A model generated the notes under the pieces. That model was given only the letters and a program-made list of their open reading frames with translations, made no database searches and was not told where the DNA came from. A stretch of DNA of 64,000 nt from the NCBI GenBank assembly GCA_944391505.1, contig CALXTV010000002.1:1-64000 (forward strand), written 5' to 3'. Positions 1 to 64,000 of the stretch are shown here, piece by piece; positions within the stretch are counted from its first letter, which is position 1, and every line of letters starts with the position of its first letter. This stretch comes from an uncultured Alphaproteobacteria bacterium. GTDB lineage: Bacteria; Pseudomonadota; Alphaproteobacteria; RF32; CAG-239. A program made the translations under genes and the position numbers.

Positions 1-903
1 GACAAATATTTCTGCACCGCTTATACGGACATGAACGGAAGCAAGCTTGCCGAAATCGGCGACTTTGTGTATGTTGATGCGATATCGGCGGAACCGATTT
101 CGGGACGTATTCCGGTCGGTATTGTCTATGACAAGAGCGGCAAGATGATGTCTATTGCCCAGTTTACAGGACAAACCGCTGACCAATGCAACAGTTATAC
201 AACGGATGGCACGGCCGGTTGGAAACTGGCCTCCATGGAAGACATGAGCCTGATTAAATCCAATGTGGACAAAATCAATGCCTCACTGGCCAAGCTTCCC
301 AATGTGCCTCAGATTGAAACAGATAGAAGCAGCATTTACGGTAGTCGTTATTGGTGGACAAGCGATGGCAAAACGGCTTGTATGATAAAAAATATTGCTA
401 TTAACGGTAGCAGCAGCATCATTAGTGGATGTTACGATTCGTATCAAAACAATAAAAACGAGGCTCAGCATGCGCTCTGTATACGAACATTTAGTGCCGG
501 CGGCGCGGGTAAAGATCCGGCACAGGAAAAACCGACGACTTATGCGGTCGGCGACGTTTATACCAATGATGAGGGCGTGGCTATCGGTACCGTCTTTGAA
601 ATTGACAGCGGCGGTACACACGGTACCATCTTGTCCCGTACTTCCCGTACCGGCACACAGAATCAGGCTATTGAATACTGCGACAGCCTCAATGCTTCCA
701 CCGGCCTTACCTGGGGGTTACCAACAGTGAATCAGATGGTTACGGTTTGCAAGAATAAAACTATCGGATATGCAGATGGTGTTGAATACTGGACCGGTAC
801 TGGTAATCAGACATATATGGAAGGTAGTACTTGCGGCAGTAATTGGGGAAACGATCAATCACCAACACTAAACTTCTCTTACTTCTGTGCGGCATCGTTC
901 TAA
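1..903 (+). CDS. Secreted DUF1566-like protein, 5' end cut by window edge
   Basis: The frame is open from base 1, so the ATG at 31 is probably internal and the gene is partial. Two similar modules are visible in the 290 residues after that ATG. Each opens with IGD/VGD and a Tyr (IGDFVYVD, VGDVYTND) and continues with a GxxxGxVxxxD-like strand. A Trp-rich 'YWWTSDG' or 'EYWTGTG' segment and a C-terminal Cys follow (CIRTF, CAASF). Such modules occur in DUF1566 / Fibrobacter major paralogous-domain secreted proteins. The gene at 27418 has the same module with its own signal peptide, so export is inferred here. Function is unknown. Confidence 0.6.
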   Translation, partial: DKYFCTAYTDMNGSKLAEIGDFVYVDAISAEPISGRIPVGIVYDKSGKMMSIAQFTGQTADQCNSYTTDGTAGWKLASMEDMSLIKSNVDKINASLAKLPNVPQIETDRSSIYGSRYWWTSDGKTACMIKNIAINGSSSIISGCYDSYQNNKNEAQHALCIRTFSAGGAGKDPAQEKPTTYAVGDVYTNDEGVAIGTVFEIDSGGTHGTILSRTSRTGTQNQAIEYCDSLNASTGLTWGLPTVNQMVTVCKNKTIGYADGVEYWTGTGNQTYMEGSTCGSNWGNDQSPTLNFSYFCAASF

Positions 904-912
904 GCCGGAAAG

Positions 913-945
913 CAAAGCCCTCTCTCTCGAGAGGGCTTTGTCTTT
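913..945 (+). terminator. Rho-independent terminator
   Basis: A 12-bp perfect stem (CAAAGCCCTCTC / GAGAGGGCTTTG) with loop TCTC is followed by TCTTT, 10 bases after the stop of the preceding gene. It ends that transcript and separates it from the convergent clpB operon. Confidence 0.85.
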
Positions 946-981
946 GCCGAACTTGACTTTCTTCTCTTCACTGACTGAAGT

Positions 982-1413
982 TTAATCGTCAAAGATTTTG
1001 GCAAACACATATTTGTCCATGTTATTGATGGTTCGAATATGTTCGTTTTGCAAAATCGTCGGAAGTTCCATTGAGCGAAAAACGCTGCGCGGGTCGGCGC
1101 CATCGACAAAAGCGCTGACATTTCCGGAAGCAGCTTCAATAAACCTCCGCGAGGCAACTTTCCAGACCGCAGCAATTTGTTCGGCGCTCAATTTGCATTT
1201 GTCAGCCGAATCGAGCCCGAGTTTTACAAGCGCGGCGCCGCAAGGCGTATGCTCTATCATCATCCTGCCCGGATTGGCGCCGACGCAGGCAAAGGCCCTA
1301 TCCCGATTTTCGGTTGTTGGCAGATAGCTGATGCTATACAACACAACCGAATTTTCCGGGGTGGCAACGTCAAAGGTTTCGGCAATTTTCATTGCCTGCG
1401 CGTACAAGTCCAT
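982..1413 (-). CDS. Hypothetical protein, clpB operon tail
   Basis: A 143-residue soluble protein of no family I recognise. It starts 5 bases after the clpB stop, with an AAGGA-type ribosome site upstream of the ATG, so it is almost certainly co-transcribed with clpB. It has no signal peptide or membrane segment. Visible features are a Cys pair in the middle (FACVG, HTPCG) and an acidic C-terminus (KIFDD). The position suggests a stress-related role, but nothing in the sequence proves one. Confidence 0.7.
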   Translation of the reverse strand: MDLYAQAMKIAETFDVATPENSVVLYSISYLPTTENRDRAFACVGANPGRMMIEHTPCGAALVKLGLDSADKCKLSAEQIAAVWKVASRRFIEAASGNVSAFVDGADPRSVFRSMELPTILQNEHIRTINNMDKYVFAKIFDD

Positions 1414-1418
1414 TCTTC

Positions 1419-4001
1419 TTACTTCCTTTTGTTCTTAACGATATCAAGCTGCCCGTTGGAGACAATGATGTCCGCCGTATCGTTCTCGCCGATTTCGCCG
1501 TTCAGAATCTTCATGGCCAGTTTGTTTTCAATCTGATTTTTGAGCAGACGACGCAACGGACGCGCTCCGTAGACCGGATCATAGCCGTTGTTGACAATCC
1601 AGACTTCGGCCGCCTCGTTGACTTTGAGATGAATGTTCTTCTCGGCCAGACGTTTTTCGATGTTCTTTATCTGAATATCGGCAATATCTTTGATGTTGTT
1701 TTTATCCAGCTTGTGGAACAGCGTAATCTCATCAATACGGTTGATGAACTCCGGACGGAACGAAGCTTTGACAATATCCATTACCCGCGCCTTGATTTTC
1801 TTCGGATCATCGGCGCCGGTGGCATTGGCCAAAATTTCGGAACCAAGGTTGGAGGTCATGATGATAATCGTATTTTTGAAGTCGACCGTGCGTCCCTTGC
1901 CGTCGGTCAGGCGGCCGTCGTCAAGCACCTGCAGCAAGATGTTGAAGACATCGGGATGCGCCTTTTCGACCTCGTCGAACAAAATGACCTGATACGGACG
2001 ACGACGCACGGCTTCGGTCAAAACGCCGCCTTCTTCATAGCCGACATAGCCCGGAGGCGAACCAATCAGACGGGCAACCGAGTGTTTTTCCATATATTCG
2101 GACATATCAACCCGAAGCATGGCGCTTTCATCATTAAAAAGAAATTCGGCCAGCGCTTTGCTGAGTTCGGTTTTGCCGACGCCGGTCGGCCCCAGGAACA
2201 GGAAAGAACCAATCGGCTGACGATGGTCGGAAATTCCCGCACGGGAGCGGCGAACCGCATTGGCAACCGCGGCAATCGCCTCTTTCTGACCGACAACGCG
2301 TTTGGCCAGAAAGTCTTCCATGTGAACCAGTTTTTCCTTTTCGCCCTCAAGCATTTTGTCCACCGGAATTCCCGTCCATTTGGAAACAACCGCGGCGATG
2401 CTTTCGTCGGTAACGACTTCCTGAATGTGGCTCTTGGCGTCTTTGGCCTTTTCTTCAATCTTTTTCAGCTTCTGTTCCAACTGCGGAATAACGCTGTATT
2501 GCAGTTCGCCGGCGCGTTCGTAGCGTCCTTCGCGTTTGGCAATATCTGCCTCAATCCGCGCCTTGTCCAGCTTGTCTTTGATTTCGGTAACGTCGGCCAG
2601 ACCCTGTTTTTCTTCTTTCCATTTGTCTTCCAGACCTTTGGCCTTGGCCTCAAGTCCGGAAATCTCATAACCGATGAGCTCAAGGCGCTGTTTTGACTTT
2701 TCGTCGTTTTCCTTTTTGAGCGCCTCGCGTTCAATTTTCAACTGCAGAATGCGACGGTCGAGTTCATCAAGCTCTTCCGGCTTGGAATCAATCGCCATAC
2801 GCAGCGAACTGGCCGCCTCATCCATCAGGTCGATCGCTTTGTCGGGCAGGAAACGGTCGCTGATATAGCGGTTGGACAAAGTTGCAGCGGCAATCAGCGC
2901 ACCGTCGGAAATCCGCACGCCGTGGTGAAGTTCAAACTTGTCCTTAATGCCGCGGAGAATGGAGATGGTTTCCTCGACGCTCGGTTCGGCAATGAAGACC
3001 GGCTGAAAACGGCGTGCCAGCGCAGCGTCTTTTTCAACATATTTTTTATATTCGGAAAGGGTCGTTGCGCCCAGGCAATGCAGTTCGCCTCTGGCCAGTG
3101 CCGGTTTGAGCAGATTGGAGGCGTCCATGGAGCCCTCGGAAGCACCGGCGCCGACAATCGTGTGCATTTCATCAATAAACAAAATGATGTTGCCGTCCGA
3201 AGCCTCAACTTCTTTCAAAACCGCTTTCAGGCGTTCTTCAAATTCGCCGCGGAATTTGGCGCCGGCAATCAGCGCTCCCATATCCAGAGCCAGCAGGCGT
3301 TTATGACGCAGGCTTTCCGGCACGTCATTATTGACAATGCGCATGGCCAGCCCTTCGACAATGGCTGTTTTGCCGACGCCCGGTTCGCCGATGAGTACCG
3401 GATTGTTCTTGGTACGGCGCGACAGAACCTGAATGGTGCGGCGGATTTCATGATCGCGGCCGACAACCGGATCGAGTTTTCCTTCTTTGGCTTTGGCGGT
3501 TATGTCAATGGCAAATTTTTTCAACGCTTCAAAATTGTCTTCCGCTGTTTCGGAATCGGCCAGCCGACCCTTGCGATATTCGTTAATCGCATTGTTGAGG
3601 CCGACGGCACTGACGCCGCAGTTGTTCAAAATCGTATAAGCCTTGGTTCCGCTCGTGACGGACAACGCCTGCAGAATACGCTCCAAAGTGACGTATTTGT
3701 CATTGGCTTTGTCGGCAATGTTTTCGGCCTCCATCATAACGCGCGTGAAATCCTGCGACATCATGCTCTGAACGGACTGTCCGGAAACAGCCGGAATTTT
3801 GGCCAATTCGGCATCGGTTTCGCTGCGGATACGCTCCGGAGAACCGCCCGCTTTCCGAATCAGTTCGTCAATCTGTTTGTCTTCAAGCAGAACTTTCAGC
3901 AGATGTTCGGGAGAAATGTACTGATGTTTTTCTTTGGCCGCAAGATTGATGACATCTTGTATCAACTCTTTGGATTTACTGGTAAGTTTTTCAAAATCCA
4001 T
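1419..4001 (-). CDS. clpB: ATP-dependent chaperone ClpB
   Basis: Hexameric AAA+ disaggregase that, with DnaK, extracts polypeptides from aggregates in the cytoplasm. The order is complete: Clp N-domain (about 1-145), first ATPase with Walker A GEPGVGKT near 205, the long ClpB-specific coiled-coil middle domain (about 400-520), and a second ATPase with GPTGVGKT near 600. The C-terminus carries the family's VYGARPLRR motif. The ATG at 4001 is preferred over one 18 bases upstream because GGAGGG lies 7 bases before it, giving MDFEKLT and 860 residues, the usual length. It is followed by the small gene at 982. Confidence 0.97.
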
Positions 4002-4041
4002 GTTTTTGCCCTCCGTCATTTAATGTCTTATTCTAACATTA

Positions 4042-4072
4042 AATATAAGAAGCGCGGCAGGGCAAAATCAAG
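4042..4072 (-). promoter_or_regulatory. clpB promoter, sigma-70 or heat-shock type
   Basis: On the minus strand TTGATT (4071-4066) and TATATT (4047-4042) are 18 bases apart. The same bases can be read as CTTG followed after 19 bases by CTTATAT, which resembles the alphaproteobacterial RpoH pattern CTTG-N17/18-CYTATNT. It lies about 40 bases before the clpB start. Confidence 0.5.
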
Positions 4073-4087
4073 TTATCAACGAAATTT

Positions 4088-5251
4088 TTACGCTTGCGGC
4101 TTTGGCTGCGCTTTGAGGTCTATGACCGTAATTTCGGAGGGCGCGAACAGGCGCATGGCCGGTCCCCAATAACCGGCACCGTTGGAAACATAAAGCTTGA
4201 CCCCGTTAACTTCATAGAGCCCGGAAAGATATTTGTTGGCATATTTGGCAAAAATATGAAACGGAAAAATCTGGCCGCCGTGCGTGTGGCCGGAAAGCTG
4301 GAGATCAACATTTTCCTTGTTCAGATAGTCGACGAAATCCGGCGTGTGCGAAAGCAAAATCCGATAGCTTCCCTCCCGGGCACCCTTGAATGCCCGCAGG
4401 AAATTGACGTTCCAGACATCGCTGTTGTTGGCAATATGCGCATCGGGAATGCCTGCAATATAAACATTGTGGTCGGGAATACGGACGCCGTGATTGAACA
4501 TAATCAGGAAGCCCATATTCTTAAACTTGAACTGCCACGGAATCAGCCCCTGATAAAATTCGTGATTGCCAAAAGTGTACAAAGGCGGATATTTGGCTTC
4601 CAGACGTTCCAGCTCGGCCATGTGCGGTTTGACGGCATCAACTTTGTCATCGGCAATATCACCGACCAGGGCTATGACATCCGGATCAAGCGCATTAACC
4701 CGATCAACCAGCTTGCGGACTTTTTCAACCGGCGTGGTGCGGTTGATATGCGTGTCATTAATCATTACCAGGCGCATATCCTTGCTGACATTGGGGCTGG
4801 CCAGTTCAAACTTTTTGAGCTCCGGTTCTTTGGCGCCGCCGTAAACGGCCATGCCGACAAAAACGGCCGTTAAAAGCAAAACAATAAAATTGGCCTTGTC
4901 CAGCAGATTGATGTTTTTGGGGTGGAGTTTCCAGTTTTCGCCGAAGATTTTGCGATAAACCGCATAAAGGGCGAACCAGACGACATCGCGGAACAAAAGC
5001 ATGGAAAAGAGAATGAACGCGGCGCCGAACATCAGGTAGAGGATTTTGGAAATACCGGCAAAAGCCTCGGGCGTAAAAATACCCGCTTCCTGAATAAGGT
5101 AGGATAACAGCGGGCCAAACCAACTGACGACAACCAACACTCCGGCAATTATTTTATAGCGGCGGCGGATATCCGAATAGCCGACCAATGTTTTGACGGT
5201 AATTGCCGAACAGGCAACAGCAATAATTGCGGAAGCTATGGCGAAGTACAT
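4088..5251 (-). CDS. Membrane-anchored metallophosphoesterase, YkuE-like
   Basis: The N-terminal ~150 residues hold about four hydrophobic segments. The rest is a calcineurin-like phosphoesterase with the metal-binding motifs in order: NDTHIN (D-x-H), LVGDIAD (GD), FGNHEF (GNHE), LLSHTPDF (H) and SGHTHGGQ (GHTH). This layout fits the YkuE/YaeI branch, often linked to lipid or UDP-sugar phosphoester hydrolysis, but the substrate cannot be read from sequence. GGAG lies 5 bases before the ATG. It is in line between the DUF4167 gene (18-base gap) and clpB; the clpB promoter starts right after its end. Confidence 0.88.
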   Translation of the reverse strand: MYFAIASAIIAVACSAITVKTLVGYSDIRRRYKIIAGVLVVVSWFGPLLSYLIQEAGIFTPEAFAGISKILYLMFGAAFILFSMLLFRDVVWFALYAVYRKIFGENWKLHPKNINLLDKANFIVLLLTAVFVGMAVYGGAKEPELKKFELASPNVSKDMRLVMINDTHINRTTPVEKVRKLVDRVNALDPDVIALVGDIADDKVDAVKPHMAELERLEAKYPPLYTFGNHEFYQGLIPWQFKFKNMGFLIMFNHGVRIPDHNVYIAGIPDAHIANNSDVWNVNFLRAFKGAREGSYRILLSHTPDFVDYLNKENVDLQLSGHTHGGQIFPFHIFAKYANKYLSGLYEVNGVKLYVSNGAGYWGPAMRLFAPSEITVIDLKAQPKPQA

Positions 5252-5269
5252 TTAATCTCCTTGAGCAGC

Positions 5270-5821
5270 TCAGACTGCGGCAGCAGCTTTTTTACGATAT
5301 GTGCGCTTGGCTCTGGGCTGAGCATCGGCTTCCGGCATGGCTTCGGGCGCGGCTTCGGCTCGGGCGACGGCCGCATTGGCCTCGGCGGCGGAAATTTCAA
5401 TTACCTTAAATTCGCGCCGGGGAGCAGAAGTTTCCGCTTCGGCCTGCGGCATTTCGATAATGTTGGAAACCGTTTCGGCATTGTCATTGCCGACGGACGC
5501 TTCGGCGTCGGAAGAAGTTTCCTGATTTTCAAAGCGCTTTTCCTGCGGACGGTTCTGATTCATGTTTTTCTTTTCGTTGATTTCGGTCACAATCTTGCGA
5601 TAGTGCTCGGCATACTGACGAAAGACTTCCATTTCGACATAATTGCCGTTGCCGTGCGCTTCTTTGGCAAGCTCGTTGTATTTTTTTATCAAATCAAGCG
5701 CCGTGCCGCTGATTTTGCCGGCAATGCTGGTTGAATCGAATTTGTAGTTAAGGGAATAAATCTGGTTGTTGTTACGATATTTGTTATTCAGTTTTTTCAT
5801 AAGTTTAATACCACAATCCAT
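5270..5821 (-). CDS. DUF4167 domain protein
   Basis: An alphaproteobacteria-specific family of unknown function that commonly neighbours prmC and clpB. The N-terminal half carries the domain: YSLNYKFDSTS, an AGKISGTALDLIKKYNELAK helix and a QYAEHYRKIV helix. The C-terminal half is low-complexity, Ala/Glu-rich and ends in a basic RTYRKKAAAA tail. Candidate starts are GTG 5833, ATG 5821 and ATG 5800. I chose 5821 because GAGG lies upstream at usable spacing; a start at MKKLNNKYRN (5800) is also possible and fits the family. Confidence 0.8.
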   Translation of the reverse strand: MDCGIKLMKKLNNKYRNNNQIYSLNYKFDSTSIAGKISGTALDLIKKYNELAKEAHGNGNYVEMEVFRQYAEHYRKIVTEINEKKNMNQNRPQEKRFENQETSSDAEASVGNDNAETVSNIIEMPQAEAETSAPRREFKVIEISAAEANAAVARAEAAPEAMPEADAQPRAKRTYRKKAAAAV

Positions 5822-5957
5822 GAACCGATACACCTCAACAAGAGGCTACGGAAAATACATTAAAAAAAAGTTTATTTCGGAAAAAAGTGCAAAACCAACT
5901 CTCTAATAAAAAGCACTTAACGAAAGTCATCATACATAAAAAAATATGAAATGCAAT

Positions 5958-6782
5958 TTATTTTTTTAAGATAACACATCTTTCCGTTCCGGAAAGATCC
6001 GGCAGAATGTCAACCGGGGTCAAACCGGTGTCGGCAAAGACTTTCAATATCTGCCGCGCCTGTCCGATGCCAGCCTCCAACAAGATATAACCACCGTCGT
6101 TTAAAAGTAAAGGTGCCCAGGCCGCTATTTTTTTATAATGAACAAAACCGTCGGCGCCGCCGTCCAATGCCGAAAGCGGGTCGTGTTCGCGAACCTCCGG
6201 TTCAAGAGAAGCGATGTCTGCGGTCGGAATGTAAGGCGGATTGGAAACAATCATATCAAAACCCGAGCCGGTTTTTTGCAGAAAACCGTCTTCAAACCAG
6301 CTTCCGTGAACAAAAGATATACGCTCCGACAACCCCAGCAGCGACGCATTGCGGCGGGCAATGTCGAGCGCAGGTTCCGAGGCGTCAACGGCCGTTCCCT
6401 GCGTTGCCGGGCAATCATCAAGTATTGACAACAAAATGCAGCCGGAACCGGTTCCCAAGTCCAGAATTTTTGCAAAATTATTTTGCTGCACCAGTTCAAT
6501 CGCCGCCTCGACCAGAATTTCCGTATCCGGGCGCGGGGTCAAGACATCTTCGCTGACAACAAAACTGTTTTTATAGAACTCGCGGCAGCCAAGGAGTTTG
6601 TCCAAAGGCGTATGCGCCAGCCGGCGTTCAATCTGCCGCCGTAATTTTTCTTCGGCCGCGCCGCTGACTTCCGCATAAGGACTGCCGCCGGCGTTTTCCA
6701 GCAAAATTCTGGCCTCCAGCCGCGGCGACGGAATTTTTCCGGCAGCCAGCAATCGTACGACCTCGTTTAAGTTCAGACTCAT
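5958..6782 (-). CDS. prmC: Peptide chain release factor N5-glutamine methyltransferase
   Basis: Methylates the Gln of the GGQ motif in release factors RF1/RF2 using S-adenosylmethionine. Seen: an N-terminal helical domain (about 1-75), the TPRPDTE motif typical of PrmC, SAM motif I LDLGTGSG near residue 110, and the catalytic NPPY motif near 180. The 274-residue length is normal. GAGG lies 5 bases before the ATG. It heads the minus-strand prmC-DUF4167-phosphoesterase-clpB series, with a 136-base gap before the DUF4167 gene. Confidence 0.95.
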   Translation of the reverse strand: MSLNLNEVVRLLAAGKIPSPRLEARILLENAGGSPYAEVSGAAEEKLRRQIERRLAHTPLDKLLGCREFYKNSFVVSEDVLTPRPDTEILVEAAIELVQQNNFAKILDLGTGSGCILLSILDDCPATQGTAVDASEPALDIARRNASLLGLSERISFVHGSWFEDGFLQKTGSGFDMIVSNPPYIPTADIASLEPEVREHDPLSALDGGADGFVHYKKIAAWAPLLLNDGGYILLEAGIGQARQILKVFADTGLTPVDILPDLSGTERCVILKK

Positions 6783-6840
6783 TTTTTCCTCATAAAAAAC
6801 ACTCTGAGTTTAGAAGAATTATCACAATTTGCAAGCTATA

Positions 6841-6872
6841 AAAAATCCCGGATAAAGCCACCGGGATTTTTT
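6841..6872 (-). terminator. Rho-independent terminator
   Basis: AAAAATCCCGG and CCGGGATTTTTT flank a 9-base loop. On the minus strand it follows the stop of the Cys-rich gene and ends in a T-run, so it terminates that gene before prmC. Confidence 0.8.
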
Positions 6873-6893
6873 CTGCATTACCGACAATGATTA

Positions 6894-8678
6894 CTATTGA
6901 GCCGCTGAAACGGCCGTATGCTCACAGAAACACTTTATCGGAGTAATCACATTACCAGGACCTGTTTGAGATGTTGCGCCTTCGCAACCGACACCGGACG
7001 GGCAGCAGCAACGCATGCCGTTGCAGGTTACAGTATGGCTTGGCGATACACAATTCCATCCGCCTGGTTCAATCGGCTTTATCGTCAAATTGCATTTATA
7101 CTTGGTAACACCACAAGCCGTACAACTGTCTTTAATGCCGTTTGTACAACTCGTTGCAGTGAAGCCTGAGCATTCGTCTTCATATTTACATTCTGCTACG
7201 CAGGTATTGCCGGACATTGTATAGCCCGATTTACAAGAAGTCAGCTTATACTTCTTTGTCGAGCCGGCCTGACAGCTGCTGCAGGTACCGTTCGCCGGAC
7301 AACTGGTCAAAGTATAGCCGCTGCAGCTTTCGGCCACGCAACCGCCGCCGGAATAGGTATAACCGGTTTTACACTTCATTGCCGGGCAGACAATCTTCCA
7401 GCCACCGCACAAAGTATCAATACCACCTCGGCCACCTGTCTGCTGTGCACCATTCGGATAATAAGACTGTGCCGCACAGGTACAGTTATAACCAGATGTC
7501 TGTGTACCGTCCGCAGCCTGCGCCGTACAACTGCTGCAGTTCCAGCCAAGCTTTTTCATCGTCTCCAGCGCCGTGCTTGCTCGATAAGCACTCTTACAAC
7601 CGGAGTTCGGGCTTGCGTAGTTATAAATTCCCTGGCCGCCGATGGTAACGCTCGTGCCGGCCGTCAATATCGTATCTACCGCAGACTTTGTCGTGTTGCA
7701 GCTAATAACCTTACAGCTCTGACATTTGCTCGTACAATCGGAATAGGTCGCACCGCAGCCCTGCGGACAGGAAACCGCCGTACGCGAACTGCAGGGATCC
7801 TCCTTACAGGTCGAACATTTGGAAGAGCAATCGTCGAAATACGAAGCACAACCGTTTGCACAGCTGACCGCCGTTCTGTTCCGGCAGTTATCTTTATATG
7901 GCGTTTCGCACTTGGAAGGACAATCCGACCAATATTTCATACAGCCGTAAAGTGCCGAGTTGTTATCCGTGCGTTTATGGCAGTTATCCGTATAGGCCTT
8001 TTTGCAGACCGACGAACACGGCGAGCCGTAATATTCGGCACAACCATAAGTTCCTGCGCTTACACCAGACGGACAGGAACAGCCGGTATACTTGCCCCCA
8101 CAGCTTGCACCCGATAATGACCTTGGTGACTTACAGTTGGAAGAATTGTAAACATATTCCGATTTACAGGCACAGGACTGATATTTGCCTCCGCAGGAAG
8201 CGCCCTGACCAACCTGATTGGAAGCACAACTGACCAGTTTCGGGTCACACTGACAGGAGGCATACTTGCCGCCGCAGCTTTCGCCGACGCCGACCTGTCC
8301 GGCCGGACAGGTAACCAGATTGGAGGCGCATTTGCAACCTTTGCCGTAAGATGAGTTATAAGGGCAGGTTCCGTCAATCACCTGAACCGAATTACAGTTT
8401 ACTTTTGAGAAACCCTCGTTCTGGCATTGTTTGGCCGTATCGATTGAATAATTTTCGTCGCCTGAACCAAACCCTGCATTCGGGTCGCAATCGCCATATC
8501 CCAGGAAGCAGACGGCCGCAGTCTTAAACGCTTTATCAAGTTGCTCAAAAGAAAAGACGGGTTTCAACTCAGAAACACCTGACAACGTGTCATTATTACC
8601 CGGAGGCGAATAAGCCGTTGCCGGTGAACTGAATATCAGCCCAACGATTAATGTTAGGAAAAGTTTATATTTTGACAT
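6894..8678 (-). CDS. Secreted Cys-rich repeat protein
   Basis: A 594-residue exported protein of unknown function. The start at 8678 is set by GAGG seven bases upstream. It has a signal peptide (LFLTLIVGLIFSSPATA), then a motif KTAAVCFLGYGDC shared with the gene at 26726. The bulk is built of disulfide-type modules: at least three copies of G-x-SCGGKY-x2-C-x-C (residues ~130-210), then modules of the type C-x2-RTAVSC-x2-GC-x8-C (about 230-330), and a C-terminal series of Cys/Gly-rich units. No membrane anchor or enzyme motif is visible. A surface or adhesive role is only an inference. Confidence 0.8.
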   Translation of the reverse strand: MSKYKLFLTLIVGLIFSSPATAYSPPGNNDTLSGVSELKPVFSFEQLDKAFKTAAVCFLGYGDCDPNAGFGSGDENYSIDTAKQCQNEGFSKVNCNSVQVIDGTCPYNSSYGKGCKCASNLVTCPAGQVGVGESCGGKYASCQCDPKLVSCASNQVGQGASCGGKYQSCACKSEYVYNSSNCKSPRSLSGASCGGKYTGCSCPSGVSAGTYGCAEYYGSPCSSVCKKAYTDNCHKRTDNNSALYGCMKYWSDCPSKCETPYKDNCRNRTAVSCANGCASYFDDCSSKCSTCKEDPCSSRTAVSCPQGCGATYSDCTSKCQSCKVISCNTTKSAVDTILTAGTSVTIGGQGIYNYASPNSGCKSAYRASTALETMKKLGWNCSSCTAQAADGTQTSGYNCTCAAQSYYPNGAQQTGGRGGIDTLCGGWKIVCPAMKCKTGYTYSGGGCVAESCSGYTLTSCPANGTCSSCQAGSTKKYKLTSCKSGYTMSGNTCVAECKYEDECSGFTATSCTNGIKDSCTACGVTKYKCNLTIKPIEPGGWNCVSPSHTVTCNGMRCCCPSGVGCEGATSQTGPGNVITPIKCFCEHTAVSAAQ

Positions 8679-8714
8679 AATATCACCTCGCAAGTAATTG
8701 AACTGACTTTTTTA

Positions 8715-8794
8715 TAAGGTGACAGATATGCGAGGAAAGTTCCCTCCGGACAGACGTCCTCGGGAATTAGACACACATCACAAACCACACCTTA
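8715..8794 (-). promoter_or_regulatory. Structured 5' leader of the Cys-rich gene
   Basis: The transcript leader (about 120 bases) can fold into a long-range stem TAAGGTG/CACCTTA (8794-8788 with 8721-8715). This encloses CGAGGA/TCCTCG and the small hairpin GGAC-GTCT-GTCC. I recognise no known riboswitch class in it. Confidence 0.45.
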
Positions 8795-8799
8795 TTTTT

Positions 8800-8828
8800 A
8801 GGATAATACATGATGTGATTTTTGTCAA
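8800..8828 (-). promoter_or_regulatory. Promoter of the Cys-rich gene
   Basis: On the minus strand TTGACA (8828-8823) and TATCCT (8805-8800) are 17 bases apart, a good sigma-70 match upstream of the structured leader. Confidence 0.6.
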
Positions 8829-8862
8829 CAATTGATAGGCAGACCGGCATGCAAACTTTATG

Positions 8863-8890
8863 AAAAAAGCCCGCAAATGCGGGCGTTTTT
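8863..8890 (-). terminator. Rho-independent terminator after rpoH / small gene
   Basis: GCCCGC-AAAT-GCGGGC flanked by an A-run and a T-run. On the minus strand it closes the rpoH-small gene unit. Confidence 0.8.
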
Positions 8891-8909
8891 CATGATAACT
8901 CTTTTTACA

Positions 8910-9092
8910 TCAGTTTTGTTGTTTAACCGCCGTCTGGCGCGCGATTTTCCAAGTATCAAGAACACTTTTGTTTTCCGGATTAAAACTGCGGACAAAAGCC
9001 AGACGACGTTCCATATTTTTTCTAAGCAGTTCAATATCAATGCTTTTTGAAAATCTGCCCTTAAAGACAAAACCTTTTTCTGCCGAAGTCAT
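8910..9092 (-). CDS. Small hypothetical protein downstream of rpoH
   Basis: A 60-residue basic protein starting MTSAEKGFVFKGRFSKS. GAGGA six bases before the ATG at 9092 decides this start over longer versions. It begins 28 bases after the rpoH stop and ends just before a terminator, so it is probably co-transcribed with rpoH. No family recognised. Confidence 0.6.
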   Translation of the reverse strand: MTSAEKGFVFKGRFSKSIDIELLRKNMERRLAFVRSFNPENKSVLDTWKIARQTAVKQQN

Positions 9093-9120
9093 CTGTCTTC
9101 CTCCGCTGCGGGTTATTATT

Positions 9121-10023
9121 TTAGCACGTCTTCTGTGCCAATTCAAGCTTTACAAGCGATGAAAGCTTCTCAAAAGCCTTCTTTTCAATCTGACGGACAC
9201 GTTCGCGGCTGACACCGAATTTGGCACCAATTTCTTCCAGCGTTACCGGTTTTTCGGTCAGCATACGGTTTTTGACAATATACTGTTCGCGCTCACTCAT
9301 TTGCGCCAGACAATCGCGCAAAACTTTGGCTCTGAGAGCATTTTCCTGACGACGACCGAGGTTTTCTTCAATATTCTGACGGCTGTCGACGACAAAATCG
9401 ACCTTTTCTTCATCGCTGTCATCACAAGCCGAAACATTGAGGGATTTGTCACCGCCAAGACGACGGTTCATTTCCACGACGTCTTTCTCGTCGACAACCA
9501 GCTCTTTGGCAATGCTTTTGACAACCGAGGGCTCAAGCTCGCGGTTTTCATAGATGCCCAAACGCGCCTTGATGCGGTTGAGGTTGTAAAACAGCTTTTT
9601 CTGCGCAGCGACGGTACCGATTTTGACCAACGACCATGAACGCAGAATATAATCATTGACGGCGGCCTTAATCCACCAGATGGCATAAGTCGCCAAACGG
9701 ACTTTTTTGCTCAGGTCAAATTTTTTGACCGCCTGCATCAAACCGATATTGGCTTCGGACACGATATCGGCCAGCGGCAGGCCGTAACGGCGATAGGTCA
9801 GCGCAATTTTGGCTGCCAGCCGCAGATGCGACGTGACAAGTTTCTGCGCCGCGGCCAGATTTCCGTTTTCCTTAAAATCACGGATCAGGCGCGTTTCTTC
9901 ATTTTCACTGAGAACCGGAAACTTTTTTATTTTTTCGAAGTACGAGAACAGGCTGTTCTCTTCAATAACCTGAGGCAGATTGCCCGTATTTTTGATTACC
10001 ATAACTTCCGAATTTTGACTCAT
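9121..10023 (-). CDS. rpoH: RNA polymerase heat-shock sigma factor
   Basis: A sigma-70 family protein of 300 residues with regions 2 and 4. Region 2 contains the HLRLAAKIALTYRRYGLP and VRLATYAIWWIKA stretches. The RpoH-box-like QKKLFYNLNRIK identifies it as sigma-32 rather than RpoD or RpoS. Region 4 ends in VSRERVRQIEKKAFEKL, the -35-binding helix-turn-helix. The ATG at 10023 is preferred (AGAAGG upstream) over an in-frame TTG at 10044. Its product should drive heat-shock genes, and a possible target promoter lies before clpB. Confidence 0.93.
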   Translation of the reverse strand: MSQNSEVMVIKNTGNLPQVIEENSLFSYFEKIKKFPVLSENEETRLIRDFKENGNLAAAQKLVTSHLRLAAKIALTYRRYGLPLADIVSEANIGLMQAVKKFDLSKKVRLATYAIWWIKAAVNDYILRSWSLVKIGTVAAQKKLFYNLNRIKARLGIYENRELEPSVVKSIAKELVVDEKDVVEMNRRLGGDKSLNVSACDDSDEEKVDFVVDSRQNIEENLGRRQENALRAKVLRDCLAQMSEREQYIVKNRMLTEKPVTLEEIGAKFGVSRERVRQIEKKAFEKLSSLVKLELAQKTC

Positions 10024-10162
10024 ATATTTCCAACCTTCTTTCAACAGATGCTGTTAATATAATCTAGGGATTGAACAAGAACCTTTCAATATCCCCGAGC
10101 AAAAATATTACGACTTTTGTTTTAGAGAATCAATATAATATTTTATCTTTTCCGGGAAAATT

Positions 10163-10744
10163 TTAATCGTAAATAAATGACAAATTTTCGCCTGGAAGGA
10201 AGTTGATGATGTCTACGACATTGCCTTCGCCGACCGGATAAATCAGGGCATAGACACCGGCAGCACGTCCGTGTCCGAGGCTTTTGCAGAGGCGCAAGTC
10301 GGCATCGTTAAGACCGCGGTTGATCTTGGTCATGATGACGGCATTGGCAACATTGAAATCCTGCTTGGCCGTGAAGCCCTCAACCTTTACCTCGTCAAAG
10401 CGGGAAAGGTTGCGGCGCAGCAGAATATCGCGACGGCGGTCAATGAGCATGGTCGACGGATGTTCGGTCTGATAAGCTTCAATTTTTTCGACGATTTTTT
10501 GCACCAAAAGCGAATCCGAACACTCCGGCCGCGGCGAAGCCTCAACATCAAGCGGCGGCATTTCTTCCGGCGGAAGAATCTCTATCGGCAGTTCATCTTC
10601 GTCAGCCGGAAGTTCGGTATCCGCCGGCGCGGCAGTCTGAGATGTTTCCGCCGAAGCGGGCGAAGCCGTTTCTTCCGTTTCGGCCGCGGCGGCAGGCGCC
10701 GCCAACAGCAGGCATAAGCTCAAGAAAAATCCCAGATTGCACAC
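10163..10744 (-). CDS. Hypothetical exported protein
   Basis: A 193-residue protein with an N-terminal signal peptide (FFLSLCLLLAAPAAAA). A Pro/Glu/Ala-rich acidic linker (about 25-70) follows, then a C-terminal domain with TMLIDRRRDILLRR and GLNDADLRLCKSLGHG. It starts with GTG at 10744, supported by AAAGGA eight bases upstream, and lies 18 bases after asnS, so it is likely co-transcribed. No family recognised; the function is unknown. Confidence 0.7.
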   Translation of the reverse strand: MCNLGFFLSLCLLLAAPAAAAETEETASPASAETSQTAAPADTELPADEDELPIEILPPEEMPPLDVEASPRPECSDSLLVQKIVEKIEAYQTEHPSTMLIDRRRDILLRRNLSRFDEVKVEGFTAKQDFNVANAVIMTKINRGLNDADLRLCKSLGHGRAAGVYALIYPVGEGNVVDIINFLPGENLSFIYD

Positions 10745-10762
10745 GACTTTTATCCTTTACGA

Positions 10763-12151
10763 TCAGAAGTTGATGGAGTTCGGGGTTCTCGGGAACGGAA
10801 TAACATCACGGATGTTGCCGATGCCGGTAACCAACATCATCATTCTCTCAAAACCCAAACCGAAACCGGCATGCGGCACCGATCCGTATTTACGGGAATC
10901 AAGGTACCAGGCATAATCATCCTCATGCATGCCCATCTCGTGAATTTTTTGCACCAAAACATCATAGCGTTCTTCACGCTGTGAACCACCGATAAGCTCG
11001 CCGATACCGGGCACCAGGACGTCCATCGCGGCAACGGTGCGGCCGTCGTCGTTTAAACGCATATAAAAAGCCTTAATCTCCTTCGGATAATCGCGGACGA
11101 TTACCGGGCGTTTGAAATGTTCTTCGGCCAGATACCGCTCGTGTTCGGTCTGCATGTCAATGCCAAACTCCGGCGTATATTCAAATTTGCGGCCGGATTT
11201 TTTCATAATATCGATGGCTTCGGCATAAGTAATACGTGCAAAACCGTTTTCAACAATGTTGTTCAACTTGTCCAAAAGTCCCGGCTCGACAAACTTGTTG
11301 AAAAGCTCGAGATCTTCGGCGCAATGATCCATGACATGTTTGACGCAGCTGCGAACCATGTCTTCGGCCAGATCCATGTCGTCATAAATGTCGGCGAAAG
11401 CCATTTCGGGTTCAATCATCCAAAACTCGGCGGCATGACGCGTGGTATTGGAGTTCTCGGCGCGGAAAGTGGGGCCGAAAGTATAAATGTCGCCCAGCCC
11501 CATGGCATACATTTCGCCGTTGAGCTGGCCGGAAACGGTTAAATGCGCTTCCTTGCCGAAAAAGTCCTTGGAATAGTCAACCTTGCCGTCCTTGGTGCGG
11601 GGCACGTTGTTCAGGTCGAGCGTGGTAACCTGAAACATTTCGCCGGCACCCTCACAGTCGGAACCGGTAATCAGCGGCGTATGGACATAGCGAAAACCGC
11701 GGTCGTGAAAAAACTTGTGAATGGCAAAAGAAAGCTCCGAGCGGACGCGGAAAGCGGCACCGTATTTGTTGGTGCGCGGCCGCAAATGCGCAATGCTGCG
11801 CAGGTATTCGTCGGAATGTTTTTTCTTCTGCAACGGGAAATCTTCGTCGGCAACGTCATAAATTTCAATTTTGTCGGCAACGATTTCATATTTCTGATTG
11901 CCGCCCTTTGATTCGACCAATGCTCCGGTCACGGCCAGAGAGGAGCCGGTCGTGAGCTTTTTAACTTCATTATAATTGGCTAAATTGTTATTGGCAATAA
12001 TCTGAATATTTTTAAGACAGGAGCCGTCACCCAGCTCGATAAACGAAAAATCTTTTGCATCACGGCGGGTTTTGACCCAGCCTTTGACCAGAACCTGTTG
12101 CTCTGGTTTGTCTGCAGCCAACAGGCTTACAACTTTAGTTCTTTTTAACAT
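10763..12151 (-). CDS. asnS: Asparaginyl-tRNA synthetase
   Basis: Class IIb synthetase charging tRNA-Asn. It has an N-terminal OB-fold anticodon-binding domain (about 1-110), class II motif 2 ([20 protein letters not shown]) and motif 3 ([15 protein letters not shown]). It ends in the [13 protein letters not shown] signature typical of AsnRS/AspRS. The ATG at 12151 (GAGGA eight bases upstream) is preferred over an in-frame TTG 15 bases earlier. It is 462 residues long, as usual. Confidence 0.97.
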
Positions 12152-12299
12152 CTTAAATTTCCTCAAATATTCATTATTTTATTATTGCCTTTACAGAGCG
12201 TGCCCAATATATAACAGTTATCTTTAATTGTCCAGCATTGACAAATGTTAATCTATGTATAATTATAACTTCAATACTAATTTTTTGCGGAGAAAACAG

Positions 12300-12761
12300 A
12301 TGAAAAAAGCTGCCTTACTGATGATTTTGCCCATGCTGCTGGCGGCAGGCGCCTGCACATCGAGAATCGGCGCCGACCAATATGACACCAATGCCGTCGG
12401 CGAAGTCAACCGTGCGCTCAAAGGAACCGTCGTATCGGTCCGGCAGATTTCGATTGCCAGCGACAGCAGTGCCGGAACGCTTATCGGCGGCGCCGCAGGC
12501 GGTGTGGCCGGTTCAATGATCGGCGGTTCGGACACGGCGCATATTCTAGGCGCCATCGGCGGCGCGGTCGTCGGCGGTATTGCCGGCAATGCCGCACAGG
12601 AAGGATTGTCGTCGCAGAGCGGCTACGAATATGTCATTCAACTCGACAACGGCAGTATGGTTACTGTTTCACAAGGGAACGATGTTCTGCTCAGTCCGGG
12701 ACAAAAATGTATGGTGCTTTACGGAAAACGTGCCCGGGTTGTTCCCTATTACGGAAACTAA
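12300..12761 (+). CDS. Glycine-zipper outer-membrane lipoprotein, SlyB/Pcp-like
   Basis: A 153-residue lipoprotein. The signal peptide ends in the lipobox LLAAGAC, so lipidation on Cys is expected. The middle contains a two-part glycine zipper (GTLIGGAAGGVAGSMIGG, then GAIGGAVVGGIAGNAAQ), the hallmark of the SlyB/Pcp/17-kDa antigen group. A C-terminal beta domain (YEYVIQLDNGSMVTVSQG) follows. GGAG upstream supports the ATG at 12300. Such proteins help stabilise the outer membrane. Confidence 0.85.
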   Translation: MKKAALLMILPMLLAAGACTSRIGADQYDTNAVGEVNRALKGTVVSVRQISIASDSSAGTLIGGAAGGVAGSMIGGSDTAHILGAIGGAVVGGIAGNAAQEGLSSQSGYEYVIQLDNGSMVTVSQGNDVLLSPGQKCMVLYGKRARVVPYYGN

Positions 12762-12763
12762 GA

Positions 12764-12793
12764 CAAAGCCCCTCAACCGAGGGGCTTTGCTTT
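12764..12793 (+). terminator. Rho-independent terminator
   Basis: An 11-bp perfect stem CAAAGCCCCTC/GAGGGGCTTTG with loop AACC, then CTTT. It sits between convergent genes. Confidence 0.85.
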
Positions 12794-12812
12794 AACAGTA
12801 TGTCTGAGCCAC

Positions 12813-13490
12813 TCAGCGGTTTTGCGATGTTGCGGCCAGATGAACAATTTGCGCGTTTATTTTTCTTTTTTCGCGATTGGCCAAAATCATCAACGGCGAA
12901 CGCAGCAGGTTGACCGGAGCCTCACGACGGATTTGTTTCAGCATCAGCCGCGCTTTGGCTTCCAACTCGCGGGAATAAGGCTCGGCCGGCGTACAGCGTG
13001 TGTAGACCGGCGAAGTATTTAAGGCATTCAGCCAATCTTTTTCGCGCACGGGTTCGGCAAACAAAACCGGATCAAAAACCAGTCTTTCGCATTTGGCACT
13101 GTTTTGATAAACAGGCAAATCCAGACACATGGCAACATGATGTTCGCGCCACATCAGGTAGTCGATACCGGCGGCATTGTTTCCGGGCACGCGGGCAACA
13201 ATCAGCGACGGAAGCTTTTCTTTGGCACCGATACCGCGCAGTGCGGCCGGCGCATTCTGCTTCAGTTCATGAAACAAATCATCGCTTATTTCCGATTTAT
13301 CGCACCAGATGTTCAAAGGGTTTTGTCCGAAATCGCGGCGAACCCGAACAGAAAGCAGATACGCAAAGGCACTGCAGGCTTCATTGCGGTGTTGATATTC
13401 GCCATCAGGGAAAAGTTCCCGTTTCAAATGACGGAACGCGGCATCGTATTTTTCAATCTGCCGATAATCCAATTTAAGCGCTTCGGGCAT
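12813..13490 (-). CDS. Protein-glutaminase-like protein, copy B
   Basis: A paralogue of the gene at 13474; both share an ELFP-x2-EY-x2-RN opening. The putative catalytic triad fits the protein-glutaminase (protein deamidase) fold: Cys in NEACSAFAYLL, His in WREHHVAM, and Asp in RLVFDPVLF followed by a Trp in EKDW. Protein-glutaminases deamidate Gln side chains on proteins. The start ATG 13490 has AGGAG eight bases upstream and overlaps the upstream gene by 17 bases; the earlier TTG at 13508 is unlikely. There is no signal peptide. Enzyme activity and target are inferred, not shown. Confidence 0.7.
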   Translation of the reverse strand: MPEALKLDYRQIEKYDAAFRHLKRELFPDGEYQHRNEACSAFAYLLSVRVRRDFGQNPLNIWCDKSEISDDLFHELKQNAPAALRGIGAKEKLPSLIVARVPGNNAAGIDYLMWREHHVAMCLDLPVYQNSAKCERLVFDPVLFAEPVREKDWLNALNTSPVYTRCTPAEPYSRELEAKARLMLKQIRREAPVNLLRSPLMILANREKRKINAQIVHLAATSQNR

Positions 13491-14133
13491 TGCCGCATCT
13501 CCTGACAAGATTACTGGCGTTCGCGTTGCGGCGGCATTTCATCGCCTCCATAAACAACGCCGAATTGCGCGGCTGAAAATGCGTCGAACCGCAATCAACC
13601 CTGCTGACAAACATTTTGGCATGGCTGCTCAAATCCATGGGCGGATCTTTTTCCAGCCAATAGCCGCTGCCGCCGAAAACCGACGTATCTTTCCGGGCTT
13701 CTGTGCCAAACCGGCAGCCGGAAACATTAAAATAGGCCGCGCCACCGGCACTTAAAATCTTTTTCCAGTCTTTTTCAAGGACGGGCGCATTGAAAATTAT
13801 CGGATCAAAAACCAAACGCTCGGTTTTTTTGCTGTCTTTGTAGATTGGCAAATCTATCGCCAGCGCAACGTGATATCCCTCCCATTCGCGTTTGCCCGTG
13901 CCGAGCCCGTTGTCGGTGGTAAACTGCGCCTCAAGCTTTTTGCCGGCCGGCGGCAAACTCCACACTTTAAGCGGCAGCAGGCCTTCGTCTTTGGCCTTTT
14001 CTGCCAGCAGGTGGGCAAAAGCAAAACAGCAGCCGTTGCGATAAGCGTATTCCTCGCGGGGAAAAAGCTCCTGTTTCCAGCGGTTGAATTTTTGGGCATA
14101 GCCGATAACTTTTTCGTAATCCAGTTCGCTCAT
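13474..14133 (-). CDS. Protein-glutaminase-like protein, copy A
   Basis: A 219-residue protein with the same plan as its downstream neighbour: RNGCCFAFAHLL (candidate nucleophile Cys), WEGYHVALAIDLP (His) and RLVFDPIIF (Asp), then EKDWKKIL. The His-to-Asp distance is 22 residues, close to that of the characterised secreted protein-glutaminase. It differs from copy B in its Cys/Gly-rich C-terminal third. No good ribosome site precedes the ATG, so it may be translated by coupling or a weak site. It has no signal peptide. It lies 72 bases after the zeta-like gene on the same strand. Confidence 0.7.
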   Translation of the reverse strand: MSELDYEKVIGYAQKFNRWKQELFPREEYAYRNGCCFAFAHLLAEKAKDEGLLPLKVWSLPPAGKKLEAQFTTDNGLGTGKREWEGYHVALAIDLPIYKDSKKTERLVFDPIIFNAPVLEKDWKKILSAGGAAYFNVSGCRFGTEARKDTSVFGGSGYWLEKDPPMDLSSHAKMFVSRVDCGSTHFQPRNSALFMEAMKCRRNANASNLVRRCGNARSA

Positions 14134-14205
14134 CTTTTAAGAATCGTTTTTCTTATTAAAACACAGAGTTATTTTACCTCTCTTTAGAGCATAAATAAAG
14201 GCTTT

Positions 14206-15090
14206 TCAGCGCGACGAAGCTTCATATTTATATTCCGGGGCGGCAAAAGGACGCAGGCAACCGGCCAGCGCATTGCGAAGCTGGCGTCGCTCAAGCGGAT
14301 TGTCAATGCTTTCGACCCGGGGCAGCAGAAGCTCTCGACGGTGACGAAGTTCGGCATTTTCGGACTTTGTAAGCGGCCGGGAAAACTCCCGCAAAAATAT
14401 CTTCGCCGCGTCATTTTTGCCTAAATTGCTCTCATACAAAATCTTTTTGCTGCCGGGATTGACAATCTGCAAATTAAAACCAGTCCGTTGCAGGTGGCCG
14501 ACAAAAGCCGCATAATATTCTACCATCTTTTTGGATCTCTGCAACGTAAACGAAAAATGTTCGTCCCGGCCGGTTCGGGCACCGACAAAACGCGTCAGCA
14601 TATTCATATCCATTATCCGCTTGGGAACAGCGGTTATCAAAATTTGGTTTCGGTATCCCGACTTGCCAAAGTATTTGTACATTTGGGCCAGCATCGGCCC
14701 GCCCAGCCCGTCGATAGCAACGGAATACGGCATTTGGCGCAGGCGTTCGACCGCACAACCCATAACATCGCCGCCGAAAGCCAAAAAACAACGGTCGGAA
14801 AACGGATCGTCATGCCGGTTAAAACGCTGTGGGCGAACTACTTCGGCAAAATGAGGAGAACGGCGAAAAATCTCGTCTATTGACAGATATACGACGGAAG
14901 CGTCGGCACGGCTTAACGTCTCCAGCAGGCGGGTTTTCCCGGAACCGGGCATGCCATAGGAAAACAAGGCGCGCTTTTCCTCGGCCGGTTTCTTTTCCGA
15001 CGTTTTCTCGGCAACGATTTCCCCGGCCAGAGCATCGGCCTTTTCCGGCCCCCAATCCAGCCAATATGAACCTGTATCTTCGGCAAACAT
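14206..15090 (-). CDS. Zeta-toxin-like P-loop kinase
   Basis: A 294-residue protein with Walker A GMPGSGKT near residue 46. An Asp-containing strand follows (VVYLSIDEIFRRSPHF), where zeta toxins have their catalytic Asp and HPxY-type region. Later come a basic stretch with Arg pairs (ARTGRDEHFSF) and FNLQIVNPG. Zeta/PezT toxins phosphorylate UDP-N-acetylglucosamine. No epsilon-type antitoxin is adjacent; instead two protein-glutaminase-like genes follow on the same strand. AGGA precedes the ATG. It could also be a non-toxic kinase of the same fold. Confidence 0.72.
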   Translation of the reverse strand: MFAEDTGSYWLDWGPEKADALAGEIVAEKTSEKKPAEEKRALFSYGMPGSGKTRLLETLSRADASVVYLSIDEIFRRSPHFAEVVRPQRFNRHDDPFSDRCFLAFGGDVMGCAVERLRQMPYSVAIDGLGGPMLAQMYKYFGKSGYRNQILITAVPKRIMDMNMLTRFVGARTGRDEHFSFTLQRSKKMVEYYAAFVGHLQRTGFNLQIVNPGSKKILYESNLGKNDAAKIFLREFSRPLTKSENAELRHRRELLLPRVESIDNPLERRQLRNALAGCLRPFAAPEYKYEASSR

Positions 15091-15218
15091 CTATTTTATC
15101 CTGAAATTTTTTATACTATAGCATATTTTAGACAAAAATAAAGAAAAAATTACTTGCCAATCTTGTATGTTTTTGTTAAAAGCTCTTTATTACAACGCAT
15201 TTTTAAGTTTTTATTTTT

Positions 15219-15941
15219 ATGGAAAAATATGTATTTTTATTCAAAAGACAGCAGTTTCAATATTTGACAAAGTCTGTTGCTTTAGCCGCAGGCGCTTTTT
15301 TGACAACGGCTGTCGCAACCACGGTTCTTTATCTGTTGACGGGAGAGAAACTCCGGACGCCTTTTTCGGCGCTGACATTTATTTTGTTTTTAATCCCCGG
15401 AACAATGGTTTATTATCGTCATTTAATCTGCCGCCGAATGTCTTTTCGGACGTTTCTGCTGCTGATTGCCCTGACGACTTCGCTGCCGATGGTTCGGATT
15501 GTCGCCAAAACCGGCCTACCGCTGACACTGTTTGCTCTGGCCGCCGCCACCGTATTATTCTTATATACGCTACACCGCGGTATGAGAGTCAGACAAACGC
15601 TCAATATCATCAGCCTGTTTTATCTGATGTTCTTCTGCGTGGCCGCCTGCTCGCTGCTTGAGGCGTTTGTCGCCTTGTTCAACGGCGGCGGACCGTCCCT
15701 GTATGTGACTTTTGCCGTAGCGGCCGTTATCTTCGGAAAAATCAACATTCGCGACATATTTCAATTTCGGCTGCAGCTTCCGGAAGGAACTGCCATGGAA
15801 GAAAAAGAAATAAACAAAGTCGTTGAAGAAACAGCCTTAAATCTGTATTTGAACTTTATAGGCATGATTTTTGTCGTTGATTTTATGAAGTTTGTCGTTA
15901 GAGTGCTGGCCGAAAATCCTAAAAAAAACGCTTCCGAATAG
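15219..15941 (+). CDS. Hypothetical multi-pass membrane protein
   Basis: A 240-residue protein with about six hydrophobic segments: 18-40, 50-66, 78-96, 98-116, 125-150 and a last one near 210-228. A short charged loop (AMEEKEINKVVEE) precedes the last segment. No catalytic motif or family is recognised. The ATG has no clear ribosome site in an AT-rich upstream region. Its stop lies inside a terminator stem shared with the convergent valS. Confidence 0.65.
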   Translation: MEKYVFLFKRQQFQYLTKSVALAAGAFLTTAVATTVLYLLTGEKLRTPFSALTFILFLIPGTMVYYRHLICRRMSFRTFLLLIALTTSLPMVRIVAKTGLPLTLFALAAATVLFLYTLHRGMRVRQTLNIISLFYLMFFCVAACSLLEAFVALFNGGGPSLYVTFAVAAVIFGKINIRDIFQFRLQLPEGTAMEEKEINKVVEETALNLYLNFIGMIFVVDFMKFVVRVLAENPKKNASE

Positions 15942-15955
15942 GAAGCGTTTTTTGT
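15926..15955. terminator. Bidirectional terminator
   Basis: AAACGCTTCC-GAATA-GGAAGCGTTT with an A-run before and a T-run after serves both the membrane-protein gene and the convergent valS. Confidence 0.8.
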
Positions 15956-15956
15956 T

Positions 15957-18599
15957 TTAGAAACCGGCAATGCGTTCCAGAGCAGCCTCTATTTTTGCTT
16001 TGCTTTCCAGGGCTTCCGCCTGACGGCGCTTTTCTTCTTCGACAACTGCGGCCGGCGCCCGTTCGACAAAGTTGGCGTTGCTCAGCTTGCGGGCATAGCC
16101 TTCAAGGTTTTTGTTCAGCCCTTCCAGTTCTTTTTTGAGACGTTCCTTCTCGGCGGCAAAATCAACAACCCCTTTCAGCGGAAGCAAAATGACCGCCTCG
16201 CGGAAAACGCTCTGAACCATGTCTTTACTGATTTCGGCATCGGAAGCAAAACATTCCAGTTTTTCCAAACGTGCCAGCGAGCAGATAATCCGGTTGAACT
16301 CCCGTAAATGAGCGCAGGAGGCCTCATTTCCGTCTTTCAGATAAACCGTCAGTCTGGCGCCCGCGGGAAGATTCATTTCCGCACGCAGGGAACGAACTGC
16401 CGAAATAAAGTCAATGGCCCAGTCAATGTCATTCAGCGCCGCCACATCAATATTTTCTGCCTGCGGCCAGGGATAATTTATCAGTTTGATATCACTCTTG
16501 ACCAGATTATTCCATAACTCGGTGGTAATAAACGGCATAAACGGATGCAAAATAATCAAAATCCGCTTCAGAACCCAGGCGAAAGAAGCACGGGTTTCGG
16601 CCTTTTCTTCCTGATTGTCACCATAGAGAATCGGCTTAATCATTTCGATATACCAATCGCAGAACGAACCCCAGACAAACTGGTAAACCGCGTTGGCCGC
16701 ATCCGAAAAACGGAAAGCGTTGAGATTGTCGGTAACCTCAACAGATGCCTGTTTGGCTTTGGCGATAATCCATTTGTTGACGGCGCTTTTGACTTTGGTT
16801 TCATCAAAATCCGCCGGCAACGCCGCTTCGTTCATCTCTCCGAAACGCGCCGCATTCCAGAGTTTGGTGGCAAAGTTGCGATAACCGGCAATGCGGTTTT
16901 CGCTCATGTTGATGTCGCGACCCTGGGTTTCCATCGCTGCCATAAAGAAGCGCAACGCGTCGGCACCGTATTTTTCGATGGTTTCCATCGGGTCAACGGT
17001 GTTGCCCTTGGACTTGGACATCTTCCGTCCCTGCTCGTCACGTACCAGACCGTGAATATAGCATTTGCGGAACGGAACTTTTTTCATCATGTACATGCTC
17101 ATCATCATCATCCGGGCAACCCAGAAGAAAATGATGTCGAAACCGGTTACCAGAACCGAAGTCGGGTAGAAAGTGTCCAGATATTCGGTTTTGTCCGGCC
17201 AACCCAACGTCGAGAAAGCCCACAAACCGGATGAAAACCAGGTATCCAGAACATCGGTTTCGCGGGTCAGCTCAACAGGTTTGCCATAATGTCTGTCGGC
17301 AGCTGCCTGTGCTTCTTCGACATTTTCTTCGCAGAAAATTTCGCCGTCCGGGCCGTACCAAATCGGCATCTGATGTCCCCACCAAAGCTGGCGCGAGATG
17401 CACCAGGGCTGGATGTTGCGCATCCATTCAAAATAGTTTTTTTCATAAGACTTCGGCACAAACTCCATATCGCCGTTTTCAACCGCTTCGATGGCTTTGA
17501 CGGCCAGTTTCGGCGCATCGACAAACCACTGGTCAGTAAGCATCGGCTCAATAACGACGTTTGAGCGGTCGCCATACGGAATAACCATCGGATGATCTTC
17601 AATCTTTTCCATCAGGCCGAGCTCTTCCAGCTTTTCAATCGTCTTTTGGCGGGCCGTTTGCGTATCCATTCCCGGGAACGGCGTATTTTCGTTGAGCGTG
17701 GCATCCGGATTCAGAATGTTAATCAACGGCAGGTTATGGCGTCTGCCGACCTCAAAGTCATTGAAGTCGTGCGCCGGCGTAATTTTAACCGCGCCGGTGC
17801 CTTTTTCGGGATCGGCATGCTCGTCGCCGATAATCGGAATCGGGCGGTTTACAATCGGAAGAATCGCATTTTTACCGATTAAATGCTTCAGTTTTTCATT
17901 CTCTTTGGAAACGGCAACCGCCGTATCGCCAAACATGGTTTCCGGACGGGTGGTTGCAATATGGATAAACTGTCCCTCCTCGCCTTCAATCGGATATTTG
18001 TAATAATACATTTTGCCGACGGTCTCTTTCTGGACAACTTCCAAATCGGAAACGGCGGTCATGAACTTGGAATCCCAGTTAACCAGCTTCTTGGCTTTGT
18101 AAATCAGTCCGTCTTTATAGAGGTTTACAAAAATTTTGCGTACCGCGCGGCTCAGCCCCTCGTCCATGGTAAAGCGCTCGCGGCTCCAATCGCAGGAAGC
18201 CCCCAAACGGCGCAGCTGTCTGCAAATGGTTCCGCCGCTTTGTTCTTTCCATTTCCAGACGGTTTCGATAAACTTTTCGCGCCCCAGATCGTGACGGGTA
18301 ATTCCCTTCTCGGCCAGATTGCGTTCAACAACCATCTGGGTTGCGATACCGGCGTGATCCATGCCGGGCTGCCAAAGAACCTTCTTGCCGAGCATACGGT
18401 TATAACGAATCAAAATATCCTGCAACGTATCGTCCAGCGCGTGTCCCATGTGCAAAACGCCGGTGACGTTCGGCGGCGGAATAACAATGGCAAAAGCTTC
18501 CTTGTTTTTGCTCATGTCGGGTTTGAAATCGCCGCTGTTTTCCCAATCGGCGTAAATCTTTTCTTCAAAATCCTTCGGGTTATAGTTTTTCTCTAACAT
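15957..18599 (-). CDS. valS: Valyl-tRNA synthetase
   Basis: Class Ia synthetase, 880 residues. It shows the HIGH-type motif PPPNVTGVLHMGHALDD near residue 45, an editing (CP1) domain in the middle, and the KMSKS motif GRKMSKSKGNTVDP. The C-terminal coiled-coil arm unique to ValRS is present (EKERLKKELEGLNKNLEGYA). AAGGA precedes the ATG. It lies downstream of the popZ-like and tolC genes, an order often seen in alphaproteobacteria. Confidence 0.98.
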   Translation of the reverse strand: MLEKNYNPKDFEEKIYADWENSGDFKPDMSKNKEAFAIVIPPPNVTGVLHMGHALDDTLQDILIRYNRMLGKKVLWQPGMDHAGIATQMVVERNLAEKGITRHDLGREKFIETVWKWKEQSGGTICRQLRRLGASCDWSRERFTMDEGLSRAVRKIFVNLYKDGLIYKAKKLVNWDSKFMTAVSDLEVVQKETVGKMYYYKYPIEGEEGQFIHIATTRPETMFGDTAVAVSKENEKLKHLIGKNAILPIVNRPIPIIGDEHADPEKGTGAVKITPAHDFNDFEVGRRHNLPLINILNPDATLNENTPFPGMDTQTARQKTIEKLEELGLMEKIEDHPMVIPYGDRSNVVIEPMLTDQWFVDAPKLAVKAIEAVENGDMEFVPKSYEKNYFEWMRNIQPWCISRQLWWGHQMPIWYGPDGEIFCEENVEEAQAAADRHYGKPVELTRETDVLDTWFSSGLWAFSTLGWPDKTEYLDTFYPTSVLVTGFDIIFFWVARMMMMSMYMMKKVPFRKCYIHGLVRDEQGRKMSKSKGNTVDPMETIEKYGADALRFFMAAMETQGRDINMSENRIAGYRNFATKLWNAARFGEMNEAALPADFDETKVKSAVNKWIIAKAKQASVEVTDNLNAFRFSDAANAVYQFVWGSFCDWYIEMIKPILYGDNQEEKAETRASFAWVLKRILIILHPFMPFITTELWNNLVKSDIKLINYPWPQAENIDVAALNDIDWAIDFISAVRSLRAEMNLPAGARLTVYLKDGNEASCAHLREFNRIICSLARLEKLECFASDAEISKDMVQSVFREAVILLPLKGVVDFAAEKERLKKELEGLNKNLEGYARKLSNANFVERAPAAVVEEEKRRQAEALESKAKIEAALERIAGF

Positions 18600-18704
18600 T
18601 TTTATTCCTTAAATTTCATACTTAAAAAATTTTTCACAACAAAACCGCAAAAAGCCCTCAAGATCCGGCTTGGGGGCAATAAACTTTACAGGTCGGTTCA
18701 GGAC

Positions 18705-19838
18705 TTACCCTTGAGAACTGACCTTTGCCATCACTCGCTCGATTTCTTTTTTGACCGCAGCTTCAACAATCTCCGGCAGGTGGGCGTTCAGCCATTCTTT
18801 TGTCTGACGCGTAATTTCCGCCGATGCAACTGCGGAAAAGTCAAAATCTTTGGAAAGATTTTTTTCAACAATGCCGGTTACAACATCACGGACAATCGCT
18901 TCTATCGTTAAGGAACCGTCGCCGAGTTCAATTTCGGACATTGTCTGCGCCGTCAATTTTTCCTTGATGCTCTCTTTATCGGCCGGCGCCTCTTTCTGCT
19001 TCTGCTGTTCGGCAAACATTTTGGCAAAATTGCTGATTATGCCGGCCGAAACATCTATCGGGTCTTCAGGTCCTTTTTCAGCTTCGGCAGCTTCCGGTTC
19101 ATCAGCCGTTTCAACAAAATCGGCATCAATGACTTCCGGCTCTTTGACGGCTTCGGCCACGGCATTGTCATAAACATTGTCCGTCGGTTCCACAAGCTCT
19201 TCTTCCGCCGGAACAACGGGCTGTTCCGCCTCGTCCGGCGCGGCATTGAGAATCGCGTTAAGCGTATCGTCGTCGACCAGATTGTCCAAAGAGAGGTCAT
19301 TGGCCGGAGCGGTAAAATTTTCCTGATGCGAGGCATCGTCTTCTTCGGAGAAAATCGGCTCGGCATTAACATCGACCGAAGTATCGTTAAAATTCAAATC
19401 CGGCAGTTCGCTGCTTTTTTCGATTTCGATATCTTCGGCGGCCGCAATTTCGGATAAATCGACGGGTTCTTCGTCAATGGCTTCCGAATGTTCGGCCTCG
19501 TCATTTCCGGAAACGGGTTCGACTGACAAGTCATCGAACTCATGTTCAAAATCAAGATCTAAAGGGTCGGCACCTTCCTCAGCCCCGGCCTTTGGCTGTG
19601 TATCCGCCGTTGAAATATTCGGTTCAACAATCATGGCCGGAGAAAGGGTCAGGACATCGTCGACAGCTTCGACAGGTGCAGGTTCCGGAGTTTCTGCATC
19701 CGTTGTTTGAGCCTTCTGCTCTTCTTTTTGAGCCGTCTTATGCTGCTCGGCATTGTCTTCCGTCAGAATGTCCTTAATGGAAGACAAAATGTCTTCCATT
19801 GACAGTTCTTCCTCTTTTCCCTCTGTATCTTCTGCCAT
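18705..19838 (-). CDS. PopZ-like polar organising protein (DUF2497)
   Basis: It has the PopZ plan. A short N-terminal helix ELSMEDILSSIKDILTED contacts client proteins. A long acidic Pro/Glu/Asp-rich disordered middle (about 40-290) follows. The C-terminal helical domain contains TKEWLNAHLPEIVEAAVKKE and ends IERVMAKV, where PopZ oligomerises. In Caulobacter PopZ forms a pole matrix that anchors ParB and centromeres. At about 377 residues it is longer than Caulobacter PopZ, mostly in the acidic linker. The start at 19838 has GGGA nine bases upstream. The valS neighbourhood supports the call. Confidence 0.82.
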   Translation of the reverse strand: MAEDTEGKEEELSMEDILSSIKDILTEDNAEQHKTAQKEEQKAQTTDAETPEPAPVEAVDDVLTLSPAMIVEPNISTADTQPKAGAEEGADPLDLDFEHEFDDLSVEPVSGNDEAEHSEAIDEEPVDLSEIAAAEDIEIEKSSELPDLNFNDTSVDVNAEPIFSEEDDASHQENFTAPANDLSLDNLVDDDTLNAILNAAPDEAEQPVVPAEEELVEPTDNVYDNAVAEAVKEPEVIDADFVETADEPEAAEAEKGPEDPIDVSAGIISNFAKMFAEQQKQKEAPADKESIKEKLTAQTMSEIELGDGSLTIEAIVRDVVTGIVEKNLSKDFDFSAVASAEITRQTKEWLNAHLPEIVEAAVKKEIERVMAKVSSQG

Positions 19839-19909
19839 TTTTACCATTCCCAAGCAATTTACCACAAACTGTTTGTTACGCTATCAGAAAATTTCCGATT
19901 AATCAACGG

Positions 19910-21283
19910 CTAATCAACAGATAATGACAACCATTTGTCCCGCGTTTCCTTATAAAACTTTTTCGGGTTGTAAATATCAACGCCTAGCTTGAGGTCTTCG
20001 GCTGTCAGCTTACCCATGGAGAGCAGCAACTGCATTGCAGCAACATAGTAGTCGCGGCGCGCCGTAACCTCGTTAACATTGGAATTGAGCAGTTCCTGAT
20101 AAGCATCCAAAACATCCAGAATCGTTCGGTTGCCGAGAGCTTCTTCTTTCTGGACACCGTCAAGCGCAATTTCGTTGGCCTTAACCTGATCCTGAATGGA
20201 CTTAATCTGTGCCTTGTTGGACATCATCAATTCCCAGGCGCTGGTCACGTCGGAAACGGCCTGGCGTTCGGCTTCAAGAACCTGTTCCTGAGCCTGCCAT
20301 TTCTGATATTTGCTCTGGCGGATTTTGGCACGGGTTTCGCCGGCGGTATAGAGCGGAATGTTCATATTGACACCCCACTGGAGTTCGTCGGTTTTGGTAT
20401 CACGGTTATATGCGCCATAAGCCGAACCGCTGCTGTCGCTTTTGCTGGTCGTGGCCGAACCATCCAAAGTTACCGACGGCAACAGTGCGCCTGTATTGGC
20501 AGCGACGTCGTAAACCCTGGAGTTCAGCAGCTCGCGGGCGTAGCGGATAGAATAGTTGTTGGCTTTGGTATATTCCAAGGCTTCCTGAAAACTTTTCGGC
20601 AAAAAGTCGCCGAGATTTTCCGGAGCTGACAAATCTTTCGGCGCTTCACCAATGACGCGGGCATAAACGGCCTTAGACGCCTGCAGCGTTCCCTCGGAAG
20701 CAATGCGGTCTGCCTTAGCTTGAGAATAGCGAGCCTGAGCCTGTGAAACGTCGGTACGGGTAACTTCGCCGACATTAAAACGTTCAACCGTTTCGTCCAA
20801 CCGTTTTTTCAAAAGTTTTTCATTGTTTTTCTGCAGGTTGACGATTGCCTCGTCCCGAACGACGTCCAGATAAGCCGTCGACGCGCTGAGAAAAACATTC
20901 TGTTCGGTATTGTAAAGATTGTTTTGTTCGGCGCGAACCATGCTGTCGGCGGATTTCACCGAATTGACGGTCGTAAAACCGCTGAACACAGGCTGGCTGA
21001 TAACGGCTCCGGCCGAAAGTGTCGAGCCTCCGGTTTGCGATGGGATATTGTTATTGTGAATATCAGAATCCGAATAACTTCCGGTCAAATAAATGTTTGG
21101 ACGGAAACCGGATTTGGCTATTGCGACATTTTCATCGACCGAACGCAGATATGCGCGCTGCGCCTGAAGCGTCGGATTGGTTTCATAAGCCGTACTCAAT
21201 GCCTCAAAGATCGTTTCGGCCTTTGCTGCACCGGTTGTCAAAGCCGTTGCAAACAATAAAGCCGACAAAAATGTTTTTTTCAT
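19910..21283 (-). CDS. tolC: TolC family outer-membrane efflux/secretion channel
   Basis: A 457-residue protein with a signal peptide (FLSALLFATALTTGAAKA) and two tandem outer-membrane-efflux repeats. These include ALSTAYETNPTLQAQRAYL, ISQPVFSG and the second-repeat VNMNIPLYTAGETRAKIRQS. TolC trimers form the outer-membrane duct for type I secretion and drug efflux. GAGGTG upstream supports the ATG at 21283. Partner pump genes are not in the window. It is followed after 71 bases by the popZ-like gene. Confidence 0.92.
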   Translation of the reverse strand: MKKTFLSALLFATALTTGAAKAETIFEALSTAYETNPTLQAQRAYLRSVDENVAIAKSGFRPNIYLTGSYSDSDIHNNNIPSQTGGSTLSAGAVISQPVFSGFTTVNSVKSADSMVRAEQNNLYNTEQNVFLSASTAYLDVVRDEAIVNLQKNNEKLLKKRLDETVERFNVGEVTRTDVSQAQARYSQAKADRIASEGTLQASKAVYARVIGEAPKDLSAPENLGDFLPKSFQEALEYTKANNYSIRYARELLNSRVYDVAANTGALLPSVTLDGSATTSKSDSSGSAYGAYNRDTKTDELQWGVNMNIPLYTAGETRAKIRQSKYQKWQAQEQVLEAERQAVSDVTSAWELMMSNKAQIKSIQDQVKANEIALDGVQKEEALGNRTILDVLDAYQELLNSNVNEVTARRDYYVAAMQLLLSMGKLTAEDLKLGVDIYNPKKFYKETRDKWLSLSVD

Positions 21284-21384
21284 TAAACTCACCTCGTAAA
21301 ACAGACTCAATTCATTGCGGAGTATATTAAATTATTGTTATTTTGCAATGACAAATCTTAAAAAACTGATAACTACCATGTATT

Positions 21385-21413
21385 TTTACAAGTGGAATGT
21401 TATATATTATTAA
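21385..21413 (+). promoter_or_regulatory. Possible glgP promoter
   Basis: TTTACA and TATTAA are 17 bases apart in an AT-rich gap about 85 bases before the glgP start. Confidence 0.3.
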
Positions 21414-21496
21414 CCATATTTCAAACAATTTGTCATAAGGTCGGGATAAAACGGTATGTTATAAGCATTTTAGGCTCAACTTGAAGGGGAAAAATT

Positions 21497-23968
21497 TTGA
21501 GTAAAAAAGAATCTGCAATCATCAATGAAATTGACAAAGCCAGACTTAAGCTGTCAATCGAACACTACATCAAATATTTCATCGGCAAGAGAACCAGCGA
21601 AATTAACAAAGACGAGGCGCTGAACGCCATTGCTCTGGCAGTGCGCGAATTTGCCATGGACAAGATGTATGAAACGATGGCGCGTTACAACAAAGTCAAT
21701 TCCAAAAGAATCTATTATCTTTCCATTGAGTACCTCATTGGCCGTTCACTTGAAAACAACCTGCACAATCTGGGGCTGTTCAATATTTTAAAAAGTATCA
21801 AAATCGACGGCATGCCCAACATTACGCTGCAGGAAATTTTTGACACCGAATATGATCCGGCATTGGGAAACGGCGGTCTGGGACGTCTGGCAGCCTGTTA
21901 TCTGGACTCGATGGCCTCGCTCGGCATCCCGGGGTTCGGCTACGGCATTAACTATCAGTTCGGCCTGTTCAAACAAAAATTTGAAAACGGCTATCAGATT
22001 GAACAAGCCGACAGCTGGCTCGGCGAAGATTCTCCGTGGCAGTTTTCACGCCCCGACCGGACGGTCGAAATTCCGATTTACGGCGAAGTTGAAAGCTTCA
22101 AAACGGCAACCGGCCAAGACAGTTTTATCTGGATGAACACGCAAAAATTCTACGGTGTTCCCTACGATTTTCCGATTGTCGGCTATGACGGAAAGTCGGT
22201 CAACTATCTGCGCCTGTTTTCGGCTAAAACCGACGACGAGCTGGACATTAATATTTTTAACGAGGGCGGCTATATGGAAGCGGTCAAGGAAAAAATCCAG
22301 ACCGAAACGATTTCCAAAGTGCTGTATCCGTCAGATGCCGTTGAATCCGGCAAAGCACTGCGTTTTGTTCAGCAATACTTCTTCGTTTCCTGCGCGATGC
22401 AGGACATTATCCGCCGCTTCCTTGAAAAAAGCAACGACTTTGCAAAAATGCCCGACTATGTCGTCTGCCAACTGAACGACACGCATCCGGCGCTGGCCAT
22501 TCCCGAGATGATGCGGCTGCTGATGGACGTTCATGGTCAGGAATGGGATACGGCCTGGGAGATTACCAACAAAATTTTTGCCTATACCAACCATACGCTG
22601 CTGCCGGAGGCTCTCGAAACCTGGCCGGCGCGCATTGTCGGCAAAATTCTGCCGCGCCATCTGCAAATTATTTATGAAATCAACCGCCGCTTTATGGATT
22701 ATGCACGCGAAAAATTCGGCAATGATTCTGAAAAGCTCGGCAAGGTTTCAATTGTCAGCGGCGAAGGCGACAACCAGATTATCCGCATGGCCAATCTGTC
22801 GATTGTCGGTTCGTTCTCGGTCAACGGCGTGGCCAAGCTGCATTCCGAACTGATTAAGACTTCGCTGGTTCCCGAATTTTACGAACTGTGGCCGGAAAAA
22901 TTTACCAACGTTACCAACGGCATTACGCCGAGACGCTGGCTGTTGCACGCCAACACGGCGCTTTCCGACCTCATTTCCAGCAAAATCGGCGAAGACTGGA
23001 TTACCAATCTGGATCTGCTGGAACAAATCGGCGATTATGTCAATGACAAAAAGTTTGTTCAGCAGTTTATAGATATTAAGAAGCAAAACAAAGCCAAGCT
23101 GGCACAAAAAATATTCAAAGCCTCGGGCATTATGGTAAATCCCGACAGCATGTTTATTGTTCACGCCAAGCGGATTCATGAATATAAACGTCAGCTAATG
23201 ACCATTTTGCAGGTTATCGGCGATTATCTGGCCATTATCAAAGACAATATCAGACCGACTGTGGCCAAGACCTACATTTTTGCAGGAAAAGCCGCGCCGT
23301 CTTATAATTTTGCCAAGCTTATCATTAAGCTGATTAACAACGTGGCCGACGTTATCAATCATGACCCGCGCGTCAACGACATGATTAAAGTCGTATTCCT
23401 CCCCGATTATAAGGTTTCGCTGGCTGAACTTCTGATTCCGGCGGCCGACGTCAGTATTCAAAGCTCGACGGCCGGTTTTGAGGCTTCGGGCACGGGCAAT
23501 ATGAAATTTGCCCTGAACGGCGCCCTGACCGTCGGCACTTACGACGGCGCCAATATTGAAATCCGCGAAGCCGTCGGCGCCGAAAACTTCTATCTGTTCG
23601 GGCTGCGTCAGGAGCAAATTCAGGAAATGCGCCGCAACAACTCTTACAATCCAAGGTCTTATTATGAAAACTCGGATTATCTGCGCCGCATTCTGAATGC
23701 CGTCAACTCTAATATGTTCTGCGAAAAGGACTATGTGCTGCTGTTTAAGGTCATTTATGAAGAGCTCCTTAACCGCGACTATTATTTTCTGCTCGCAGAT
23801 CTGGAGGCGTTTAACAAAGCGCTGCATGATGCCGAAAAGGACTACACCAGTCCGCAGAAATGGGCCAAGAAAGCGATTATCAACGTGGCTAAAATCGGCT
23901 ATTTTTCCAGTGACCGCGCAGTTATGGAATACGCCAAAAACATCTGGCACATCAAGCCCGTCGACTAA
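21497..23968 (+). CDS. glgP: Glycogen/starch phosphorylase
   Basis: Releases glucose-1-phosphate from alpha-1,4-glucans using pyridoxal phosphate. It has the family length (823 residues), the N-terminal YYLSIEYLIGRSLENNL, GNGGLGRLAACYLDS, the NDTHPALAIPE motif, and the cofactor-site EASGTGNMKFALNGALTVGT with the Schiff-base Lys. The start is TTG at 21497, set by AAGGGGA six bases upstream. No other glycogen genes are adjacent. Confidence 0.96.
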   Translation: MSKKESAIINEIDKARLKLSIEHYIKYFIGKRTSEINKDEALNAIALAVREFAMDKMYETMARYNKVNSKRIYYLSIEYLIGRSLENNLHNLGLFNILKSIKIDGMPNITLQEIFDTEYDPALGNGGLGRLAACYLDSMASLGIPGFGYGINYQFGLFKQKFENGYQIEQADSWLGEDSPWQFSRPDRTVEIPIYGEVESFKTATGQDSFIWMNTQKFYGVPYDFPIVGYDGKSVNYLRLFSAKTDDELDINIFNEGGYMEAVKEKIQTETISKVLYPSDAVESGKALRFVQQYFFVSCAMQDIIRRFLEKSNDFAKMPDYVVCQLNDTHPALAIPEMMRLLMDVHGQEWDTAWEITNKIFAYTNHTLLPEALETWPARIVGKILPRHLQIIYEINRRFMDYAREKFGNDSEKLGKVSIVSGEGDNQIIRMANLSIVGSFSVNGVAKLHSELIKTSLVPEFYELWPEKFTNVTNGITPRRWLLHANTALSDLISSKIGEDWITNLDLLEQIGDYVNDKKFVQQFIDIKKQNKAKLAQKIFKASGIMVNPDSMFIVHAKRIHEYKRQLMTILQVIGDYLAIIKDNIRPTVAKTYIFAGKAAPSYNFAKLIIKLINNVADVINHDPRVNDMIKVVFLPDYKVSLAELLIPAADVSIQSSTAGFEASGTGNMKFALNGALTVGTYDGANIEIREAVGAENFYLFGLRQEQIQEMRRNNSYNPRSYYENSDYLRRILNAVNSNMFCEKDYVLLFKVIYEELLNRDYYFLLADLEAFNKALHDAEKDYTSPQKWAKKAIINVAKIGYFSSDRAVMEYAKNIWHIKPVD

Positions 23969-23983
23969 ACCGGCGGCATATTA

Positions 23984-24015
23984 CGAAAAGCCCCTTCATT
24001 TGAAGGGGCTTTTCG
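23984..24015. terminator. Bidirectional terminator
   Basis: A long stem CGAAAAGCCCCTTCA/TGAAGGGGCTTTTCG with T-runs on both strands sits between glgP and the convergent 802-residue gene. Confidence 0.85.
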
Positions 24016-24016
24016 T

Positions 24017-26425
24017 TTAGCGTTCATTGCGTTCGTTGTCATCGTCGTACAGGCGCGGATCTTGTCGGCGCCCTTTTTTCTCCTTTTTGGGGTATTTCTG
24101 ACGAAGTTCGGTAAAGTCGTAGTCCGGGTCGCCCTGCGACGGCGTAAAGATACCCTTAACACCGAGGTCGTCTTTAAGTTCCTTATCAATATTGGAAATG
24201 TTTTCGCGGCTTTTTCGCTTAAAGTCGGAAATAATCGTGCTTTCCTTATCTCCGATAACATCACTGTTATAATCGTCGATGCTCTTTTTGAATTTTGCCT
24301 CAAGTTTGCTCTGCGCAATTTTTTCTTCGTGCGGCAGCATGGCCTTCATCAGGGCGCCGACTTCACGCGGGCTCATGTCGCGCAACGGTTTGTCCGGATT
24401 AAAAGCTTTTCCGCGCAGTTTTTCGTCGGCGGCCATGTGGCGCATGAAGTCGTTTTTGAACTGCTCCATGTCCCGAACACCCGTCTTTTGAGCCAATGCG
24501 GTCATGACCGCACCGAGGGGCGCATTCGGATTGTCCTTATACACGTCAAAAATATCTTTTACGGCACTGCTGGCGGCATAGATTTTGACAATGCCGTCTT
24601 TATGGTTTTCGCCGTTTTCTCTGACGACGTTTTCCAAAATGCCGCGCATACCGCCTCTTTTCTCATACATATCATGGAACGGCGCATATTCGTATTCGGC
24701 TCTCAGGCTGCTGATAATTGCGTTGTTATGATGTTCTTCCATATCCTGACCGTTTTTGGCACAGTCTTCCAGCGCACATTTCTCCATCCACTCGGCCAGT
24801 TTCAGCTTATATTCAATCAGTTCTTTCGGCTTTAATTTGCTTTCGGCCACTTCCAGCATTTTCTTAACCTTGTTGGCGTCCAGATTTTTCATCATGGGAA
24901 CTATGCCCTGTTTGGCGCAGGACAAGCGGAAAGTACCGAGATCCGATTCCGGCAGGCCGTTCGGGAAGTTAATATGCGTATTGCCGGCTTTTTTCAATAT
25001 GCCGACAAGGCCGTCCGCATAGTCGTCGGTAATCTTTTTGTTGTTCGGCATGGCATAACGGATATCAAGACGTTCGTTGCCGTTTTTGTCTTTGGTGACG
25101 CGGGAGTAGATTTTTAAGGCATATTTGACTTTCATGTAGCCTTCTTTATCAATCTTTCCGTCCAGTTCCGGATTGTTGAAATTTCCCTGATCGTAGATTG
25201 CCCAGCAATCCCAGCCTTTCGTGTTACCGCCAAACAAAGCACGCCCGAAATCGCCCAAACGGGAACCTTTATACGATTTAAAACCCGTCCAGCCGCGCTG
25301 TTTGTCCAGGCCGCCGGCACCAAAAACCCAGTCGTCAATGCTTTTGACAGCTTTGCCGTAATCGACGGTTTGCGCGGCAACAACCGTTTCATTGCCAAGG
25401 TTTGTGTTTTCGTTGCTGAGGTCATGATTGGCGGCACCGGCCGAGGGCATTTCCTCATGATTATTTTCCGGCAGCGGTCGAATCGGAGCATTTTCGGCGG
25501 CGGGATCTTCCTGTTCGTTGGCTCGAGCCGCTTCTTCGGCGGCCTTGTTAGCCTGCTCTGCCTCATTATACATAGCGGCGAGCTTTTCATCAATTCCGCC
25601 GGGGAGTTCTATATCTTTAATACCGCGGCGTTCCAGATAATCAACAATTTCACGCATTTTATCGACGGTCATCTGGTCGATGTGATCCTGCGTAAAATTA
25701 ATTTTTCCGTCACTGATAATAAATCCAGCGGGGAAGCGGGCGTCCTGCAAAACGACGGCCAGGCAGGGCTGGCCTTTCTGATTGGGCATAATCATGGTCT
25801 GCGGGTCGTTTTTGGCCTCGTCCCGCGTGCCCGAACGTTGTTTGACGTTATAAAGTTTTGCATATAAATCCGGATTGGCTTCAAGCAGTTTTTGCTGATC
25901 TTTCAACATTTTGGCCGAAGCGGTAAGCTTGTTGTTTTCCGCATTTGTTTTGGTTTCGGCCGTTTGGAGCTCTTTGTCGATTTTTTCTTCGGAACGTTCA
26001 ATCGTATCCATAACCTTGTTGACATAAGCGCCCTGGTTGGTGTCCAGCAGTTTTTTGTCCAGCACGGCCGCAAAACGTTCCTTAACCTGGGTCAAACGGC
26101 GGGAATATTCGGCATCATTCTTATCCGGATATTCGGCATCCAGCTCGGCCACGGCGCGTTCATAACGCTGTTGCATTTTGGTATAAAAAGTCTGGGGATC
26201 TTTGCCGAGGTCAGCCTTTTGTTCGGACAAATCTTTCTTTTCTTCCGCCCGGTCTTTTTTCAGGTCTTCGAGCTTTTGGCTGTTGCTGCCGGCATTGTTG
26301 CGCAGTTCCGTCATTTTTTCCGCATAGAGTCTGCGGATTTCGTCGGCGCTCAAGTCGCTGTCAAGAACCGTAAATTCCTTAAATTTCAGGTGTCTCAACG
26401 GTCTTTTTTCTTCTTCGTCTGCCAT
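24017..26425 (-). CDS. Large hypothetical cytoplasmic protein (802 aa)
   Basis: No signal peptide or membrane segment. Residues 30-200 are highly charged and coiled-coil-like (KKDRAEEKKDLSEQKADLGK). Residues ~235-280 and ~480-540 look like two related blocks: a helix followed by GIKDIELPGG in one and NTHINFPNGLP in the other, then a Ser/Cys-containing helix. This is distantly reminiscent of domains in large polyvalent or relaxase proteins, but I cannot establish it. A GW-rich middle (RGWTGFKSYKGSRLGDFGRA, TKGWDCWAIYD) and a very basic C-terminus (KKEKKGRRQ) are further marks. The ATG at 26425 has GAGGA five bases upstream. Function unknown. Confidence 0.75.
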   Translation of the reverse strand: MADEEEKRPLRHLKFKEFTVLDSDLSADEIRRLYAEKMTELRNNAGSNSQKLEDLKKDRAEEKKDLSEQKADLGKDPQTFYTKMQQRYERAVAELDAEYPDKNDAEYSRRLTQVKERFAAVLDKKLLDTNQGAYVNKVMDTIERSEEKIDKELQTAETKTNAENNKLTASAKMLKDQQKLLEANPDLYAKLYNVKQRSGTRDEAKNDPQTMIMPNQKGQPCLAVVLQDARFPAGFIISDGKINFTQDHIDQMTVDKMREIVDYLERRGIKDIELPGGIDEKLAAMYNEAEQANKAAEEAARANEQEDPAAENAPIRPLPENNHEEMPSAGAANHDLSNENTNLGNETVVAAQTVDYGKAVKSIDDWVFGAGGLDKQRGWTGFKSYKGSRLGDFGRALFGGNTKGWDCWAIYDQGNFNNPELDGKIDKEGYMKVKYALKIYSRVTKDKNGNERLDIRYAMPNNKKITDDYADGLVGILKKAGNTHINFPNGLPESDLGTFRLSCAKQGIVPMMKNLDANKVKKMLEVAESKLKPKELIEYKLKLAEWMEKCALEDCAKNGQDMEEHHNNAIISSLRAEYEYAPFHDMYEKRGGMRGILENVVRENGENHKDGIVKIYAASSAVKDIFDVYKDNPNAPLGAVMTALAQKTGVRDMEQFKNDFMRHMAADEKLRGKAFNPDKPLRDMSPREVGALMKAMLPHEEKIAQSKLEAKFKKSIDDYNSDVIGDKESTIISDFKRKSRENISNIDKELKDDLGVKGIFTPSQGDPDYDFTELRQKYPKKEKKGRRQDPRLYDDDNERNER

Positions 26426-26605
26426 AGCTGTCCTCAACCTTGTACTTATGTATTATGCCATTATTAATTATGGTAGCATATTTTTTCGAAAAATCAACTT
26501 TTTTTGTCAAAAATATTCTGTCATTCATATCTCAAAAAAACTTAATATCCCTGAAAAATAGCACAAAAAGCTTAAAAATATATGAATTGAGAGATTAAGG
26601 AAAAT

Positions 26606-26686
26606 ATGACAAAAACGCATAATTCGCCGCCTCATTTTTCGGCGAAGCCTTATTATGGGTTGAAATCCGTTCTAAAACAGGTATAA
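26606..26686 (+). CDS. Possible 26-residue micro-protein
   Basis: AAGG lies five bases before an ATG that opens a 26-codon frame (MTKTHNSPPHFSAKPYYGLK...) ending in TAA inside the -10 box of the next promoter. It has good spacing but no known family; it may be coincidental. Confidence 0.25.
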   Translation: MTKTHNSPPHFSAKPYYGLKSVLKQV

Positions 26687-26687
26687 T
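26660..26687 (+). promoter_or_regulatory. Promoter of the secreted protein at 26726
   Basis: TTGAAA and a perfect TATAAT are 16 bases apart, about 40 bases before the start codon. Confidence 0.65.
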
Positions 26688-26725
26688 GATGAAAATGAGT
26701 TTTGTTTTATCTTTTCGGGGATGTT

Positions 26726-27268
26726 ATGTTTTATCATCGTTTTTTGTTTGCTTCTGCTCTGGTTTCCGCAGTTTTGTCTGCTTTTTCGCAACAGGTATGG
26801 GCGGCCGAGACAAATTTTGTTGACATGAGCCGCGCATACAAGACGGCGTTTGTATGTTTTTTGGGCGACGGTGACTGTGAACGCAAACTTGATTTTGGTT
26901 TTCTGGATGAAGAGCCCGAACCGGTGCCGCCTTCAGAACCCGTTGATCCCGGGCAGGAATGCGTGGACGAGGGTTATACCAATGCTCCCTGTATTGCCGG
27001 CTATGTTCCCGATGAATATTGTCCGTATGACAGCTCTTATTATACCTGCGACAAAGAACCCTGCGCCGGTTATGATTATACTTATGCGGAAGCGACGGCA
27101 CAGGGATATGTGCCCGACGGCAGTTGTCAGGACGGTTCGACGAAAAAATACAAACGTATTGAAAACCCCTGCGTCGGCTATTCTGTCTGCGCATGCGGCG
27201 GCGAACCCAGCGCGGCAAGATGCTATACGGGTGCCACGTTGAAATTCAGCCAGTGCAAGCCCTGCTGA
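26726..27268 (+). CDS. Secreted Cys-rich protein
   Basis: A 180-residue exported protein. The start at 26726 is set by GGGGA; a signal peptide (FLFASALVSAVLSAFSQQVWA) follows. The mature N-terminus carries YKTAFVCFLGDGDC, nearly the same as in the large Cys-rich gene at 6894, then a Pro/Glu linker. The rest is Cys-rich (ECVDEGYTNAPC, EYCPYDSSYYTC, DGSCQDGSTKKYK), also matching modules of the larger protein. Function unknown; a member of a local surface-protein family. Confidence 0.75.
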   Translation: MFYHRFLFASALVSAVLSAFSQQVWAAETNFVDMSRAYKTAFVCFLGDGDCERKLDFGFLDEEPEPVPPSEPVDPGQECVDEGYTNAPCIAGYVPDEYCPYDSSYYTCDKEPCAGYDYTYAEATAQGYVPDGSCQDGSTKKYKRIENPCVGYSVCACGGEPSAARCYTGATLKFSQCKPC

Positions 27269-27317
27269 TTCCGGTTTTGCGGGGCCGTGCGGCTGTTGTT
27301 CGGCACAATTAATTTAA

Positions 27318-27346
27318 TTGACTTTGGCCGTAAGATAGCATATTCT
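27318..27346 (+). promoter_or_regulatory. Promoter of the gene at 27418
   Basis: TTGACT and TATTCT are 17 bases apart, 72 bases before the start codon. Confidence 0.55.
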
Positions 27347-27417
27347 GAAAATAATAGGTGTTTGTGGTCTGAAGGCAGCGGCAAAGCTGTCTGATAAACA
27401 AGTTTTGGAGAAAGACC

Positions 27418-28203
27418 ATGAAACACCAGCTTCTTTTGTTTTCCGCTTTTGTTCCGTTTTTTTATGCCGCTCCGGTTATGGCCGCTACCTGCACGCCGAC
27501 GCCTGAGTGTGCGGCACAGGGCTATAAATATTCGGAAGAGGAATGTCCGCACGGCGCATTAAAATGCCCAAACGGGGACGGTTATTACTGTGCAACGCCG
27601 CGACCGAAATGCAACATCGGCGATATTTTCTATACGGACAACACCTGTGTTGCCGTCACCAACCATAACAGCAGCAAAACGGTGCTGGGTATTGTGGTTT
27701 ATGTCAATGCCGACGGTGTCGGCGGCCAGATTATGGCACCGTGGTGGCTTGATAAAAACGGCAACCGAAGCAGTTCCGGTGTCGGTATGTATTGGTCTAC
27801 GGAATATACAGATGTTCTTGAGCTTCCGAATATAATAAGCGAGACATTGGCAGAAGCTGATTTTGACAGTTGCGAAAATACGGACAAGATTGTCGCGGCG
27901 GGAAATGCCAGCACTTATCCGGCGGCCTGGGCAACCAGGAAATATGCCCCGACCACTGAAACAGCCGGTAAATGGTGTCTGCCGGCAGCCGGTATTTTAA
28001 GAAATATTCAGAAAAACTGGAGTGCGATTGGCACAGCAGTGAACAAGGTTGGCGGCGCATCGAATCTTAACAACCATTGGGTGTGGTCTTCCTCGGAGTA
28101 CTCAAACCGCAACGCGTGGAATGCGGACCTTGATCACAGCATTTTGTACAACTACAATAAGGACACCAATTACTATTACGTTGTGCCTGTGCTCGCTTTT
28201 TAG
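27418..28203 (+). CDS. Secreted DUF1566-like protein
   Basis: A 261-residue protein with a signal peptide (LLLFSAFVPFFYAAPVMAA). A short Cys-rich segment follows (CTPTPECAAQGYKYSEEECP), then a DUF1566-like module with CNIGDIFYTDNTCV, GIVVYVNADG, GKWCLPAAGILRNI and a terminal WVWSSSEYSNRNAW. The IGD...Y opening and WSSSEY end match the modules of the gene at the left window edge. GGAG lies upstream of the ATG. The module is common in secreted or cell-surface proteins of gut bacteria; ligand and role are unknown. Confidence 0.75.
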   Translation: MKHQLLLFSAFVPFFYAAPVMAATCTPTPECAAQGYKYSEEECPHGALKCPNGDGYYCATPRPKCNIGDIFYTDNTCVAVTNHNSSKTVLGIVVYVNADGVGGQIMAPWWLDKNGNRSSSGVGMYWSTEYTDVLELPNIISETLAEADFDSCENTDKIVAAGNASTYPAAWATRKYAPTTETAGKWCLPAAGILRNIQKNWSAIGTAVNKVGGASNLNNHWVWSSSEYSNRNAWNADLDHSILYNYNKDTNYYYVVPVLAF

Positions 28204-28260
28204 AGGGGCTTGGTACGACTTTCTGTTGTTGGTGGTTTTTCTTTGTCATTGACGGACTTG

Positions 28261-28395
28261 ACAAGGGGACACCCTTGAGCGTTCACCGGCTGTTGTACGA
28301 ACCTTTGTTGAAGCGCGTTGCTTTCTACGTGCATATCGTGAGGCTGTGCCTTGTGTCTGTGGATGTCCGGGACAAGCCCGAACATGACGGTAAAG
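28261..28395. repeat. Dispersed repeat, copy near secA
   Basis: This noncoding stretch shares blocks with 53029-53345. They are a CTTGACAAGGGGAC-ACCCTTGAGCG block, a core of about 59 bases (28299-28357) opening CTTTGTTGAAGCGCGTTGCT, and a trailing TCCGGGACAAGCCCGAACAT. Sequence differences are mostly single substitutions. Confidence 0.8.
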
Positions 28396-28457
28396 AAAAA
28401 AGAGGCCGAACATGACAGAGGGGAGAGGCTGCTCCCCACGCTGCGTCAAATATCCAT

Positions 28458-28489
28458 AAAAAAACCTCCTTAAAAGAGGAGGTTTTTTT
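28458..28489 (-). terminator. secA terminator
   Basis: AAAAACCTCCT/AGGAGGTTTTT stem with a 6-base loop and long A- and T-runs sits just beyond the secA stop. Confidence 0.85.
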
Positions 28490-28493
28490 CTAC

Positions 28494-31226
28494 TTAGATT
28501 TTGCCATGGCAATGTTTATATTTTTTGCCGCTGCCGCAAGGGCAAGGATCATTGCGGGCAACTTTTCCCCAAGTACGCGGATCTTTGGGGTCAAACTCGG
28601 CGCGGTCATGACGGAAAGGTTCGTTTTTTTCTCCGCCGGCGTAGTCGTTTGACGCGCTGGCCTTGCCGACCAGACTTTCCGGCGTTTCATGAATTTCCTG
28701 AACATTCTGCGGACGATTTTCCTGAGCCGCCAGCGCATCAAGCGCGTCAGTCTGGATTATGGTGCGGCAGACGAGAAACGTCACTTTTTCGCGCAGCGTG
28801 TCCAACATGGCCGAAAACATATTAAACGCCTCTTTCTTATATTCGTTCAACGGATCTTTCTGTCCGTAAGCGCGCAAAACAATGGTATGGCGCATCATAT
28901 CCAAAGCCGCGATATGCTCTTTCCACAGCTGATCCAAGACCTGCATGAGAATATTCTTCTCGACCATGCGGATGATGTTTTCGGGAACATTGGCATTTTT
29001 TTCGGCCAGCCGGTTTTCAATCTCGTCAAGGATTTTTTCCTGCATTTTGTCCGCGTCGATTTCCGGTTCGTTTGCCCAGTTGGTAATCGGAAGCATATAA
29101 CCGGTTATACGGTAAAGTTCCTGCTTGAGCTCCTCTTTCTGCCATTCGTCGGGCGCGGAACCGTGCGGCAGATAAGTCGAAACCGTATCGGCCAGATATT
29201 CCTGACGCATATCCCTGATGGTTTCCGAAACGTCTTCGGCCGCCATCAGTTCTTTGCGCTGTTCGTAAATGACCTTGCGCTGGTCGTTCATGACGTTGTC
29301 ATATTTGAGCAGGTTTTTACGAATGTCAAAGTTGCGCTCTTCCACTTTCTGCTGCGCCTTTTCCAGAGCCTTGGAAATCCAGGGGTGAACCAATGCCTCG
29401 CCTTCGGGGAGTCCCAGACGCTGCAGCATGACCGACATTCTTTCCGAGCCGAAAATACGCATCAGGTCATCTTCCAGCGACAGGAAAAACTTGGAACGTC
29501 CGGGGTCGCCCTGACGTCCGGAACGGCCGCGAAGCTGGTTGTCGATACGGCGGCTTTCGTGGCGCTCGGTGCCGATAATATACAGTCCGCCGGCAGCCAA
29601 AACCTTTTCTTTGTCTTCCTTAACCTTTTCCTTAAGTTTGTTTTTAATTGCTTCGACCTGTTCGGGCGTTTCGTCGCCTTTCAGAACTTCTTTCAGTTTC
29701 ATCTCAACGTTGCCGCCGAGCTGAATATCGGTACCGCGACCGGCCATGTTGGTGGCAATGGTAATTGCACCGGGAACGCCGGCCTGTGCGACAATCGCCG
29801 CTTCGCGCTCGTGGTGGCGGGCATTTAAGACCTCAAACGGAACCTTGGTTCTGGCACGGAGCATTTCGGCAACCAGTTCGGACTTTTCAATCGAAGTGGT
29901 GCCGACCAGGACCGGCTGGCCCTTTTCGTGGGCAGCCAGAATCTCGTCAATAATCGCTTTATACTTCTCTTTTTCGGTGCGATAGATGACGTCATGCTCG
30001 TCAACGCGCAAAACCGGACGGTTGGTCGGGATTTCGACGCAGTTTAAGCCATAGATGTCGCCAAACTCCGCTTCTTCGGTCATGGCCGTACCGGTCATGC
30101 CCGCCAGTTTGGGATAGAGGCGGAAATAGTTCTGGAAAGTAATGGAAGCCAGCGTCTGGTTTTCAGACTGAATTTCAACATGCTCCTTGGCTTCAATCGC
30201 CTGATGCAGGCCGTCGGAATAGCGGCGCCCTTCCATCATGCGGCCGGTAAACTCGTCAATAATCATAACCTTGCCGTCCTTGACGATGTAGTCGACGTCA
30301 CGGATGTGCATTTTGTGCGCACGCAAAGCCTGATTGACGTGATGAACCAGCGAGACATTGCCGATGTCATATAGTCCGCCCTCCTTAATCAGGCCGACCT
30401 CTTTCAAAAGCTGTTCGACATGCTCCATACCGGCTTCGGTCAGGGTAACGGTTTTCTGCTTTTCGTCCTTTTCATAATCGGCTTCGGTCAGATACGGAAT
30501 AATTTTGTTGACGCTGATATATTTTTCGGAAGAATCTTCGGCCGCACCGGAAATAATCAACGGGGTGCGCGCCTCGTCAATCAGAATGGAGTCAACCTCG
30601 TCGACGATGGCATAGTTGAAATCGCGCTGAACCATGTCTTCACGGGAAAATTTCATGTTGTCGCGCAGATAGTCAAACCCCAGTTCGTTGTTGGTGCCGT
30701 AGATAATGTCGGCATTGTAGGCGGCGCGGCGCTCGTCGTCGTTTTTGCCATGGACAATATAATCAACGGTCAACCCCAGAAAACGGTAGACCTGCCCCAT
30801 CCATTCGGCGTCGCGTTTGGCCAGATAATCGTTGACGGTCACAATATGCACGCCTTTGCCTTCAATCGCATTCAAATAAGCCGCCAGCGTCGCGACCAGC
30901 GTTTTGCCCTCGCCGGTTTTCATTTCGGCAATCATACCCTTGTGCAGCACAATACCGCCGATAAGCTGGACATCATAATGCCTCTGGCCGAGTGTTCTCT
31001 TAGCTGCCTCGCGGACAACGGCAAAAGCTTCCGGCAGAATGTCGTCCAGAGTTTCGCCTTCTTTCAGGCGTTTGCGAAACTCGTCTGTTTTGCCTTTGAG
31101 TTCCGTATCACTTAATTTTTCAATTTCGGGTTCCAGAGCATTGATTTGCTGAACTGTTTTGAGTTGTCTTTTGACGAATCTGTCGTTGGCGCTGCCAAAA
31201 ATAGTGCGGGCGAGAGTACCTAACAT
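28494..31226 (-). CDS. secA: Preprotein translocase ATPase SecA
   Basis: Motor that pushes preproteins through SecYEG at the inner membrane. It shows the family start ([16 protein letters not shown]), Walker [17 protein letters not shown] near residue 105, the [23 protein letters not shown] motif, and [20 protein letters not shown]. The C-terminal zinc-binding SecB-contact tail [15 protein letters not shown] is present. Length (910) is normal. AAGG precedes the ATG at nine bases. It is transcribed divergently from the parvulin-type gene. Confidence 0.98.
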
Positions 31227-31392
31227 TATATTATACCTTATTATTATTCAAAGCTTCTCTACATTTAGTGTTTTAATCAAATAAAGTCAATACTTTGAAC
31301 TTAAGTTATAAACCACCGGCAAAAAATACTTGGAATAATTTCCATATCTATTATATTTATGAAAGTTGCAATTTTATTTGGAGGTTTTTAGG

Positions 31393-32226
31393 ATGCGAAA
31401 CAAATATGCAGCCGCAGCTGCTCTCTCTCTGTTGATGTTGAATCCGTTCAATGCCGGCGCGGCCGGAAAAGACGGCGTGGCCGCCGTTGTCAACGGCGAA
31501 AAAATTACCGTTGCCGAAATGAAGCAGGGTTATGAAGACAATCGCCAGATTAGAGAAAAAGTTTCTTTTGACGACTTTTATGAAAAAGCTCTGGAAATCT
31601 ATGTAAACGGTAAGTTGCTGTATCAGGCCGCCGTTGCCGCCGACGTCCTCGAGACTCCGGAATACAAGCGCGCCGTCGATCAGGCCAAGGAAGAAATTGC
31701 CCGTAAGGTTTATCTGGAACAAAAAGTCGACAAGAAAGTTACGGACAAAGCCGTTAAAGATTTGTACAACAAATATAAATCAGAGTTCAAAAGCCAGAAA
31801 GAAATTCACGCCAAGCACATTTTGGTTGACGATGAAGCTACTGCCAAAAAAGTTATTAAAGAACTCGGCAAGGGCAAGAAATTTGACGATCTGGCCAAGC
31901 AGTATTCCAAAGACAACGCCGTTGACCTCGGTTATTTCGTAAAAGACCAGATGGTTCCCGAATTCGGCAATGCCGCTTTTGCGATGAAAAAAGGCCAGAC
32001 TTCAAAATCGCCGGTTAAGACCCAGTTCGGATATCATGTTATCGAAGTTCTTGATATCAGAGATTCCAAGCCGCTGCCGATGAAGCAGGTTGAGCCCGAG
32101 CTGAAAGCCATGCTGACCCAGCAGGCCATTGCCGAAGTCTTTACGTCTTTGAACAAAGGTGCCAAAATTGAAAGATTTGACCTGGACGGTAAGCCGCTTG
32201 CAGAACCGACAGTTCAGCTTCAGTAA
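31393..32226 (+). CDS. Periplasmic parvulin-type peptidyl-prolyl isomerase
   Basis: A 277-residue exported foldase. A signal peptide (AAAAALSLLMLNPFNAGAA) precedes a SurA/PrsA-like helical N-domain (VVNGEKITVAEMKQGYED). The parvulin domain follows (EIHAKHILVDDEATAKKVIK ... DLGYFVKDQMVPEFGNAAFA ... TQFGYHVIEV). GGAGG eight bases before the ATG at 31393 sets the start; a terminator follows. It assists folding of exported proteins. Confidence 0.93.
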   Translation: MRNKYAAAAALSLLMLNPFNAGAAGKDGVAAVVNGEKITVAEMKQGYEDNRQIREKVSFDDFYEKALEIYVNGKLLYQAAVAADVLETPEYKRAVDQAKEEIARKVYLEQKVDKKVTDKAVKDLYNKYKSEFKSQKEIHAKHILVDDEATAKKVIKELGKGKKFDDLAKQYSKDNAVDLGYFVKDQMVPEFGNAAFAMKKGQTSKSPVKTQFGYHVIEVLDIRDSKPLPMKQVEPELKAMLTQQAIAEVFTSLNKGAKIERFDLDGKPLAEPTVQLQ

Positions 32227-32243
32227 GCCGTGTTCGATGCTTT

Positions 32244-32271
32244 AAGGCTCCGCAATGCGGAGCCTTTTTTG
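32244..32271 (+). terminator. Rho-independent terminator
   Basis: AAGGCTCCGC-AAT-GCGGAGCCTT with a following T-run, after the isomerase gene. Confidence 0.88.
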
Positions 32272-32283
32272 TGTCTGAAAAAG

Positions 32284-32685
32284 TTATTTTTTCCGGAGTG
32301 TGTTTTTGATAACGCTTATCTTGTTTCTGACATACTCGAGCTGTTCTCCGGTGCGATTGCACAGCTGCAACGTATTTTCCAGTTGTTTGATGATTTCCGC
32401 GGCATAGCGTTCCTCGTTGACGGCAATATTGGTCAGATTGCTTACCGCAGCACGGAAAATTTGATCGTCGTCGACCTGGAGCTGTTCGGCAATATCCAGA
32501 TACGGCGGCGTAACAACGTCTTTCTGCTTAAGATGGCTTAAATCATAAGCCGATTTTTGAATCTTACGAGCAATGTTCTCGGATATTCCCGGATCTTTGT
32601 GACGCCGGAAAAAAGACGAACCGGTTTTCTTAACCAGACATTTGATGCGATTGATTATGGCAAACTGCTGCGTTAACTGATTCAT
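32284..32685 (-). CDS. Hypothetical helical protein
   Basis: A 133-residue soluble, mostly helical protein. GAGGG seven bases before the ATG supports the start. It has a basic N-terminal part (CLVKKTGSSFFRRHKD) and a C-terminal helix pair. No family recognised. Confidence 0.65.
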   Translation of the reverse strand: MNQLTQQFAIINRIKCLVKKTGSSFFRRHKDPGISENIARKIQKSAYDLSHLKQKDVVTPPYLDIAEQLQVDDDQIFRAAVSNLTNIAVNEERYAAEIIKQLENTLQLCNRTGEQLEYVRNKISVIKNTLRKK

Positions 32686-32830
32686 ATTTTAACCCTCTTT
32701 TCTTGTTTTAAGATAATCAATGCGGCGGCAAAAATCCAGAAAATTATTTCGGCGCAAGAAATAAAAAAATTGACAAAAAGACAAAAATACATAAAATCAA
32801 AATAAATCAATCTAAAAACGGAGCATTTAT

Positions 32831-33772
32831 TTGAAAGCTTACAACAAAGACAGCCTCGACGAGCTGGCAGACGTTTTTTGCGCCTGGCTGGGCGGCATAC
32901 CGGAAGAAAGAAAAGAAATCAGCGAATTCGGACAGTCTTCGGGACTGTCAAAACTGCTTTCGGATCATGATTTGGAAGAGGTTTTTAACGGCAACGCCTA
33001 TTTTCCGGAAGAAACTTTTTTGGCCGTATATTCGCTGATTCCGGTCAAGCTGAAAACCGGCAAAAAAGAAATCGCCCTGTTTCCGCAGACATTTAACCGT
33101 CTGAACCGCCAGGCGGCAGCCCAACCATGGTCGCGGCCGGCAAATATAAGTTTTGCGCAGGCTGCTGTTATTCTTCAGGTGCATCTTCCCGACAAACAAA
33201 AATTTTTGCAGCAGGATAAGGAAAATCTGCTGAAAATAAACCGCAATGCGCGAAGAAAAAGCTATTCTCCGGAAAAATATAAACTCTACCGTGCCTCGCT
33301 CTCGGAAGAAAAGAAAGAGGAACTGCGCGAAAAAGGCCGCCAGAGAATGCGCCGGCTACGTGCCGAAAAGCCGGAGGAAACCGCCGCGGCGGCCAAAAAA
33401 TACCGGCAGCAGCTGCCGCAGGAAACAAAGGAACGTTATCTGATTGCCAGCCGGGTGCGCAGACGCCAATATGAGGAAAAAAACCGCGAGGAAATCCGTC
33501 GGCGCAACAATGAACGCCGTCGACGTCTGAAAGAAGAGAATCCGGAACTACTGAAAGAAATCGACCGGTTTCACAACCAAAATGCCGACCGTAAGCAAAG
33601 CTGCCGCAAATATTATCTGAAAAACAAAGAAATAATTGCCGCAAAAGCAAAAGACAATCCGAAAACCAAAGAATACAAACGCCGTTACAAGGCCAAACAG
33701 CGTTTCAAGAAAACAACCGGGAAAATCGTTCTGGCTTTGCTGCAGGCGATTGCCGATTCAAAATTGCGGTAA
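32831..33772 (+). CDS. Highly basic coiled-coil protein, possibly nucleic-acid binding
   Basis: A 313-residue protein starting with TTG (GGAG seven bases upstream). The N-terminal ~110 residues look globular (VFCAWLGGIPEERKEI). From ~135 on it is dominated by Arg/Lys/Glu helices with recurring units such as SPEKYKLYRASLSEEKKEEL, KKYRQQLPQETKERY and ERRRRLKEENPELLKE. This pattern is seen in DNA- or RNA-binding accessory proteins. There is no signal peptide. Function unknown. Confidence 0.65.
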   Translation: MKAYNKDSLDELADVFCAWLGGIPEERKEISEFGQSSGLSKLLSDHDLEEVFNGNAYFPEETFLAVYSLIPVKLKTGKKEIALFPQTFNRLNRQAAAQPWSRPANISFAQAAVILQVHLPDKQKFLQQDKENLLKINRNARRKSYSPEKYKLYRASLSEEKKEELREKGRQRMRRLRAEKPEETAAAAKKYRQQLPQETKERYLIASRVRRRQYEEKNREEIRRRNNERRRRLKEENPELLKEIDRFHNQNADRKQSCRKYYLKNKEIIAAKAKDNPKTKEYKRRYKAKQRFKKTTGKIVLALLQAIADSKLR

Positions 33773-33775
33773 CAT

Positions 33776-34177
33776 CTACTGTTTCAGGTATTGTTCCACC
33801 AATTTTTGAATGCTGTGCAACAGGCCTGTTTTTTCTTCACAGCTTTTGGTTTCCTTGTTCCAAACACCGCCGTTTTCTTCGCATTGGCGCGCATCGCGGG
33901 TGGAATAGCTGTAATAACCATATACCGCCGCGGCGACCAATGCCAGAATCAACAGCAGCTTAATCAGATTTTTGGCGGCAAACCACAGAATCCACAAACA
34001 GATGATGCCCAGCATAATTGCCTTATTTAAAAGCGGCGAATTATCAAGCACATAAGTTTGAAAAGCATAATATGCCAGAGCCAAAACAAACAGCGTATTG
34101 ACCGGAGACGCCAGCATTAAGCCCAGCAATCGTCCGCCCCAGCCGCGTTTTTTTTCGTTTTTCGTTTCTTCCGTCAT
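33776..34177 (-). CDS. Small membrane protein with C-terminal Cys motif
   Basis: A 133-residue protein with about three hydrophobic segments (24-42, 52-70, 72-90). A short tail follows with QCEENGGVWNKETKSCEEK, a Cys-x10-Cys motif like one in the gene at 57175. The ATG at 34177 with GGAG nine bases upstream is preferred over a TTG. It is convergent with the basic coiled-coil gene, with only 3 bases between their stops. Confidence 0.6.
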   Translation of the reverse strand: MTEETKNEKKRGWGGRLLGLMLASPVNTLFVLALAYYAFQTYVLDNSPLLNKAIMLGIICLWILWFAAKNLIKLLLILALVAAAVYGYYSYSTRDARQCEENGGVWNKETKSCEEKTGLLHSIQKLVEQYLKQ

Positions 34178-34234
34178 CGTTTGTTTCTCCAATGTTCCGG
34201 CAATATAGCATAAAAATTTTCTGACGGGAAAAAT

Positions 34235-34645
34235 TTACTCTATTTTTAACAAAAAAACCAGCAGCGGTTCGTAATCGGCTGAAGTCATTTCCGGCTCAAA
34301 ACTGTCCTGGTCGATGATATGATAATTTTGCGACGCCGGCTCATAAATGAAATAAAAGCTTTCGTCTCGTCCCAACAACAGCCAATCCGACTTTTTTCCT
34401 CGAAAAAAAGTCCGGTTAGCGGTCACAATATCTTCAAAGCAATGATTATCCCCCGTTTCGGCACCGAAGATGAGGCTTCCTTCATTAGACAGGCCGTTGA
34501 TTTTCGTAAGCAAATCCGCATATTTTTCGGGGATTTCGGGAAGACCGAGCTGTCGGAGTTTTAAATCGGCAATTTTAATCTGAGCCGGCGTTGTCGCTTT
34601 GTTGCAGCCGACCTGTTGTCTGAGTTCATCCAGCAGATTTTCCAT
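34235..34645 (-). CDS. SMI1/KNR4 (SUKH)-family immunity protein
   Basis: A 136-residue acidic protein. The N-terminal helices and the motif GLPEIPEKYADLLTKINGLS, then SLIFGAETGD, fit the SUKH/YrhA fold. SUKH proteins are widespread immunity proteins that neutralise nuclease toxins of contact-dependent systems. Its ATG directly follows the stop of the HNH-nuclease gene, the usual toxin-then-immunity order. Binding of this toxin is inferred from position only. Confidence 0.72.
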   Translation of the reverse strand: MENLLDELRQQVGCNKATTPAQIKIADLKLRQLGLPEIPEKYADLLTKINGLSNEGSLIFGAETGDNHCFEDIVTANRTFFRGKKSDWLLLGRDESFYFIYEPASQNYHIIDQDSFEPEMTSADYEPLLVFLLKIE

Positions 34646-35911
34646 TTATTCCGCAACTCCCTTGTGTTTGTTCGCCTTACGCAGTTCGGACAGCTTGGCC
34701 TGCTTATCCGAAAGACGGTGCCTGTTTTGATAATAGTTTTTGTCCTTATGCGCCTGTTTAACGACATCTTCTTTGGCCAGGTTGTGTTCGGCAAGATAGT
34801 TTTTATCATAAATCATATTATTAAAGCCGAGCATGCACTTAACACCTTCCGGCGGCTGAATCCGGTAAATGAATTTTTTATCAATCCGTCGGTTGTAGAA
34901 AATATCTTCGTGATAGTTGCCGTTCAAATCCTGTTCCAACGCGTGCATGGCATTGTGCTGCGGATGACGGACAATAAAGCACATATTGCCGTAATCATTG
35001 ATGGAAGTAAAACTTTCGCCGCGCTGTTCTCTCGTGGCCGCGTCCTTGATGTTGACAATGTGATGAACGTCGACAACCGGCTGATTTTCCCATTCCTCTT
35101 TCCAAACCGGCCGGCCGCTGCGATCACGCAGCTTGGTCAGATCCGTATTGCCCTGCTTCATGGCACCGACCAGCGCATCAACATAATCCGTCCGAACGCC
35201 CTTCATGGCCAGCAGCCCCTGACGAAATTCCGCCTCGTTTTCATTAATAAACCGAATTGTATTTTTGGCCTTGTAACTTTGTTTGAAAACCTTGGCACTG
35301 TCTCCCCTGCCGCCGCGAAACTGCTCGTTAATGACAAAACAGAAGTCTTTCAAATTGAGCTTAGGCAGATCCTGAGGCAAAATTCCGTATACGGACAGGC
35401 CTTTTTTCAACTTTTCTTCAATAGCGGCAAACTCCGGCACCTGTTTGAAGACAGACCAGACAGACGAATGAGACAGATCATAGCTCTCCGGCGAAACGGC
35501 GGTTCTTTTGGCCGGATTGTTTTTCAGATTGCGAAGCGTCGGCGACAGATCCCGCTCCATCGGCCGGTCGACATATCCGTTGAACGCCATACGGGCAACC
35601 GCTTTTTTATCCTTTGAAGTTTCATCGTATTTATAGCAGTAAAGCTGCAGATTATATTTTTCCAACGTTTGAGCCAGATTTTTTTCCTCTTCAAAACCGT
35701 TGGCACGAATGAACTTGTTGCAGGAATCCAAAATTTCGAGATATGCGGCGTCATCGTCAGGCAGTTTCTCATTTTCTTTAAGATAATGAGTCGAATTACT
35801 CTGCTTCAGCGAAGCAATGCGCTGACGCAGGCCTTCAGCAGCCTCCGCTCCGTTGTGAATCTGGCCGCCGCTGCCGTCAAAACTCAAATTTGTATTATGA
35901 ACGTATCCCAT
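34646..35911 (-). CDS. HNH-nuclease toxin-like protein
   Basis: A 421-residue protein starting MGYVHNTNLS at 35911; the ribosome site is weak. The N-terminal ~270 residues belong to no family I know. The C-terminal part has an HNH/His-Me finger layout: VVDVHHIVNIKDA (His-His), INDYGNMCFIVRHPQHNAMH (Asn then His pair), near residues 315-370. A basic tail follows. There is no signal peptide or transmembrane segment, so export would need a dedicated machine. The adjacent SUKH-type gene argues for a toxin-immunity pair; a plain restriction-type HNH enzyme is the alternative. Confidence 0.68.
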   Translation of the reverse strand: MGYVHNTNLSFDGSGGQIHNGAEAAEGLRQRIASLKQSNSTHYLKENEKLPDDDAAYLEILDSCNKFIRANGFEEEKNLAQTLEKYNLQLYCYKYDETSKDKKAVARMAFNGYVDRPMERDLSPTLRNLKNNPAKRTAVSPESYDLSHSSVWSVFKQVPEFAAIEEKLKKGLSVYGILPQDLPKLNLKDFCFVINEQFRGGRGDSAKVFKQSYKAKNTIRFINENEAEFRQGLLAMKGVRTDYVDALVGAMKQGNTDLTKLRDRSGRPVWKEEWENQPVVDVHHIVNIKDAATREQRGESFTSINDYGNMCFIVRHPQHNAMHALEQDLNGNYHEDIFYNRRIDKKFIYRIQPPEGVKCMLGFNNMIYDKNYLAEHNLAKEDVVKQAHKDKNYYQNRHRLSDKQAKLSELRKANKHKGVAE

Positions 35912-36008
35912 TTTTCTATCTTTTTTTGTCGTTTTGTCTAAATTATAACACAGATGTATTAATATTTCTATAAAAAAATGAGGATAACGTCTCGTGAAAA
36001 CCAGCGTC

Positions 36009-36524
36009 AAATTCCTTAGCGAGCTCTTCCGAGTTCGAGCCTCGGTTTATACAACAAAAAACCCGGCTGACTGCCGGGTTTTTTGATGGCGGGAGCGACG
36101 AGGCACGCTGCTGCGCAGCTTCGTCCAACGGCATCTATGGCTCAATACGGTCGCTTTCGCTTCCCTTTTTCGCCGAGATGTCATTGCTCTTGCAGAGAAT
36201 TTCACCGCATTGGCGGTGAAATTCCTTAGCGAGCTCTTCCGAGTTCGAGCCTCGGTTTATACAACAAAAAACCCGGCTGACTGCCGGGTTTTTTGATGGC
36301 GGGAGCGACGAGGCACGCTGCTGCGCAGCTTCGTCCAACGGCATCTATGGCTCAATACGGTCGCTTTCGCTTCCCTTTTTCGCCGAGATGTCATTGCTCT
36401 TGCAGAGAATTTCACCGCATTGGCGGTGAAATTCCTTAGCGAGCTCTTCCGAGTTCGAGCCTCGGTTTATACAACAAAAAACCCGGCTGACTGCCGGGTT
36501 TTTTGATGGCGGGAGCGACGAGGC
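36009..36524. repeat. 210-bp tandem array carrying the tRNA-Asp 3' end
   Basis: About 2.5 copies with exact 210-base period (AAATTCC at 36009, 36219, 36429). Each unit holds an inverted T-arm-like CGAGTTCGAGCCTCG, the terminator hairpin ACCCGGC-TGACT-GCCGGGT and the last ~19 bases of tRNA-Asp including CCA. Full units then carry a GC-rich hairpin (GCTGCTGCGCAGC), unique sequence, and the perfect stem ATTTCACCGC/GCGGTGAAAT. The last copy runs into the intact tRNA and diverges at 36525. No protein gene is credible in it. Confidence 0.92.
36476..36504 (-). terminator. tRNA-Asp terminator
   Basis: A 12-bp perfect stem AAAAAACCCGGC/GCCGGGTTTTTT with loop TGACT, two bases beyond the encoded CCA. 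It is repeated in each 210-bp unit and works on both strands. Confidence 0.9.
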
Positions 36525-36583
36525 TCGAACTCGCGACCCCATGCGTGACAGGCATGTATTCTAACCAACTGAACTACGCCCCC
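36507..36583 (-). tRNA. tRNA-Asp (anticodon GTC)
   Basis: A complete 77-nt cloverleaf read on the minus strand. The acceptor is GGGGGCG/CGCTCCC, the D-arm is around TAGTTCAGTTGGTTAGA, and the anticodon loop is CTGTCAC. The T-arm is GCGAG-TTCGAGC-CTCGT, and CCA is encoded. Confidence 0.97.
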
Positions 36584-36600
36584 ATCAAATGACGAATATC

Positions 36601-36629
36601 CTTATAACCAACAAAAAAAATAAATGCAA
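36601..36629 (-). promoter_or_regulatory. tRNA-Asp promoter
   Basis: On the minus strand TTGCAT and TATAAG are 17 bases apart, ending 18 bases before the tRNA. Confidence 0.65.
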
Positions 36630-36801
36630 GCACTTTTTTTAAAAATTATACGATTATTAATAAAATCAATGATACAATCCCACTTATGCACATAATACCA
36701 GAGTTTGCTTGGCTTTTTGTGACAAGCGGCATAATATGCTTGAGAATATTTTATCAGACAGCTCTTTGGTGCTTAAACTTAATTAAGATTGTGATGTTTA
36801 T

Positions 36802-38226
36802 ATGAATTTACAATGGCTAAAAAAAATGGATTATAATCCGCGCAATAAACACCGTTTGTTGGTTTTGGCTTATGCAACGGCAGTTACTTTTGCATTTATT
36901 TTGTCTTTGACCAACAACAACAGCGTTAACGCATCCGTTTCCCGCACAGACAAATTTGATTACGTTATGATGGAAAGCTCCATTCAAAACGGTGTCAGCA
37001 CTCCGGAAACTTTGTATCCAGAAAGTTCGGTCGAAAACATCAAATCTCTCTATGATATGGTAAATTTCGGCAACAGAGAAAAAACCGTCGAGAACGAGAT
37101 TGAGATAGCCAAGGGAGATACTCTCATCAGCATTTTATCCGATTTGGGACTGGAATATAATGAAGCGCACGATATTTATCTGAAACTGAAAAAACTTTAT
37201 GATCCCCGTAATTTGCGCGCCGGACAGAAAATCAACGTCACAACGACTGTCGACACCAAAGAAAACACTCTGCTCTCGCTTGACAATATTACCATTGCTC
37301 CCACTCTCGGAAAACGTTACGTCATCGAAAAAGACGAAGCGGAAGAATATGTTGTTCGTGTCGAGCAGGACGAACTGATTGAAGAGGTAAATGCGGCTTC
37401 CGGAGATATCAGCGGCACATTGTCCGCGTCCATGCAGAAGCAGGGCGTTCCGAATCGGGTTATTGCAAATTTTATCAATATATTCTCTTACAGTGTTGAT
37501 TTCCGCCGCGATTTGCGCAAAGGCGACAAATTTGAAATTATCTATGAAAACAAAATTACGCCCAACGGCGAGACCGTGAAGTCCGGCGATATTCTTTATG
37601 CCGCTCTGCAGTTGCGCAAGGACAAAATCGCCTTGTATCGGTTTAAGGACAAAAACGGGGTTGTTGATTATTACAATGAAAAAGGCTATGCCATGAAAAA
37701 GACCTTGGACCGTAAACCTATGTCTTTCAAGCAGGCTCGCATTTCTTCGCCGTTCGGACGGCGTTTCCATCCGATTCTGCGTAAATACCGGGTTCACTGG
37801 GGTGTCGATTATGCCGCGCCGAAAGGAACGCTAATATATGCCGCGGGTGACGGGGTTGTCCAGATGGCCAAATATAACGGCGGATATGGAAACTTTGTGA
37901 AAATCCGTCATAACTCGGAATATTCGACAGCTTATGGACATATGTGGAAATTCGCCAAGGGCATTCGTCCGGGCGTGCGGGTCAAACAGGGCCAGGTTAT
38001 CGGTTATGTCGGTTCGACCGGCCGTTCAACAGGTCCGCACCTGCATTATGAAGTTCTGCAAAACGGCAAGCGCGTCAATCCTCTGAAGATAAAGGCCGCA
38101 GCCGGAGAAAATCTCAGCGGAAAAAATCTGGCAAGTTTCAAAAAGAATATTGCCACATTAAAAGAAGCGCATAAAAGTATGTTTGCTTCAAACGATAACA
38201 AAAAACTGGCTTCTGCTGAAAAATAG
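36802..38226 (+). CDS. M23 peptidase with LysM-like region (MepM-type)
   Basis: A 474-residue envelope protein. An N-terminal signal/anchor (LLVLAYATAVTFAFILSL, ~18-36) is followed by a LysM-like segment near 90-135 (IAKGDTLISILSDLG ... LRAGQKINVTT). The C-terminal LytM domain (~310-435) has the zinc ligands in HWGVDYAAP (H-x3-D) and PHLHYEV (H-x-H). Both zinc-ligand motifs are intact, so it should be an active peptidoglycan endopeptidase rather than an EnvC-type activator. The ribosome site is weak. Confidence 0.9.
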   Translation: MNLQWLKKMDYNPRNKHRLLVLAYATAVTFAFILSLTNNNSVNASVSRTDKFDYVMMESSIQNGVSTPETLYPESSVENIKSLYDMVNFGNREKTVENEIEIAKGDTLISILSDLGLEYNEAHDIYLKLKKLYDPRNLRAGQKINVTTTVDTKENTLLSLDNITIAPTLGKRYVIEKDEAEEYVVRVEQDELIEEVNAASGDISGTLSASMQKQGVPNRVIANFINIFSYSVDFRRDLRKGDKFEIIYENKITPNGETVKSGDILYAALQLRKDKIALYRFKDKNGVVDYYNEKGYAMKKTLDRKPMSFKQARISSPFGRRFHPILRKYRVHWGVDYAAPKGTLIYAAGDGVVQMAKYNGGYGNFVKIRHNSEYSTAYGHMWKFAKGIRPGVRVKQGQVIGYVGSTGRSTGPHLHYEVLQNGKRVNPLKIKAAAGENLSGKNLASFKKNIATLKEAHKSMFASNDNKKLASAEK

Positions 38227-38238
38227 AAAATAAAAAGG

Positions 38239-38905
38239 AACCCACTGGCCTAGCCGGTGGTTCTTCTTTAAGGGTGTAACCCTAATGGTGCCAGCGAACG
38301 CCTTAAGGGCGTATGACGGTCTGACGGGGCGAAGATTACTTGCTACCCGTAAACGGATCAAAATCCATAGTTAACTGACTTTGCTCCGCGTCTTCTTTAA
38401 GTTGATTTCGTATATACTCAGTAATTTTTTGAGTATTCTTCCCTGTGGTATCAACATAGTACCCTCGACACCAAAATTCTCTGTTGCGATATCGAAATTT
38501 TGCATTTCCCCACCTTTCGTATATTGCGAGACTACTTTTACCTTTGAGATATCCCATGACGGAACTTACGGAATACTTTGGGGGTATCTCCAGTAACATA
38601 TGAACATGGTCAGAACAGACCTCTGCCTCAAGAATACCTACTCCTTTCCATCGGCATAGTTCCCTAAGTATTGATCCGATTTCCAGACGCCGCCCTCCAT
38701 AAAACGCCTTTCTGCGATATTTCGGTGCGAATACAACATGATATTTACAATTCCATGTTGTGTGTGCTATCGTATGTGTGTTCATAAAAAAACTCCTTTG
38801 CTTTTCTTAAGACTGTTACCAGACCGTCTCTAACATAATAGCAAAGGAGTTTTTATGCGCAAAGCTATAAGCTCTTTGGAACTACCGGCCTAGCCGGTAG
38901 TTTTC
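38239..38905. mobile_element. IS200-type insertion sequence
   Basis: An element of about 660 bp with one transposase gene and no tnpB. Subterminal hairpins flank it: ACTGGC-CTA-GCCGGT at the left and the perfect AACTACCGGC-CTA-GCCGGTAGTT (38880-38902) at the right, sharing the CTA loop. It lies between the M23 peptidase and pgk without breaking either. Exact ends are not fixed, as this family makes no target duplication. Confidence 0.85.
38336..38785 (-). CDS. tnpA: IS200/IS605-family TnpA transposase
   Basis: A 149-residue HUH (Y1) single-strand transposase. Seen: the N-terminal WNCKYHVVFAPKYRRK, the HUH motif SDHVHMLLEIPP, and the catalytic Tyr region GYYVDTTGKNTQKITEYIRN. It is full length. 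AAAGGAG precedes the ATG, but this site lies in an inverted repeat (38788-38801 with 38841-38854) that can pair and hide it. IS200 is known to limit transposase translation in that way. Confidence 0.95.
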   Translation of the reverse strand: MNTHTIAHTTWNCKYHVVFAPKYRRKAFYGGRRLEIGSILRELCRWKGVGILEAEVCSDHVHMLLEIPPKYSVSSVMGYLKGKSSLAIYERWGNAKFRYRNREFWCRGYYVDTTGKNTQKITEYIRNQLKEDAEQSQLTMDFDPFTGSK

Positions 38906-38912
38906 TGATTAC

Positions 38913-38947
38913 AAAAAAAACAGCTTCCGTTAACGGAAGCTGTTTTT
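38913..38947 (-). terminator. pgk terminator
   Basis: CAGCTTCCGTTAACGGAAGCTG with an A-run on one side and a T-run on the other follows the pgk stop on the minus strand. Confidence 0.88.
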
Positions 38948-38957
38948 AAACGTCTGA

Positions 38958-40166
38958 TTATTTTTTCAGGACGACAACGCCCGGAAGTTCTTTGCCTTCC
39001 ATCCATTCGAGGAAAGCGCCGCCGGCCGTTGAAATATAGCTGAACTTATCAGCAACGCCGGCATTGTCCAGCGCCGAGACGGTATCGCCGCCGCCGGCAA
39101 CCGTCATCAGCCGACCTTCCTGCGTAAGCGTGGCGGCATGCTGGGCAACCTTGTTGGTGGCATTGTCAAACGGTTTGAGTTCAAACACGCCCAAAGGACC
39201 GTTCCAAACCAGCGTTTTGCATTCGTCAAGCTTCTTATTGATGGAGGCAATGGTCTTTTCGCCGACATCCATCAGGCTCCAGCCTTCGGCCGGAATATGC
39301 TCAAGATCAACTGTCTTATGCTCGGCTTCGGCCTTAAACTCTTTGGATACGACAACGTCCAGAGGAAGAACGATTTCGCAGTTGTTCTCCTTGGCAACTT
39401 TCATAATCTCTTTGGCCGTGTCAATCATATCCATCTGAACCAGAGAATTGCTCTCGTTGACCGTATCAATGCCGCTGGCTTTCATGAATGTATGAGCCAT
39501 ACCGCCGGAAATGACCAATTTATCAACTTTCTTAACCAAGTTGTTCAAAAGGTCGAGTTTGGTGGAAACCTTGGAACCGCCGACAACGGCCATCAACGGA
39601 CGTTTCGGATTGTTCAAACCGTTGGACAAAGCCTTGACTTCCTCTTCCATCAAACGACCCATGGCCGCCGGACGCAGCTTGGCCGCGGCAACCATTGAAG
39701 CATGGGCACGGTGCGCGGTTGAGAAAGCATCGGAAACATAGACATCGGCCGGTTTGACCAGTTCTTCGGCAAACTTTTCGTCGCCTTTTTTCTCTTCGTT
39801 ATAAAAGCGCAGATTTTCAAGCAGCAAAACCTCATCGGCTTTCATGTTCTTAATGGCTTCTTCAACTTTGGGACCAATGCAGTCGTCCACAAAAACAACC
39901 TTATGGCCGAGAGCTTTTTCCATATCTTTGACAATGTGGCTCAAGGAATTTTTCATGTCGCCCTTGCCTTCCGGACGGCCGAAGTGGCTGATAACCACAA
40001 CTTTGGCACCTTTGCCCATCAGCTCCTTAACGGTAGGAACCGTACGGTCAATACGGGCCGTGTTGGTAACGTGAAAATTTTCATCCATCGGGACATTCAA
40101 ATCGGCACGCAGCATAACGACTTTGCCGTTCAAATCGCCCAAATCATCAATCGTTTTGTATTCCAT
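38958..40166 (-). CDS. pgk: Phosphoglycerate kinase
   Basis: Converts 1,3-bisphosphoglycerate and ADP to 3-phosphoglycerate and ATP. The N-terminal substrate site is VVMLRADLNVP, with VVISHFGRPEGK and DAFSTAHRAHAS. The C-terminal nucleotide domain has VVGGSKVSTKL and GGGDTVSAL. Length is 402 residues. AAGGA precedes the ATG. It follows gap on the same strand with a hairpin between them. Confidence 0.98.
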   Translation of the reverse strand: MEYKTIDDLGDLNGKVVMLRADLNVPMDENFHVTNTARIDRTVPTVKELMGKGAKVVVISHFGRPEGKGDMKNSLSHIVKDMEKALGHKVVFVDDCIGPKVEEAIKNMKADEVLLLENLRFYNEEKKGDEKFAEELVKPADVYVSDAFSTAHRAHASMVAAAKLRPAAMGRLMEEEVKALSNGLNNPKRPLMAVVGGSKVSTKLDLLNNLVKKVDKLVISGGMAHTFMKASGIDTVNESNSLVQMDMIDTAKEIMKVAKENNCEIVLPLDVVVSKEFKAEAEHKTVDLEHIPAEGWSLMDVGEKTIASINKKLDECKTLVWNGPLGVFELKPFDNATNKVAQHAATLTQEGRLMTVAGGGDTVSALDNAGVADKFSYISTAGGAFLEWMEGKELPGVVVLKK

Positions 40167-40185
40167 TAATTTTTCCTTTGCAAAA

Positions 40186-40219
40186 AAACAAAACCCCCTT
40201 GATAAGCCAAGAGGGTTTG
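40186..40219 (-). terminator. Hairpin between gap and pgk
   Basis: On the minus strand AAACCCTCTTG and CAAGGGGGTTT pair (one mismatch) and are followed by a T-rich run. It can end gap transcripts, so pgk would receive only part of them unless it has its own promoter. Confidence 0.7.
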
Positions 40220-40231
40220 CTTCATTTCAGA

Positions 40232-41311
<1,080 letters not shown>

Positions 41312-41372
41312 CTAATGTAGCACTTAATTGATTTTTTTCAAGCTATTTTTGACTTATCAGACAATAATAGAA

Positions 41373-41396
41373 GAGCCGCGGCTGACGCGGCGGCTC
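41373..41396 (-). terminator. Probable terminator after nitroreductase
   Basis: A GC-rich stem GAGCCGC/GCGGCTC beyond the nitroreductase stop; the following bases on the minus strand are T-rich but interrupted. Confidence 0.45.
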
Positions 41397-41406
41397 AAAA
41401 AAAACT

Positions 41407-41940
41407 TTAATATTTTCCCCAATGAATTTTTTCTTCCTTAAAACGGCCTTCCGGCTGTTTCGGGGTTTCGGCCGGATAGCCCATTGTCACGATAGCAAAA
41501 GGACGAATGTTTTCCGGAAGTTTCAGATATTCTTTCAAATCGTCCACCACCCGCTGCATGGGCGCAGCTCCGCAATAGCAGGTGCCGATGCCTTTGGCCC
41601 AGGCGGCCAGCATCAGGTTTTCGGTGGCAATGGCGCAATCGACATCGACAAAGCTCCATTTTTCGTTTTCCTTGTCGCGGTTGAACGACTGATTGACGTC
41701 GCCCAGAACAAACACGACGCAGGCAGCGTCTTTGGCAAAGGACGTCCAGCGCTGAATATGGCGCAGGTTGGCCAGAACTTCCTTATCGTCAACGACCAGA
41801 AATTCCCACGGCTGGCGGTTGTGCGCGGTCGGGGCATATTGGGCGGCTTTGATGATTTCGGTAAGGGTGGCTTTGTCGATTTTTTTATCCGTATATTTGC
41901 GGACAGAACGGCGGGTCAGAAGACCTTCCATCATTTCCAT
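41407..41940 (-). CDS. Nitroreductase family protein
   Basis: A 177-residue FMN-dependent NAD(P)H oxidoreductase. It has the FMN-binding start RRSVRKYTDKKI, APTAHNRQPWEF, VDCAIATENLMLAAWAKGIG, and the GYPAE motif near the C-terminus. AAGGA precedes the ATG. The substrate is not predictable. It follows the gene at 41962 after 21 bases and is probably co-transcribed with it. Confidence 0.9.
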   Translation of the reverse strand: MEMMEGLLTRRSVRKYTDKKIDKATLTEIIKAAQYAPTAHNRQPWEFLVVDDKEVLANLRHIQRWTSFAKDAACVVFVLGDVNQSFNRDKENEKWSFVDVDCAIATENLMLAAWAKGIGTCYCGAAPMQRVVDDLKEYLKLPENIRPFAIVTMGYPAETPKQPEGRFKEEKIHWGKY

Positions 41941-41961
41941 GACGTAGAATCCTTATTCTGT

Positions 41962-42567
41962 TTAGTTTACGACTCTTCGCAGGCTGTCAATTCTCGGCAG
42001 AACCGAATTTTCGATGATAAAACTGACGGCTTTTTCCACCATTTTATCGGTGTAGCGGAAAGTATTAGAAATTTCTTCCAGATTTCCGCCGTTGTCAAGT
42101 TTTTTCGCCAACGTATTGTAAACACCAGATAATTCCGTCAGTGAATCAATCATCTGGGCAATAAAGGCCGGCAGTTTGAAGTCTTCTTTGCCGCCCCAGA
42201 AACCTTCGACATAACCGCCCTCGACTTCGGCGAAGCGCGCGGCGCAGGCTTCGCGTATCTGCTCTTTGGTCGACAGTTTTACGGGCTCCAGCTTAATTTT
42301 GTTTTGTTTGACCTTTTGGAAAACTTCGTCCCACAAGCCCATGAAAAACTTGAAAAACAAGTCGGCCTCGTTTTTGGTTTCGAGCCGAGGCGCTCTGCCT
42401 TCCGGCCAGAAAGAAGAAATGACGTCGGCCGGACGAAGCTCAAGGTTCGGGCTGCAGACGGCTCCGGCAAATTTCATCCTGACTACGGGCAGCGGCGTCG
42501 GACAGTCATAGTGTTCGAGAAACTTTTTGAAACTTTCATCACCAATATATTTGTTTTGACTTTCCAT
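41962..42567 (-). CDS. Hypothetical protein
   Basis: A 201-residue soluble protein of no family I recognise. Visible features are a Pro-rich N-terminal segment (YDCPTPLPVVRMKFAGAVC), an aromatic-rich patch (LFFKFFMGLWDEVFQKVK) and a helical C-terminal half. It likely forms an operon with the nitroreductase. Confidence 0.65.
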   Translation of the reverse strand: MESQNKYIGDESFKKFLEHYDCPTPLPVVRMKFAGAVCSPNLELRPADVISSFWPEGRAPRLETKNEADLFFKFFMGLWDEVFQKVKQNKIKLEPVKLSTKEQIREACAARFAEVEGGYVEGFWGGKEDFKLPAFIAQMIDSLTELSGVYNTLAKKLDNGGNLEEISNTFRYTDKMVEKAVSFIIENSVLPRIDSLRRVVN

Positions 42568-42611
42568 TTTATTCTTCTTCGTATATATGTTGAAATAATG
42601 AGAATAAAGTA

Positions 42612-42944
42612 ATGGAGTTTTTAAAATTGTCCAGCGTAAAATTCGGATTTACCGCCGCCCTCTTTCTGCTGCTCGGCGCCTGCAGTTTTCTGCCGCCGTT
42701 TATCGACCGGCAGCGTAACGCCGGCGTACATGACGTAAAACTGCTTTATACGGGGCGCTCGACCCCTGAAAAACCGGCCGTCTGCTACAACGGCTGGACA
42801 ACGACTTACGAAGAAGTCAAAAAACTGGCCGATGAGGAATGTCTTAAGCATAAGACGGGAACACACGCCGAACCGACCGGCATGTCTTCTTTTACCTGCA
42901 AACTGCTGATTCCGAATCACATATATTTCCGATGTGAACCGTAA
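42612..42944 (+). CDS. Small lipoprotein
   Basis: A 110-residue protein with a signal peptide ending in the lipobox LLLGACS, so a membrane lipoprotein. The mature part has four Cys (VCYNGWTTTYEE, EECLKH, FTCKLL, YFRCEP) that could form disulfides. The ribosome site is weak. It lies upstream of argS on the same strand. Function unknown. Confidence 0.65.
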   Translation: MEFLKLSSVKFGFTAALFLLLGACSFLPPFIDRQRNAGVHDVKLLYTGRSTPEKPAVCYNGWTTTYEEVKKLADEECLKHKTGTHAEPTGMSSFTCKLLIPNHIYFRCEP

Positions 42945-43024
42945 AACCGTCTTTTTGACTTGTAATCAGCCGATTTTTTTAATACAGTGTCGCCACTTAA
43001 CGACTAAATTCAGGATAAATAAAC

Positions 43025-44767
43025 ATGGCCCAATCATTAGAAAAACTTCTTAACCAGAAACTGTCTGACATTTTTGCCAAACACGGCCTGGACAGCAAAT
43101 TTGCCGTCGTCAAGGTTTCCGACCGGCCGGATCTGAGCGATTTTCAGTGCAATGGTGCGCTGGCTCTGGCCAAACCTCTGCGCAAAAATCCGCGTGAGAT
43201 TGCCGCACTGATTGCCGGCGAACTGGAACAGGACGGTGACATTGCCAAGATATCGGTCGACGGGCCGGGTTTCATCAATATCAGCCTTAAAGACGATTTT
43301 ATTGCCGCCGAGCTTGATGCCATGGCCGGAGACGAACGTTTCGGCTGCGACAAAACAAAGGCTCCGAAAAAAATCGTAATGGATTTCGGCGGTCCGAACG
43401 TTGCCAAAGCGCTGCATGTCGGACATCTGCGTTCGGCGGTCATCGGCGAATCCATCCGCCGTATTGAGTGTTTTTACGGCAACGAAGTCATTTCCGACGT
43501 TCACTTCGGCGACTGGGGAACCCCGATGGGCATGATATTGGCCGAAATCATCAATCAGGATGGCAATCTGTCCAGGGTCGAAAATTATGACATTGAGGCC
43601 ATCAGTGCTTTTTACAAAAAAGCCAACATTCGCTGCAAGGAAGACGAAGCCGCCAAGGAAAAGGCTCGGCAGATTACCGCCGAACTGCAGGACGGCAATC
43701 CCGAATACCGCAAAGCGTGGAAACATTTGCGTGAAGTTTCGGTCAATGCGGTCAAAAAGAACTACGATGCCCTCGAGGCGCATTTTGACCTTTGGCTCGG
43801 CGAAAGCGACGCGCACGAGACCAGCTCCGAAATTGTCAGAATCGCCAAGGAAAAAGGCCTGGCTGAGATGAACGACGGCGCGCTGATTATCCGGCTTGAG
43901 GAAGGCAACAAGCCCAAGCCGCCGGTTATCCTGATTAAGAGCGACGGCGGTTTCGGCTATCAGATTACCGACATTGCAACGATTAAAATGCGTTATGACG
44001 ACCTGAAGGCCAACGAAATTATTTATGTCGTGGACAAGCGGCAGTCGCTGCACTTTGAGCAGGTTTTCGAAGCTTCCGAAAAACTCGGAATTGCTCCCGG
44101 CGTCAAGCTTTTGCACATCGGCTTCGGCACGGTCAACGGCGCAGACGGCAAACCGTTCAAGACCCGCGACGGCGGCGTGATGAATCTGGAAGACCTAATT
44201 GCCTTATCCAAAGACAAAGTACGCGAATCGATGCCGAAACCGGAAGACACCGACGGCTATGATGCAGCTTATATTGAAAATCTGGTCGGCGAAATTGCCA
44301 TCGGCGCCATTAAGTTTCAGGACTTGAAAAACACCATTTCCGCCGGTTATGTTTTTGAGCTGGAAGATTTTGCCAAATTTGAAGGCAAAACCGGCCCTTA
44401 TATTCAATATGCCATTGCCCGTATCAACTCCATTCTGCGCAAGGCCAAAGAAAGGGGCAAGGAGCCTAGCAACATCGTGATAACAAACGTCGAAGAGCGT
44501 GAGCTGGCGCTGAAACTGGCGCAGTTGAACAACGTGATTATGCGTGCCGAGACCGACAAGGAACCGAGCATTATTTCCGATTATGCTTATACGCTGGCGC
44601 AGACTTTCAGCAGTTTTTACAACGCCTCGCCGATTATGAGCGAAGAGAATGCCGCGGTGGCAGCCGGACGTTTGAAACTGGCCAAACTGACCCGCGATAT
44701 TCTGACTCTGCTGCTGTATCTGCTCGGCATCAAGGCGCCGGAGGTCATGCTGAAAGCCGGTTGTTGA
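43025..44767 (+). CDS. argS: Arginyl-tRNA synthetase
   Basis: Class Ia synthetase, 580 residues. It has an N-terminal Add1 tRNA-binding domain, the HIGH-type motif VAKALHVGHLRSAVIGE near 125, and a KMSKS-equivalent FKTRDGGVMNLEDLI. The C-terminal DALR anticodon domain (PYIQYAIARINSILRKA onwards) completes it. Confidence 0.97.
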   Translation: MAQSLEKLLNQKLSDIFAKHGLDSKFAVVKVSDRPDLSDFQCNGALALAKPLRKNPREIAALIAGELEQDGDIAKISVDGPGFINISLKDDFIAAELDAMAGDERFGCDKTKAPKKIVMDFGGPNVAKALHVGHLRSAVIGESIRRIECFYGNEVISDVHFGDWGTPMGMILAEIINQDGNLSRVENYDIEAISAFYKKANIRCKEDEAAKEKARQITAELQDGNPEYRKAWKHLREVSVNAVKKNYDALEAHFDLWLGESDAHETSSEIVRIAKEKGLAEMNDGALIIRLEEGNKPKPPVILIKSDGGFGYQITDIATIKMRYDDLKANEIIYVVDKRQSLHFEQVFEASEKLGIAPGVKLLHIGFGTVNGADGKPFKTRDGGVMNLEDLIALSKDKVRESMPKPEDTDGYDAAYIENLVGEIAIGAIKFQDLKNTISAGYVFELEDFAKFEGKTGPYIQYAIARINSILRKAKERGKEPSNIVITNVEERELALKLAQLNNVIMRAETDKEPSIISDYAYTLAQTFSSFYNASPIMSEENAAVAAGRLKLAKLTRDILTLLLYLLGIKAPEVMLKAGC

Positions 44768-44803
44768 CGGCCGGCAAATAAAAGCGGATAAAAAGGCCGG
44801 AAT

Positions 44804-45685
44804 CTAAATTTCGTCCGGGTGAACACCCACCGCTTTGAGCGTTCCTTCGGGATGTTCCCGCGTAAAAGTCAGATAAACATATTTTGAAAAAGAAGACGGT
44901 TTGGTTACGATAATCTGAAAAGCCACTTTGCCTCCGGCAACGACCCGCGGCACCGGCGGTTCCTGATAAAGCACCTGCAGCGCCTGCACGTTTTTATCAA
45001 GAAGTTCGACCTGAATGGTCGGAACGGCCCGCGTTTCGTCAGATACATTGGCTATAAAACCGCGGATTTCCATCTTATTGACATAGTCTTCTTCATATTC
45101 GTTGCGGGTTATGTTCTGAAACTCAAGCCCCTCCCCGGGAATAACACTCTCGATATTCAGCGCGGCATAAACCTTTTCCATGAAAGGAGCAACGCGGACA
45201 ATATCAAAACGCAGGTAAAACAGCAGCAAGAAAAACAAAACCACCGAAGCTCCGGCCAAAACACGGCGGTTGCGGCGGCGCTGCAAACCCAGTGTGCATT
45301 TTATGCGATACCAGAGGCGCTTGTGCGGCGGCAGTTTTTTTTCGTATTCAAAAAGGCTTTCGGTCTGGGTTTCGAGACGTGCGAAAATTTCCTGCATCTC
45401 CGATTTTCCGGCCGGTTCCGGCTCTTTCTTCGCTTCTTGTTCCGGCGGGGTTTCCCCGGCAGCGGACGTTTCCTCCGCAGCCGGTGTTTCGGTTTCGGGA
45501 GCCGCCGGTTCTTCCGCTTTTTCCGACGGCGGAACAATTTCGGGCTGCGGCTCTTCAATCAAATCCGCCGGCGAGCAAAGCCAGATTTCTCCACACTGCG
45601 AACAGCGCACCTTTTTGCCTTCCGCGGGAATGTTCGCGGCGCCGATATCGTAGCTGACATTACATTTTGGACAACGGATTAGCAT
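44804..45685 (-). CDS. MJ0042-type zinc-ribbon / DUF3426 membrane protein
   Basis: A 293-residue protein. The N-terminal zinc ribbon has paired CxxC motifs (IRCPKCNVSYD, VRCSQCGEIW). A Pro/Glu/Ala linker and one transmembrane segment near 165-182 (VLAGASVVLFFLLLFYL) follow. The C-terminal beta domain is DUF3426-like (FIANVSDETRAVPTIQVELL). GAGG eight bases before the ATG at 45685 sets the start. It is divergent from ftsE, its usual alphaproteobacterial neighbour. Confidence 0.85.
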   Translation of the reverse strand: MLIRCPKCNVSYDIGAANIPAEGKKVRCSQCGEIWLCSPADLIEEPQPEIVPPSEKAEEPAAPETETPAAEETSAAGETPPEQEAKKEPEPAGKSEMQEIFARLETQTESLFEYEKKLPPHKRLWYRIKCTLGLQRRRNRRVLAGASVVLFFLLLFYLRFDIVRVAPFMEKVYAALNIESVIPGEGLEFQNITRNEYEEDYVNKMEIRGFIANVSDETRAVPTIQVELLDKNVQALQVLYQEPPVPRVVAGGKVAFQIIVTKPSSFSKYVYLTFTREHPEGTLKAVGVHPDEI

Positions 45686-45806
45686 TCTTAACACCTCTTT
45701 GCATAAACTATATGCATAAAAAGCATTTAATCAAAGAAAAAAAATATTTTATTAAATATAATATTGTTCTATCTTATACGGGAAAAGATTTTGAGGGAGT
45801 CATACT

Positions 45807-46529
45807 TTGTCCAGATCAGACAACAGCAACATTCCGCCGGTTATCGAAATGCAGAACGTGGGCATCCGCTACGGTCAGGGGCCGGAGATTTTGAGCGATG
45901 TCAAACTTTCACTTAAAAAAGGTTCGTTTCATTTTCTGACGGGGAAAAGCGGCGCAGGCAAAACCTCGCTGCTGAGCATGATGTATCTGGCGCAGAAACC
46001 GAGCCGCGGCATTGTCAACGTCTTCGGCAAAAACGTCAATTTTACCAACCGCGACAGCTTGTCGATGCTGCGCCGCAAAATCGGTGTTGTGTTTCAGGAC
46101 TTCCGCCTGCTCGACCATCTGTCGGCCTTTGACAATGTGGCTCTGCCTCTGCGCGTCTGCGGCATGGACGAACGCGAAGTGCGCAAACGCGTAAAAGAAC
46201 TGCTGCAATGGGTTGAGCTTGACCGACATCTTCTGGATACGCCGGCAACACTTTCCGGCGGCGAAAAACAGCGAATCGCCATTGCACGCGCGGTCATCAA
46301 CCGGCCGGAACTGTTGCTGGCCGACGAACCGACCGGTAACGTCGACAACGATATTGCTCCCAAGTTGATGAAGCTGTTTGTCGAACTCAACAAGCTCGGA
46401 ACAACCGTTGTTATTGCCACGCATTCGGAAAAACTCATCAACGATTTCAGTTATCCGCGACTGCATCTGCAAAACCGCAGCCTGCACGTTTTGTACCCCA
46501 GCACGTCCCGTTTCGGAGGGCAGATATGA
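45807..46529 (+). CDS. ftsE: Cell-division ABC ATPase FtsE
   Basis: ATPase of the FtsEX complex, which activates peptidoglycan hydrolases at the septum. Walker A is LTGKSGAGKTSLLSM, the Q-loop is VFQDFRLLDHL, the signature is LSGGEKQRIAIARAV, and Walker B is LLLADEPTGNVD. The start is TTG at 45807 with GAGGGA eight bases upstream. It overlaps ftsX by 4 bases, indicating translational coupling. Confidence 0.95.
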   Translation: MSRSDNSNIPPVIEMQNVGIRYGQGPEILSDVKLSLKKGSFHFLTGKSGAGKTSLLSMMYLAQKPSRGIVNVFGKNVNFTNRDSLSMLRRKIGVVFQDFRLLDHLSAFDNVALPLRVCGMDEREVRKRVKELLQWVELDRHLLDTPATLSGGEKQRIAIARAVINRPELLLADEPTGNVDNDIAPKLMKLFVELNKLGTTVVIATHSEKLINDFSYPRLHLQNRSLHVLYPSTSRFGGQI

Positions 46530-47443
46530 CCCAGCAGACAAATATCATAAACCGCAAGCAGGAACTGCCGCTCAAAGACGACAGCTCGACCCTGTTTTTG
46601 AAAGTGATGATATCCATCGCGGTTTTTCTTTTTGCCGTGACGCTGGCCGGCGTGTTGTCCATTAACTCCATGCTGCTGAACTGGAATCAGAGCATTCTTG
46701 GTTCGCTGACCGTGCAGATTATGCCTATCAACAATATCAATGCCGAAAAAGCCCGCGAAGAGACGCTTGACCATCAAACGCGCGCAGTGCGTTTTCTGGA
46801 AGGACGCAGCGAAATAGAAAAAGTGACGCCGCTGAACGACAGCCAGCTTGAACAACTGATTAAACCCTGGCTCGGCGACGGCGTTAACATCAAAGATCTG
46901 CCGGTGCCGAGACTGATTGACGTGCGGCTGAAGAAAAACGCCGAAGTTGATTTTCTTGAGTTGGCCGAAAAACTGGCAGAGGTTTCGCCGCAGGCTTCAT
47001 TGGACAATCACAAACTCTGGCTCAACAAGCTGATTAAGTTTGCCGACGGTCTCAAAATGATGGCGCTCAGCGTGTTGCTGCTGGTTGTTGTGGTTACGTC
47101 GGGAGCAATCTTTTATTCAACCAAAACCAGTCTGGGGCTGCATCAGTATATTATTGAAATTCTGCATCTGATGGGCGCAAAAGACGCTTATGTTGCCCAG
47201 CAGTATGCGCGCCGAACCGCCTGGCTCGGTTTTGTCGGCGGCATTATCGGCCTGATTTTTGCCATTCCGTCGATTTTTGCCATTTCGCGGCTGGCCGAGC
47301 AAATCGAGGGCGGCATTATCAGCGATGCCGCGCTTTCGGTTCAGGCCTGGAGCGCCATTTTGAGCCTGCCGCTTTTTGCCTCACTGATTGCGATGGTGAC
47401 GGCTTATTATACGGTTAAACGCACGCTGGAAAAGATGATGTGA
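46526..47443 (+). CDS. ftsX: Cell-division membrane protein FtsX
   Basis: Membrane partner of FtsE, 305 residues. A first transmembrane segment near 30-50 precedes a periplasmic domain (to ~170), then three segments (about 175-195, 230-250, 275-295). The family marker AWLGFVGGIIGLIFAIPSIF is in the second half. The M23 peptidases elsewhere in the window are candidate effectors, but none is linked here. Confidence 0.92.
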   Translation: MTQQTNIINRKQELPLKDDSSTLFLKVMISIAVFLFAVTLAGVLSINSMLLNWNQSILGSLTVQIMPINNINAEKAREETLDHQTRAVRFLEGRSEIEKVTPLNDSQLEQLIKPWLGDGVNIKDLPVPRLIDVRLKKNAEVDFLELAEKLAEVSPQASLDNHKLWLNKLIKFADGLKMMALSVLLLVVVVTSGAIFYSTKTSLGLHQYIIEILHLMGAKDAYVAQQYARRTAWLGFVGGIIGLIFAIPSIFAISRLAEQIEGGIISDAALSVQAWSAILSLPLFASLIAMVTAYYTVKRTLEKMM

Positions 47444-48015
47444 TGAAAAAACTGTTGTTTTATATGCTGCTTGCCGGCGCCGTGATTTGGTTTGCGGGTT
47501 TTTCGGCTTTCAACTACCATATCAACAACTACAAGCCGGACGACAAGACCCGGACCGATGCCATTATTGCCCTGACCGGCGGCAAAAACCGCATTGCCGA
47601 AGCTGCCCGGCTGCTGGACAAGGGGCTGGCCGGCAAAATGTTCATTTCCGGCGTGCAGAAAGACATTTCACTTAAGGAAATCAGCCGGATTCAAAAAGTT
47701 GATATGCCGAAAAAAGGCAAAATCGAACTTGAAAACCGCTCGACCAACACCGTGGAAAACGCCATAGAAACCAGTGAATGGATCAGAAAAAACAATGTGA
47801 AGTCCATCAGGCTGGTAACCTCCAATTATCATATTCCGCGCAGTCTGGAAGAGTTTCGGTCACTGAACCCGCAGGTTAAGATTATTCCGCATCCGGTATA
47901 TTCGGAAAACGTTTCGCCGCAATGGTGGAAGAACGGCGGCAGCTTTTATCTGATTGCATCGGAATACAATAAATTTTTATATGTTTATCTCAGAACCAGA
48001 CTGGAGGGAAACTGA
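47443..48015 (+). CDS. DUF218 (YdcF/SanA-like) membrane protein
   Basis: A 190-residue protein with one N-terminal anchor (LLFYMLLAGAVIWFAGFSAF). A DUF218 domain follows: DAIIALTGGKNRIAEAARLL, GKMFISGVQKD, ENRSTNTVENAIETSEWI and LVTSNYHIPRSLEEF. The family affects cell-envelope assembly (SanA, ElyC); the reaction is unknown. The ATG at 47443 shares one base with the ftsX stop. A GTG one codon earlier is the alternative start. Confidence 0.88.
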   Translation: MKKLLFYMLLAGAVIWFAGFSAFNYHINNYKPDDKTRTDAIIALTGGKNRIAEAARLLDKGLAGKMFISGVQKDISLKEISRIQKVDMPKKGKIELENRSTNTVENAIETSEWIRKNNVKSIRLVTSNYHIPRSLEEFRSLNPQVKIIPHPVYSENVSPQWWKNGGSFYLIASEYNKFLYVYLRTRLEGN

Positions 48016-48016
48016 A

Positions 48017-48766
48017 ATGATTTATATCCGCTCAACCCTGGCCAATATCGGCGTTTACGGCTGTCTGTTTTTCGGCTGCGTCATATCTTCGGTTATGGGG
48101 CTGTTTTCGCGAAAGTCGCTGATTTATTTCTGGAACTACTTCATGCTGCCGGTCACGATGTTTATTCTGTGGCTGACCGCCGGCATTAAGATAGAAATCC
48201 GCGGGCGCGAGCATATCCGCCAGGAAGGCGTTATTTATGCCAGCAAGCACGAATCGGCGCTGGAAACATATTGTATGTCGATGATTATCAAAAAGGCGGT
48301 GTTCATTCTCAAAAAAGAACTGACTTATATTCCGATTTTCGGCTGGGCACAGCATTTTTACGGCATGATTCCGGTTAACCGCGCGGCCGGAAGCGCCGCC
48401 ATGAAAGCGATGATGATTGAAGCCAAAGACCGCATGAGCAAAGGCCGACCGATTATTATCTTTCCGGAAGGCACGCGCTGCAAACCGGGTACGACCAAAG
48501 GCTATAAGCCGGGTTTGCTGTTTATTGCCGAGCAACTGAAAGCGCCGGTTATTCCGGTGGCGCTCAATACCGGACTGTTTTGGGCAAAAAACTCTTTTCT
48601 GCGCTATCCGGGTAAGGTCATTATCGAATTTTTGGAGCCGATGCCGGAAATTGCCGACAAAAAGGAATTTATGGCCGAGCTGGAAAGGAGAATTGAAAGC
48701 AAATGTGCCGAGCTTAATGCCGAAACGCTCAAAAACTATCCCTACACCAAGGTCAACGCCGGATAA
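48017..48766 (+). CDS. plsC: 1-acyl-sn-glycerol-3-phosphate acyltransferase
   Basis: Makes phosphatidic acid from lysophosphatidic acid. Two N-terminal hydrophobic segments precede the acyltransferase block. The catalytic motif reads KHESALE (H-x4-E instead of the usual H-x4-D), followed by IPVNRAAGS and IIFPEGTRCKPG. GGAGGG eight bases before the ATG at 48017 sets the start. It is the fourth gene of the ftsE series. Confidence 0.92.
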   Translation: MIYIRSTLANIGVYGCLFFGCVISSVMGLFSRKSLIYFWNYFMLPVTMFILWLTAGIKIEIRGREHIRQEGVIYASKHESALETYCMSMIIKKAVFILKKELTYIPIFGWAQHFYGMIPVNRAAGSAAMKAMMIEAKDRMSKGRPIIIFPEGTRCKPGTTKGYKPGLLFIAEQLKAPVIPVALNTGLFWAKNSFLRYPGKVIIEFLEPMPEIADKKEFMAELERRIESKCAELNAETLKNYPYTKVNAG

Positions 48767-48771
48767 AAGTT

Positions 48772-49803
48772 ATGCTTAAACGCCTAAAAAACAAACTGCC
48801 CCGCCTTAATTTGTACGTTTTGCTGACGGCCATGCTGGTTTTTGCCGCGGCAAGCTTATGTATTCTGGCTTATTTGCAGCGGGTTTACGGCCTAAACCAG
48901 TTAAAGCGGGAAATTAATAAAATCCAGGCCTCTTTGGCCGAAGTCGGCTGGGACATGGCTTATGACAATGCGGAAAGTTCGACTTTTCTGCTATCGGCAC
49001 CGCTGACGTTTAAAAATTTCCGCCTCTATGCGCTGGACGGCAGCAAAGAATGGAAAGCCGAAGAAATTAAAATTAAAACAGGTTTGTTTGACAACGGTCA
49101 TGTCATGCCGGAAATTTCGCGTGTGCAGACACTGACCGTCAACGGCAAAGTTTATCCGGCCGAAATTCCGGTGCTGGACATTAATCTTTATTTTGACAAG
49201 ACCCTCGGGCTCAAGGAAATCAGTATCGAAGGCATGGGCTGGAATATCCGTGGGTTGGCAACAATCGACAGTCTGCGTCTGGCGTCGCAGCGTATGGCGC
49301 CGCTGAACATCAGCGAACTGACGCCTTTTTTTGAAAATCATCTGGAAATTAAGGGCGCTCAGATTTCGGAAGACGTTGATTTTCCACTGCGTAAAAGAAT
49401 CGGTCGGATTTATGCCAATGCCAATATCATCGGCATGATGAAATCCCGGCCGACCTACACGGAAAGCCTTTCCGACTGGCTGCGGCTGGGCGGCGTTGTC
49501 GACATCAGAAAACTGATTGTCGAATGGGCGCCGCTGACCATGGTGGCGCACGGCGACCTTTATTTTAACGAAAAATTGGAACCGAATCTGCACTTGAATA
49601 CTTCGTCCAAAGGACTGGCCGAAACATTGGATATGCTGCAAGACAATTTTTTGGAACGCAAGGGCGTTTTTGTGGCAAAAATTCTGTTGAACAACAAAGC
49701 ATTCAAGCTAAACGAAGACGATCTTTACGATACGGTAACAACGCCGATTAACATCAATACCGGGCAGATACTGATTGAGAACATTCCGCTGAAGAAATTT
49801 TAA
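48772..49803 (+). CDS. DUF2125 protein
   Basis: A 343-residue protein with an N-terminal anchor (YVLLTAMLVFAAASLCILAYL). A beta-rich extracytoplasmic region follows, with GWDMAYDNAESSTFLLSAPL near the start and LIVEWAPLTMVAHGDLYFNE near the end, the typical DUF2125 finish. The family is alphaproteobacterial and of unknown function. It ends the ftsE series, 5 bases after plsC. Confidence 0.82.
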   Translation: MLKRLKNKLPRLNLYVLLTAMLVFAAASLCILAYLQRVYGLNQLKREINKIQASLAEVGWDMAYDNAESSTFLLSAPLTFKNFRLYALDGSKEWKAEEIKIKTGLFDNGHVMPEISRVQTLTVNGKVYPAEIPVLDINLYFDKTLGLKEISIEGMGWNIRGLATIDSLRLASQRMAPLNISELTPFFENHLEIKGAQISEDVDFPLRKRIGRIYANANIIGMMKSRPTYTESLSDWLRLGGVVDIRKLIVEWAPLTMVAHGDLYFNEKLEPNLHLNTSSKGLAETLDMLQDNFLERKGVFVAKILLNNKAFKLNEDDLYDTVTTPININTGQILIENIPLKKF

Positions 49804-49805
49804 TT

Positions 49806-50627
49806 CTAAAGTTCTATCGGACGTGCGTAGGAGCCGACAATATTGATATTGTTGAACTGCTTGCGGAGAGGCTTCAGGCTTTCGTCATTGGGTTTCAGAA
49901 AGCCGTCAACGGCGACCAGATAAGACTTGTTTTCGGCATCGACTTTGGCCATAAGCTGGGTTTTGGCGTTTTTATAACCGTTTTTTTCCAAAGCATCAAT
50001 GATTGTCGACGCGCTGACGTCGTTGTTTACTTCAATTCCGAGCAGACTGATGTCATCGCCGCTCTGAGCCGGATGCGTCAAGCCCACGACATAGACGTCA
50101 TATTCGTCCAGAGGATTTTCCTTGCGTTTAAGAAACGGAAGTTTGGCGATGATTTTCAAGCCTTCGCCGTTTGACGAAAAGCCCGACCACCAGGGTTTGA
50201 GATTCATATTGTGGTTGTCGCAGGGAATAATGCCGAGCTGTGCCTCATGATTGGTCAGAACGGTCATAACCTGGCCGAAAGAACTGCGCGTGACATATTC
50301 GGCATAGCTGCTGAAATGTTCCTGCACAATGCTGATTAAATCGCGGCAGGAATCGTCTTCATAAACCGAAAACTTGAGTTTTTCCTTTAAGCAGGCGCTG
50401 GCACTCAGAATCTCGCGCCAGATTTTGGCGATGACATAACGCGGAAAATTGCCGCGATGAAATTTCAACAATTTCTTGATTGAAGAAGCTTCTTTGCCGA
50501 GCGTATTTTCAACCGCATTGACCGGCTGCTGCTCAACAAGTTCGGTTCTGTGAATGAGAAGATTGTAGAGTTTGAGATCAATTTCATCAATTTGTTTCTG
50601 CAAATCGGCTGATTTTTCTTCCGGCAT
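49806..50627 (-). CDS. Chorismate mutase-domain protein
   Basis: A 273-residue protein. The N-terminal ~90 residues form an AroQ-type helix bundle (KQIDEIDLKLYNLLIHRTEL ... FPRYVIAKIWREILSASACL), as in alphaproteobacterial chorismate mutases. The remaining ~180 residues resemble the substrate-binding-like half of P-proteins (FGQVMTVLTNHEAQLGIIP) with a regulatory-like end. The full prephenate dehydratase signature is not obvious, so dehydratase activity is doubtful. It would act at the branch to Phe/Tyr. Confidence 0.72.
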   Translation of the reverse strand: MPEEKSADLQKQIDEIDLKLYNLLIHRTELVEQQPVNAVENTLGKEASSIKKLLKFHRGNFPRYVIAKIWREILSASACLKEKLKFSVYEDDSCRDLISIVQEHFSSYAEYVTRSSFGQVMTVLTNHEAQLGIIPCDNHNMNLKPWWSGFSSNGEGLKIIAKLPFLKRKENPLDEYDVYVVGLTHPAQSGDDISLLGIEVNNDVSASTIIDALEKNGYKNAKTQLMAKVDAENKSYLVAVDGFLKPNDESLKPLRKQFNNINIVGSYARPIEL

Positions 50628-50689
50628 ATTTTCCTCCTTTTACTGGAAAAAGATAATAGCACAACTACAAAAGATGACAATATTTTTGA

Positions 50690-51244
50690 TTATTTTTTTG
50701 ATGTTGAAAACTGCAAAAAAACTATTTTGGCCAAGCCGTAGCGGCGTTCATCAATCTGTTCAAAAAACGGCATGCTTTCCAATGCCTCATTTTTTTCCAG
50801 CTCAACCAGAACCAGAGCTCCGTCGGTCAGCCAGCCCTGCCCGGCCAGCGATTTTAATGCCGCGGCGGAAAGCCCCCTGTTGTACGGTGCGTCAAGAAAG
50901 GCCAGATTATACTGCCGCATTGCCGGCGGCAAACGGGAAGCGTCGGCCGAAATCAGGCTGATACGGTCTTTTTCTTTGGCAAAAAGCGCCGCATTGCGAC
51001 GGGCCGTCTGCAAATTGACGTCCAGCAAAGCAACCGAACGCGCACCGCGGGACAATGCTTCCAGTCCGACGGCGCCGGTACCGGCAAAAACATCCAGCAT
51101 ATCACAGTCTGCCCAGCCGCCGTTCAGTTTGGAAGCAAGAATGTTAAACACAGCCTCGCGGGCACGGTCAGACGTCGGGCGCACGCCTTCATATTCCGGC
51201 GAATATAGTTTTTTGCCGCGATATGTGCCGCCGATTATTCTCAT
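50690..51244 (-). CDS. rsmD: 16S rRNA (guanine966-N2)-methyltransferase
   Basis: Methylates G966 of 16S rRNA in the small subunit. The RsmD start is MRIIGGTYRGKKLYSP with VRPTSDRAREAVFNIL. SAM motif I is LDVFAGTGAVGLEALSRGA, and the catalytic motif reads LDAPYNRG (DAPY rather than DPPY). It overlaps the pseudouridine synthase gene by 4 bases. Confidence 0.94.
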   Translation of the reverse strand: MRIIGGTYRGKKLYSPEYEGVRPTSDRAREAVFNILASKLNGGWADCDMLDVFAGTGAVGLEALSRGARSVALLDVNLQTARRNAALFAKEKDRISLISADASRLPPAMRQYNLAFLDAPYNRGLSAAALKSLAGQGWLTDGALVLVELEKNEALESMPFFEQIDERRYGLAKIVFLQFSTSKK

Positions 51245-51963
51245 AACTCAAATTTGCTCCCGAGCTGTTCTTTGAGCACCTTGCCGGGAACTTCCCTGAC
51301 TTCGCCTTTTTTGAGCGAACCGAGCTGAAAAGGTCCGTATGACAGACGGATCAGCCGGGCAACGTCCAAACCTATTGACTTCATCAGTTTGCGGATTTCA
51401 CGGTTTTTGCCTTCGCTTAAGGTAACAAGCAGCCAGGCATTGGTACCTTTTTGGGTTTCGACTTCGGCCTTGACCGAACCATAGCTGACGCCGTCGACAA
51501 CCGCGCCTTTTTCCAGCGCCGAAAGTTTTTTCAAATCGACGAATCCGTGAACTTTGACCTTATAGCGGCGGCTCCAGCCGTTTTCGGGAAGCTCAAGTTT
51601 GCGCGAGAGTTCGCCGTTGTTGGTCAGCAGCAGCAAGCCTTCGGAGTTAAGATCCAGGCGGCCGACCGAAATGACTCTGGGCATGAACGGCGGCAGGCTC
51701 TCAAAAACCGTCGGCCGGTTTTGGTTGTCCTTATGCGTGGTCACCAGCCCGACCGGCTTATGATAGAGCCAGAGACGAGTTTCTTCAATCTCGGGCAGCT
51801 TTTCGCCGTCAAACAGGATTTTTTCGGTTCCGTCCACGTTGAATGCCGGAGAATCGACGATTTCGCCGTTAACCGAAACCCGTTTCTGTCTGATGTATTC
51901 TTCGGCCTGACGACGGGAGCAAACTCCGGAACGCGCCATAAATTTTGCCAGTCTTTCGCTCAT
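51241..51963 (-). CDS. rluB: 23S/16S rRNA pseudouridine synthase, RluB/RsuA family
   Basis: An N-terminal S4 RNA-binding domain (LAKFMARSGVCSRRQAEEYI) precedes a catalytic domain with the Asp motif SVGRLDLNSEGLLLLTN. The C-terminal motif is EGKNREIRKLMKSIG. Length is 240 residues. RluB versus RluE/RsuA cannot be separated with certainty, but the pairing with rsmD and tadA nearby suits RluB in alphaproteobacteria. Confidence 0.88.
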   Translation of the reverse strand: MSERLAKFMARSGVCSRRQAEEYIRQKRVSVNGEIVDSPAFNVDGTEKILFDGEKLPEIEETRLWLYHKPVGLVTTHKDNQNRPTVFESLPPFMPRVISVGRLDLNSEGLLLLTNNGELSRKLELPENGWSRRYKVKVHGFVDLKKLSALEKGAVVDGVSYGSVKAEVETQKGTNAWLLVTLSEGKNREIRKLMKSIGLDVARLIRLSYGPFQLGSLKKGEVREVPGKVLKEQLGSKFEL

Positions 51964-52034
51964 TTTTTATCTTTCCTTATCCGAAACCTTTGTTATTATA
52001 TAACCGGATTAAATAAAAAAAGCAAAGAGGAATT

Positions 52035-52496
52035 ATGGACGCTCAGAAATATATGCTCCGTTGTCTGGAACTCGCCCAAAAAGCCAGTGAAGAAGACGAA
52101 GTGCCCATCGGCGCCGTCGTGGTTGATCCCGAAAGCGGCGAAATTGTCAGCGAGGCATATAATCTCAGCGAGCACGAACTTGATGCCACGGCCCATGCCG
52201 AAACGCTGGCCATTCGCCGCGCCTGCGAAAAGCTCGGCATAAACAGGCTGCGCGGATTTGACCTCTATGTGACGCTGGAGCCCTGCACTATGTGCGCGGC
52301 GGCGATTTCGATGGCACGAATAAAGACACTCTATTTCGGAGCCTATGACCCGAAAGGCGGTGCTGTCGTCAACGGCGTGCGCTTTTACGACTCCCCGACC
52401 TGTCATCACCGACCGGAAGTCTGCGGCGGAATCATGGAAGCCGAATGCGGCGAAATCCTTAAAAGGTTCTTTCGCAACAAGCGCCGGAAAATTTAG
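52035..52496 (+). CDS. tadA: tRNA-specific adenosine deaminase
   Basis: Deaminates A34 to inosine in tRNA-Arg(ACG). The zinc and catalytic motif is TAHAETLAI (HAE), with TLEPCTMCAAAI (PCxxC) and a short C-terminal helix. Length is 153 residues, normal. Its stop overlaps the smpB stop on the other strand by 4 bases. Confidence 0.95.
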   Translation: MDAQKYMLRCLELAQKASEEDEVPIGAVVVDPESGEIVSEAYNLSEHELDATAHAETLAIRRACEKLGINRLRGFDLYVTLEPCTMCAAAISMARIKTLYFGAYDPKGGAVVNGVRFYDSPTCHHRPEVCGGIMEAECGEILKRFFRNKRRKI

Positions 52497-52981
52497 TGAT
52501 TGGCATTAATCAAAATGCGTTTCTTATCGCGGTTCCAATCGCGATCCTTAATGGTTTCTCGCTTGTCATAGAGCTTTTTGCCGCGGCCGAGACCGATTTC
52601 AAGCTTGGCGCGTCCGCGATCATTGAAAAACAGCTTCATGGCAACCAGCGTTGAACCCCTGCGCGACAGCTCGGAAATAATTTCGCAGATTTCTTTCCGC
52701 AGCAGCAAGAGTTTGCGGTCGCGCTTTTCGGCATGGCTCTCGTATCCCTTGTTGGCATATTCGGCAATAAACATATTGGAAATGAACAGTTCGCCGTTTT
52801 TCTCAATGCCGTAAGCATCATTGATGTTGGCATGGCCGAGACGCAGCGACTTAACCTCGGTACCGGTCAGCTCCAGCCCGGCAACATAAACCTTGTCTAT
52901 CTGATAGTCAAAATTCGCCCGGCGGTTCTGGGCAACCAAGCCGGTGGAAATAAAATCGGATTTTGATACTTTTTTCGCCAT
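52493..52981 (-). CDS. smpB: SsrA-binding protein SmpB
   Basis: Partner of tmRNA in rescue of stalled ribosomes. Seen: the family core VAQNRRANFDYQIDKVYVAG, LTGTEVKSLRLGHANINDAY, and the C-terminal tail with DRDWNRDKKR. The start at 52981 (GAGG eight bases upstream) gives 162 residues; the open frame upstream runs into repeat DNA and is not coding. No tmRNA gene was recognised in the window. Confidence 0.96.
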   Translation of the reverse strand: MAKKVSKSDFISTGLVAQNRRANFDYQIDKVYVAGLELTGTEVKSLRLGHANINDAYGIEKNGELFISNMFIAEYANKGYESHAEKRDRKLLLLRKEICEIISELSRRGSTLVAMKLFFNDRGRAKLEIGLGRGKKLYDKRETIKDRDWNRDKKRILINANH

Positions 52982-53028
52982 GTCTTTTTTCCTCGTTTTC
53001 CTAGTTATACATAATTTGGATATTCGGA

Positions 53029-53345
53029 TCAAGTCCGAATATGACAAGCTGTTGCCAGCTTGACCGCAGCACTGACTGCGGCACGAATCTTTGTTGAAGC
53101 GCGTTGCTTTCTGCGTGCATATCGTGAGACCGTGCCTTGTGTTTGTAGATATTCGGATCAAGTCCGAATATGACAAGCTGTTGCCAGCTTGACAAGGGGA
53201 CGCCCTTGAGCGCAAGCTGTTGCCAGCTTGACCGCATCAATGGCTGCGATGCGAATCTTTGTTGAAGCGCGTTGCTTTCTGCGTGCATATCGTGAGGCCG
53301 TGCCTTGTGTCTTTTGGATGTCCGGGACAAGCCCGAACATGACGG
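53029..53345. repeat. Compound dispersed repeat
   Basis: Two copies of the ~59-base core seen at 28299 lie here (from about 53084 and 53252). They are mixed with two copies of ATTCGGATCAAGTCCGAAT, several of CTGTTGCCAGCTTGAC, one CTTGACAAGGGGACGCCCTT block and a final TCCGGGACAAGCCCGAACAT. The blocks contain small inverted repeats. Frames over it are not genes. Confidence 0.85.
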
Positions 53346-53386
53346 GGGAGAGAGGGTACTTGATCCGGCAATCCGGAAAAAAGGCG

Positions 53387-53414
53387 TTGCAAATTAGTAA
53401 TCAGCCTTTATAAT
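53387..53414 (+). promoter_or_regulatory. Strong promoter of the structured RNA
   Basis: TTGCAA and a perfect TATAAT are 16 bases apart, placing the transcript start near 53420. Confidence 0.7.
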
Positions 53415-53419
53415 CGTCT

Positions 53420-53694
53420 TTGCTATCAGCGATGGTTAGGCTGACGGCGGAGTGTGGAAACTCCTCGTAGGAAACCAATTAACCTCCTTTATGGAGGATG
53501 ACGCGAAATAAGCCGCTTTTGCGGACGAATAAGTGTACTGTCTCTATACAGTTTCCAACTCCTCGTCCTCGTTTTGAGGACGGTTTTGTTTTTAACAAAA
53601 CATGAGGGAGTTGAACATCATGGCAACCCAAAACAACGAAATTATCAAAATCAGTCTGGTCTGAAAAAATAAAGCCCTTCTTACGAGGGGCTTT
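53420..53694 (+). ncRNA. Candidate structured RNA, class unknown
   Basis: About 275 nt between a strong promoter and a terminator. Successive stems are GGTTA/TAACC enclosing GGAGT/ACTCC, then CCTCC/GGAGG, CCGC/GCGG and ACTGT/ACAGT. A long-range CAACTCC/GGAGTTG (53556-53562 with 53607-53613) encloses CGTCCTC/GAGGACG and GTTTTGTT/AACAAAAC. It ends next to a 14-codon frame whose ribosome site lies in the closing strand. It does not match tmRNA, RNase P, SRP or 6S features I know. Confidence 0.6.
53620..53664 (+). CDS. 14-residue micro-ORF on the structured RNA
   Basis: ATG nine bases after GAGGGAG opens MATQNNEIIKISLV and then stops just before the terminator. An in-frame ATG at 53602 would give 20 residues. 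The GGAG can be masked by CAACTCC upstream. It could be a leader or regulated micro-peptide. Confidence 0.4.
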   Translation: MATQNNEIIKISLV

Positions 53695-53699
53695 AATTT
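53671..53699. terminator. Terminator shared by the RNA and bactofilin gene
   Basis: AAAGCCCTTC-TTAC-GAGGGGCTTT (one G-T pair) then AATTTTTT on the plus strand; an A/T-rich run also follows on the minus strand. Confidence 0.8.
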
Positions 53700-53700
53700 T

Positions 53701-54162
53701 TTAATTGTTCGCCGCTTTTTTGGAAGTTTTGGCGTGAGAATCCGTCAGCATTAAATCCGGCTTGGACTGTTCGGCCGGAATCGGCGCACCGGAACGAATA
53801 CAATGGCCGTCGATATAAGCTCCCGGTTCGATGGCAATCTGGTTATGCGTTGCATCGCCGAGAAGTTTGGCCGTTTTGGCGACAAACAGTTTATCGACAT
53901 TCGCCTTGCCCTGCAACAAGCCATAGAGGTGCAGGTTGCTGACGTTGACCGAACCGATGACGGCTCCCTTAAGTCCAACGACCAGTTCCTCGCAGGTAAT
54001 ATCCCCTTCCACACGGCCGTCGACATGGATAATACCGCTGCTGATGATGTCGCCGGTAACTTTTGTATTCTCGCTGATAATACTTGGAACCGGAACGGCC
54101 GGCGCAGTATTCAGCTTGCGGGCAAATTTCAGATAGGCAAGACGTTTTAATTTTTTAAACAT
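53701..54162 (-). CDS. Bactofilin
   Basis: A 153-residue polymer-forming cytoskeletal protein. The central domain is a right-handed beta-helix of short turns (ENTKVTGDIISSGIIHVDGR ... CEELVVGLKGAVIGSVNVSN ... YGLLQGKANVDKLFVA). Basic N- and Pro/Lys-rich C-tails flank it. Bactofilins localise peptidoglycan enzymes and shape cells. It follows the M23 peptidase gene after 11 bases, a common pairing. Confidence 0.93.
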   Translation of the reverse strand: MFKKLKRLAYLKFARKLNTAPAVPVPSIISENTKVTGDIISSGIIHVDGRVEGDITCEELVVGLKGAVIGSVNVSNLHLYGLLQGKANVDKLFVAKTAKLLGDATHNQIAIEPGAYIDGHCIRSGAPIPAEQSKPDLMLTDSHAKTSKKAANN

Positions 54163-54173
54163 TGTTTTATCCC

Positions 54174-55400
54174 TTAAGATATTTTAGCTTTTAAAAACGG
54201 CATCGGGTCGACATTCTTTCCCATATACAAGACCTCGTAATGGAGGTGTGGACCGGTAGAACGCCCGGTACTGCCAACCTCGCCCAATGCTTCATCATAC
54301 TCCACATATTGTCCTTTTTTAACATAGATTTTATGCAGATGTGCATATTTTGTCTGGAAACCGTTGCCATGGTCGACAACAACCAGATTTCCATAACCGC
54401 CCGCATATTCGGCGCGGACGACTTTGCCTTTGGCCTTGATTTTGATTTTGTTGCCGGTGCGGCTGGCCAGATCCATTCCCTTATGGCGGGCGCGCTTGCC
54501 GTTAAACGGATCGGAACGGGAACCATACTGCGACGTTACCCAATAGCTCCAGACCGGTTTGCCGAGAGGAAGATAGCTGACAACTTCCTTATAATATTCC
54601 AGATTGTCATAATTTTCGAATATTTTGGAGATTTTGGCGTCAATCTCCTTATCTTTGACCAAATTACGGCGGTCCGGAATATAGGGGCCGCCGCTGTTGT
54701 TCTTGCGTTTTGAGTTGGCCAGCGCATTAAAATACAAGCCCTTGTTTTTAAGCGCCTGATTGATAGAATTGATGGCCGATTTTATTTTGCCCATTTCCTT
54801 GTCGGCAATACCGTCAATGCGCTCCAGAACTTCCATCTCGGCCTTTTTGATTTCTTTGATGGTTTCCTCCAGGCTGCTCATCTGTTTTTTGAGCTCATCG
54901 CGCTCGGACGCGGCAATATCCCGCTGGAGCAGAGCCTCGCTCAGGGACGTCCGCTGCGAAAGCGTTTCGCTGCTGAGCCAGTCTTTTTCATCGGTAATTT
55001 GCTTAATCTTGTCTTCGACAATCATTGCCTGGCGTTTGTATTTGTCAAAATCTTTGCTGTTTTTGACGTTGCCGCTGTCTATCGAACTGAGCATGGCGCC
55101 GATGTTTTTGTGCAGGGCGACAAAATCGGTCATCAGCTCGACATAGGCATCCCGGGTTTCGTCCAGTTCGCGGTCTTTGTAGGAAATAATGCGGCCGGAG
55201 CGGTTATACAGGTAATATGAATAAAAGCTCCACATTCCGACCAAAAGCAAAACCGACAGAAAGGCAACCTGCATCCGTGACGAAATATGCCAGACTTTGG
55301 CACAGCCGGAACTACGGAAAATAATTTCCTTTTCGGAAAAAAGCGGCTTTTTCTCGGCATATTGCATATGTGCCGGCGCTGTATCGTTATTTATATTCAT
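54174..55400 (-). CDS. M23 peptidase with coiled coil, bactofilin partner
   Basis: A 408-residue protein. One N-terminal transmembrane segment (~38-60, VAFLSVLLLVGMWSFYSYYL) is followed by a long coiled coil (~75-210) and a C-terminal LytM domain. Zinc ligands are HKGMDLASR (H-x3-D) and PHLHYEV (H-x-H), so it should be an active endopeptidase. The ATG at 55400 with AGGGA six bases upstream is preferred. In several bacteria such bactofilin-linked peptidases trim the wall to set cell curvature. Confidence 0.92.
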   Translation of the reverse strand: MNINNDTAPAHMQYAEKKPLFSEKEIIFRSSGCAKVWHISSRMQVAFLSVLLLVGMWSFYSYYLYNRSGRIISYKDRELDETRDAYVELMTDFVALHKNIGAMLSSIDSGNVKNSKDFDKYKRQAMIVEDKIKQITDEKDWLSSETLSQRTSLSEALLQRDIAASERDELKKQMSSLEETIKEIKKAEMEVLERIDGIADKEMGKIKSAINSINQALKNKGLYFNALANSKRKNNSGGPYIPDRRNLVKDKEIDAKISKIFENYDNLEYYKEVVSYLPLGKPVWSYWVTSQYGSRSDPFNGKRARHKGMDLASRTGNKIKIKAKGKVVRAEYAGGYGNLVVVDHGNGFQTKYAHLHKIYVKKGQYVEYDEALGEVGSTGRSTGPHLHYEVLYMGKNVDPMPFLKAKIS

Positions 55401-55564
55401 ATAAATCCCTGCCCGCGTGCGGGCCAATTAACTGATATTTATAAATTTAGCATGTATTGTATAGCAAATTAATTTTCAAAAATACAGCTTTTTTTGCCAA
55501 GTTATCCCAATACCCAGACTAGCGCATTGAAAAAGCTTAGTTTTGTTTCTTATTAAAAAGGGAT

Positions 55565-55888
55565 TTATTTGACTTCCGCTTCGTCGAGAATGACAAACTC
55601 GTCTTCTCCGGCAAAGTTCAAAACGATACGCGCCCGTTCATCAAGCATGTCCAGATCAAGGCTTGAAGAAGACAGCAGGCGGACCTTGGCCTCAAGCTTT
55701 TGCTTTTGGGCGCTGTATTGGGCAGCAATGGTTTTGGCATAGGCAATTTCCTTGCTCAGATACATATATTTAAGCAGGCCGCGCTCGCCGTTAATCGTAT
55801 AAAAGCTGAAATAGAAAAAAAGCATGATGCAAAGAATAAGAAAACCGGAGTTCTTAAGTTTATTCGGCAAATCTAAAAATAATCCCAT
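55565..55888 (-). CDS. FtsB/DivIC-family septum protein
   Basis: A 107-residue protein with one N-terminal transmembrane segment (SGFLILCIMLFFYFSFYTIN). The NGERGLLKYMYLSKEIA motif of the septum-initiator family follows, then a coiled coil and an ARIVLNFAGEDEFVI end. It bridges FtsL and FtsQ in the divisome. No enolase neighbour is present, unlike in many relatives. Confidence 0.85.
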   Translation of the reverse strand: MGLFLDLPNKLKNSGFLILCIMLFFYFSFYTINGERGLLKYMYLSKEIAYAKTIAAQYSAQKQKLEAKVRLLSSSSLDLDMLDERARIVLNFAGEDEFVILDEAEVK

Positions 55889-56043
55889 TTTCTCTTCCGC
55901 ACATACATTATAACAAGACTCTACCGGATACCCCGGGCATAAAGAGATTGCAGCATAGTTAAGTTAATAATTGGTTACGGAAGACCGGTTTTGCAAAATC
56001 TTTAATTTTTATTTTTTTCCCTGTTTTAACGATATTTTAACGC

Positions 56044-56076
56044 ATAAAAAAATCCCGGAAGAAGACTCCCGGGACA
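56044..56076 (-). terminator. Rho-independent terminator
   Basis: TCCCGG/CCGGGA with a 10-base loop, followed on the minus strand by TTTTTTT; it ends the lipoprotein gene. Confidence 0.75.
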
Positions 56077-56093
56077 AATCCGGCAACACACCA

Positions 56094-56504
56094 TCAACGG
56101 GCGACGCAGTCGTTGCCGCGCCATTTCCAACCGGTGACGATGCCGTCCTGAATAAGAAAAGCCGTCTGACAGATTTCTTCAACCTGATAGCCAAAAGTCT
56201 GACTGTAGGGACCGAAATCATAATTATCCATAAAAGGCGAATAAAGCACCGTTTCGCTCGGCTGGGCGCCGGTCGTATTATAAATATAGTATTCCGACGG
56301 TACATAGATGTCATTGGCCTTGGTATAAGTGATGATTTTGTCGCCGTTGTCCAGAATCCGAGTGGCGCTCGGACGGCCCCATTTGGCAATAAGAGAGTTC
56401 TCCGTTTTGCCTACCCAGTCGGCGAGCTTCCGATCGTATTTTTCAGACGTGGCGCAGGCAAACAAAAACATTACCAGCACCAAAGCAAAAGAAACCTTTT
56501 TCAT
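56094..56504 (-). CDS. Hypothetical lipoprotein
   Basis: A 136-residue protein. The ATG at 56504 is set by GGGAGA six bases upstream. The signal peptide ends in MFLFAC, a lipobox. The mature N-terminus has LADWVGKTENSLIAKWGRPS, a helix-then-WGxP pattern common in small bacterial lipoproteins. Two Cys near the end may pair (EEICQTAF, GNDCVAR). Function unknown. Confidence 0.75.
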   Translation of the reverse strand: MKKVSFALVLVMFLFACATSEKYDRKLADWVGKTENSLIAKWGRPSATRILDNGDKIITYTKANDIYVPSEYYIYNTTGAQPSETVLYSPFMDNYDFGPYSQTFGYQVEEICQTAFLIQDGIVTGWKWRGNDCVAR

Positions 56505-56611
56505 TGTCTTTCTCCCTGAAATGATGTTTTCGGAGTCCAGATAAGCACTAAACGACAAAAGTCAATTAAAACTATAGAACAGTCTCATTCCACGCATACC
56601 GACAGAAAGCG

Positions 56612-56857
56612 CTATTTTTGAGTTTCGTTTCGGCGGCAAAGCTCCAGTTCCTGGCGAAGTTTGTTTATGCGGCCGATCCACTCCCAAAAAGCTGAAAGAC
56701 CCCCGTCCGGAATCTTTTCCAGTTCAGCTGCAACCTGCGGGCCGGCAACAGGATAGCGCGGGCAATAATCATAACTCGCCGCGGCGCATGAGCTCAAGAA
56801 GCTCAGAACGAGAAGCGTTGGGACGCGAATAAATATCGGCCTTGCAGCGTTCGACAT
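56612..56857 (-). CDS. Rz1-like outer-membrane spanin
   Basis: An 81-residue lipoprotein-type protein (lipobox LSFLSSC) with a Pro-containing mature start (YCPRYPVAGP) and an end like FWEWIGRINKLRQELELCR. It overlaps the gene at 56769 by 89 bases in another frame, which is the classic Rz/Rz1 arrangement of phage lysis genes. GGAGG nine bases before the ATG supports it. No holin or lysozyme gene is nearby. Confidence 0.6.
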   Translation of the reverse strand: MSNAARPIFIRVPTLLVLSFLSSCAAASYDYCPRYPVAGPQVAAELEKIPDGGLSAFWEWIGRINKLRQELELCRRNETQK

Positions 56858-56975
56858 ACCTGATTACCTCCTTTTCTTTGACTAATGTTTCTATCCGGCA
56901 ATGGCTGCGACCAAGTTTATAAAACAAAGCACAAACCAATGATGCCGATATGACGACAAATAAGATTTTTGACAT
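56769..56975 (-). CDS. Rz-like inner-membrane spanin
   Basis: A 68-residue protein: an N-terminal signal anchor (ILFVVISASLVCALFYKLG), then a charged helix (IETLVKEKEVIRYVERCK) and SRPNASRSELLELMRRG. GAGG lies upstream of the ATG. With the overlapping lipoprotein it would form a two-part spanin fusing inner and outer membranes during phage lysis. It is short for an i-spanin, so it may be degenerate. Confidence 0.55.
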   Translation of the reverse strand: MSKILFVVISASLVCALFYKLGRSHCRIETLVKEKEVIRYVERCKADIYSRPNASRSELLELMRRGEL

Positions 56976-56995
56976 GATTTTCCTCTGAAAACAAA

Positions 56996-57023
56996 AAAAC
57001 CGCCGATTATTCGGCGGTTTTCG
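56996..57023 (-). terminator. Rho-independent terminator
   Basis: AAAACCGCCGA-TTAT-TCGGCGGTTTT, a perfect 11-bp stem with T-runs, between the membrane gene at 57175 and the spanin-like pair. Confidence 0.82.
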
Positions 57024-57174
57024 GACACATTTACAGCCCGTGACGTTTTTTTATGTAACATAAAAAACGCACATTGTCAAGGATTTTATTCCTATTCATT
57101 TTATTCGTACTTTCTTGCCCCTTCAGGTTTTATGTTGCTCCGGCGTTAAAAAATTGCGGAACCGTTTAGTTGAA

Positions 57175-57570
57175 TCAGAGAGGAACGCATTTTTGAATTG
57201 TGTTCCATGTGAGGCAATCCGTACGACAAATGTGCTGGTCATAGTCCCAGACATATCCCTTGTCTAAGCAATTATCTAAATAATGCGCTCTCTTAATATG
57301 AATATTAAAAAAATACATTTGCAAAAATGCCGTGATTACCAAAGCAGAAAATAAGTAGTGTTTTAATTTAAATTTAACAATAGTCCACAAGACTAATATC
57401 CAACATAATGTTGTTATAATGGCAACATATTGAATATGCGACATTTCGGCTTCCGGATTTTGTGTGACAAAAGCTTCATAAATTAAGGCAACAATTAAAG
57501 GGAAAACAATTATTCCCCTAATTCCAATCAACAAAGCCTTTAGACATAAATTTTTGACTTGTTCTTTCAT
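57175..57570 (-). CDS. Small membrane protein, AT-rich
   Basis: A 131-residue protein with about four hydrophobic segments. A Cys-containing tail follows (CLDKGYVWDYDQHICRTDCL), whose Cys-x12-Cys layout resembles the tail of the gene at 33776. GGAG seven bases before the ATG is clear. The composition is more AT-rich than its neighbours, suggesting acquired DNA. It follows the gene at 57622 by 51 bases. No family recognised. Confidence 0.65.
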   Translation of the reverse strand: MKEQVKNLCLKALLIGIRGIIVFPLIVALIYEAFVTQNPEAEMSHIQYVAIITTLCWILVLWTIVKFKLKHYLFSALVITAFLQMYFFNIHIKRAHYLDNCLDKGYVWDYDQHICRTDCLTWNTIQKCVPL

Positions 57571-57621
57571 TAAATTTACTCCTTAAAATTTATTCTAAAA
57601 GCTTTGTTGAGATATGCAAGT

Positions 57622-58194
57622 TTATTTATAATAATCCCGAGGGTTACGGGAACAGCTTTCCAAAAGATTTTTTCCCGCTTTGGCACCACGCCAGCCGCGT
57701 CGATTGGCTTCCCAATCATCGGAAACAGATTGAAGGCCATCTTTGACTATTCCGTAAGGAAATTCTCTAACAGCACTCATTGCTTTACCGACAAATTCTC
57801 CCCATTTCCCTCTTTGGGCCGCTTCATAGTTAGCTTTGCAATGAAAAAATTTGTCACTCCCAATAATTTTGCTATTTTTCATTTCATTATAGTTGTCAAT
57901 GAAATCTTGAAAAGGAGCCAGTAAATTATTTTTCCTTTCTGTTATAGAATTGTTATTTTTTAGGTAGTTATTAAGGTATTTCTCTGTTTTTTTACCCCAA
58001 TTTTCAGAAACATCTGATTTTCTTGTTCGGTATTTTCCGGAACTGAGTATCGCAGCAAATTGCCTGATTTCGGCAGTTTTTATGACGACATTGTTAAAAA
58101 TGAAAACACTAAAGACCGCTACTTTACCGAAGACATTAACGGGGTGGGTCTGGATATTCCACGAAACGCTATCAGGCATGATGCCAACAAGCAT
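57622..58194 (-). CDS. Phage-type protein module, 5' end uncertain
   Basis: The supported part is the C-terminal ~100 residues: SDKFFHCKANYEAAQRGKWG, then VREFPYGIVKDG and SDDWEANRRGWRGA. This resembles a module (HCKAN-x-EA...RE...AN-x-xG) found in phage and toxin-type proteins. Upstream, the frame overlaps the opposite-strand fragment at 58060. ATGs at 58194 or 58179 lack ribosome sites; the next is 57882. The gene may be a fragment left by rearrangement near 58020-58060. Confidence 0.45.
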   Translation of the reverse strand: MLVGIMPDSVSWNIQTHPVNVFGKVAVFSVFIFNNVVIKTAEIRQFAAILSSGKYRTRKSDVSENWGKKTEKYLNNYLKNNNSITERKNNLLAPFQDFIDNYNEMKNSKIIGSDKFFHCKANYEAAQRGKWGEFVGKAMSAVREFPYGIVKDGLQSVSDDWEANRRGWRGAKAGKNLLESCSRNPRDYYK

Positions 58195-59646
58195 GGTTTG
58201 ACCAAGGAAGAGTGGCAGGGAATTTTTGATGCTGTTCGCAACGGCGGAATAAAAGAAGCCAGAATGGGCGATTATTCAAAAATGCACGGTGTTCCGGTTA
58301 AAATGGTTGTCGACGTTAACGGCGTTGAATATGGGGTGACTTTTGAACATATGCGAAATGGCCGCAATCTTATACAAAGCGCTTTTGTTTTGGATGATAA
58401 AGGTTGGATAAACGAAAAACAAAAAAAGAAGAGTTCCCAAGCGGAAGCCAGTGAACCACTTCCTAAAAGTCGTCGGTTGGGTAACTCTATGTTTAATATT
58501 ATATCATCTTTGGATGGAAATGTCAATAACCGCGGGACGTTTGACCCGAATAATGACAATATTTATTATCAGGAGAGAATTGCCGACAGGGTTAAAGAAA
58601 TATTTCAGCCGGCATTTTCTGATGTTGAAAAGTTCGCAGAGACATTGAAAAAAGCCATCAGAGGTGAACTGAAGCCGCAGACGATGTTACAGGTTTCTTC
58701 ATCGACACCGGAAGTTTATAAAAGTTTGGGCGTTGAAGATAAGGCTCTTAATTTACCGCAGAATGTTCTAAGAAAAATAAATATCGGCAAACATAATGTT
58801 CCGCTTTCAGTAATTGAGAATTTGCCCGAGTTTATTGCAAACCCGCTTGTTGTTCTCGATTCTAAAACAGAAGCAGGAAGTTTTGTCTCAGTTTTGGATG
58901 CTACTGATGCAAACGGCGATACTGTTGTAGCGGTTATTAAGCCAACAGACAGGAATTATAATGTTATACCGAGTGTATATGGTAAAAAAGAGATAGAAAA
59001 TTTAATCAAGAGCAGTAATGTTCGATATGTTAATGACATAGAAAAACCCGCGACAGCCTCTATAGACCTTTCCTCGCTCCAATTGCGAGGGGGTGATAGC
59101 GCCCGCGGGAACAGTAATAATATACTCCAAAAATCGGATATTGTCAATATCCTTAATCAAAACACGACCAATCCGAAAGGTTCTTATAACCCTAATACCG
59201 GTGTGATTAAGATATTTGAAACGGCGGATTTTTCCACGCTTCCGCATGAGTTGGCGCATTACTGGCTTGATAATATGTGGAACTATACCCGCAGCGGCAA
59301 TGCCAGCGAACAATATAAACAGAGATGGAATGTGATAGCCAACTGGCTGAATGTGAGACCTGAACAAACCAGATTAACCCGCGGCCAGCAGGAAAAATTT
59401 GCCCGCGGCTATGAGCAATATCTGCGCGAGGGAAAAGCGCCGAACAACTACCTGAAGCAGGCTTTTCGGAGCTTTTGGAACTGGCTGCGCCATTTATACA
59501 GAACGGCTGCAGAGCTGAATGCGGATATAAATGATGGGATTTGTTCCGTTTATGATGAGATTATCGGCGGCAAGGATTTTATTCCTATCTATTTTATTGG
59601 TGCTGCACTTGTTTTTTGGCCTGCATCAATTGTTTCAGATTTTTAA
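58060..59646 (+). CDS. Fragment of a polyvalent-type mobile-element protein
   Basis: A 528-residue frame opening after a stop at 58015-58017, with only a TTG start and no ribosome site, so probably truncated. An N-terminal part (~1-125) looks like a small nuclease-type fold. Residues ~205-330 (LNLPQNVLRKINIGKHNVPL ... LPEFIANPLVVLDSKTEAGS) match the barnase/EndoU/ColicinE5/RelE-like nuclease found at MuF and polyvalent C-termini. A zincin motif follows (TLPHELAHYWLDNMW). The last ~25 residues overlap the next gene and look foreign. Such proteins are carried by phages and conjugative elements. Confidence 0.6.
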   Translation: MPDFGSFYDDIVKNENTKDRYFTEDINGVGLDIPRNAIRHDANKHGLTKEEWQGIFDAVRNGGIKEARMGDYSKMHGVPVKMVVDVNGVEYGVTFEHMRNGRNLIQSAFVLDDKGWINEKQKKKSSQAEASEPLPKSRRLGNSMFNIISSLDGNVNNRGTFDPNNDNIYYQERIADRVKEIFQPAFSDVEKFAETLKKAIRGELKPQTMLQVSSSTPEVYKSLGVEDKALNLPQNVLRKINIGKHNVPLSVIENLPEFIANPLVVLDSKTEAGSFVSVLDATDANGDTVVAVIKPTDRNYNVIPSVYGKKEIENLIKSSNVRYVNDIEKPATASIDLSSLQLRGGDSARGNSNNILQKSDIVNILNQNTTNPKGSYNPNTGVIKIFETADFSTLPHELAHYWLDNMWNYTRSGNASEQYKQRWNVIANWLNVRPEQTRLTRGQQEKFARGYEQYLREGKAPNNYLKQAFRSFWNWLRHLYRTAAELNADINDGICSVYDEIIGGKDFIPIYFIGAALVFWPASIVSDF

Positions 59647-60949
59647 TCTGTTTCAGGTTTTGCCGGTGCTTTTGCTGAAGCGACGGAGAGGCCTGATCAT
59701 AGCGGCTGAATGAACTCAATATACCGCCATTGGCAAGCGATGCCATTTTTTTGACGCCCTCGCCCTTATTCCCCGCGGCCGCAATGTCATGCAGCAACTG
59801 CGCTTGTTCGGAAGACGACAGTTTTTCCTTGCTTTGCAACGCGTTTTCCAGAGATGAGCGAACCCCGTATTCTTTGTAAACAAGATAAGTATAGGCCAGT
59901 TTTTCTTTGCTGACATCCTGCGGAAGACTGAAAATTCCCCGTTCAAGCTGACTGTCTATCTGTTTATAAATTTTTTCTTTTTGCCGAGTCGAAGACAGTA
60001 TTTCAACGGCATTATCGTAATAATTGTTCCATATCTTCTGATTTTGTGACATCTGGTTTTCTTTTGTCTTGTTTTCTTTGTTCCGTGTTACCTTAGACCA
60101 GACAGTTGTATCAGCAAGCGTTGCGGTTTCCTTCTTTTCAACCGGCATCTTCCGCACTTCCGTTACTGTCCGGTGTTGTTCCTTATGCCGATTATTCTCA
60201 CAAGATTTAATTCCCCAAAGGCTGCCAGCCAAGGTCAATACGGCAAGTCCCCAAACTTTGACCCTACCGCTTATCCGGCGCAGGAAATTCTTTTTGTTTT
60301 GCGGTTGATTTTGCCGAACTACAGGAGCCTCTTTCTGTTTGCTGATTAACCCGGCGACTTCCGAAAGCACCTGTTGTTCTTTGCTACCGACACCTACCGG
60401 ATGGCAAACAATCTTTATATAATTTCTAAACTCCTGATAATCTTCAGGACGCAACATAAATTTTCCGGCCGCATAGGCATCAACATAGTCCTGAGCCTCG
60501 GTTCTCAATTTTTGAGCCAGGCGATTGTATTTGCCACGAAACAGCGGGTCACCGTAGCTTTTTTGGCAGGCGTTTTTATAATTATTATATTTTTTTCTTA
60601 ACACGGAAGCCGAAAAATAAGGCTGCTTGTTCATTCCCAAAAAATTACCGACTTTTTCAAGAGCACCAGTGTTTTTCTTTTCAAGATAGGCGCGTACATC
60701 GAAATCGGCGCGGCTCTGAAGCTTGTCCAAAAGTTCGTCGTTTTTCCCAAAAGTATTTATGTACAATGCCCATAATTTGACATCATCAATCTGCACTTCA
60801 TCCTGACTGAACTTGGTCAAAAATCGGTTGGCACGATATTCAATCTCACTGATTTTTGCATAGCGTCCGGCCGTAAATTTTTTCCGGTTGAGCCTTGAAT
60901 ACTCGTCAATGTCTTTTTTCAGCAATTTTTTGGATATTCTTACTTTCAT
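59594..60949 (-). CDS. Hypothetical single-pass membrane protein
   Basis: A 451-residue protein. The N-terminal ~220 residues are basic and helical (KVRISKKLLKKDIDEYSRLN), with one transmembrane segment near 230-248 (VWGLAVLTLAGSLWGI). The C-terminal half is helical and Gln/Lys/Ser-rich and ends in QMQAKKQ-like sequence. Its 3' end overlaps the opposite-strand polyvalent fragment by 53 bases. A 13-bp palindrome lies just upstream. Function unknown. Confidence 0.68.
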   Translation of the reverse strand: MKVRISKKLLKKDIDEYSRLNRKKFTAGRYAKISEIEYRANRFLTKFSQDEVQIDDVKLWALYINTFGKNDELLDKLQSRADFDVRAYLEKKNTGALEKVGNFLGMNKQPYFSASVLRKKYNNYKNACQKSYGDPLFRGKYNRLAQKLRTEAQDYVDAYAAGKFMLRPEDYQEFRNYIKIVCHPVGVGSKEQQVLSEVAGLISKQKEAPVVRQNQPQNKKNFLRRISGRVKVWGLAVLTLAGSLWGIKSCENNRHKEQHRTVTEVRKMPVEKKETATLADTTVWSKVTRNKENKTKENQMSQNQKIWNNYYDNAVEILSSTRQKEKIYKQIDSQLERGIFSLPQDVSKEKLAYTYLVYKEYGVRSSLENALQSKEKLSSSEQAQLLHDIAAAGNKGEGVKKMASLANGGILSSFSRYDQASPSLQQKHRQNLKQIKNLKQLMQAKKQVQHQ

Positions 60950-60981
60950 TTTAAATTTCCATATTTAGAAAACGTTGCATT

Positions 60982-61014
60982 TTGACAAATAAACCTTTTT
61001 TGTTTATTTGTCAA
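60982..61014 (-). promoter_or_regulatory. Palindromic operator-like site
   Basis: A perfect 13-bp inverted repeat TTGACAAATAAAC / GTTTATTTGTCAA with a 7-base spacer, 32 bases before the 451-residue gene. Its minus-strand arm contains TTGACA, so it may overlap a -35 box. A repressor site is inferred. Confidence 0.5.
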
Positions 61015-61083
61015 TAATTTTGTCATATTTTAATTTTTGGAATTATCATAAAAAGCCCGGTAGTTCGAGCTGTCTTTATTCAT

Positions 61084-61121
61084 CACCACTAAAAAAGCCT
61101 CCGCTCGGGAGACTTTTTTAG

Positions 61122-61126
<5 letters not shown>
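61084..61126 (-). terminator. tRNA-Thr terminator, overlapping the CCA end
   Basis: A 14-bp perfect outer stem CACCACTAAAAAAG/CTTTTTTAGTGGTG includes the tRNA's terminal CACCA bases; an inner CTCC/GGAG stem lies within it. Confidence 0.8.
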
Positions 61127-61197
<71 letters not shown>

Positions 61198-61238
61198 AAC
61201 GCTTTACTTTTTAGCATGCTTTTTTTATTTTGCAAGCA

Positions 61239-63674
61239 TTACTTTTCATCTTTTTTAATTTTTCTTTTAGCATAGAACTGTTCGTCAGAAGCAACACGCT
61301 CGCCCTGGTAAACAACCATTTGCTGGAACGGAATTTCTATTCCCTCCTCAATAAAGCGTCTGTTTATCTCATACCGAAGTTCACTCGGTATTGTCCAACC
61401 GTTCCAAATATCGTTGGTATAGCAGCGGATTTCAAACTCCATGCTGGAAGCGGCAAAATCCTTAAAAAGCACATAAGGCGCCGGATTTTTCAGCACATAC
61501 TTGCATTTAGCCGCGCATTCAAGCAAAATTCTTTTCACCTTTTCGACATCCGTACCATAAGCGACTCCAACCGTAACCGACTGGCGAGACCAGTTATTGC
61601 CGTGTGTCAGGTTAGTTACCGAATTGGAAATGAGCGTCGCGTTCGGAATAATGATGCTGGTCTTTTTAAACGTTTCAACTTCCGTTGAACGAATGTTAAT
61701 CTGCTTTATTTTTCCTTCTTCGCCATTGACAATAACCCAGTCGCCGACCTTGAACGGGCGTTCAAACAAAATAATGATGCCCGATACAAAGTTATTAATA
61801 ACATTCTGCAGCCCAAAACCGATACCAACCGAGAGAGCCGAAGCAATCAACGCCAGATTGGAAAGGTTGCCGCCCATAACGGTTATGGCGATGATAGCCG
61901 CCAGAATAAAACCGACAAAGCTTATGCCCGAAGACAAAGAATGTTTAATGCCGTCATCTATATCCATTTTGCTCAAAACGTTGTTTACAAGACGAACCCG
62001 AAGCGCCTTGACAACAGCCAACGAGACAAAAAAAGCCAAGATGGCAAAAATTATGGCAATCAGCGAAATGTTGACACCGCCAATCTGAAAACCAAAAAAC
62101 AGCTTTTTGATACTGTTTAACAGCAAATCGGTTGAAACACCCCATAAAGACAACAGGGCAAAAACGGCAATTACCACCAGCACCGGATCAATAATAAGGC
62201 TCATCCAAAAATCTATTTTGGCAAGCATTCTCCGACGCATTTTAAATGTTTTGACCCAGAAGCGGAGCAGCAAAAGCCTCTGCAAACCCTCAAGAAGGAC
62301 TTTGCGCATGACCATAAAAAAGCCAACAACAATCACCGATAAAATCGACCGATTCAATATAAACGCAGATAATTTCGGATAACCGGCAACCGCCAGCCAA
62401 AAGACAGCTACGACAAAGAGCGACACGAAAAATATAATTTTAAATGCTGTACTTAATCCGTCATTCTCATCGCTCTCTGTCGTATCCGGCAAATCTTCAC
62501 AGGTATCATTTTCACCATCCCAAAAAACCCGTTTGACAATCAGCACAATGCAAAATGCCTTTATGCCGCATGACGCAACCGTAATAAAATAGTTTAGCTC
62601 AAGGCCGTAGTTGGCGCTGATGGATACATGTTCCAAAAAAGATACCAAGCCAATGGCATAAGCGCTGAAGTACAGTGCCTTGGTTATACGTCTGGCCTTT
62701 TCATTGCCGACGTTTACCAAACGCCATTTTTCATTATAGGGAGCGAAAGTTACCCGGGAGAATGCCGAGGCAAATACGACATATAAAGAATAGTACAGCA
62801 GCGAACCCAAGACCAAACCGAAGAAACCTACCGTAAAAACCTTCGTACTGACCATCCATATTAAAAAACCGATAATAATCGAAGCAGGAATGACCCCGTA
62901 AGCTATGGCAACAAAAATAGCTGCAAAAACTTTCTTTTCATACCGCGGGTGTTCAACATCTTTCTTATAACCAAAGCGGCGCATGATGAACAGGCGCAGC
63001 CAAATACCCAGGAAAAGGGACAACAGGGCCGTAAAGCCCACAGGTATAATATTTGATTTTACATATTTTTTTTGCTTACTGTTGAGCTCGCCGTACCATT
63101 CTACCGGAGATTTTATGATATCAAAAACAAATTGAACAAACTGTTCCGAAGCTTTTAACAAGACTTCCGGATGATACAATGGTGTCTGTTTGGTTATCAG
63201 GTTTCCCAGCAATTCTTTATTGCGGATATCAAGTATCAGCGCATTGAGCTCGTCTATTCTGGCCAACAGGATATCCGCCTCGGCAAGGCGACCTTTTTGA
63301 AAAACTTCTTCCTTCCCAAATTCGTCTCTTTGCTGAGCAATAACGGACAATTCTTTGCCGTCTTCGGGCGCTTCACCCAAAGCTTCTATTCTTTTTTGAA
63401 CAAATTTAAGTTCCTGTTCTATATTTTTTCTGGCAACCAGCAGGCTTATCCGGTTTTCCTCCAAAAACTGAACCTCGTCGCTCATTTTCTGGGTGGAAGT
63501 CTCCCCTTTTTTCAGCATATCTTCAATAGCCTGGAGTTTCCGACTGTTTTCCTGATAATTTATTTCCGTTCCGTTATCGGGCTTATCAACCGCCGATGCC
63601 TTTTCCGGTGCTGCAAGAGAAACAGAAAACAGCATGATAACGCTTAGCAGAAAAACTCTCAAAAACTTCTTCAT
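61239..63674 (-). CDS. Large mechanosensitive channel, MscS/MscK family
   Basis: An 811-residue protein. A signal peptide (FLLSVIMLFSVSLAAPEKA) precedes a periplasmic coiled-coil region (~40-190, DUF3772-like). About ten transmembrane segments follow, then the MscS core near 625-760 (ALSVGIGFGLQNVINNFVSG, ERPFKVGDWVIVNGEEGKI, TSIIIPNATLISNSVTNLTH). It opens under membrane tension to release solutes. GGAG precedes the ATG. It is upstream of tRNA-Thr and downstream of asd on the same strand. Confidence 0.92.
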   Translation of the reverse strand: MKKFLRVFLLSVIMLFSVSLAAPEKASAVDKPDNGTEINYQENSRKLQAIEDMLKKGETSTQKMSDEVQFLEENRISLLVARKNIEQELKFVQKRIEALGEAPEDGKELSVIAQQRDEFGKEEVFQKGRLAEADILLARIDELNALILDIRNKELLGNLITKQTPLYHPEVLLKASEQFVQFVFDIIKSPVEWYGELNSKQKKYVKSNIIPVGFTALLSLFLGIWLRLFIMRRFGYKKDVEHPRYEKKVFAAIFVAIAYGVIPASIIIGFLIWMVSTKVFTVGFFGLVLGSLLYYSLYVVFASAFSRVTFAPYNEKWRLVNVGNEKARRITKALYFSAYAIGLVSFLEHVSISANYGLELNYFITVASCGIKAFCIVLIVKRVFWDGENDTCEDLPDTTESDENDGLSTAFKIIFFVSLFVVAVFWLAVAGYPKLSAFILNRSILSVIVVGFFMVMRKVLLEGLQRLLLLRFWVKTFKMRRRMLAKIDFWMSLIIDPVLVVIAVFALLSLWGVSTDLLLNSIKKLFFGFQIGGVNISLIAIIFAILAFFVSLAVVKALRVRLVNNVLSKMDIDDGIKHSLSSGISFVGFILAAIIAITVMGGNLSNLALIASALSVGIGFGLQNVINNFVSGIIILFERPFKVGDWVIVNGEEGKIKQINIRSTEVETFKKTSIIIPNATLISNSVTNLTHGNNWSRQSVTVGVAYGTDVEKVKRILLECAAKCKYVLKNPAPYVLFKDFAASSMEFEIRCYTNDIWNGWTIPSELRYEINRRFIEEGIEIPFQQMVVYQGERVASDEQFYAKRKIKKDEK

Positions 63675-63695
63675 GGGCTGGCTCCAAAAAATTTA

Positions 63696-64000
63696 TTACT
63701 TTTCCGCCAATAAGTGCTTCATTACACCAAAGGCATTTTTGGCAATGCCTACGCGCAGGTTGTCGGCAACCGACCAAAAACTGAAACCGTTTTCGACCGA
63801 GGCATCCTGGCGCAGACGGCTGACATAGATTTCGTCTTCGCCCTGAACATCGGTCAGGCTGACATAACCTCCCTCGACGTTCTTATCAAAGACGACTATT
63901 TCCTTTGATGATTTCATGTCTTCGCGGACTTTGTCAACGTCGACCTCTTCCTCACATTCGACGTTTACGAACTGAGCGGCACCGATAAAGGCGGGGACAA
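63696..64000 (-). CDS. asd: Aspartate-semialdehyde dehydrogenase, 3' part
   Basis: The frame is open to the window edge, so only the C-terminal ~100 residues are present. It reads PAFIGAAQFVNVECEEE, then KEIVVFDKNVEGGYVSLTDV, GEDEIYVSRLRQDASVENG and VADNLRVGIAKNAFGV. The GED...YVSR and W-x-V-x-DNLR motifs identify ASADH, which makes aspartate semialdehyde for Lys, Thr, Met and diaminopimelate. The catalytic Cys lies outside the window. Confidence 0.88.
   Translation of the reverse strand, partial: VPAFIGAAQFVNVECEEEVDVDKVREDMKSSKEIVVFDKNVEGGYVSLTDVQGEDEIYVSRLRQDASVENGFSFWSVADNLRVGIAKNAFGVMKHLLAEK

Follow-up and report, generated by a model that had tools for sequence, protein, structure and literature searches.

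A candidate riboswitch-like leader RNA of Alphaproteobacteria, met at a copy with a truncated XRE-type gene

Results

The locus between smpB and bactofilin

The window analysed here is a stretch of 64,000 nucleotides from an uncultured Alphaproteobacteria bacterium (contig CALXTV010000002.1, positions 1 to 64,000). Between smpB and a convergent bactofilin gene, it contains a compact unit on the forward strand. The unit consists of a promoter, a folded leader RNA, a ribosome site, a short reading frame and terminator-like hairpins (Table 1).

The sigma-70-like promoter has 10 of the 12 consensus matches in a promoter scan. The first-pass annotation had proposed a TATAAT promoter followed by a multi-hairpin RNA, and both are borne out. 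For the RNA from 53420 to 53698, the folding energy is -94.5 kcal/mol; shuffled sequences average -66.5 (z = -5.37), and none of 200 was as low.

The unit has two terminator-like hairpins, one of them internal and 5' of the frame. The annotation had described a single terminator. It overlooked the internal one, and the last hairpin is not exclusive to the unit. Relatives that lack the unit retain an equivalent hairpin, so we assign it also to the oppositely oriented bactofilin gene.

Upstream of the promoter, positions 53045-53336 hold a dispersed repeat of about 130 bp (AAGCTGTTGCCAGCTTGAC...GCGCGTTGCTTTCTGCGTGCATATCGTGAG), with many copies in the genome and the genus. This repeat also adjoins some leader units elsewhere (L047, L048, L051).

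Table 1. Positions of the unit's parts in the window.
Feature	Position	Strand	Evidence or remark
Sigma-70-like promoter: TTGCAA (53387-53392), 16-nt spacer, TATAAT (53409-53414)	53387-53414	+	Same position in paralogues: TTGCAAAATAG / TTGAAAATTAG ... TATAAT
Conserved leader RNA core	53421-53587	+	Model R1, 164.6 bits; model R2, 112.4 bits, E 1.9e-21; covariation
P1 hairpin, 53422-53429 with 53441-53448	53422-53448	+	Helix 1: compensatory changes in 7 of 8 pairs
P2 hairpin, GGAG (53449-53452) / CTCC (53461-53464)	53449-53464	+	Variants read by eye, per sequence
Pseudoknot PK1, P2 loop side with strand B2	53455-53462 with 53550-53557	+	Helix 2: covariation
P3 long-range helix, 53466-53473 with 53541-53548	53466-53548	+	Helix 3: compensatory changes in 7 of 8 pairs
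P4 hairpin, CCTCC (53483-53487) / GGAGG (53493-53497); PK2 joins its 3' strand, P4', to B1	53483-53497	+	Helix 4: covariation
P5 (53501-53504/53533-53536) and P6 (53513-53516/53521-53524), conserved internal loop AUAAG / CGAAUAA	53501-53536	+	
Strand B1 (AACTCCTC)	53557-53564	+	Pairs with P4' (PK2) or with the ribosome site; overlaps the 5' arm of the terminator
Internal intrinsic-terminator-like hairpin P7 (53563-53583) with TTTTGTTTTT	53563-53593	+	Terminator scan; helix 7 compensatory
Ribosome site GGGAGTTG, complementary to B1	53606-53613	+	Fold and covariation
14-codon relic MATQNNEIIKI/SLV (MATQNNEIIKISLV) of a 75-codon XRE-type HTH gene	53620-53664	+	Comparison with the L038 ORF, MATKNNEIIKI...TVKISLV
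Presumed deletion junction in TCAAAATCAG	53645-53654	+	Comparison with paralogue L038
Terminator hairpin, common to the convergent bactofilin gene	53670-53695	+	Equivalent hairpin in relatives without the unit

The short frame is what remains of an XRE-type gene

A 14-codon frame with a ribosome site had been annotated, and both are present. Nevertheless, the frame is not a gene in its own right. The paralogue L038 reads MATKNNEIIKIRNGI...YGKTVKISLV, and the window frame joins the two ends of such a gene. Relative to this paralogue, 183 bp (61 codons) are missing in frame, with TCAAAATCAG at the junction. The loss apparently occurred by deletion between two short direct TCAAAATCAG repeats.

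In the nearest relative (G002), a gene of this kind still has its end intact (AKAYGKAVKITLI, then a stop), at the contig end on the bactofilin side. The smpB-bactofilin interval of G003, G004 and G006 has no unit, and the terminator beside bactofilin is still there. The unit was therefore gained or lost at this site, and its gene was broken recently. Judging by the sequence, the window copy probably no longer yields a functional protein.

The micro-peptide had been taken as the controlled product. This idea is contradicted by the 14 other copies in the genome, which precede intact small XRE-type genes. A functional leader peptide is ruled out, since these 14 paralogues have full-length genes and the window frame corresponds to their two ends. 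Likewise, the arrangement is not that of a leader-peptide attenuator: the frame sits 3' of the structure and is a truncated gene. An upstream frame starting with ATGGTTAGG in the P1 loop was also rejected, as its start codon is not conserved.

Copies of the unit in the genome

A DNA search found 15 copies of the unit in the genome, with the same promoter and a leader of about 170 nt. Behind the leader, 14 of them have a ribosome site and then an intact XRE-type HTH ORF of roughly 75-110 codons. A protein profile search of the genome ranked exactly these 14 genes on top (E < 1e-22; the next, 5e-13). All 14 close XRE paralogues thus lie directly behind a leader. In Pfam, some of the XRE-type proteins score above the cut-off (HTH_3, HTH_31), and several fall below it or have no match.

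The similarity among paralogous units begins just 5' of the -35 element and ends at the end of the gene. For instance, L046 and L049 share 95% identity over 466 bp, and their flanks are unrelated. By these boundaries, the units behave as dispersed cassettes.

Scattered copies of this kind, and the empty smpB-bactofilin site in three relatives, are also what a selfish or mobile cassette would leave. Its promoter, RNA, small gene and terminator would travel together, and the RNA would serve copying or insertion rather than gene control. However, no transposase and no target duplication was seen. Viral contigs gave no match to the core pattern, which also counts against a phage origin. Furthermore, the RNA is kept in families where unrelated single genes follow it. 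We regard this explanation as very unlikely.

At L050, one of the genome's own copies (4250-4406; G000:C1:187213-187371), the 5' half of the leader is retained and everything after CTG is replaced by other sequence; the XRE gene is kept. Leaders also occur close together, in two or three copies (L084, 1255-1909; L096, 1501-1926; L185; L160; L105, 1501-2128). Some of these loci have no intervening gene and are reminiscent of tandem riboswitches.

Conserved structure and covariation

We examined a nested model of 45 pairs (P1, PK1 and P3-P7) on 32 copies. Its cells were paired in 93% of cases, and 34 of the 45 pairs had compensatory changes. Doubly changed cells numbered 229, compared with 62 in shuffles that take no account of relatedness among the sequences (0 of 500 reached the observed number) and 12-36 in slid controls. 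The conserved core consists of AUAAG/CGAAUAA around P6, together with CUG...CAG.

The P2 hairpin varies as GGAG/CUCC, GGUG/CACC, GGGG/CCCC, GAGG/CCUC and GGGA/UCCC. These variants were read by eye in each sequence and stand outside the tool count, because between subclasses the MAFFT alignment is shifted by one position in the P2 loop. The first candidate pairing for B1 was with A1 (CGGAG/CUCCG). It was dropped, because the variation favours the local P2 hairpin and the pairing of P4' with B1.

This second pseudoknot, PK2, was missing from the pairing scheme of the first-pass annotation. It was also absent from the model that aligned the sequences, and was first spotted by eye in distant members. 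Its own-pairing score exceeds all 500 shuffles, which ignore relatedness. RNAalifold recovered it unprompted from an independent MAFFT alignment of 86 sequences (columns 63-149: GC 36, AU 18, UA 9, CG 4). Dozens of differing complementary helices occur, such as GGTGGAG/CTCCACC and the long perfect versions of distant members (GGTTGGAGG/CCTCCAACC, GGCCAGAAG/CTTCTGGCC and CGGTTGGAAG/CTTCCAACCG). With so many different helices, common ancestry alone is an unlikely cause of the complementarity.

An ordinary unstructured 5' region would owe its hairpins to chance or to the similarity of paralogues. Sequence common to paralogues does inflate apparent conservation. Nevertheless, the folding energy (z = -5.4), an excess of compensatory changes well beyond those of shuffles and slid controls, and a covarying pseudoknot not used in model building refute this reading, which we consider extremely improbable.

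The window copy itself is a poor representative. No other of the 32 aligned copies has so few paired cells (35 of 45), to which an alignment shift in P4 and P7 contributes. P3 is paired at 6 of 8 positions, with two mismatches, and PK2 has only 5 bp. This copy may be decaying after the loss of its gene.

Strand B1 and the ribosome site

The pairing of CAACTCC with GGAGTTG over the ribosome site, proposed in the annotation, holds. The first (53556-53562) is the exact complement of the second (53607-53613), the two pair in the minimum free energy fold, and they covary across relatives. In the genome of the window, B1 reads AACUCC. Distant members have changed both strands jointly: CUAACUCC/GGAGUUAG in L265, AACCUCC/GGAGGUU in L260, ACCUCCA/UGGAGGU in L257, GAACUCC/GGAGUUC in L268 and GCUUCC/GGAAGC in L254. 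The own-pairing score of B1 with the ribosome site is 14.77, compared with 13.57 in shuffles that ignore relatedness (0 of 1000 as high). The extended complementarity is not universal, and several rumen members with AGGAGAAAA sites have only 4-5 pairs.

B1 covaries with both P4' and the ribosome site. PK2 and the ribosome-site pairing most often have 4 nt in common. In the majority of members PK2 also overlaps the P7 arm located by folding, 2 nt being the commonest overlap; the automatic parse of PK2 and P7 behind these overlap counts is rough, and some rows are wrong. Since they share nucleotides of the B1 region, PK2, the ribosome-site pairing and P7 are at least partly exclusive. The leader thus has two computational hallmarks of riboswitches, a conserved and covarying 5' domain and mutually exclusive pairings in the expression platform.

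Distribution and downstream genes

The covariance check suggested in the annotation was directed above all at the interval between smpB and bactofilin. The covariation is strong, but the conservation is not tied to that site. Model R1 detects the RNA in 124 of the 152 genomes of the family, and the highest copy number in a single genome is at least 18. The broader model R2 detects it in 24 of 385 sampled Alphaproteobacteria genomes, spread over many families. In a phylum sample of 299 genomes, R2 gave no additional carriers outside Alphaproteobacteria. In a core-pattern scan of named genomes, nearly all of the matches listed belong to Alphaproteobacteria that are uncultured and come from gut or rumen.

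A gene with a ribosome site lies behind the RNA in 139 of 156 copies. In the genus of the window, XRE genes follow nearly all copies read. In other families the genes differ. Prepilin-like genes lie behind the RNA at L254, L266, L111 and L153, and an outer-membrane beta-barrel gene at L261 (OMP_b-brl, E 6e-12). Genes for BspA-type LRR proteins (LRR_5, weak match) and secreted proteins are also found. L255 has a larger XRE regulator (HTH_3, E 2e-15), and L112 a formate/nitrite transporter (E 5e-64). In large-genome Alphaproteobacteria of different families, L109 and L270 have similar Rha-like HTH genes (Phage_pRha, weak). The XRE regulators and the prepilin-like, OMP, LRR_5 and formate-transporter genes share no common metabolic theme.

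The prepilin-like genes of several families (L153, 108-299; L254; L266) carry the motif GRSMxEMxGxLxIxG. The only one searched in Pfam, L254, had no match.

Discussion

What the leader may control

The leader probably decides the expression of the next gene. Two other readings compete at this point. The RNA could be a small RNA in its own right, about 165 nt long with its end at P7, that acts in trans, with the downstream gene read only by leakage. Its own promoter and internal terminator would suit such a role, as would the two or three tandem leaders with no gene between them at some loci (L084, L096, L185) and the persistence of the RNA in the window copy despite gene loss. On the other hand, a gene with a ribosome site stands behind 139 of 156 copies and all 14 XRE paralogues, and B1 covaries with that downstream site. 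We judge a trans-acting RNA unlikely.

Slightly less probable still is autogenous control, in which the small XRE protein would feed back by binding either the leader of its own gene or the conserved -35 region. All 14 intact copies in the genome precede XRE proteins, and the -35 region is unusually conserved. In other families, however, prepilin-like, OMP_b-brl, LRR_5 and formate-transporter genes lie behind the same RNA core, which stays constant while the XRE proteins diverge down to 16-35% identity. Because the downstream genes vary among families, a purely autogenous XRE circuit is disfavoured and a general cis-acting signal element is favoured.

A possible switch

Computation shows that the structure is conserved, that PK1, PK2 and the B1:ribosome-site pairing covary, that a terminator is present, that genes are associated with the leader and that the window copy has undergone a deletion. 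From here we infer that the leader switches, in which direction it does so, and that there is a signal. The RNA would be transcribed from its own promoter, and its body would fold with P1-P6, PK1 and PK2, leaving B1 as the switch strand. With the body folded, P4' would hold B1 in PK2. The ribosome site would then be free and the first bases of P7 occupied, and the gene would be on. With the body not so folded, P7 would form, transcription would stop and the gene would be off. In transcripts of the unfolded state that read through, B1 would mask the ribosome site, which would also keep the gene off. The stabiliser of the body could be a ligand, an ion, temperature or a protein.

Comparison with known RNAs

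The first-pass annotation recognised no known class, and this agrees with our searches. With Rfam 15, the window copy matched no family at gathering or permissive thresholds, including tmRNA, 6S and RNase P-like RNAs. Twelve diverse and distant loci gave nothing at the gathering threshold except a tRNA. ARAGORN likewise found no tmRNA in the window, in agreement with the absence of an Rfam tmRNA match. In the literature, the supplementary motif lists of surveys lying outside this coverage, we found no description of this RNA.

A separate Rfam match in the window is STnc490, at 38336-38902 on the minus strand (60.9 bits; gathering threshold, 56). It lies just upstream of an ORF (38336-38785) resembling IS200/IS605-type TnpA. 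Rather than an enterobacterial sRNA, it probably represents sequence on the 5' side of an IS200-like element.

The leader resembles riboswitches with combined terminator and ribosome-site platforms. It has a conserved 5' leader, pseudoknots, alternative strand pairing, an internal terminator, an anti-ribosome-site strand and several copies per genome. It differs from known riboswitches in having no Rfam riboswitch match, and its targets are XRE regulators and surface-protein genes instead of one pathway.

The c-di-GMP riboswitches (GEMM classes) precede genes for prepilin-like proteins, surface proteins and regulators, with many copies per genome. Our leader is alike in target profile and copy number, but its fold and sequence are different (no Rfam match). 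c-di-GMP would fit the targets as a ligand. Nevertheless, a carrier with 4 copies (G508) has no detectable GGDEF domain, which the other 9 carriers searched have, and c-di-GMP is therefore unlikely as a universal ligand. The cspA-type thermosensing leaders place one conserved leader before a multi-copy family of small nucleic-acid-binding proteins. This arrangement is similar; however, sequence and fold are unrelated, and cold-shock genes are not what it precedes elsewhere.

Fremin and Bhatt 2021 (PMC8040213) reported 100 structured-RNA candidates from the human microbiome within 5 kb of HTH-XRE genes. Their main text names no alphaproteobacterial motif. Some of their candidates may overlap with the leader RNA, which would then have been detected earlier without being described. 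Brewer et al. 2021 (PMC8632094) described the pseudoknotted odc1 uORF motif of alpha-proteobacteria, where an 11 aa uORF belongs to the mechanism and ornithine decarboxylase is the product of the gene. The alphaproteobacterial host, a pseudoknot and a short ORF are common to both RNAs, but here the short ORF is a relic of deletion.

Significance

Taken on the structure and its variation, the window RNA is probably a copy of a new structured, riboswitch-like class of cis-regulatory leaders in Alphaproteobacteria, with B1 as the switch strand. A wider reading is offered more tentatively and falls somewhat short of an even chance. A new and widespread alphaproteobacterial riboswitch class would form a double-pseudoknot aptamer round the AUAAG/CGAAUAA loop. 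It would sense a cellular signal and control small XRE regulators by the dozen as well as surface-protein genes, and the leader-XRE unit would have spread in gut lineages as a switchable cassette.

The covariation-tested model supplies direct mutations for testing. The leader adds an uncatalogued and strongly supported class of structured RNA, abundant in uncultured gut and rumen Alphaproteobacteria and present across the class. Its target genes suggest that surface and regulatory functions in these bacteria respond to a signal so far unrecognised.
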